The position numbers and the translations under genes were made by a program. Below are positions 1-22,165 of a stretch of 22,165 bases of DNA, piece by piece. Position 1 is the first letter of the stretch. Each line of letters starts with the position of its first letter. Source of the stretch: a virus; IMG/VR virus record IMGVR_UViG_3300021959_000447, positions 1 to 22,165 of that record, one strand, 5' to 3'. The notes beneath the pieces are model-generated. The model did no database searches and was not told where the DNA came from. It was given only the letters and a program-made list of their open reading frames with translations.

Positions 1-192
1 GAAACTTATATCAGAATGGAATTATGGGGAAAACAAAGTCATGTAGAAGAATTTTCTTATACTAATATTGTAGGCACAGAAATAACAAAAACTTTTTCTA
101 CATATAGTGTAGATGAAGAAGATTTAATTGCATTCTATATTCAAAAGAACGGAAAAAGACCAGCACTTAATAGGACAAAAGGTGGAAATTAA
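1..192 (+). CDS. C-terminal fragment of an unknown protein (5' end outside window)
   Basis: An open frame runs from base 1 to a TAA at 190-192 and encodes 63 residues with no start codon of its own that is needed, so this is the end of a gene that begins upstream. The fragment is charged, with a DEEDLIAFYIQ segment followed by a basic tail ending RTKGGN. I do not recognise a family. It stops 3 bases before nrdB, and its last codons (GGTGGAAAT) contribute the purine-rich stretch ahead of the nrdB start, so the two genes are probably co-transcribed. It does not show the cysteine-bearing tail expected at the end of a large ribonucleotide reductase subunit. Confidence 0.6.
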   Translation, partial: ETYIRMELWGKQSHVEEFSYTNIVGTEITKTFSTYSVDEEDLIAFYIQKNGKRPALNRTKGGN

Positions 193-195
193 AAA

Positions 196-1293
196 ATGAC
201 AGTATTAGATACAAAAAATAAGAAACATCATACTAAAGCAAAGATGTTTTTAGATCCATCAGGCGGTCCTGTTGTACAAAGGTATGACACACTAAAGTAT
301 AAACAGTTTGATAAACTAACTGATAAACAGTTGGGCTTCTTTTGGAGACCAGAGGAAGTTGATATCCTTAAAGACGCAACCGACTTTAAAAATCTTACAG
401 ACTTTGAACAGCATATTTTTACAAGTAATTTAAAGCGACAAATCATACTTGATAGTGTACAAGGTCGCTCACCTAATTTGGCTTTTCTGCCTATAGTGAG
501 TCTGCCAGAATTAGAAACCTGGATAGAAACTTGGGCATTTAGTGAGACTATTCATAGTAGAAGTTATACACATATTATCAGAAACATATATCCTGACCCG
601 AGCAAGGTTTTTGACGAAATGTTAGACATACAAGAAATATGTGATTGTGCTGACAGCATTACAGAAAATTATAACAAACTAATTGAATATAATCTTTTAA
701 GAGACAAAGGTTATAAAACATATGATGAGTATGAACACAAGAAACGAATATGGTTAGCATTGATGAGTGTGAACATATTAGAAGGTGTACGTTTTTATGT
801 ATCCTTTGCTTGTAGTTGGGCATTTGCTGAACTTAAAAGAATGGAAGGCAATGCTAAAATTATTAAACTAATTGCCAGAGACGAAAATGTTCACTTAGCA
901 AGTACACAACAAATGCTTAAATTCTTGCCTAATGACGACAAAGACTTTGAGAAAATAAGAAAAGAAACGTATGCAGAATGCACACAGATGTTTATTGATG
1001 CTGTAGAACAAGAAAAGATTTGGGCAGACTATTTGTTTAAAGATGGTAGTATTATAGGTCTTAATGCAGAGTTGCTAAAGCAATATGTAGAGTTTATTGC
1101 GGCCAAACGAATGCACGCCGTAGGACAAGAGAAGATATATAATAGTGGTACTAACCCATTACCTTGGACTCAAGCATGGATTACAGGTGGATCAGTACAA
1201 GTGGCACCACAAGAGACAGAAATATCATCATACGTTATAGGTGGTACCAAACAAGACGTAGATGACAAAACATTTAAAGGGTTTAGTTTATAA
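196..1293 (+). CDS. nrdB: Ribonucleoside-diphosphate reductase class Ia, small (R2) subunit
   Basis: This is the radical-generating subunit that works with NrdA to turn ribonucleoside diphosphates into deoxyribonucleotides in the cytoplasm, feeding phage DNA synthesis. The 365 residues match the usual R2 length. Metal ligands line up with E. coli R2: D86 in IILDSVQGR, E117 and H120 in ETWAFSETIH, E196 in NILEGVRF, E230 and H233 in ARDENVHL. The radical tyrosine is Y124 in SRSYTHIIRN. This pattern is the Tyr-radical, di-iron class Ia type. The C-terminus ends FKGFSL, a short tail of the kind that docks on NrdA. ATG 196 follows a GGTGGAAATTAAAAA leader. The stop codon overlaps the next start by one base (TAATG), which suggests translational coupling. 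nrdA is not in the window. Confidence 0.97.
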   Translation: MTVLDTKNKKHHTKAKMFLDPSGGPVVQRYDTLKYKQFDKLTDKQLGFFWRPEEVDILKDATDFKNLTDFEQHIFTSNLKRQIILDSVQGRSPNLAFLPIVSLPELETWIETWAFSETIHSRSYTHIIRNIYPDPSKVFDEMLDIQEICDCADSITENYNKLIEYNLLRDKGYKTYDEYEHKKRIWLALMSVNILEGVRFYVSFACSWAFAELKRMEGNAKIIKLIARDENVHLASTQQMLKFLPNDDKDFEKIRKETYAECTQMFIDAVEQEKIWADYLFKDGSIIGLNAELLKQYVEFIAAKRMHAVGQEKIYNSGTNPLPWTQAWITGGSVQVAPQETEISSYVIGGTKQDVDDKTFKGFSL

Positions 1294-1586
1294 TGTACAC
1301 AGACATATTAAAAGCAGGATTAGGAAAAGTAGTTTCAGTTAAAACTACTGCTGGTATAGAGTTAATAGCAACACTAATGGGTTACGATGATAAAAATTTA
1401 AGTTTAACATTAAGTAAACCAAGATTAGTTGTTGTAGCAGAAGAGTCTATAGCAGTAGTACCATATACGTTTACTAGTAAATCAGAAGAAGTATATATTT
1501 TAAGAGAACAATACTTATCAGTAGATATTGCATTAGAAAATAGTTCTACAGATTATTTAAAATTATTAGAAGATAGTCAAACATAG
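1293..1586 (+). CDS. Small Sm-like (beta-barrel) protein, function unknown
   Basis: A 97-residue protein whose ATG shares one base with the nrdB stop. The N-terminal 60 residues alternate short hydrophobic strands with turns: a VVSVKTTAGIELIATLMGYD stretch followed by NLSLTLSKPRLV. That layout (strand, G at the turn, strand, D, strand) resembles the Sm1 half of Sm/Lsm folds, although the second Sm motif is not clear and there is no proof of RNA binding. The C-terminal 30 residues are acidic. Fixed linkage to nrdB says only that it is made with reductase. Sm-like is an inference from pattern; a generic small beta-barrel is equally possible. Confidence 0.75.
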   Translation: MYTDILKAGLGKVVSVKTTAGIELIATLMGYDDKNLSLTLSKPRLVVVAEESIAVVPYTFTSKSEEVYILREQYLSVDIALENSSTDYLKLLEDSQT

Positions 1587-1588
1587 TA

Positions 1589-1596
1589 GATAAATA
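1589..1596 (+). promoter_or_regulatory. T4-type late promoter box (GATAAATA), leaderless spacing
   Basis: GATAAATA lies five bases upstream of the PAAR gene ATG at 1602. In T4 the equivalent TATAAATA box fixes a start about six bases downstream, which here falls on the start codon. No Shine-Dalgarno sequence lies between. Confidence 0.7.
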
Positions 1597-1601
1597 ATAC
1601 T

Positions 1602-1874
1602 ATGCCTAAAGTAGCAAGATTCATGGATATGGCCGGAACTGGTGTTATACAAAACACCAAAGTTACTTCTGTGATAGTTGAAGGCAGACCTATCGCTACA
1701 TTAGGCGATATAGTTTCTACACATGGTGAAGCACCACATATTGGTGCTAGTTTAGTACTTGGCTGTTCTTTAACAGTTTTAGCAGAAGGCCAACCTGTTG
1801 CTATGGTTGGTACCAAAGCAACTTGTCTGCATTCCGTTACTATGGGAAGTTTTACAGTCAATGTAGGACTCTAA
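1602..1874 (+). CDS. PAAR-domain spike tip protein
   Basis: A 90-residue protein built of the glycine- and proline-punctuated PAAR repeats: VARFMDMAGTG, then VIVEGRPIATLGD, IVSTHGEAPHIG, then VLAEGQPVAMVGTKATC and GSFTVNVGL. PAAR proteins form the sharpened cone on the central spike of contractile tails (T4 gp5.4) and of type VI secretion needles, with a metal ion near the apex held by His/Cys residues; H40, H46, C75 and H77 are candidates. Length is typical of a bare phage PAAR protein with no toxin extension. The start follows a late box with no ribosome binding site. Its stop overlaps the radical SAM start (TAATG), so a structural tip protein is coupled directly to a modifying enzyme, which is unusual. 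Confidence 0.88.
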   Translation: MPKVARFMDMAGTGVIQNTKVTSVIVEGRPIATLGDIVSTHGEAPHIGASLVLGCSLTVLAEGQPVAMVGTKATCLHSVTMGSFTVNVGL

Positions 1875-2908
1875 TGTCCAATCTAGTTTCTGTACGTGGT
1901 CCTCACGCCAGAAATACTAGCAATATAATAAGAATACAATGGAACATGGGTAACTCATGTAATTACTCTTGCGAGTATTGTCCTCCTATCTTACATGATG
2001 GTTCTAAGCCCTGGTTAAGCAAACAGCAGTACATAGACGCAATAACACGTCTGTCAACGCATTACAGCTCTTTAGACAAACAGACAGAGTATGAGTTAAT
2101 AGGTGGTGAGGTTACTGTTATTCCTGGCTTTGAAGACATAATAAAAACTATAAGTGAACACAATAGTAGCAGTATCGTATACAGTAATGCTAGTAGAACT
2201 GTAAACTGGTGGAGTAAGGCTAAACAATATATGGACAGGGTAGTTTTAACATACCACCCACAAACACAAGATTCCGAGCATTTTAAATCCGTTATAAATG
2301 AGATAAAGGATTATGTACATATAGACATAAACATTGCAGGAATAAGCGGAGATGTGCTCAGAATGGGCGAATTTGCAGAGGAAGTGCGTGACTTGTTTAA
2401 AGATTGTGATCACAACAACTATAATATGGTGAGTATATGTGTTAAAACCATGTATAAGAAGCTCTTAGGACGCCAGAACAAGCAGGAAACATATTGGGAA
2501 TATACTGCAGAAGAGCAAGAAGTATTACAACGCCCTGGAATAAAAGCACAAATATTACCTGAACGGATAGTAGAAAATATACCTGGTGCTGAGTATGTCC
2601 CAGAACCTGAGCCTGATCCAAATGCCTGGATGACTGAATTTTTGTATGACGATGGTACTGCAGAGTATGTGCAAAGCCATCAAATTATAGATAAAAGACT
2701 AAATTCGTTTCAGGGCATGAGATGTCATTTAGGCTTTGAAAGTCTTAATATAGATGCAAGTGGAGATATGTATAGCAGTTGGTGTGGTGCATTAAACTTT
2801 GGAAACATAGCAGACGATAAATGGAGTTTACCTCAGACAAAAACAACATGTCCTTACATATTCTGTAATAATATAAGTGATATATCTATAACAAAAACTT
2901 TAAATTGA
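1874..2908 (+). CDS. Radical SAM enzyme with C-terminal auxiliary-cluster (Twitch/SPASM-like) cysteines
   Basis: A 344-residue radical SAM protein. The CX3CX2C motif that binds the SAM-cleaving [4Fe-4S] cluster is C29-NYS-C33-EY-C36. The GGE motif that contacts SAM is IGGEVTVIPGF near residue 78, followed by a YSNAS strand matching the TNG position of the family. Four more cysteines near the end (C284, C304, C326, C331) sit in a CHLGFESLNIDASG...WCG...CPYIFC layout like the auxiliary-cluster region of Twitch/SPASM enzymes that modify peptides or sugars. The open frame extends upstream to 1823, but ATG 1874 is chosen because it overlaps the PAAR stop by one base. The substrate is unknown. Needs an electron donor; the ferredoxin at 7494 is a candidate. 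Its end overlaps the convergent minus-strand gene by 9 bases. Confidence 0.9.
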   Translation: MSNLVSVRGPHARNTSNIIRIQWNMGNSCNYSCEYCPPILHDGSKPWLSKQQYIDAITRLSTHYSSLDKQTEYELIGGEVTVIPGFEDIIKTISEHNSSSIVYSNASRTVNWWSKAKQYMDRVVLTYHPQTQDSEHFKSVINEIKDYVHIDINIAGISGDVLRMGEFAEEVRDLFKDCDHNNYNMVSICVKTMYKKLLGRQNKQETYWEYTAEEQEVLQRPGIKAQILPERIVENIPGAEYVPEPEPDPNAWMTEFLYDDGTAEYVQSHQIIDKRLNSFQGMRCHLGFESLNIDASGDMYSSWCGALNFGNIADDKWSLPQTKTTCPYIFCNNISDISITKTLN

Positions 2909-3832
2909 TTCCTTTTCGCCATATGCAAAATTGCTTAATATAGACAAAATAGATTTTTGATACTGATTATTGGAATCAAAATCTTTTATAGTCCAATCAT
3001 TTAGGTAGGTGTTAGTAATAATATTCCTATCTTCTATACTATCAAATATATGTCCTTTTACACTTATAGATGTTTGAGTTGGAAAATCGTTGTTATAATC
3101 TATTTTATATACATTGGCAGACTCTATACTTTCGCCTAGTGGTGGTTTAACATAGTTCTTTAATAAATGATATCCCACCATAGTTTTTTCTGGTATAAAA
3201 TCGTTAGGTAATCCAGATAGTGTTTCGTAAGTATAATCATTTATATTAAACTCCTGTAATCCGTATATATCATATAGCCATTTGCCGCTTTGTGTTATTA
3301 TGTGATTTATATTTACATGAACTAGTGGTCCGTGTACAAATTCTACTTCTATTTTATCTGAATACTCATACACATTATTAACGTCTTTTAAATTTTCTTT
3401 ATAAACGTTGTACTGTAATTTATTGCAATATTTTAAATTACTAAGTAATTTATTAAAATCATTTTCAGGGTAAAACAAATGTGCAGTATCTGTAAAGGCA
3501 TAAAGTTTAAATAGATAGTAAACATCAAGACCATCTAATAAATTAAAGTTATCTGAAAATCCGTTAGTAACACAAATTACTTGAATATTATTTTCTTTGC
3601 AGAATATACATAATTTTTTAATATGTTTATACTCTAAAGGATCTCCAAACACAGACTCTAAAATAATTTGATCAGGATTTATCTTATTGATGTATTCTAA
3701 TAATTTAGATATGTTTAAATGCTCTTCAGCAATGTCTCTTTTACCAAATCTATGAAACAAGAAACTTCCTTGTGATTCAATAGAAGTAAACATACTGTTT
3801 TTTGTTGTGACATCTATAAATATTTGTTTCAT
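2900..3832 (-). CDS. Radical-SAM-like protein lacking the CX3CX2C cluster motif
   Basis: A 310-residue protein that keeps the core topology of radical SAM enzymes: a strand ending in ESVFGDPL (residues 59-66, the GGEPL-like SAM site), a helix, then IQVICVTNG (83-91), the strand that follows in the family. The N-terminal region where CX3CX2C should lie (residues 1-50) has no cysteine at all. The few cysteines present (C75, C78, C87) are in the wrong place. It therefore looks like a catalytically changed or dead paralogue that could bind substrate or partner the active enzyme at 1874-2908, with which it converges. ATG 3832 is five bases downstream of AGTAAATA on this strand, with no Shine-Dalgarno. 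The family link is inferred from pattern only. Confidence 0.75.
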   Translation of the reverse strand: MKQIFIDVTTKNSMFTSIESQGSFLFHRFGKRDIAEEHLNISKLLEYINKINPDQIILESVFGDPLEYKHIKKLCIFCKENNIQVICVTNGFSDNFNLLDGLDVYYLFKLYAFTDTAHLFYPENDFNKLLSNLKYCNKLQYNVYKENLKDVNNVYEYSDKIEVEFVHGPLVHVNINHIITQSGKWLYDIYGLQEFNINDYTYETLSGLPNDFIPEKTMVGYHLLKNYVKPPLGESIESANVYKIDYNNDFPTQTSISVKGHIFDSIEDRNIITNTYLNDWTIKDFDSNNQYQKSILSILSNFAYGEKESI

Positions 3833-3837
3833 ATCAG

Positions 3838-3845
3838 TATTTACT
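3838..3845 (-). promoter_or_regulatory. Late promoter box (AGTAAATA) on the minus strand, leaderless spacing
   Basis: Read on the minus strand, AGTAAATA is followed by five bases (CTGAT) and then the ATG of the 310-residue gene. It lies just downstream of the subtilase terminator, so the gene is re-started rather than read through. Confidence 0.6.
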
Positions 3846-3850
3846 ACTCA

Positions 3851-3881
3851 AAAAAAAGCCAGTCACTATGAACTGGCTTTA
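3851..3881 (-). terminator. Rho-independent terminator of the subtilase gene
   Basis: AAAGCCAGT (3856-3864) pairs perfectly with ACTGGCTTT (3873-3881) around an 8-base loop. On the minus strand the stem runs into an eight-base T-run (3858-3851). It sits 15 bases beyond the subtilase stop and ahead of the late box for the next minus-strand gene. Confidence 0.85.
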
Positions 3882-3895
3882 AGAATTTGTTTTAA

Positions 3896-5386
3896 TTACT
3901 CTTTAGTAGCATTAAAGTTTACAACTTGGTCATATGTTGTATTGTCACTATCGTAATAATACTCATTTGCTGTATCAATTTCATCTGCACTTGTTGTATA
4001 TATGCCTATTGAAAACTCTTCAACTAATACTGTACCGCTAACTTCACCTCTAACTGCAAAGTGATATACTCCTGGTACTGTAACACCTGTCATATTTGCT
4101 GAAGTATCAACACTAATAAGTCCATTAGTATTAAATGTTGCAAATGGTGGGACTGGACTAAAGTTCATAACACTTACGTTACTTGCACTAGCATTAATCT
4201 CAACATTTGCTGTAGCAGTTTGACCGGATGCAACTGTAAGTACTAAACCTGAAGGTACACTTGCTAATTGTAAATCACCTACTTGAGGACTCACACCAAT
4301 TGATTTTTTAAGATTTGCTTCAGTTTGTCCTGTAGCAGTAAGTAGTCCAGCATCAAAAGTTACTGACATACCTCTACCTGTTATAGCACCTTCGGCAACC
4401 ATATATGATTTAATAGTTCTTGCATCTGCACTAGGATATAAATCAATATATTGTAATGATAAACCGCCTATTTGTGCCGCGGCAACTGATGTACCATCTG
4501 ATGTTGTATAAGCACTATTGTCTGAAGTATTAATAATTGATACATCATCTGACATTCCAAAAATATCTACTTCTGGGCCTAAGTTAGAACCATTTGTGCC
4601 TGTAAAGAAGCCAACTTGTAAACTTGCATTATGTCCACCAACGGTCATAACACTATCTAAACCTGCTGGAGAGTAAAAGTCAACGTCTCCACCATTATTA
4701 CCTGCTGAACAAATAATTACTAAGTTATTATCTTCTAGCTCGTTAAATTTAGCATCTAGCAAACTGTTTTTTGCTGTTGTCCAACAAGCCACAACTGTTT
4801 TAGTTTGGCTTGGTGTATTTGCATTATGATGAACTAATATTGCTTCAAGAGCATCTACCATTCCACCAATTGTTCCTGTATAAGGGTTAGCATTCATGGC
4901 TCTTACATTGTGTAATGTTGCATCTTTGGCTGAACCAATGTTTGCACCAATAATTAAACTAGCCATTGCAGTACCGTGACCATCTGCGTCTGCAAAATCT
5001 GTAGTAAATGCAGTATATAAATTATTTACAGTTCTTCCTGAAAACTCGTCATGGGTAGTATTTACACCTGTGTCTATAAGGTATAGATGCTCTCCTGCAC
5101 CTGTACTACTTGGATTATATGCTGTAGCAGTTGATCCTGCATCATTACAAAGCATCTTTAAATGAGCAGTATTAAAAGAAGGTGTTACTACTGCTTCAAA
5201 ATTGTATGCTTCTGTATGCTGTTTCCCTGCAATAGCCTCCATTTGTTCTGATGTACTTTCAATTTTATATGTTAAATTAAAACTGTACGTTTTAGTGACC
5301 GTTGCACCAGCATCTGTAATGGCTGTTACTGCCGCAGTATTATCAGCATGTGCGGAAGGGTCCATTGTTACGATATACTCTGCCAT
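3896..5386 (-). CDS. Subtilisin-like serine protease (peptidase S8) with N-terminal propeptide-like and C-terminal Ig-like regions
   Basis: A 496-residue serine protease. The S8 catalytic triad is D105 (LYLIDTGVN), H137 (DGHGTAMAS) and S300 (DGTSVAAAQ). The oxyanion asparagine is N230 in CSAGNNGG. Residues 1-70 start MAEYIVTMDP and resemble an inhibitor I9-type prodomain. About 370-470 are strand-rich, resembling an Ig-like or cadherin-like fold. There is no signal peptide or membrane segment, so it should act in the cytoplasm or be packaged in the virion. One oddity is that the proline usual after the catalytic motif (GTSxAxP) is Gln. The start has a good AGGAG ribosome site and a 5' leader of about 45 bases from a minus-strand GATAAATA. 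It could be a prohead-type, self-processing or host-targeting protease; the sequence does not decide. Confidence 0.93.
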   Translation of the reverse strand: MAEYIVTMDPSAHADNTAAVTAITDAGATVTKTYSFNLTYKIESTSEQMEAIAGKQHTEAYNFEAVVTPSFNTAHLKMLCNDAGSTATAYNPSSTGAGEHLYLIDTGVNTTHDEFSGRTVNNLYTAFTTDFADADGHGTAMASLIIGANIGSAKDATLHNVRAMNANPYTGTIGGMVDALEAILVHHNANTPSQTKTVVACWTTAKNSLLDAKFNELEDNNLVIICSAGNNGGDVDFYSPAGLDSVMTVGGHNASLQVGFFTGTNGSNLGPEVDIFGMSDDVSIINTSDNSAYTTSDGTSVAAAQIGGLSLQYIDLYPSADARTIKSYMVAEGAITGRGMSVTFDAGLLTATGQTEANLKKSIGVSPQVGDLQLASVPSGLVLTVASGQTATANVEINASASNVSVMNFSPVPPFATFNTNGLISVDTSANMTGVTVPGVYHFAVRGEVSGTVLVEEFSIGIYTTSADEIDTANEYYYDSDNTTYDQVVNFNATKE

Positions 5387-5435
5387 TTTGTAAACTCCTG
5401 ATTAAAATAATTTGATAACTATATTATATACAATG

Positions 5436-5443
5436 TATTTATC
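5436..5443 (-). promoter_or_regulatory. Late promoter box (GATAAATA) for the subtilase gene
   Basis: GATAAATA on the minus strand in the divergent gap between the subtilase and PP-loop genes. It would give a leader of about 45 bases holding the CAGGAG ribosome site. No clear promoter is seen for the plus-strand gene at 5471. Confidence 0.6.
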
Positions 5444-5470
5444 ATTATCTGCATAATACTATATTAAAAT

Positions 5471-6589
5471 ATGAGCATAAACTATAATATTAAACTTGGT
5501 ACCCAGCCTGGAATGGAAATAGATTGTTCTATGGAGCATTATGTAAAAGTTTTTGCCAAAGAGACAGACAAAACCTTAATAGAATGTATAGGTGACATTT
5601 TACAGGATAAAAACCATGTACATTTGTGTTTGAGTGGAGGATTAGATAGTCAGTTCAGTTTACTATATTGTTTAGAACTAGGCAAAACTGTCACAGCATA
5701 TACATATAGATCTATCTGGAAAGACACAATACTTAATATTGAAGATGTTTATATTGCAGAACAACTTGCAAAAAAACATGGCTTTAAGCATCATATAATT
5801 GATATAGACTTGTTTGACTTTTATGAAAAACGAAAACATTTTGACTATGGTCCTAAATTTTTAAATAATAGTCCACAACTGTCAGTACATTTTTATTTTA
5901 TAGAATTATTAAAAAATAAGTTTAACATAGATCATATATTACTTGGCGGCGATCCTCCAGTATTGAGATATAAAGAAATAGCAGACAAAAGTAAAAAGAT
6001 ATCTATTGTAGGAGAAAACTTCCTACAGGACGTAATGGCACCTTATTACTTTTTTTGTGAAAGCATAGGAGTAGAATGCATAAGAGATGTTTATTTTCAT
6101 AGTCCTGAAGCAGTTTATAAAAGTTACATGAACAATATAGATGTTTTAAAAAATCAAGGTGTCTATGCTAGTACTATTAAACATCATAATGTCACTGAAA
6201 GATATATGAGCGATACTTACATGTACAAATATGCATATTACAAAAATATTATACCAAACTTGATGCCACAACGAAGCGAAACAACTGGATTCGAAAATTT
6301 AAAAAAATTATTAGCAACTGAGTCAGGAATATATAACCAATATGATAAATTATATAGAGATCCTCAAATTGCAATAGAGACAAAATCTGTACAGGCAAGA
6401 GGATTGCAACGACGATATGCCAATGCTGAATTACAGGCAAAGTATGCCGAAAACAAAAAATCTAGACTAGGGAGATTTAGTAGAAACTTTAAATACTCCC
6501 CACTTATTTCAGATATCTACATAAAATATCTAACATATATAGAAGAAAATGAACTAGAATGTATTAACAGATATACGTTCGATTTCTAA
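5471..6589 (+). CDS. PP-loop ATPase, asparagine-synthetase/adenylation-like
   Basis: A 372-residue protein with a clear PP-loop, LSGGLDSQFS (S55 to S60), followed by strand-helix units in the Rossmann-like HUP fold and a second glycine motif, HILLGGDPP (155-163), where asparagine synthetases carry their SGxGxDE segment. Enzymes of this group adenylate a carbonyl so that an amine or sulfur can attack; examples are AsnB, lasso peptide cyclases, tRNA thiolases and QueC. It lacks the N-terminal glutaminase domain of AsnB, so ammonia or an amine would have to come from elsewhere. The C-terminal third (QARGLQRRYA onward) is basic. No good ribosome site precedes ATG 5471. The substrate is unknown; linkage to the protease and radical SAM genes is suggestive only. 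Confidence 0.8.
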   Translation: MSINYNIKLGTQPGMEIDCSMEHYVKVFAKETDKTLIECIGDILQDKNHVHLCLSGGLDSQFSLLYCLELGKTVTAYTYRSIWKDTILNIEDVYIAEQLAKKHGFKHHIIDIDLFDFYEKRKHFDYGPKFLNNSPQLSVHFYFIELLKNKFNIDHILLGGDPPVLRYKEIADKSKKISIVGENFLQDVMAPYYFFCESIGVECIRDVYFHSPEAVYKSYMNNIDVLKNQGVYASTIKHHNVTERYMSDTYMYKYAYYKNIIPNLMPQRSETTGFENLKKLLATESGIYNQYDKLYRDPQIAIETKSVQARGLQRRYANAELQAKYAENKKSRLGRFSRNFKYSPLISDIYIKYLTYIEENELECINRYTFDF

Positions 6590-6797
6590 ATCGCTCAAAA
6601 ATAACCTATTATCTATACTATTCAAACATCGGTGCATAAATACTCTTTATAAAGTAATATAGATTACTTTTATAACCTCCATTACACAGATATGAAGAAT
6701 TTAGTTTGTATATGGTTAGTTTGCACCATCCAAGTAAACGACCAATTGTACGGCGCTCTAAGAAGTGTGAGGGAAATAACGACTTGGAGTATAGTAG
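6590..6797 (+). other. Stretch without a convincing gene; late box CATAAATA at 6635-6642
   Basis: A late-type box CATAAATA occurs at 6635-6642, so transcription rightward is likely. Three weak coding options overlap: ATG 6692-6817 (41 residues, hydrophobic start), an offset frame ending in TGA at 6799-6801 (29 residues from ATG 6712) whose stop overlaps the GTG start of the next gene, and a minus-strand frame 6618-6827 with a TTG start. None has a ribosome site and I cannot choose. The offset frame is attractive only for its GTGA overlap. Confidence 0.35.
6635..6642 (+). promoter_or_regulatory. Possible late promoter box (CATAAATA) for the small membrane protein operon
   Basis: CATAAATA downstream of the PP-loop gene and upstream of the tiny membrane protein genes. 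One mismatch from the T4 box. The predicted start is near 6648, about 150 bases before the first gene with a good ribosome site. Confidence 0.45.
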
Positions 6798-6899
6798 GTG
6801 AGCCGCAAAAGAATTAATAAAATACAAGACCAGTTGGAAACTCTGGCCTTGATGTCGATTTTTGTAATAAGCATTCTTGCTATTGCTCCGATATCATAA
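6798..6899 (+). CDS. 33-residue single-span membrane protein, GTG start
   Basis: A GTG at 6798 opens a 33-residue frame. The first 14 residues are basic and polar (MSRKRINKIQDQLE), followed by one hydrophobic span, LMSIFVISILAIAPIS, to the C-terminus. GGAG at 6786-6789 stands eight bases ahead of the GTG, an ideal ribosome site and the main reason to believe it. Topology should be N-in with a short periplasmic end. It is the first of a run of tiny membrane proteins to 7446. Function is unknown; holin, antiholin, spanin or superinfection-exclusion roles are all possible for such a cluster. Confidence 0.55.
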   Translation: MSRKRINKIQDQLETLALMSIFVISILAIAPIS

Positions 6900-6925
6900 T
6901 AGATAGATAGAGAATAGAAAAAGAA

Positions 6926-7054
6926 ATGAAGACGATAGCACTAACGATTATAGATAAATCAGGCATATTAAAAAAAGTTGATCAAAAAGTAGAAGCATTA
7001 TGTTATGCAATGCTTTGGGGATCTTGGTTTTTATGTTTGACACAATTATTTTAA
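6926..7054 (+). CDS. 42-residue protein with C-terminal membrane segment
   Basis: ATG 6926 to TAA 7054. The N-terminal half is mixed and basic (MKTIALTIIDKSGILKKVDQ). The C-terminal half, ALCYAMLWGSWFLCLTQLF, is hydrophobic and aromatic and could span or sit in the inner membrane. The purine-rich AGAAAAAGAA upstream is a weak ribosome site. It sits 26 bases after the GTG-start membrane protein and four bases before another small frame, which fits a compact operon. No family recognised. Confidence 0.5.
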   Translation: MKTIALTIIDKSGILKKVDQKVEALCYAMLWGSWFLCLTQLF

Positions 7055-7058
7055 TCAT

Positions 7059-7127
7059 ATGAAAAAATTAAAAGAGATAATCTTTTTATACTGGATACTA
7101 CCATGGGCACCAATACCTTACAAGTAA
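7059..7127 (+). CDS. Possible 22-residue hydrophobic peptide
   Basis: ATG 7059 to TAA 7127 encodes a basic start MKKLKE followed by IIFLYWILPWAPIP, a short aromatic hydrophobic stretch. It begins four bases after the previous stop and overlaps the next gene by 25 bases. No ribosome site is visible, so it would depend on coupling from the upstream gene. It could equally be chance. Confidence 0.3.
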   Translation: MKKLKEIIFLYWILPWAPIPYK

Positions 7128-7291
7128 GAGAAGCAACACCTAACGAACAAGCAGAGTGGTTTGAAACGGACTTTTTTATGAAAGGCGACTTTGATGTAAT
7201 GAAAATGTTTGTGGTAATACCAGCAATTATCCAGATTGTAGTGTTTGGTATGATGTTAGCCGTCATGTATTTAAATACCTTTCTCTTTTGA
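7103..7291 (+). CDS. 62-residue membrane protein
   Basis: The N-terminal 32 residues are soluble and acidic (QVREATPNEQAEWFETDFF). From residue about 34 to the end is one long hydrophobic segment, MKMFVVIPAIIQIVVFGMML followed by AVMYLNTFLF, giving a single inner-membrane span with the soluble part probably cytoplasmic. The start is preceded only by a weak CTGGA. The stop TGA overlaps the TTG start of the next gene (TTGA). No family recognised; the tail-anchored layout is its only clue. Confidence 0.6.
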   Translation: MGTNTLQVREATPNEQAEWFETDFFMKGDFDVMKMFVVIPAIIQIVVFGMMLAVMYLNTFLF

Positions 7292-7446
7292 TCAACGAAG
7301 CAATAAAGGCCGTCATTGGCGTGGGAAAAAATGGCGGTCAGTTTCAACCCTCCCCTTCGCGAATTATTCTATTCGCATTTTTAGTAGCAAGTTTATTTTT
7401 AGGCACAATCGCATTGTTACTTACATTCGCTAGTATTATAACTTGA
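7288..7446 (+). CDS. 52-residue single-span membrane protein, TTG start
   Basis: The TTG at 7288 overlaps the previous stop (TTGA, bases 7288-7291), the same arrangement as the ATGA overlaps found elsewhere in this genome. Residues 1-25 are polar (INEAIKAVIGVGKNGGQFQP). Residues 26-52 are strongly hydrophobic (IILFAFLVASLFLGTIALLL). A GTG at 7321 is a weaker alternative start. The stop codon is part of the -35 TTGACA of the ferredoxin promoter, so this gene closes the small-protein operon. Function is unknown. Confidence 0.6.
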   Translation: MINEAIKAVIGVGKNGGQFQPSPSRIILFAFLVASLFLGTIALLLTFASIIT

Positions 7447-7470
7447 CAATCATAAAAGTTATTGTATAAT
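7443..7470 (+). promoter_or_regulatory. Sigma70-like early promoter for the ferredoxin operon
   Basis: TTGACA (7443-7448), a 16-base spacer and TATAAT (7465-7470): both hexamers match consensus exactly. It would start RNA near 7477, 17 bases before the ferredoxin ATG. The -35 overlaps the stop codon of the gene before it. Confidence 0.85.
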
Positions 7471-7493
7471 AGCATTTTCAGATAAGTATAGAT

Positions 7494-7829
7494 ATGAGTT
7501 TTGTAGTAGGTAGTCCTTGTGTTGGGTGTAAAGACACAAAATGCGTAGAGGTTTGTCCTGTAGATTGTTTCTATGAAGGACCTGACATGCTGGTAATTGA
7601 TCCAGATGAGTGTATCGATTGCGCCTTATGTGAACCAGAGTGCCCAGTAGAGGCAATCTGGAGTGACGATGAACTACCTGCAGAGCAGATACCATTTATA
7701 GAAATAAATGAAACTATGAGTCAAGTTTGGCCTAATATTGTTGAAACAAAAGAGCCAATGGCGCATGAGAGTCCATACTCATTGGAAGAAGCAATAGCAA
7801 TAGGTGAAAAACATGTCGAAGAAAATTAA
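7494..7829 (+). CDS. fdxA: Seven-iron-type ferredoxin ([3Fe-4S] + [4Fe-4S], FdxA / Azotobacter FdI family)
   Basis: A 111-residue electron carrier. Cysteines C9, C17 and C50 match the [3Fe-4S] ligands of Azotobacter FdI; C21, C40, C43 and C46 match the [4Fe-4S] ligands. C12 and C25 correspond to the two extra FdI cysteines. The segments [14 protein letters not shown] and [14 protein letters not shown], and the C-terminal VWPNI, are hallmarks of the FdxA family, and the length is right. It has its own consensus early promoter and leads an operon overlapping a 49-residue gene and two Fe(II)/2OG oxygenase-like genes. Likely jobs, by inference, are feeding electrons to the phage radical SAM enzyme, keeping non-haem iron enzymes reduced, or replacing a host ferredoxin. 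Phage ferredoxins known from cyanophages are the plant [2Fe-2S] type, so this class is less expected. Confidence 0.93.
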
Positions 7830-7962
7830 AATACCTAAAACAAGATCACATCTTGAGCTGTTTACTCATGACACTCCTTACGGACATAAAGTACAAAAAG
7901 ACAAAACCAAAGAAATACCACGAAAAGACAAGTATAAAGATAAAGGAAACGATCCTGTATGA
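7813..7962 (+). CDS. 49-residue highly basic protein, unknown
   Basis: ATG 7813 lies inside the ferredoxin gene in another frame (17-base overlap) behind an AGGTGAAAA ribosome site. The stop TGA overlaps the oxygenase start (ATGA, 7959-7962). About a third of its residues are Lys or Arg, with [13 protein letters not shown] at the start and [10 protein letters not shown] near the end. There is no hydrophobic core, so it is probably unstructured or nucleic-acid-binding. The chain of overlaps on both sides is the best evidence that it is translated. Confidence 0.65.
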
Positions 7963-8822
7963 TAAAGTTGTACAAGAAGGATCATCCTGACCATTTAACC
8001 ACATGGAGATGGATAGTTCAAAATAGTGATCAAGAAGAACAACAGCAAAAAGTATCTGAAAACATAAAACACCATAAAATAATATATGATTTTACTCACA
8101 ACTTTGATCTTGAACAACTTGGAAACGACATTGAAGAAGCAAAAGGATTATATGGAGAGCATGGATGGTCTTCTAATAATAGTAAAGACGGCAAAGATAG
8201 TCCATACAGAGGATTTGGTCTTACCTGGAATCCTAATAAAAAACCCTTTGCGAATGAACATCAAAGTGTATTAGGTAGTAATGATAGATCTACATTTACA
8301 TACGAAGCATCAGAAAATTTAAATGAAAGAGTTAAAGACGAACATAGAGATACTCTAGGTTTTAGTGTAAGAACTAAAGCAAGTAATCATAAAAGTATTG
8401 GTACTCTATTAGATAATGTTAATTGTACCTTAGTAAAAAGCAGAATATCTACAATTTATGGTAATACACCTGTAATGGGTACTAGCAGACCTTTCCATAG
8501 AGATGCAAATGTTTTCATAGGCACAAGAGTTAATATACCTATTACTACAGATAAACCTTATGTATTTGATTTAAAAACATTACCTGAACCTTTACATCTT
8601 AAACTAGGACATGCTTATAGTTGGGACACATCTACATTACATAGAGTTATAAGTATGCGACCGTGTAATAATCCTCGCACACATATTGTTATAAATGTCT
8701 CTCCTTGGTGGGATTGGAATGCACAAGAAGAATGTTGGCAAACAAACGAGTTTTATGGACAGATACATCCAATAGAAATGGTATATGAAGGACACATAAT
8801 GAAAGGTTTAACGGCAGTATGA
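7959..8822 (+). CDS. Fe(II)/2-oxoglutarate oxygenase-like protein (aspartyl/asparaginyl hydroxylase type)
   Basis: A 287-residue protein. In its second half FHRDANVFIGTRVNIPI supplies H180 and D182 of the HxD pair. About 45 residues on, SWDTSTLHRVISM supplies the distal H228, and RTHIVINV (R240 on) matches the strand with the 2-oxoglutarate-binding Arg. This HxD...H...R pattern in a double-stranded beta-helix is that of the AspH/cupin hydroxylases, which hydroxylate protein side chains or small molecules using O2 and 2-oxoglutarate. The N-terminal 150 residues are polar, with no recognised domain. It overlaps the genes on both sides by four bases. The target is unknown; phage structural proteins or host proteins are possible. 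Confidence 0.7.
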   Translation: MIKLYKKDHPDHLTTWRWIVQNSDQEEQQQKVSENIKHHKIIYDFTHNFDLEQLGNDIEEAKGLYGEHGWSSNNSKDGKDSPYRGFGLTWNPNKKPFANEHQSVLGSNDRSTFTYEASENLNERVKDEHRDTLGFSVRTKASNHKSIGTLLDNVNCTLVKSRISTIYGNTPVMGTSRPFHRDANVFIGTRVNIPITTDKPYVFDLKTLPEPLHLKLGHAYSWDTSTLHRVISMRPCNNPRTHIVINVSPWWDWNAQEECWQTNEFYGQIHPIEMVYEGHIMKGLTAV

Positions 8823-9487
8823 TAGAACGAGATATACAATATTTCAATGACCCTTTTAAATATGTAGTAATAGACGATTTTTTTAGTAAAGAAGATTTAG
8901 AATTTGTTACTAATACACTTAATACTATTCAAGAGAAAAAAGACTTTGATAATATTTTTGATACACAAAAAGCAAGAAAAAGAAAACTTGCAAAAGACTT
9001 ACATGATTATAACATAGAGCCAAATCAAAGATTTGCAAAGTATTTTAAACTTGCAGATTCGTTAGATATAAAACAAGATAAAGAAAAAATTTGTACATCT
9101 CAATATGTCTATTCTTTTAGAGTAAAAAAACTTGTAGAAGACTATCCTATACACACAGAAAATATACACAAAGGAATATCATTACTAGTATATTTAAGTG
9201 AAGAAGAAAATTACGGTACAGAGTTATACGATGAAGATAAAAATTTTGTTAAACGAATAGAATGGAAAAATAATAGAGCATTCATAATGTCTGGATTCGA
9301 TAACCAAAATGGAACATTACAAGGTACAAGTACTTGGCATACATATAGAACTAAACCAGAATCTATTCGCAGAACTTTTTTTGGACATACAGTATGCACT
9401 AAAGAAAGTGTACTGAACCATAGTTTGTATGAAGACTATTATGTAAAAGGATATGGGAACAACCATATTAAAAAAATAAACAAATAA
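8819..9487 (+). CDS. Fe(II)/2-oxoglutarate oxygenase-like protein (prolyl-hydroxylase type) with HxE variant
   Basis: A 222-residue protein beginning with the DPFKYVVIDDFFS opening typical of phage 2OG oxygenases. The expected HxD position reads H112-T-E114 (YPIHTENIHKGISLLVYLS), so the acidic ligand would be Glu. The distal His is H174 (TWHTY), and R184 in ESIRRTFFGH is the likely 2-oxoglutarate contact. GTELYDEDKNF is the usual loop before the second strand set. An HxE triad is known in a minority of family members and may still bind iron. Its start overlaps the other oxygenase by four bases (ATGA), so the pair is made together with the ferredoxin. Confidence 0.75.
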   Translation: MIERDIQYFNDPFKYVVIDDFFSKEDLEFVTNTLNTIQEKKDFDNIFDTQKARKRKLAKDLHDYNIEPNQRFAKYFKLADSLDIKQDKEKICTSQYVYSFRVKKLVEDYPIHTENIHKGISLLVYLSEEENYGTELYDEDKNFVKRIEWKNNRAFIMSGFDNQNGTLQGTSTWHTYRTKPESIRRTFFGHTVCTKESVLNHSLYEDYYVKGYGNNHIKKINK

Positions 9488-9514
9488 AGACACTTCGATT
9501 AAAGGATAAGAATT

Positions 9515-9522
9515 GATAAATA
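9515..9522 (+). promoter_or_regulatory. Late promoter box (GATAAATA) for the lipase gene
   Basis: GATAAATA with a leader of about 33 bases that carries the TAAGGAGTAACAA ribosome site, so this late gene has a normal leader, unlike the PAAR gene. Confidence 0.7.
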
Positions 9523-9560
9523 CTACTATAATATAATTAATTATATTTAAGGAGTAACAA

Positions 9561-10370
9561 ATGTCAGTAAAAGATATGTCATATCGCGAACGCGGTATCC
9601 TAATAAGTCTAGTTGCACACCAATGCTATTGTGAACCAGACAAGTTATTAGAAGCAAGGCCTGGAATCAGAAGCCTAGACCCAATTAAAAAATTTTTAAA
9701 TAAGCCTTTACCGCCTACATATATAGATGTAGATGGTGCCCAAGCATACGTTTTAAGTGATAAAACAGATGTAATAGTTGCATGTAGAGGTACAGAGCCT
9801 ACAGCAATAAACGATATTCTAGCAGACCTTAAAATGTTTCCGGTGAAACATCATTTAGGTGGAAGAGTACACAGAGGGTTTTATGCAGAGTATGATAAAG
9901 TAATACCAGGCATCAAAGACGCATTAGCAAAACACAATAAGAAAGGTGATAAGACTGTATGGGTTACAGGACATAGTTTAGGTGGGGCAATGGCTGTATT
10001 AGTTGCGGCTGAGTTACAACCTAATGGTGGCTTACATACATTTGGACAACCTAGAGTTGGTGGAAGAACTTTCCTTAAATCTTTAAAGAACATTAGTTAC
10101 TACAGATATAGAAATAATAATGATGCAGTTACTATAGTACCACCTAGTTTTGGTATTGTATTTAAACACGGTGGTGTTTTAAGATATATCAATACAGCAG
10201 GTAATATTAATAAGTCTACATATTGGGAACAGTTTGCAGATAAACTTAATGGACATTGGCAGGCATTAAAATCATTTAACTTAATAGATGGTTTTGCAGA
10301 TCATAGCATGGGTTTATACCACGATCATTTATACAATATGGATGATAACGGTAAACAACTACCAAAATAA
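9561..10370 (+). CDS. Class 3 lipase (alpha/beta hydrolase)
   Basis: A 269-residue lipase/esterase. The nucleophile elbow is VTGHSLGGAMA with S139. The next strand, FGQPRVGG (161-168), is the standard lipase class 3 motif. D188 (RNNNDAV) and H248 (ADHSMGLY) complete the triad, and ACRGTEP (74-80) is the usual oxyanion-side segment. There is no signal peptide, so the protein is cytoplasmic or virion-bound unless released at lysis. It starts at ATG 9561 behind AAGGAG and a late box. The next gene, 9 bases on, encodes a small protein with a hydrophobic start, so a role at a membrane (lysis, entry or phospholipid breakdown) is plausible but not shown. Confidence 0.92.
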   Translation: MSVKDMSYRERGILISLVAHQCYCEPDKLLEARPGIRSLDPIKKFLNKPLPPTYIDVDGAQAYVLSDKTDVIVACRGTEPTAINDILADLKMFPVKHHLGGRVHRGFYAEYDKVIPGIKDALAKHNKKGDKTVWVTGHSLGGAMAVLVAAELQPNGGLHTFGQPRVGGRTFLKSLKNISYYRYRNNNDAVTIVPPSFGIVFKHGGVLRYINTAGNINKSTYWEQFADKLNGHWQALKSFNLIDGFADHSMGLYHDHLYNMDDNGKQLPK

Positions 10371-10379
10371 GGATACAAT

Positions 10380-10637
10380 ATGAACTGGTTAATAATATTA
10401 TCGCTAAAGGCAATACTATCAAGCATTATAGGTAGTAGTTTTTATCAGTGGTTCCAAGGAACTACAATAGGTATATGGTTTCAAAAGAAAGTAGATACGT
10501 TTATGCAATACCTTGCAGTAAAATATGACATAGAACTTGCAAAAAAAGATGCCAAGTTTAGAAAACAATACCCATTAATAGCAGAAAAATTAGATAAATT
10601 AGAAAAAGAAGTTTTTAAATCAAAGAAATCTAAATAA
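10380..10637 (+). CDS. 85-residue protein with N-terminal hydrophobic segment and basic helical tail
   Basis: Starts nine bases after the lipase stop behind TAAGGA. Residues 1-22 (NWLIILSLKAILSSIIGSSF) are hydrophobic enough for a membrane anchor. Residues 35-85 are lysine-rich and heptad-like (DKLEKEVFKSKKSK at the end), which suggests an amphipathic helix or coiled coil. This layout is seen in small phage membrane proteins that partner lysis or entry enzymes. No family recognised. Co-transcription with the lipase is the main hint. Confidence 0.7.
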   Translation: MNWLIILSLKAILSSIIGSSFYQWFQGTTIGIWFQKKVDTFMQYLAVKYDIELAKKDAKFRKQYPLIAEKLDKLEKEVFKSKKSK

Positions 10638-10639
10638 AA

Positions 10640-10647
10640 GATAAATA
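10640..10647 (+). promoter_or_regulatory. Late promoter box (GATAAATA) for the 187-residue gene
   Basis: GATAAATA just after the 85-residue gene, with about 25 bases of leader holding GAGTAAGGA before ATG 10678. Confidence 0.65.
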
Positions 10648-10677
10648 CATACTATAAACTAGACTATGGAGTAAGGA

Positions 10678-11241
10678 ATGGATCTTAGCAATCTTAAATC
10701 AGAAGCAGAAAAAATATTAAGTTCAGCAGAACTAAATCCTTTAGAAAAGGTTAAAGGTATTGATAACCTTATCAAACCTAACTTTTCAATCAGAAACACT
10801 TACTCAGTAAATACTGCTGAAAGAGTTGAAGGACAATGGGACATGCTTACAGAACTTTCAAACTCTATCAGAGACTTAGTAAGAGAATCTGCATGGGGTG
10901 GAGAAACACCAATAAGTTTTAAAGAAGCATTAAACACGCCAGATATATTACCAGAAGAAACTTGGGACATATTAGAAACTATGATAGACCATGACAGAGA
11001 TATGAACTGGAACTATGTAAACCTTGTACAGTTTAATCTTAAGCACAATAAAAAAGCAGATGGATCAGGTTTTTGGCTATCCCCTCAGCATTTTAGAATG
11101 GCGGCTATTGTAGATACAGTTTCCAGAGAACTAAATACTGAAACAGGATTTGATCTTGATCTTGTAAAAGCATTATACAAAAACGAAAATCAAATACCAC
11201 AAGCAATTGAACCGTCAATTAAAACTCTTAGACACATTTAA
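10678..11241 (+). CDS. Unknown 187-residue late protein
   Basis: Begins behind a late box and GGAGTAAGGA. The protein is soluble, mixed-charge and helical in appearance, with tryptophan-rich middle segments (SAWGGETP, EETWDILETM, DMNWNYVNLVQF) and no transmembrane stretch, cysteine cluster or recognised catalytic motif. The late box points to a virion or assembly role. I do not recognise a family. Confidence 0.75.
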   Translation: MDLSNLKSEAEKILSSAELNPLEKVKGIDNLIKPNFSIRNTYSVNTAERVEGQWDMLTELSNSIRDLVRESAWGGETPISFKEALNTPDILPEETWDILETMIDHDRDMNWNYVNLVQFNLKHNKKADGSGFWLSPQHFRMAAIVDTVSRELNTETGFDLDLVKALYKNENQIPQAIEPSIKTLRHI

Positions 11242-11275
11242 CTTAAACATAGTTATTTAAAGGGTTCCCTTATCT

Positions 11276-11283
11276 GATAAATA
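11276..11283 (+). promoter_or_regulatory. Late promoter box (GATAAATA) for the 56-residue gene
   Basis: GATAAATA in the 74-base gap after the 187-residue gene. The leader is about 27 bases with TAGGGTAA before ATG 11316. Confidence 0.65.
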
Positions 11284-11315
11284 TATGCATATATAAAACT
11301 TATAGGGTAACATAA

Positions 11316-11486
11316 ATGTCAAACAAGACTCCGTACGAGATACGTTTAGACTTAGTTAGAGAAGCAAAAGAAATTCTTCAGGCTAAAGCAAAAAATTCAG
11401 AAGATATGCCAACCACAGAGGAAGTCCTAGCGGAAGCGGAACGATTGAATGAATTTGTATCTAAAAAACCATTTAGCGACAGATAA
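11316..11486 (+). CDS. 56-residue helical protein, unknown
   Basis: A short gene bounded by its own late box upstream and a terminator hairpin directly downstream, which is strong evidence that it is real. The sequence opens MSNKTPYEIRLDLVREAKEI and continues with charged helical residues (TEEVLAEAERLNEF) to a basic end, FVSKKPFSDR. It looks like a two-helix or coiled-coil peptide. I recall similar MSNKTPYEIR-type small proteins in T4-like marine phages but cannot give a function. Confidence 0.8.
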   Translation: MSNKTPYEIRLDLVREAKEILQAKAKNSEDMPTTEEVLAEAERLNEFVSKKPFSDR

Positions 11487-11491
11487 TAAAA

Positions 11492-11514
11492 TAGGCACTT
11501 AGGTGCTTTTTTTA
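11492..11514 (+). terminator. Rho-independent terminator
   Basis: AGGCAC, TTAG loop, GTGCTT, then a T-run (seven Ts ending at 11513), just after the 56-residue gene. Confidence 0.8.
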
Positions 11515-11531
11515 TGACTTTTATTTCAAAA

Positions 11532-11539
11532 GATAAATA
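11532..11539 (+). promoter_or_regulatory. Late promoter box (GATAAATA) for the acidic protein gene
   Basis: GATAAATA with an unusually long leader of about 68 bases before ATG 11614. The ribosome site CACGGAGAT is in place. Confidence 0.6.
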
Positions 11540-11613
11540 CAAATACATATAAGTACATTATTATCACACACATAATATTCTAGATAACAAATAAAAACAC
11601 ACGGAGATATATT

Positions 11614-12222
11614 ATGTTAGACCCACGAATAGACCTAGCAAACATGCTACACGAACTCAGAGAGAAACTTAACGAAGTTGAGATGAAGCTCTGGGAAATA
11701 CCTCATCATGCAGAACCAGTTGAAGAATACGAAGCAGTATTTACAGCACCTGCTGAAGGTGATTACCTACATCCATTAACACCAACACATGAAAAACCAG
11801 AAGCCTTCAGCGATGCGGCTTATTGGGACGACTGTTGCCAGTGTTGGATGGAACCTACAACATGGGAATGGGACACATACAACTATTGTGACAATGCTAA
11901 CGCATCTGTTTCATATGAATGTGAATCAAACACATGGGTAGAAGGCAGTGATTGGAGTAATGATTATGCCACAGAATGGCATGACTATGAAGCAACCACA
12001 GTCTTTGTTGAAGAAGACCACGGACACGAAGCAAATGCAGACATGCCTGAAACAATGGAACCAGTAACTACTGAGCCAGTTTTAGATGCAGACGGATTTG
12101 TTTTAGAAACTGAGGCTCCTATGGAACCGGCTCCAGAAATGGAACCAATGCCAGAAACTGAACCAATGCCAGAAACTCCAGCAACTGACATGGCTCAAGA
12201 CGACACAAACCCTCCAAGTTAA
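11614..12222 (+). CDS. 202-residue acidic protein with Trp/Cys-rich middle and Pro-Glu-Met repeat tail
   Basis: Residues 1-35 form a charged helix (LANMLHELREKLNEVEMKLW). Residues 70-135 are rich in Trp, Tyr and Cys, including DDCCQCWMEP and a run of WEW/DTYNYC segments, all strongly acidic. The tail, about 145-195, is a repeat of EPM/PET units (EMEPMPETEPMPETP). The net charge is very negative, with no membrane segment. A late box, a good ribosome site and its own terminator make this a well-defined late unit. The C-terminal repeats may expand or shrink in copy number. It could be a virion decoration, a DNA-mimic or a metal-binding protein; none of these can be shown here. Confidence 0.8.
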   Translation: MLDPRIDLANMLHELREKLNEVEMKLWEIPHHAEPVEEYEAVFTAPAEGDYLHPLTPTHEKPEAFSDAAYWDDCCQCWMEPTTWEWDTYNYCDNANASVSYECESNTWVEGSDWSNDYATEWHDYEATTVFVEEDHGHEANADMPETMEPVTTEPVLDADGFVLETEAPMEPAPEMEPMPETEPMPETPATDMAQDDTNPPS

Positions 12223-12241
12223 ATTTTTGACTTGAACCATT

Positions 12242-12266
12242 AGGGCGGTTTTATATCGCCCTTTTT
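12242..12266 (+). terminator. Rho-independent terminator after the acidic protein gene
   Basis: AGGGCG (12242-12247) pairs with CGCCCT (12257-12262) across a nine-base loop and is followed by TTTT. Confidence 0.85.
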
Positions 12267-12290
12267 CATCTATATAATTTCTATCCTTAC

Positions 12291-12298
12291 TATAAATA
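12291..12298 (+). promoter_or_regulatory. Perfect T4 late box (TATAAATA) upstream of tRNA-Thr
   Basis: An exact match to the T4 late box, with its predicted start about 10 bases ahead of the tRNA. It could drive the tRNA-Thr, basic protein and tRNA-Ala unit late in infection. Confidence 0.6.
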
Positions 12299-12313
12299 GT
12301 TGCTGTAATAAAG

Positions 12314-12389
12314 GCTGGTATAGCTCAGTAGGTAGAGCAACTGATTTGTAATCAGTAGGTCGTCAGTTCGAACCCGACTACCAGCACCA
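12314..12389 (+). tRNA. tRNA-Thr (anticodon UGU), CCA encoded
   Basis: A 76-base cloverleaf. The acceptor GCTGGTA pairs with TACCAGC, the D-stem is GCTC/GAGC, and the anticodon arm is ACTGA-TTTGTAA-TCAGT with anticodon TGT. The T-arm is GTCAG-TTCGAAC-CCGAC, with one A/C mismatch in the stem. The discriminator A is followed by an encoded CCA. Confidence 0.95.
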
Positions 12390-12452
12390 TTATTACACGG
12401 ACCCTACTAGTAGGGCAAATAAAAACGTTGCAATAGCAACAGGAAGGATATT

Positions 12453-12698
12453 ATGGTTAAAGCAAAAGCAACCAAAAAAGCAGTAGCAAAAAAAGTTACA
12501 AAAAAAGTAGCAACTAAGAAAAATGAAATCGTAGAAATTGATTTTGATTGGACAAAAGTTGGAGAGAACGTTCAAAAGAACGCAGAGCAAATCAGCAAGA
12601 ACATTATGAAGAATGCTGAAACAATTGGCAACAATATTGCTAGAAACTCTAAAGCAGTTGGTGATAGAATGACTGCATACTTAAACAGAAACCTTTAG
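12453..12698 (+). CDS. 81-residue basic protein with histone-H1-like lysine/alanine tail
   Basis: Residues 1-24 are almost only Lys, Ala, Thr and Val (VKAKATKKAVAKKVTKKVAT), like the tail of bacterial and eukaryotic H1-type proteins. Residues 28-81 switch to an amphipathic region with repeated NA/NI units spaced about 11 residues apart (VQKNAEQISKN, IMKNAETIGNN, IARNSKAVGDR). That suggests a helix with an 11-residue repeat that could lie on DNA or a membrane surface. The gene sits between tRNA-Thr and tRNA-Ala and starts behind CAGGAAGGA. DNA condensation or nucleoid binding is a reasonable guess, not shown. Confidence 0.8.
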   Translation: MVKAKATKKAVAKKVTKKVATKKNEIVEIDFDWTKVGENVQKNAEQISKNIMKNAETIGNNIARNSKAVGDRMTAYLNRNL

Positions 12699-12707
12699 TA
12701 TTAACAA

Positions 12708-12783
12708 GGGGCGGTAGCTCAGTTGGGAGAGCGCCTGGTTTGCAACCAGGAGGTCGGAGGTTCGATCCCTCTTCGCTCCACCA
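12708..12783 (+). tRNA. tRNA-Ala (anticodon UGC), CCA encoded
   Basis: A 76-base cloverleaf with anticodon arm CCTGG-TTTGCAA-CCAGG. The acceptor stem contains the G3-U70 wobble that identifies alanine tRNAs. The T-arm is GGAGG-TTCGATC-CCTCT. CCA is encoded. The next gene starts 14 bases later. Confidence 0.96.
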
Positions 12784-12797
12784 TTTAAGGAAGATAG

Positions 12798-13934
12798 ATG
12801 GAATTAAACAAGTTAAATTATGAATGGGATAATCAATTAATTGATCATGACCATGAAAAATATAATTGGCGTCAGTATTTTATAGATGCTGTACAGGAAA
12901 AATACCCACAAGTAACTGAACTTGAAAAATTACATGAAGTAATGGACCCAAATGAGATTAATGATTTTGTTTGGGACGTCCAACGCATCTGTAAAACAGA
13001 AGAGTTTGCTAGAAAGTTAGACGACTTTGTAGAGGACATTGCAAGACCTCGTTTAGGCGGTTCAGACTTTATGGTTCAGGATGTAGTTGGTGTAAGGGTA
13101 GTTATACCCAATCAAGCCAAGCATGGCAGAACATTAAATTTCCATCAGGGTATATGGTTTGGGCATGGTCCAGGTATGTTTAGTATCTGGAGTCCAATTA
13201 CAGAAGCATGGGACTCTAATACTATGCAGATACTTCCTTGGCAACAAAGCAGAATGATTACACAAAAGACTTATGATGAGCAATTGAGTTATCAGGAAAT
13301 ACAAAAGTTATGTTTAGATCACAGTATTCCGTGTACTGCATCTCCAGGCCAAAGTTGGTTGTTCCAACAAGGACATCTACATGGTAATATAAACAACGAA
13401 ACAGATATTACTCGTTGGAGTTTTGATACCAGAGTGTTAGTTAAAGGCGGCAATTACGGCAGACGTAGACCCGGCGGATATTTTAGATTACATGGAGAAT
13501 ATAGACAACCGTTAGACAACATTGATACAAATAAAACATGGATAAATTATATAGACATGAATAGTAGATTTTGTGAAACTACACCGTTCTTTGTTACTAG
13601 TATGGTTATGCAACAATTTTGTAAAGATGTTGGTATTGTGCCGGCAGACTATCCATTAGAATTAAGTTTTTGTCATTGGGAACCAATGTTAGAAGACTTT
13701 ATTAAAGATCCAAATATTCATGGCATACTTTTTCCTAGTATATTAGGAATCACATACGATAAACAGAGAAGAGATGAGCTTATTGATCTTGCATTAGCAA
13801 ATAATACCGATCTTTTATTTGTTGACGAAAGGATATTGTTAAATAACGACAAGGAAAGAAAGTATTTAGATAAAATATTTGAATACATAAATGATGAAGA
13901 AGACCCAGACTTATTACTAGGACACACAAGATAA
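12798..13934 (+). CDS. Two-domain protein: PhyH-like 2OG oxygenase with HxG motif, plus C-terminal sporadic-carbohydrate-cluster-like domain
   Basis: A 378-residue protein starting just after tRNA-Ala behind AAGGAAG. Residues about 95-235 look like a phytanoyl-CoA-type Fe/2OG oxygenase: NFHQGIWF gives H116, then GHLHGN gives H193/H195, and TRWSFDTRV (R206, R212) matches the 2-oxoglutarate strand. The expected HxD reads H116-Q-G118, losing the carboxylate ligand. Residues about 248-365 (FFVTSMVMQQFCKDVG, IHGILFPSILG, LLFVDERILL) resemble, from memory, the LIC12192-type proteins of sporadic carbohydrate clusters, in which a separate oxygenase is a usual neighbour, so this may be a fusion of two partners. 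Two glycosyltransferase-like genes follow at once (two-base gap), which supports a sugar-modification role. Confidence 0.7.
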   Translation: MELNKLNYEWDNQLIDHDHEKYNWRQYFIDAVQEKYPQVTELEKLHEVMDPNEINDFVWDVQRICKTEEFARKLDDFVEDIARPRLGGSDFMVQDVVGVRVVIPNQAKHGRTLNFHQGIWFGHGPGMFSIWSPITEAWDSNTMQILPWQQSRMITQKTYDEQLSYQEIQKLCLDHSIPCTASPGQSWLFQQGHLHGNINNETDITRWSFDTRVLVKGGNYGRRRPGGYFRLHGEYRQPLDNIDTNKTWINYIDMNSRFCETTPFFVTSMVMQQFCKDVGIVPADYPLELSFCHWEPMLEDFIKDPNIHGILFPSILGITYDKQRRDELIDLALANNTDLLFVDERILLNNDKERKYLDKIFEYINDEEDPDLLLGHTR

Positions 13935-13936
13935 AA

Positions 13937-14881
13937 ATGGCAAAGAAAAAAACTACAAAACAACCTAAACAGGTACAACAGACACAACAGGCAACTGATG
14001 ATGTAATGTTTAATCTGTTAGACTCCAAGATAGAGATACCGTTGGGTTTACTAAGAGAAAAACATATCTTTATTGCAACACCTTGTTATGGTGGACAAAT
14101 TGGAGAGCCATATTTTAGAAGTATGATGAGACTTGCTATTTTATGTAACAAATACAATATACAGTATACTGTTAGTACATTAGCAAATGAAAGTTTAGTT
14201 ACTAGAGGTAGGAATACACTTAATAGTTTCTTTATGGAAAATTCATCAGCAACACATTTATTTTTTATAGATGCAGACATTGAGTTTAATCCAGAAGATA
14301 TTTTAAGAATGGTTGCATATGACAAGCCAGTTGTTGTGGGTGCATATCCTAAGAAAGCATTAAACTGGACTAGTATTATTAGTGCCGCAAGAGCAGACGA
14401 TTCAGAAACAGAAGAAACAATTGAAGGGCATAGTTCAAACTATGTTGTAAACTTTGATTTCCTAAAAGACAAAGACGGTAATAATACACCACAAGTACAA
14501 ATAGAAGATAACTTAGTTAAACTTAAAGACGCTGGTACAGGTTTCATGTGTATTAAGAAAGAAGTTATTCAACAGATGTTTGATGCACATCCTGAAATGA
14601 AGTATGTAAATGATATTAATGTAGATCAAAAGTTTGAACCATTCATGTATGCATTATTTGATACAATGATAGATCCAGACAGCAGACGTTACTTATCAGA
14701 GGACTATATGTTTTGTAGAACATGGCAAAATATGGGCGGAACAATTTATTTAGATCCTAGAACAGCACTTAACCATGTTGGACATTATACGTTCAGAGGA
14801 AACATTAGAAAACTATTTACAGGTGAAAATAACTACAGCAGGAAACAAGAGGTACAAAGTAATGGCAAAACAACAACCTAA
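13937..14881 (+). CDS. Glycosyltransferase-like protein (GT-A fold)
   Basis: A 314-residue protein. After a basic, Gln-rich start (1-20), EKHIFIATPCYGG begins a nucleotide-sugar fold. HLFFIDADIEF gives a DxD-type motif (D112-A-D114), which coordinates metal and the sugar nucleotide. VVVGAYPKKALNW is the following strand, common in phage versions of this family. There are no membrane segments. It should transfer a sugar to phage DNA, virion protein or a cell-surface glycan; the acceptor is unknown. It overlaps the next glycosyltransferase by 20 bases. Confidence 0.8.
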   Translation: MAKKKTTKQPKQVQQTQQATDDVMFNLLDSKIEIPLGLLREKHIFIATPCYGGQIGEPYFRSMMRLAILCNKYNIQYTVSTLANESLVTRGRNTLNSFFMENSSATHLFFIDADIEFNPEDILRMVAYDKPVVVGAYPKKALNWTSIISAARADDSETEETIEGHSSNYVVNFDFLKDKDGNNTPQVQIEDNLVKLKDAGTGFMCIKKEVIQQMFDAHPEMKYVNDINVDQKFEPFMYALFDTMIDPDSRRYLSEDYMFCRTWQNMGGTIYLDPRTALNHVGHYTFRGNIRKLFTGENNYSRKQEVQSNGKTTT

Positions 14882-15746
14882 AAAAGAAGTAAGCGATTCA
14901 GTAATATCAGTATTACTACCCACAAGAGGTAGACGTGAAGTACTGAAAACAAGTGTACAGGGTTTGGTTGAAAAGGCCAACCAAAAAGATAAAATTGAAA
15001 TACTATTTGGTATAGACGAGGATGACGAAGGCATAACTGAGTATATCAAAGATGACTTGGCTCCTTTCTTTAATGAACATGGCATAGAAGCAAGAGCTAG
15101 TGTGTTTAAGCCATTAGGATATGAGAACTTACATATATACGTTAATACTTTGGCTGGGGCGGCAACAGGCGATTGGCTATTCTTTTGGAATGATGATTGT
15201 GTTATGGTCACAGAAGGCTGGGATGATGTTATTAGACAACATGATGGCGAATTTAAACTATTAGGACCTAAAGATAATCACGAAGGACATCCTTATGCTA
15301 TATTACCTATAGTACCTAAAGATTGGTTTATACTAATGGGACACCTAAGTCAAAACGCACAGAACGATGCTTGGTTAAGTCATATTGCATACATGTTAGA
15401 TATCTTTGAAAGAGTAGACTTTGAGTTTATTCATGACAGAGCAGATATCACAGGCAACAACGATGACGAAACTTTCCAAAACAGAAAGTATATGGAAGGT
15501 AATCCAAGTGACCCTAAGGACTTTGGCCATGCAGATATGCAACAGGCAAGAGTCAGCTCAGCGGCCAAAATAGCATGGTACCTAGATAAAATAGGTAAAC
15601 ATTCAGACTGGTGGGATAAAGTTACTGCAAACGAGCAAGACCCATTTGAAAAAATGAAGTGGGCAGATGGTGTTAAGGGTGCAGGGCAGTTAGCATCTGT
15701 AGATGAACGACAAGAACTACCTGACGACACAATTATTAGCCTATAA
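14862..15746 (+). CDS. Family-2-like glycosyltransferase
   Basis: A 294-residue protein whose opening VISVLLPTRGRREVLKTSV is the standard first strand and helix of family 2 glycosyltransferases. ATGDWLFFWNDDCVM supplies the DxD-equivalent N110-D-D112. The open frame extends upstream to 14775, but ATG 14862 is chosen because AAGAGG stands nine bases ahead of it and the protein family begins near here. The C-terminal half (HNIDIFERVDF-like region, then DNAKIAWYL-type helices) is family-specific and unassigned. It ends just before an early promoter, so the carbohydrate unit closes here. Confidence 0.8.
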   Translation: MAKQQPKKEVSDSVISVLLPTRGRREVLKTSVQGLVEKANQKDKIEILFGIDEDDEGITEYIKDDLAPFFNEHGIEARASVFKPLGYENLHIYVNTLAGAATGDWLFFWNDDCVMVTEGWDDVIRQHDGEFKLLGPKDNHEGHPYAILPIVPKDWFILMGHLSQNAQNDAWLSHIAYMLDIFERVDFEFIHDRADITGNNDDETFQNRKYMEGNPSDPKDFGHADMQQARVSSAAKIAWYLDKIGKHSDWWDKVTANEQDPFEKMKWADGVKGAGQLASVDERQELPDDTIISL

Positions 15747-15749
15747 TAC

Positions 15750-15777
15750 TTGACAAGTACATAAATTTTGCTATAAT
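15750..15777 (+). promoter_or_regulatory. Sigma70-like early promoter for the exonuclease gene
   Basis: TTGACA (15750-15755), 16-base spacer, TATAAT (15772-15777), both perfect, followed by GGAG at 15791 and ATG at 15802. Confidence 0.85.
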
Positions 15778-15801
15778 ATACTTCTAAACTGGAGTAATAT
15801 T

Positions 15802-16341
15802 ATGGCCACTCATGCAATGATAGACATAGAGACACTAGGCACTGAGCCTGGAAGTGTAGTATTAAGTGTGGGTGCTGTAAAGTTTGACCCATTTAATAAC
15901 ATAGAACCCAATAACGGCAAACATTGGATGTTAGACGTAGATGCACAAACTAATGTTGGTAGACTCGTAGATGAGAGTACACTAGCATGGTGGGGTAAAC
16001 AAGAACAAAGTATCCAGGACAGAGCATTTTCAGATGAAGGTAGAACTGACATAGAGCCTTTTATGAAGGACTTAAACGGTTGGTTAGTTGGCTGTGATAC
16101 TATATGGTGTCAAGGCCCACAGTTTGATATGGTAATTTTAGAGGATCTGTTTAAAACATTTAACCATCATATGAATTGGTTTTTCTGGCAAGTAAACGAC
16201 TGTAGAACTTTATTTAAGATGATGCCAGTAGACCCTCGTAAAGCAATACAGGAAAATTTACATGACGCTCAGGCAGATGCACATTGGCAAGCCGTATGTG
16301 TTCAGAAGTTTTATAAAGATTACAATATTTTACCTAGATAA
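15802..16341 (+). CDS. dexA: 3'-5' exonuclease, DEDDh type (T4 DexA / Rv2179c-like)
   Basis: A 179-residue nuclease. MIDIETLG carries D8 and E10, QGPQFDMVILED carries D109, and LHDAQADAHWQ carries H154 and D159 (HX4D), giving the full DEDDh set that binds two metal ions. Size and the AMIDIETLGTEPGSVVLSVG opening fit the DexA/Rv2179c group, which trims single-stranded DNA or RNA. A consensus early promoter and a GGAG site at good spacing show that it is expressed before late genes, as T4 dexA is. It is followed by a 7-bp hairpin. Confidence 0.85.
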   Translation: MATHAMIDIETLGTEPGSVVLSVGAVKFDPFNNIEPNNGKHWMLDVDAQTNVGRLVDESTLAWWGKQEQSIQDRAFSDEGRTDIEPFMKDLNGWLVGCDTIWCQGPQFDMVILEDLFKTFNHHMNWFFWQVNDCRTLFKMMPVDPRKAIQENLHDAQADAHWQAVCVQKFYKDYNILPR

Positions 16342-16343
16342 TA

Positions 16344-16361
16344 AGAGGGCTCACGCCCTCT
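16344..16361. terminator. Hairpin between convergent genes, probable two-way terminator
   Basis: AGAGGGC, TCAC loop, GCCCTCT: a perfect 7-bp stem lying between the exonuclease stop and the stop of the minus-strand 40-residue gene. There is no long T-run on either side, so the strength is uncertain. Confidence 0.55.
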
Positions 16362-16365
16362 ATAA

Positions 16366-16488
16366 TTAAAATACCTTAGAAGCAATGTTGTCAAACGACC
16401 CTGCTTTCATCATAGTATCAAATTTCTTTAAGTATTCCGATGCATAACTGCGAGTTAGCATGGCTACTTTTCCTATTGGATTCGCCAT
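16366..16488 (-). CDS. 40-residue minus-strand protein, unknown
   Basis: A short gene on the minus strand among plus-strand genes. ATG 16488 follows AAAGGAGAAAAAG, a very strong ribosome site. The stop is at 16366, just inside the terminator hairpin. The sequence opens MANPIGKVAMLTRSYASEYL and ends ASKVF; it is basic and probably one amphipathic helix, with no clear membrane span. A GATAAATA on the same strand (16598-16591) would give a leader of about 95 bases containing the TGTAAC boxes. Real gene: likely. Function: unknown; a small inhibitor or regulator would suit the layout. Confidence 0.7.
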   Translation of the reverse strand: MANPIGKVAMLTRSYASEYLKKFDTMMKAGSFDNIASKVF

Positions 16489-16506
16489 CTTTTTCTCCTT
16501 TTTGAG

Positions 16507-16586
16507 TGTAACAACTGTATTGTACTTTACATTATCACTGGTGTGAACTGTAAATTCCTTGTAACTTATGTTACAGTTGTGTTACA
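16507..16586. promoter_or_regulatory. Cluster of TGTAAC/GTTACA boxes, operator-like
   Basis: TGTAAC at 16507-16512 and 16560-16565, GTTACA at 16570-16575 and 16581-16586. The middle pair forms a perfect palindrome (TGTAAC-TTAT-GTTACA), and AACTGTA-type repeats lie between. The whole cluster sits in the 210-base gap between divergent genes (16488 minus, 16699 plus). Confidence 0.5.
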
Positions 16587-16590
16587 TTTT

Positions 16591-16598
16591 TATTTATC
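16591..16598 (-). promoter_or_regulatory. Late promoter box (GATAAATA) on the minus strand
   Basis: GATAAATA read on the minus strand, pointing at the 40-residue gene. The predicted RNA start near 16585 lies at the edge of the TGTAAC cluster. Confidence 0.55.
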
Positions 16599-16637
16599 TT
16601 TTCTACACATTTATTTGCCTTTTTAATGAATAAAGGC

Positions 16638-16665
16638 TTGACAATATACAAAGATTTGCTATACT
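16638..16665 (+). promoter_or_regulatory. Sigma70-like early promoter (copy A of a duplicated promoter)
   Basis: TTGACA (16638-16643), 16-base spacer, TATACT (16660-16665). Shares AAAGGCTTGACAATAT, TGCTATACT and TGTATATTAAATA, at identical spacings, with the promoter at 17585. Confidence 0.85.
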
Positions 16666-16698
16666 AGTTGTATATTAAATATTTAGGTAGGAGTAAAT

Positions 16699-17232
16699 AT
16701 GAAAACATTAGTAATAAACACACAGTATAGAGAGAACTATGCCGCTCATAATGAAGATTTTGTTGAAGGTGTATCTTTAGACTATTGGAAATTTAAAGGC
16801 GGTAGTACATATTTTGTTACCGACTTAACCGAGAGCCAAGTTGCTAGAATAGAAGCAAAAGGTATCCCAAATTTATCTAACTTAATTGAATACAGCAATG
16901 CTGGTTCTCAAGAGTATATTCTAGACTACGAAGTTAGAGAACTTGGTAAGAATGGCGACGGCAAAGGACCAATTTGCGAGCCATGGGAAACTCCAATACA
17001 GTTTTACTATTCAGATAGTGAATGGAAATGTAGAACTCATCATACATATGGTGAAGATGAATATATTGCAAAACCTATTATTGGTAAAGCAGAGCAATGG
17101 ACTCCAAGGGAAGGCGGTGATAGGAAAACTGGTAGTTATACATGCCAGTATAAAACACCAAATGGCTGGTTTGATCAAGCTCATCCTCAACTTAAAGAAG
17201 AAGTTGAAAATGCAAAAATGGAGGCGGTGTAA
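16699..17232 (+). CDS. Unknown 177-residue early protein
   Basis: Starts behind AGGTAGGAG and an early promoter. It is soluble and aromatic-rich; the opening MKTLVINTQYRENYAAHNED and the later CEPWETPIQFYYSD segment suggest a compact alpha/beta fold, but no catalytic motif is recognised. Its last base is shared with the start of the next gene, so the two are coupled. Early timing suggests takeover or host-modifying work rather than structure. Confidence 0.75.
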   Translation: MKTLVINTQYRENYAAHNEDFVEGVSLDYWKFKGGSTYFVTDLTESQVARIEAKGIPNLSNLIEYSNAGSQEYILDYEVRELGKNGDGKGPICEPWETPIQFYYSDSEWKCRTHHTYGEDEYIAKPIIGKAEQWTPREGGDRKTGSYTCQYKTPNGWFDQAHPQLKEEVENAKMEAV

Positions 17233-17579
17233 TGATTACAGAAAGAAATACAACTGTCCTTGCTAGTAAATATGAACCTACAAAGAATATGAAAAAGTTT
17301 ATAGAGAAATGTACTGGTGCTAAATTAACTCCAGTAAAAGGTAAAGAAGATGCTTTTTGGATATCAGGGGATAAAAGAGGCAATTACTATGAGCAAAAGT
17401 ATTACAAAATAGTTTTTGGTTTTGTAAATCAGGTATCATATACCCCAAACAGATCTGAGAAGTCAGGCTATGGATTTGACATCCAATCAACAGGAGATCT
17501 TAATGGTTGGCAGTTAATGGGCGAATATCGTAAAATGATTAAAGAAGCAATGGCAAATTATAAAGAAAAGAATGCCTAA
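17232..17579 (+). CDS. Unknown 115-residue early protein
   Basis: ATG 17232 overlaps the previous stop by one base (TAATG); GGAGG at 17220 provides the ribosome site. The protein is basic, with many Lys/Tyr residues (YEPTKNMKKFIEKCTGAKLT, RGNYYEQKYYK), and no membrane segment. No family recognised. It ends six bases ahead of the -35 of the next early promoter. Confidence 0.7.
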   Translation: MITERNTTVLASKYEPTKNMKKFIEKCTGAKLTPVKGKEDAFWISGDKRGNYYEQKYYKIVFGFVNQVSYTPNRSEKSGYGFDIQSTGDLNGWQLMGEYRKMIKEAMANYKEKNA

Positions 17580-17584
17580 AAGGC

Positions 17585-17612
17585 TTGACAATATCTTAAA
17601 AAATGCTATACT
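17585..17612 (+). promoter_or_regulatory. Sigma70-like early promoter (copy B of the duplicated promoter)
   Basis: TTGACA (17585-17590), 16-base spacer, TATACT (17607-17612), then TGTATATTAAATA, a GGGAG ribosome site and ATG at 17645. Near copy of the promoter at 16638. Confidence 0.85.
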
Positions 17613-17644
17613 ATATGTATATTAAATAAACGGGAGTAATTAAT

Positions 17645-18016
17645 ATGACAAACTTAAACACAAAAAACCAAAGCAAAGACAAAATTGTATCTACATCAGG
17701 TTACAGTATTGGATCTTTTACTTGCTACAACGCAAATAACGATGATAGTGCTACTATCCAACTTACTAGTTTAGAAGAAATGTGGTATGGACACGAAGAA
17801 AACATAGACCACCCAGAAGGTTCAGAATACCCAGTAAGTATAAATGTTCCTCACATGAAGGTGATGAGAGACAGAGTTGCTGATAGTGTTCTTAATAGAA
17901 CTGGTATTGATATTAGAGATTTTGATAGCATTATACATGCTACAACATCTCCTGGTAGAGACAAGCAAGGTAACATTATCGAACATGGTAATGAAAACAT
18001 TATTAGGAACGTATAA
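17645..18016 (+). CDS. Unknown 123-residue early protein upstream of DNA ligase
   Basis: Starts behind ACGGGAGTAATTAAT. The N-terminal 15 residues are polar (NTKNQSKDKIVS), followed by a mixed alpha/beta region with PHMKVMRDRVADSVLNRTGI as the clearest helix. No catalytic motif or membrane segment. The stop shares one base with the ligase start, so it is made with ligase. It might be a replication accessory factor; nothing in the sequence proves it. Confidence 0.75.
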   Translation: MTNLNTKNQSKDKIVSTSGYSIGSFTCYNANNDDSATIQLTSLEEMWYGHEENIDHPEGSEYPVSINVPHMKVMRDRVADSVLNRTGIDIRDFDSIIHATTSPGRDKQGNIIEHGNENIIRNV

Positions 18017-19284
18017 TGAATCCTTGGAATATAATACAAAAACTAGAGAGCAATAATAGTTCTCTATTTAAGCAAGACGTAATTGAGCAGGAAATGGATT
18101 CAGTATTCATTTTAGGTGCTACAATGTGTCTTGACCCATTAGTTACTTTTGGTGTTAAGCAAGTTCCTTTTAGTGAGCAAGACGGTGATGGTATTAGTTT
18201 AGATGAGTTTAGAGCTCTTGCTGAACAACTAATTGAACGTACACTAACAGGACATGCGGCTCGTGATGCCATACAGGCACTTTGCGATAAAGCAACTAAC
18301 GAGCAATGGAACGATTGGTACAGACGAATACTAATCAAAGACCTTCGTTGTGGTACTGGTGCTAAACTTATTAACAAAGTTAAAAAAGATACTATTCCAC
18401 TATTTGGTTGTATGTTAGCACATGACGGTGCTAAACATCCTAAGAAGATTGCTGGAGTATGTTATATTGAATACAAATACGATGGCGTTAGAGTTATTGC
18501 TATTGTTAAAAACGGTGATGCTACATTGTATTCACGTAATGGTAAGTTGCTAGAAAACTTCCCACATATTAACGAAGCATTAAGTAAGCCAGAATTTGAA
18601 GGGCTAGTATTTGATGGCGAAGTAATGAGTGATGATTTTCAAACACTTATGAAGCAAGTACATAGAAAAACTGGTGCTCAAACTGAGGATTCTTATCTTG
18701 CTGTATTTGACATGCTAACATTGGAAGAGTTTAACGAAGGCGGCACTAGAATGTCTGCTATTGATAGACGTGATAGGCTAACTCAGTTAAGCAGTTTGTT
18801 TAACTACAGAATACAGTTAGTTGAAGCAACACTTGTTAACCTTGACTTAGACGAAGGACAAGCACAATTCAAAGACATGAACAAACTTGCGTTAGACGAA
18901 GGCTATGAGGGTCTTATGATTAAACCTGTACATGAAGGTTACAAATGTAAACGTAGTCATGCTTGGTTAAAAATTAAGCCGTTTATTGAAGTAACACTTA
19001 AAGTTATTGCATTAGAGGAAGGCACAGGTAAAAACGAAGGCATGTTAGGTGCTCTTGTTGTTGAAGGTGATGACGATGGTAAGTTTTTCCATGTAAACGT
19101 GGGTAGTGGACTTACTGATGACATGCGTAAGGATGTTTGGTCAGCACAGGATAGTGTTATTGGACAGTTAGTTGAGATTAGAGCTGATGCGGCAACGCAA
19201 AGCCAAGACGCTGACGATGTTTGGAGCCTAAGGTTCCCAAGGTTTAAGACCTTTAGAGGTTTTGAACTAGGTGAGAAACTGTAA
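18016..19284 (+). CDS. ATP-dependent DNA ligase (T4 gp30-like)
   Basis: A 422-residue nucleotidyltransferase ligase that seals nicks in phage DNA during replication and repair. Motif I is EYKYDGVRV with the AMP-accepting lysine K154. Motif III is LYSRNGK, motif IIIa FDGEVM, motif IV YEGLMIK and motif V AWLKIKPF. The C-terminal OB domain follows, ending RFPRFKTFRGFE. The N-terminal 145 residues are the helical DNA-binding region of the replicative phage enzymes. The length is a little shorter than T4 gp30. It is coupled at both ends (TAATG overlaps) and driven by the early promoter at 17585. Confidence 0.95.
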   Translation: MNPWNIIQKLESNNSSLFKQDVIEQEMDSVFILGATMCLDPLVTFGVKQVPFSEQDGDGISLDEFRALAEQLIERTLTGHAARDAIQALCDKATNEQWNDWYRRILIKDLRCGTGAKLINKVKKDTIPLFGCMLAHDGAKHPKKIAGVCYIEYKYDGVRVIAIVKNGDATLYSRNGKLLENFPHINEALSKPEFEGLVFDGEVMSDDFQTLMKQVHRKTGAQTEDSYLAVFDMLTLEEFNEGGTRMSAIDRRDRLTQLSSLFNYRIQLVEATLVNLDLDEGQAQFKDMNKLALDEGYEGLMIKPVHEGYKCKRSHAWLKIKPFIEVTLKVIALEEGTGKNEGMLGALVVEGDDDGKFFHVNVGSGLTDDMRKDVWSAQDSVIGQLVEIRADAATQSQDADDVWSLRFPRFKTFRGFELGEKL

Positions 19285-19646
19285 TGACTACTAAGCAAAA
19301 GAAACAAATTAATAATTTCATACAGTCTACATTAAAAATTGTAGGTTGTACATTTTTGTTCCTTGGTATGACTATGGCATTAGGCGTAAATCCTCACATG
19401 GAACTTACTTCTTACTTGCTGTTATTTGCTGGTACTCTAATGATAATAATACATAGTTTTAGAGATAACGACCACATGTATTTGCTAGTATCAAGTGCAG
19501 GATTTGTACTTGTTGGCGGTGCATTCTTAGACACAGAAACAGCAATAATGATCGCTAACAATTACGGCATTGCATTAACCGAAGAACAAGGCTGGTTTGC
19601 AAAATACGGTAAAGTATTTGTAGAAATTATTAAAGCAGTTACATAA
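19284..19646 (+). CDS. 120-residue membrane protein, probably three spans
   Basis: The start overlaps the ligase stop (TAATG). A basic N-terminus (MTTKQKKQINN) leads into hydrophobic segments at about 17-35 (KIVGCTFLFLGMTMALGV), 42-58 (TSYLLLFAGTLMIIIHS) and 66-82 (YLLVSSAGFVLVGGAF), then a soluble tail of about 35 residues. The basic start suggests the N-terminus stays in the cytoplasm. No family recognised. Coupling to ligase may be only positional. Confidence 0.75.
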   Translation: MTTKQKKQINNFIQSTLKIVGCTFLFLGMTMALGVNPHMELTSYLLLFAGTLMIIIHSFRDNDHMYLLVSSAGFVLVGGAFLDTETAIMIANNYGIALTEEQGWFAKYGKVFVEIIKAVT

Positions 19647-19652
19647 TAAATA
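19645..19652 (+). promoter_or_regulatory. Late promoter box (AATAAATA), leaderless spacing
   Basis: AATAAATA overlaps the stop of the membrane protein gene, then five bases to GTG 19658. The 11 bases TAAATAATACT before the start codon are identical to those before the PAAR gene. Confidence 0.6.
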
Positions 19653-19657
19653 ATACT

Positions 19658-19993
19658 GTGGGACAATATACTGATAAAATAAATGCTATAGCAGAAGACT
19701 TTGCTGTAATAGACCATTATGAAAGTTTGTCAGCCTTAGAAGCCCGAGACGGAATGATGATTATACATTACAATCATGGTGGTAAACAAATTACATTTAA
19801 CAGAGATAGCACCTATGAAGAAACGTCAGGAAAGGCAGGAGAGGTAATTATTATTCCTGCTTTAGACCAAGACTACATAAATTTAAAAGAGAGGTACACA
19901 TCAGACACCTGGGGTTCCAGAATAGGAAAATGGTGGAAACGTGTTACTAATAAAAAATATAACCCTAACACATGGTGGATTGACAACGATTAA
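19658..19993 (+). CDS. Unknown 111-residue protein, GTG start, predicted leaderless
   Basis: GTG 19658 is chosen because the late box stands at the same distance as for other leaderless starts, and no in-frame ATG exists before residue 33. There is no ribosome site. Residues 10-75 look alpha/beta (AEDFAVIDHYESLSALEARD). The C-terminus is basic and Trp-rich (GKWWKRVTNKKYNPNTWWID). The end of the gene contains the -35 of the next early promoter. No family recognised. Confidence 0.7.
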   Translation: MGQYTDKINAIAEDFAVIDHYESLSALEARDGMMIIHYNHGGKQITFNRDSTYEETSGKAGEVIIIPALDQDYINLKERYTSDTWGSRIGKWWKRVTNKKYNPNTWWIDND

Positions 19994-20007
19994 CTTTATG
20001 TTATACT
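19980..20007 (+). promoter_or_regulatory. Sigma70-like early promoter for the 76-residue gene
   Basis: TTGACA (19980-19985) inside the previous coding region, 16-base spacer, TATACT (20002-20007). ATG follows 17 bases after the -10, giving a leader of only about 10 bases. Confidence 0.75.
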
Positions 20008-20024
20008 AGAAGAAATTAAAAAAT

Positions 20025-20255
20025 ATGCAAGATAAAAAAAGAACAGAAGACGACCAGGTTAATATACAAGATGTTTGTAAACATTTAGACATCGGGAGAT
20101 ATGACTTAATAGAACTTTCAGCCTGGGTAGCCAGAGCAGAAAATTTAAGACCTGTAGAAGCATTAAAAAAATTATTAACTATTGAATCTTTAGAAGTTTA
20201 TATTAAAGAACTAAAAGAGAAATTAGTTAAAGAAGAGTTTAACAAAAAGTTTTGA
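20025..20255 (+). CDS. Unknown 76-residue charged helical protein
   Basis: A short early gene with a weak AGAAGAAATT leader. The protein is helical and highly charged: VCKHLDIGRYDLIELSAWVA resembles a small helical bundle, and ELKEKLVKEEFNKKF ends it as a coiled-coil-like tail. It could be DNA-binding, but no helix-turn-helix pattern is convincing. Its stop TGA is also the first three bases of the stem that opens the structured RNA. Confidence 0.65.
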   Translation: MQDKKRTEDDQVNIQDVCKHLDIGRYDLIELSAWVARAENLRPVEALKKLLTIESLEVYIKELKEKLVKEEFNKKF

Positions 20256-20475
20256 GGAGCCCGTGTGGTATTTCGTAAATTGGGTATGGCAGAAAAAGTG
20301 AAAAGTGTCGCAAACATATCACTCCATATAAATTCCCTAAGTGTACCGCTCCTCACACCTATTTATCAATAGGGGGTTGAAAGCCTCGGGTAAGGGACAG
20401 GTTCACGAAACAACACCAGTCCACAATTTAGTACACGACATGAGTGTAGACTGTGAACCATCCCTCCAGTTTTTT
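20253..20475 (+). ncRNA. Probable structured noncoding RNA, two folded domains and a 3' T-run
   Basis: Domain 1: TGAGGAGC (20253-20260) pairs perfectly with GCTCCTCA (20348-20355). Inside it GGTA (20267-20270) pairs with TACC (20344-20347), TATGG (20285-20289) with CCATA (20324-20328), and AGTGA (20297-20301) with TCACT (20319-20323). Domain 2: AGGGA (20393-20397) with TCCCT (20461-20465), GGTTCAC (20400-20406) with GTGAACC (20453-20459), AGTC (20418-20421) with GACT (20449-20452), and TACAC (20432-20436) with GTGTA (20444-20448) around loop GACATGA. A T6 run at 20470-20475 ends it against tRNA-Glu. A CTATT/AATAG hairpin (20359-20372) joins the domains. It lacks a convincing ORF and matches no RNA family I know. 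T4 also carries small stable RNAs beside its tRNAs, which is a useful parallel. Confidence 0.6.
20360..20367 (-). promoter_or_regulatory. Minus-strand GATAAATA inside the structured RNA region
   Basis: GATAAATA on the minus strand, in the linker hairpin between the two RNA domains. If active it would make a late antisense RNA over domain 1 and the 76-residue gene. It may equally be chance. Confidence 0.3.
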
Positions 20476-20550
20476 GCCGCATTCGTCTAGTGGTTAGGAC
20501 ACCGGGTTTTCATCTCGGCAACAGGAGTTCGATTCTCCTATGCGGTACCA
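20476..20550 (+). tRNA. tRNA-Glu (anticodon UUC), CCA encoded
   Basis: A 75-base cloverleaf. The acceptor GCCGCAT pairs with ATGCGGT (G1-U72 wobble). The anticodon arm is CCGGG-TTTTCAT-CTCGG with anticodon TTC, and the T-arm is AGGAG-TTCGATT-CTCCT, then A and an encoded CCA. Its 5' end touches the T-run of the structured RNA. Confidence 0.95.
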
Positions 20551-20560
20551 TCTTATAGGC

Positions 20561-20568
20561 TATAAATA
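20561..20568 (+). promoter_or_regulatory. Perfect T4 late box (TATAAATA), leaderless spacing
   Basis: TATAAATA ten bases after tRNA-Glu, then five bases (TATAC) to the ATG of the ATP-grasp gene. No ribosome site intervenes. Confidence 0.75.
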
Positions 20569-20573
20569 TATAC

Positions 20574-21581
20574 ATGATAGTAATCATATATCCTACTGGC
20601 ACAAAACGAAGTGTGCATCTAAATCACTTTGTTGTTGAAGCAGAAAAAGCCGATCCTGAATGTAAAGTAATTTCATCTGAAGAATTTTCACTGACTCAAA
20701 TAGATAAATGGCCAGATAATACTAAATTTATTATCCGAGTAGGCTCCCATTACATAAATGAAGTGTTGCCCGTATTACGACGATTGTGGCATAAAGGAAT
20801 GTATACTATTTTCCCTAATGTACCTGCTATTAATACATGTTCAAATAAAATCTTATTCTGGCAAGCATGTCTTAAAAATAATATAGAAGTACCAATGACT
20901 AAGATATTTACAAAGGAAGGTGATGATCATATCCCTTATACGTCCACAGATTTTACAGAGTTTGGAGATTGTGTAATTAAACCTAGTATTGGCTCCCTGG
21001 GTAGTGGTATATACTATTGTAAATCTAATGAAGTTAAAAATAAAATATCACAGATAATTGCTAGTGAAGACGAATTTTATAATAACTGTGATATAATTGT
21101 ACAAAAGGAAATTAAAAACAAAAAAAATATACCACAAAGCATAAGAGTATTTTGTTTTAATGGTGAGCCTACTGTAAGTATTACCTTAACAAATACAAAA
21201 GAACTACACGACAAAGCAGACGCAAGCCTTAAAGTAAAGCCTGAAGTGTTATATAACGAAGACGGAGAAGTTATAGACAGCATAGGAACAGATTTAGACT
21301 TTGAATCAGTATCTAATCTAAATAGAGGTGGTGTTGCAGGACCGTATTTTCCTTCTGATAAATTAAAGCAAATATGCAGAAACGTATGTAAAGCAACAGG
21401 TATAGAGTTTACAGCAATAGACTTTATACAAGATGAGTTAGATAATTTTATATGCTTAGAAGCAAATATATCTCCTCATTTAATTAGAGCGTTTATGATT
21501 TATAAAGGCAGGGTTAACCATGCAGAGATGATATGTAATCATCTTCTTGACAATTCTAATAAAGACAGTATAATATTATGA
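20574..21581 (+). CDS. ATP-grasp ligase-like protein, predicted leaderless
   Basis: A 335-residue ATP-grasp enzyme. CVIKPSIGSLGSGIYY (133-148) holds the ATP-binding lysine and glycine loop. DIIVQKEI (173-180) is the strand that contacts adenine. SIRVFCFNGEPTVSITL follows, and FTAIDFIQDELDNFICLEANIS supplies the metal ligands D283, E296 and N298. This group, which includes RimK-like and glutathione-synthetase-like enzymes, joins a carboxylate to an amine through an acyl phosphate, often adding amino acids to protein ends. The N-terminal 100 residues are the usual substrate-side domain (VVEAEKADPE, RVGSHYINEVLP). The start is set by the late box at five bases. It overlaps the metalloprotein gene by four bases. 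Confidence 0.88.
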   Translation: MIVIIYPTGTKRSVHLNHFVVEAEKADPECKVISSEEFSLTQIDKWPDNTKFIIRVGSHYINEVLPVLRRLWHKGMYTIFPNVPAINTCSNKILFWQACLKNNIEVPMTKIFTKEGDDHIPYTSTDFTEFGDCVIKPSIGSLGSGIYYCKSNEVKNKISQIIASEDEFYNNCDIIVQKEIKNKKNIPQSIRVFCFNGEPTVSITLTNTKELHDKADASLKVKPEVLYNEDGEVIDSIGTDLDFESVSNLNRGGVAGPYFPSDKLKQICRNVCKATGIEFTAIDFIQDELDNFICLEANISPHLIRAFMIYKGRVNHAEMICNHLLDNSNKDSIIL

Positions 21582-21988
21582 TGAGTGTACTAATAAACGG
21601 AAGAATTAAAAACAAGAAAAAAGTTGAAGATTTTGTTTATAACACTTTATTTGATCTTATGCCCAGACTGAAACGTACTGTGTATATAGATATTGATGTA
21701 GTAACAACATGTGATGCAGGTAATTCTGCATTATGTTGGGGCGACAATGAGGAAGTGCAGATAGAACTAGCACGTGAATCTAATGGTAAAAAATTTACTC
21801 TAGAGGAAATGATGTTACACTTAGCTCACGAACTAGTACATGCAAAACAATTTATTAGAGGGGAGTTACATCCTGGTTTAAAGAATTGGCGAAATGTAGA
21901 CTACTCAAATACATCATACAAAGACACCCCTTGGGAAAAGGAAGCATACTTACTCGAGGATGAAATTTTAAATAAATATTGGAAATAA
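21578..21988 (+). CDS. SprT-like zinc metalloprotein
   Basis: A 136-residue protein with the zinc-binding HExxH motif in HLAHELVHAKQF (H84, E85, H88) and a possible third ligand in PWEKEAYLLEDE (E120 or E122), as in SprT/Wss1-like proteases common in T4-like marine phages. CWGDNEEVQIELARES is the beta segment ahead of the active helix. Two ATG codons stand in tandem at 21578 and 21581; the first overlaps the previous stop (ATGA) and is preferred. It could cleave DNA-protein crosslinks or a virion protein; the target is unknown. Co-expressed with the ATP-grasp gene. Confidence 0.85.
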   Translation: MMSVLINGRIKNKKKVEDFVYNTLFDLMPRLKRTVYIDIDVVTTCDAGNSALCWGDNEEVQIELARESNGKKFTLEEMMLHLAHELVHAKQFIRGELHPGLKNWRNVDYSNTSYKDTPWEKEAYLLEDEILNKYWK

Positions 21989-21989
21989 A

Positions 21990-22160
21990 ATGGCAAAAGC
22001 AAGTAGAAGAAAACAAAATAAATCACTTATTAATGGTACTGGTAGAAAAAGTACATCAACTGGAATTGGTGGTAGAGGACGCAAAGTAAAAATTGCTATG
22101 TCTACTATGAACAAAGGCAAAAAAAGATGTGTAAAAGCATATAGAGGCCAGGGTAAGTAA
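21990..22160 (+). CDS. 56-residue highly basic protein
   Basis: ATG 21990 begins two bases after the metalloprotein stop. About a third of the residues are Lys or Arg, with many Gly, Ser and Thr (RRKQNKSLINGTGRKSTSTG, then GGRGRKVKI), and one Cys near the end. It is probably unstructured and nucleic-acid-binding. The purine run GGAAATAAA just upstream can act as a weak ribosome site. No family recognised. It closes the window. Confidence 0.7.
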   Translation: MAKASRRKQNKSLINGTGRKSTSTGIGGRGRKVKIAMSTMNKGKKRCVKAYRGQGK

Positions 22161-22165
22161 TAAGG

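Follow-up and report, generated by a model that had tools for sequence, protein, structure and literature searches.

Bacteriophage T4 encodes two RNAs of about 120-140 nt, rnaC (species 1) and rnaD (species 2), beside its tRNA cluster, and their role is unclear. Conserved structured RNAs have also been found in marine metagenomes and T4-like cyanophages, namely manA (RF01745) and wcaG (PMC2864571), candidate regulatory RNAs of marine phages which were described in the 5' UTRs of metabolic genes. A third group, the HDV-like theta ribozymes of gut phages, consists of ribozymes tied to phage tRNAs (PMC10879173). The two RNAs analyzed here, D1 and D2, resemble rnaC and rnaD as phage RNAs beside tRNAs, manA and wcaG as conserved structured phage RNAs, and the theta ribozymes as structured RNA associated with phage tRNAs (PMC10879173). 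Conserved phage RNAs are a kind already known, while the two families are new.

Closer comparison set D1 and D2 apart from each of these systems. The sequence-only reading of this locus had drawn a parallel to the small stable RNAs of T4, which held for the position beside tRNAs but not for the RNAs themselves, since rnaC and rnaD match neither the D1 model (R1) nor the D2 model (R2). Neither model matched in the T4 tRNA region, and in the whole T4 genome the best R1 score was 13.9 bits (E = 0.47) and R2 gave no convincing match either. In contrast to manA and wcaG with their place in the 5' UTRs of metabolic genes, neither of which gave a cmscan match to D1 or D2 at E up to 10, no family relation was seen. 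They also differ from the theta ribozymes in matching no Rfam ribozyme, and D2 is built instead from a 5' hairpin, a continuous P1-P2 helix and a two-way inner arm. When the window and the homologues were compared with Rfam 15 (4227 models), only tRNA was detected at the gathering threshold, and permissive scans to E = 10 returned nothing credible over D1 or D2, so that the earlier statement that the region belongs to no known family holds against this release.

Searches of known genomes gave a similar picture. A blastn comparison with 50,697 phage records gave no convincing match to D1 or D2, and neither did the R1 and R2 models in seven cultured phages, which suggests that the phages carrying them come from groups still uncultured. 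Two candidates were rejected as chance matches with several broken pairs: Sinorhizobium phage phiM12 (R2, 19.3 bits), where the stretch enters an annotated CDS and looks coding, and P-SSM2 (R1, 17.8 bits), where the match lies within a CDS. Two scans of 84,980 cellular genomes with D1 patterns yielded 0 and 11 matches, the latter weak and chance-like. These eleven cellular contigs, found with a 20-base D1 pattern, scored at most 20.4 bits, and the three best lacked parts of the core or P1. By sequence comparison, both families have so far been found in uncultured-virus contigs only.

Layout of the locus

The window, i.e. the whole stretch of DNA analyzed, is a 22,165-base IMG/VR virus record from an uncultured phage. 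The region of interest (20253-20475) is flanked by the stop codon of a 76-aa ORF on its 5' side and by tRNA-Glu on its 3' side, with the following features:

19980-20007, + strand: putative promoter, TTGACA-16-TATACT with TG before the -10 box (sigma-70 match 11/12; consensus match only)
20025-20255, + strand: 76-aa ORF, whose TGA stop doubles as bases 1-3 of the D1 outer stem
20253-20355, + strand: D1, whole element (R1 model 78.8 bits; covariation in 40 sequences; 60 distinct homologues)
20253-20260, + strand: D1 P1, 5' strand (covariation)
20267-20270, + strand: D1 P2, 5' strand, GGUN (100% paired)
20271-20281, + strand: D1 core UUUCGUAWAUU (invariant or nearly so)
20282-20284, + strand: D1 P3, 5' strand, RGG (G-C to A-U compensated, 100% paired)
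20285-20334, + strand: D1 variable insert capping P3 (length variation in homologues)
20335-20337, + strand: D1 P3, 3' strand, CCY (covariation)
20338-20343, + strand: D1 3' internal loop, NNNGUG (GUG invariant)
20344-20347, + strand: D1 P2, 3' strand, NACY (covariation)
20348-20355, + strand: D1 P1, 3' strand (covariation)
20371-20468, + strand: D2, whole element (R2 model 115.2 bits; 42 distinct sequences aligned)
20373-20387, + strand: D2 H1, 5' hairpin (stem of at least 4 pairs in 47/51 distinct D2 sequences)
20389-20406, + strand: D2 P1+P2, 5' strand, GG..AGGGA-CA-GGUUCAC (covariation)
20413-20421, + strand: D2 inner arm, strand A (ACAC) and AGUC (inner-arm pairing analysis)
20432-20439, + strand: D2 inner arm, strand B (UACAC) and GAC, the partner of AGUC
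20444-20448, + strand: D2 inner arm, strand C (GUGUA), with complementarity to A as well as to B
20453-20467, + strand: D2 P1+P2, 3' strand (covariation)
20470-20475, + strand: U6 after D2 (U-rich in 40/51 distinct D2 copies)
20476-20550, + strand: tRNA-Glu (UUC) (Rfam tRNA match at gathering threshold)

The 8-bp stem formed by 20253-20260 and 20348-20355 was present exactly where the sequence-only reading had placed it, as were the T6 run and the tRNA-Glu gene directly abutting it, and no reading frame was convincingly open across the stretch. The order in the window is promoter, 76-aa ORF, D1, D2 and tRNA-Glu. Comparison of the 76-aa ORF with PHROG and Pfam gave no match; a similar gene is located upstream of D1 in contig L003. 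Because the promoter at 19980-20007 lies upstream and a simple scan of 19900-20700 found no terminator-like site in between, D1 and D2 probably share one transcript with tRNA-Glu, as had been proposed, and with the 76-aa gene. RNase P cleavage at the tRNA 5' end, here 20476, is expected from general tRNA biology, and on such a shared transcript it would free the 3' side of the structured RNA. No promoter was placed at D1 P1 in the window.

Several other genes lie in the window. A RimK-like ATP-grasp protein (20574-21578) directly follows tRNA-Glu, and next to it lies a small HExxH protein (21578-21985; PHROG 10499, weak match to Pfam M91). The window further encodes an Rv2179c-like 3'-5' exoribonuclease (15802-16338; PF16473), a subtilase-family protease (3896-5386, - strand) and a class-3 lipase-like protein (9561-10367, + strand), as well as a QueC/asparagine-synthase-like protein (5471-6586, + strand) and a radical-SAM-like protein (1823-2905, + strand), the latter two with matches below the cut-off.

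Homologues and structures of D1 and D2

Folding energy contributed little to the decision whether these RNAs are real. The whole stretch folded with z = -1.9, and 8 of 200 shuffles folded as well, while z was -2.8 for D1 alone and -1.8 for D2 alone. The native sequence was therefore modestly better than shuffled controls, too weak a difference to decide, and the case rests on homologues. A search via the downstream RimK-like protein, for which no relative was found among viral contigs, and via the 76-aa protein yielded none. The protein encoded at 19658-19990 led to five related contigs, and D1 was recognizable by blastn in L003, L004/L005 and L006, directly upstream of tRNA-Glu in L003 and L004/L005 and without a tRNA in L006.

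A 19-base pattern of the D1 core retrieved 75 stretches from IMG/VR, nearly all of them full homologues, which left 60 distinct sequences after removal of duplicates. Since this pattern forced part of the core conservation, a second scan was performed in which four core positions could vary; most of its matches belonged to this family, and the core was still conserved. A third pattern with other positions freed added chance matches only, and nine contigs from a relaxed pattern as well as L106 from another pattern were likewise dismissed as chance. Covariation was computed on 40 aligned D1 sequences, in which 98.3% of all cells were paired and the covariation score reached 0.757, while shuffles gave 0.203 and slid controls no more than 0.142. 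In P1 all eight pairs had changed on both sides among homologues (96.9% of cells paired). P2 and P3 each contained one compensated pair, the last pair of P2 being A-U, C-G or U-A. The two strands of P1 are separated by 42 to 111 nt, and they enclose the near-invariant core UGGUnUUUCGUAwAUUrGG ... UCCynnnGUGnACy. The core was unchanged even between contigs in which homologous proteins encoded nearby share only 35% identity; a core of about 40 nt under such constraint implies that D1 has a specific partner or activity. Both sides of a candidate pseudoknot, CG(10-11) with CG(22-23), were nearly invariant.

For D2, a gapped pattern identified 20 stretches and a looser one at least 119, from which 39 new loci were confirmed by the model at E of 2e-7 or better. 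D2 has at least 42 distinct homologues, most of them without D1 nearby. Across 42 distinct sequences, 96.5% of the P1+P2 cells were paired and both sides had changed in seven of the 14 pairs, and as with D1 the covariation was far above shuffles and slid controls. Inside this helix two alternatives would compete, a nested stem versus a hairpin plus a pseudoknot through AGUC/GAC. The same strand C can pair with both A and B in 10 of 19 sequence clusters, compared to 1.0 expected from letter shuffles. Because one strand of the inner arm is complementary to two alternative partners, D2 may act as a conformational switch; judged from the letters, the complementarity would allow the mutually exclusive alternative pairings by which riboswitch- or attenuator-like elements are recognized. 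A loop-loop pairing between UAAAUUG of D1 and CAAUUUA of D2 was rejected, as the D1 changes of L089 and L094 have no counterpart in D2.

With compensated stems in the homologues of both elements, the proposal that the stretch is a structured non-coding RNA was confirmed. The sequence-only reading had regarded it as a single two-domain RNA, which was not borne out: D1 mostly occurs without D2 in its phages, and D2 mostly without D1 in its own. Its second domain is present as described, but the element begins earlier and the 5' hairpin at 20373-20387 had been missed, while the innermost segments can pair but represent only one of the two competing pairings. On comparative grounds, D1 and D2 are almost certainly two independent conserved structured RNA families, both of them real. 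They allow annotation of phage intergenic regions left blank by current pipelines and are immediate targets for work at the bench.

Occurrence and genomic context

Of 24 records searched whole for D1 with the covariance model, 21, ranging up to 340 kb, contained it exactly once; the three without D1 had been chosen for D2. D2 was likewise single-copy in the ten records holding its motif. At twelve D1 loci D2 followed downstream, in the order D1-D2, and no D1 was present in the surrounding sequence examined for the 39 newly added D2 loci.

In a survey of same-strand neighbours, a tRNA was located within 150 nt downstream of D1 in 28 of 60 distinct copies and within about 230 nt in 33. These were mostly tRNA-Glu, but also tRNA-Thr, -Asp, -Lys and -Trp, and the remaining copies preceded various protein genes. 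D1 often directly follows a stop codon, and the next gene or tRNA is a short way downstream, with 20-35 nt up to the start codon in some copies. Upstream of D1, 14 of 59 copies have a sigma-70 match in 11 or 12 of the 12 consensus positions; in 12 of these 14 the -10 box ends 6-8 nt before the first base of P1, which would place the transcript start at P1. Where no tRNA was present, P1 was longer (median 14 versus 10 pairs, p = 0.005) and was followed by more U in the next 10 nt (5 versus 3, p = 0.002), although many of the sequences are related and both p values overstate independence. The longer P1 and additional U of the tRNA-less copies would suit an RNA with defined ends.

D2 precedes tRNA-Glu or is located between a stop codon and the next start, often beginning at the upstream stop codon and ending close to the next ribosome-binding site. 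A Shine-Dalgarno-like motif and start codon were found within 60 nt in 23 of 51 copies, and a tRNA-Glu-like start followed in ten of the 51. At least five T were present in the 10 nt after the D2 stem in 40 of 51 distinct copies, including the T6 of the window. No coherent gene set was apparent after D2.

The HExxH protein is encoded near D1 in several distant phages, directly after D1 in L055, L058 and L060; as a Zn-peptidase-like gene linked to D1 it was rejected, being near D1 in a subset only. D1 is immediately preceded by the end of a 179-aa gene in L004, L006, L017 and L018; in L004 this gene is homologous to that of the exoribonuclease of the window (15802-16338).

Proposed roles and alternatives

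As a pair, D1 and D2 are tentatively best described as a stand-alone small RNA acting in trans and a cis-acting leader or attenuator, a reading of the comparative data that we hold with less than even confidence. In the window both would be transcribed with tRNA-Glu from the 19980-20007 promoter through the 76-aa gene, and would be released when RNase P cuts at the 5' end of the tRNA. D1, encoded once per genome, would have its ends protected by the closed outer helix, while the invariant internal-loop core would bind a partner common to many hosts and serve as a decoy for, or regulator of, a factor related to RNA or translation. Neither D1 nor D2 was complementary to the tRNA-Glu or to E. coli rRNA beyond chance level. 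The assignment of D1 as a gene of its own is based on its single copy, differing neighbours, putative promoters just before P1 in some copies, and the longer P1 and additional U where no tRNA follows; compensated structure and single copy are what is expected of a small structured RNA gene, and D1 shows both. D2, with its conserved core and terminator-like 3' end, would control expression of the next gene or tRNA through the two mutually exclusive pairings of its inner arm, as suggested by its placement from stop codon to ribosome-binding site, the U-rich tail and the two-way arm itself. That D1, acting in trans on a factor shared by many bacterial hosts, and D2, as a three-strand switch, together constitute an RNA-only control module of a phage tRNA operon is a speculative extension which we consider unlikely.

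Its placement after stop codons and a short way ahead of other genes or tRNAs also permits a cis reading of D1, as a leader or riboswitch-like element for the gene or tRNA that follows. The copies 20-35 nt from a start codon, together with a conserved core and variable closing stem that resemble an aptamer, are consistent with such a role. It is nevertheless rather unlikely, since the downstream genes form no coherent set, each D1-bearing record holds one copy, and P1 forms a closed, often terminator-like stem without an obvious competitor.

It is improbable that D1 and D2 are elaborate transcript ends, terminators or 3'-exonuclease blocks between phage operons with no further role. Stems are followed by U-runs in many copies and D1 often comes right after a stop codon, but simple terminators need neither an invariant core nor a three-strand arm, and in many D1 copies a tRNA follows directly and the U-run is missing. 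By analogy with the theta ribozymes, which provide a precedent linked to phage tRNAs (PMC10879173), one or both RNAs could be ribozymes whose self-cleavage cuts polycistronic transcripts and releases the leader of the tRNA. Intergenic position near tRNAs and an invariant core with variable helices would fit; however, no Rfam ribozyme family matched even at E = 10 and no nested double pseudoknot of the HDV type was seen in D2, making this quite improbable. A DNA-level element (origin, packaging or recombination site) that simply happens to be an inverted repeat would fit the one copy per D1-bearing record but is hardly credible, as 27 of 40 sequences have G-U as the first pair of D1 P2, at its base, and such a pair points to RNA rather than DNA, and as putative promoters of some copies are positioned to start transcription at P1.

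Separately, a third recurring stem was observed, consisting of a variable P1, A(C)UUUU, a G+C-rich hairpin, GUUUnnA and P1'. It is located after D1 in L008 and L066, about 75 nt after the D1 core in L014 and L025, and after tRNA-Glu in L083 and L086. A regular expression for this stem produced six distinct matches versus three in shuffled sequence, a count that alone is not significant. Four of the six matches lie near D1 or D2 and look alike, and the stem is possibly another small RNA family.
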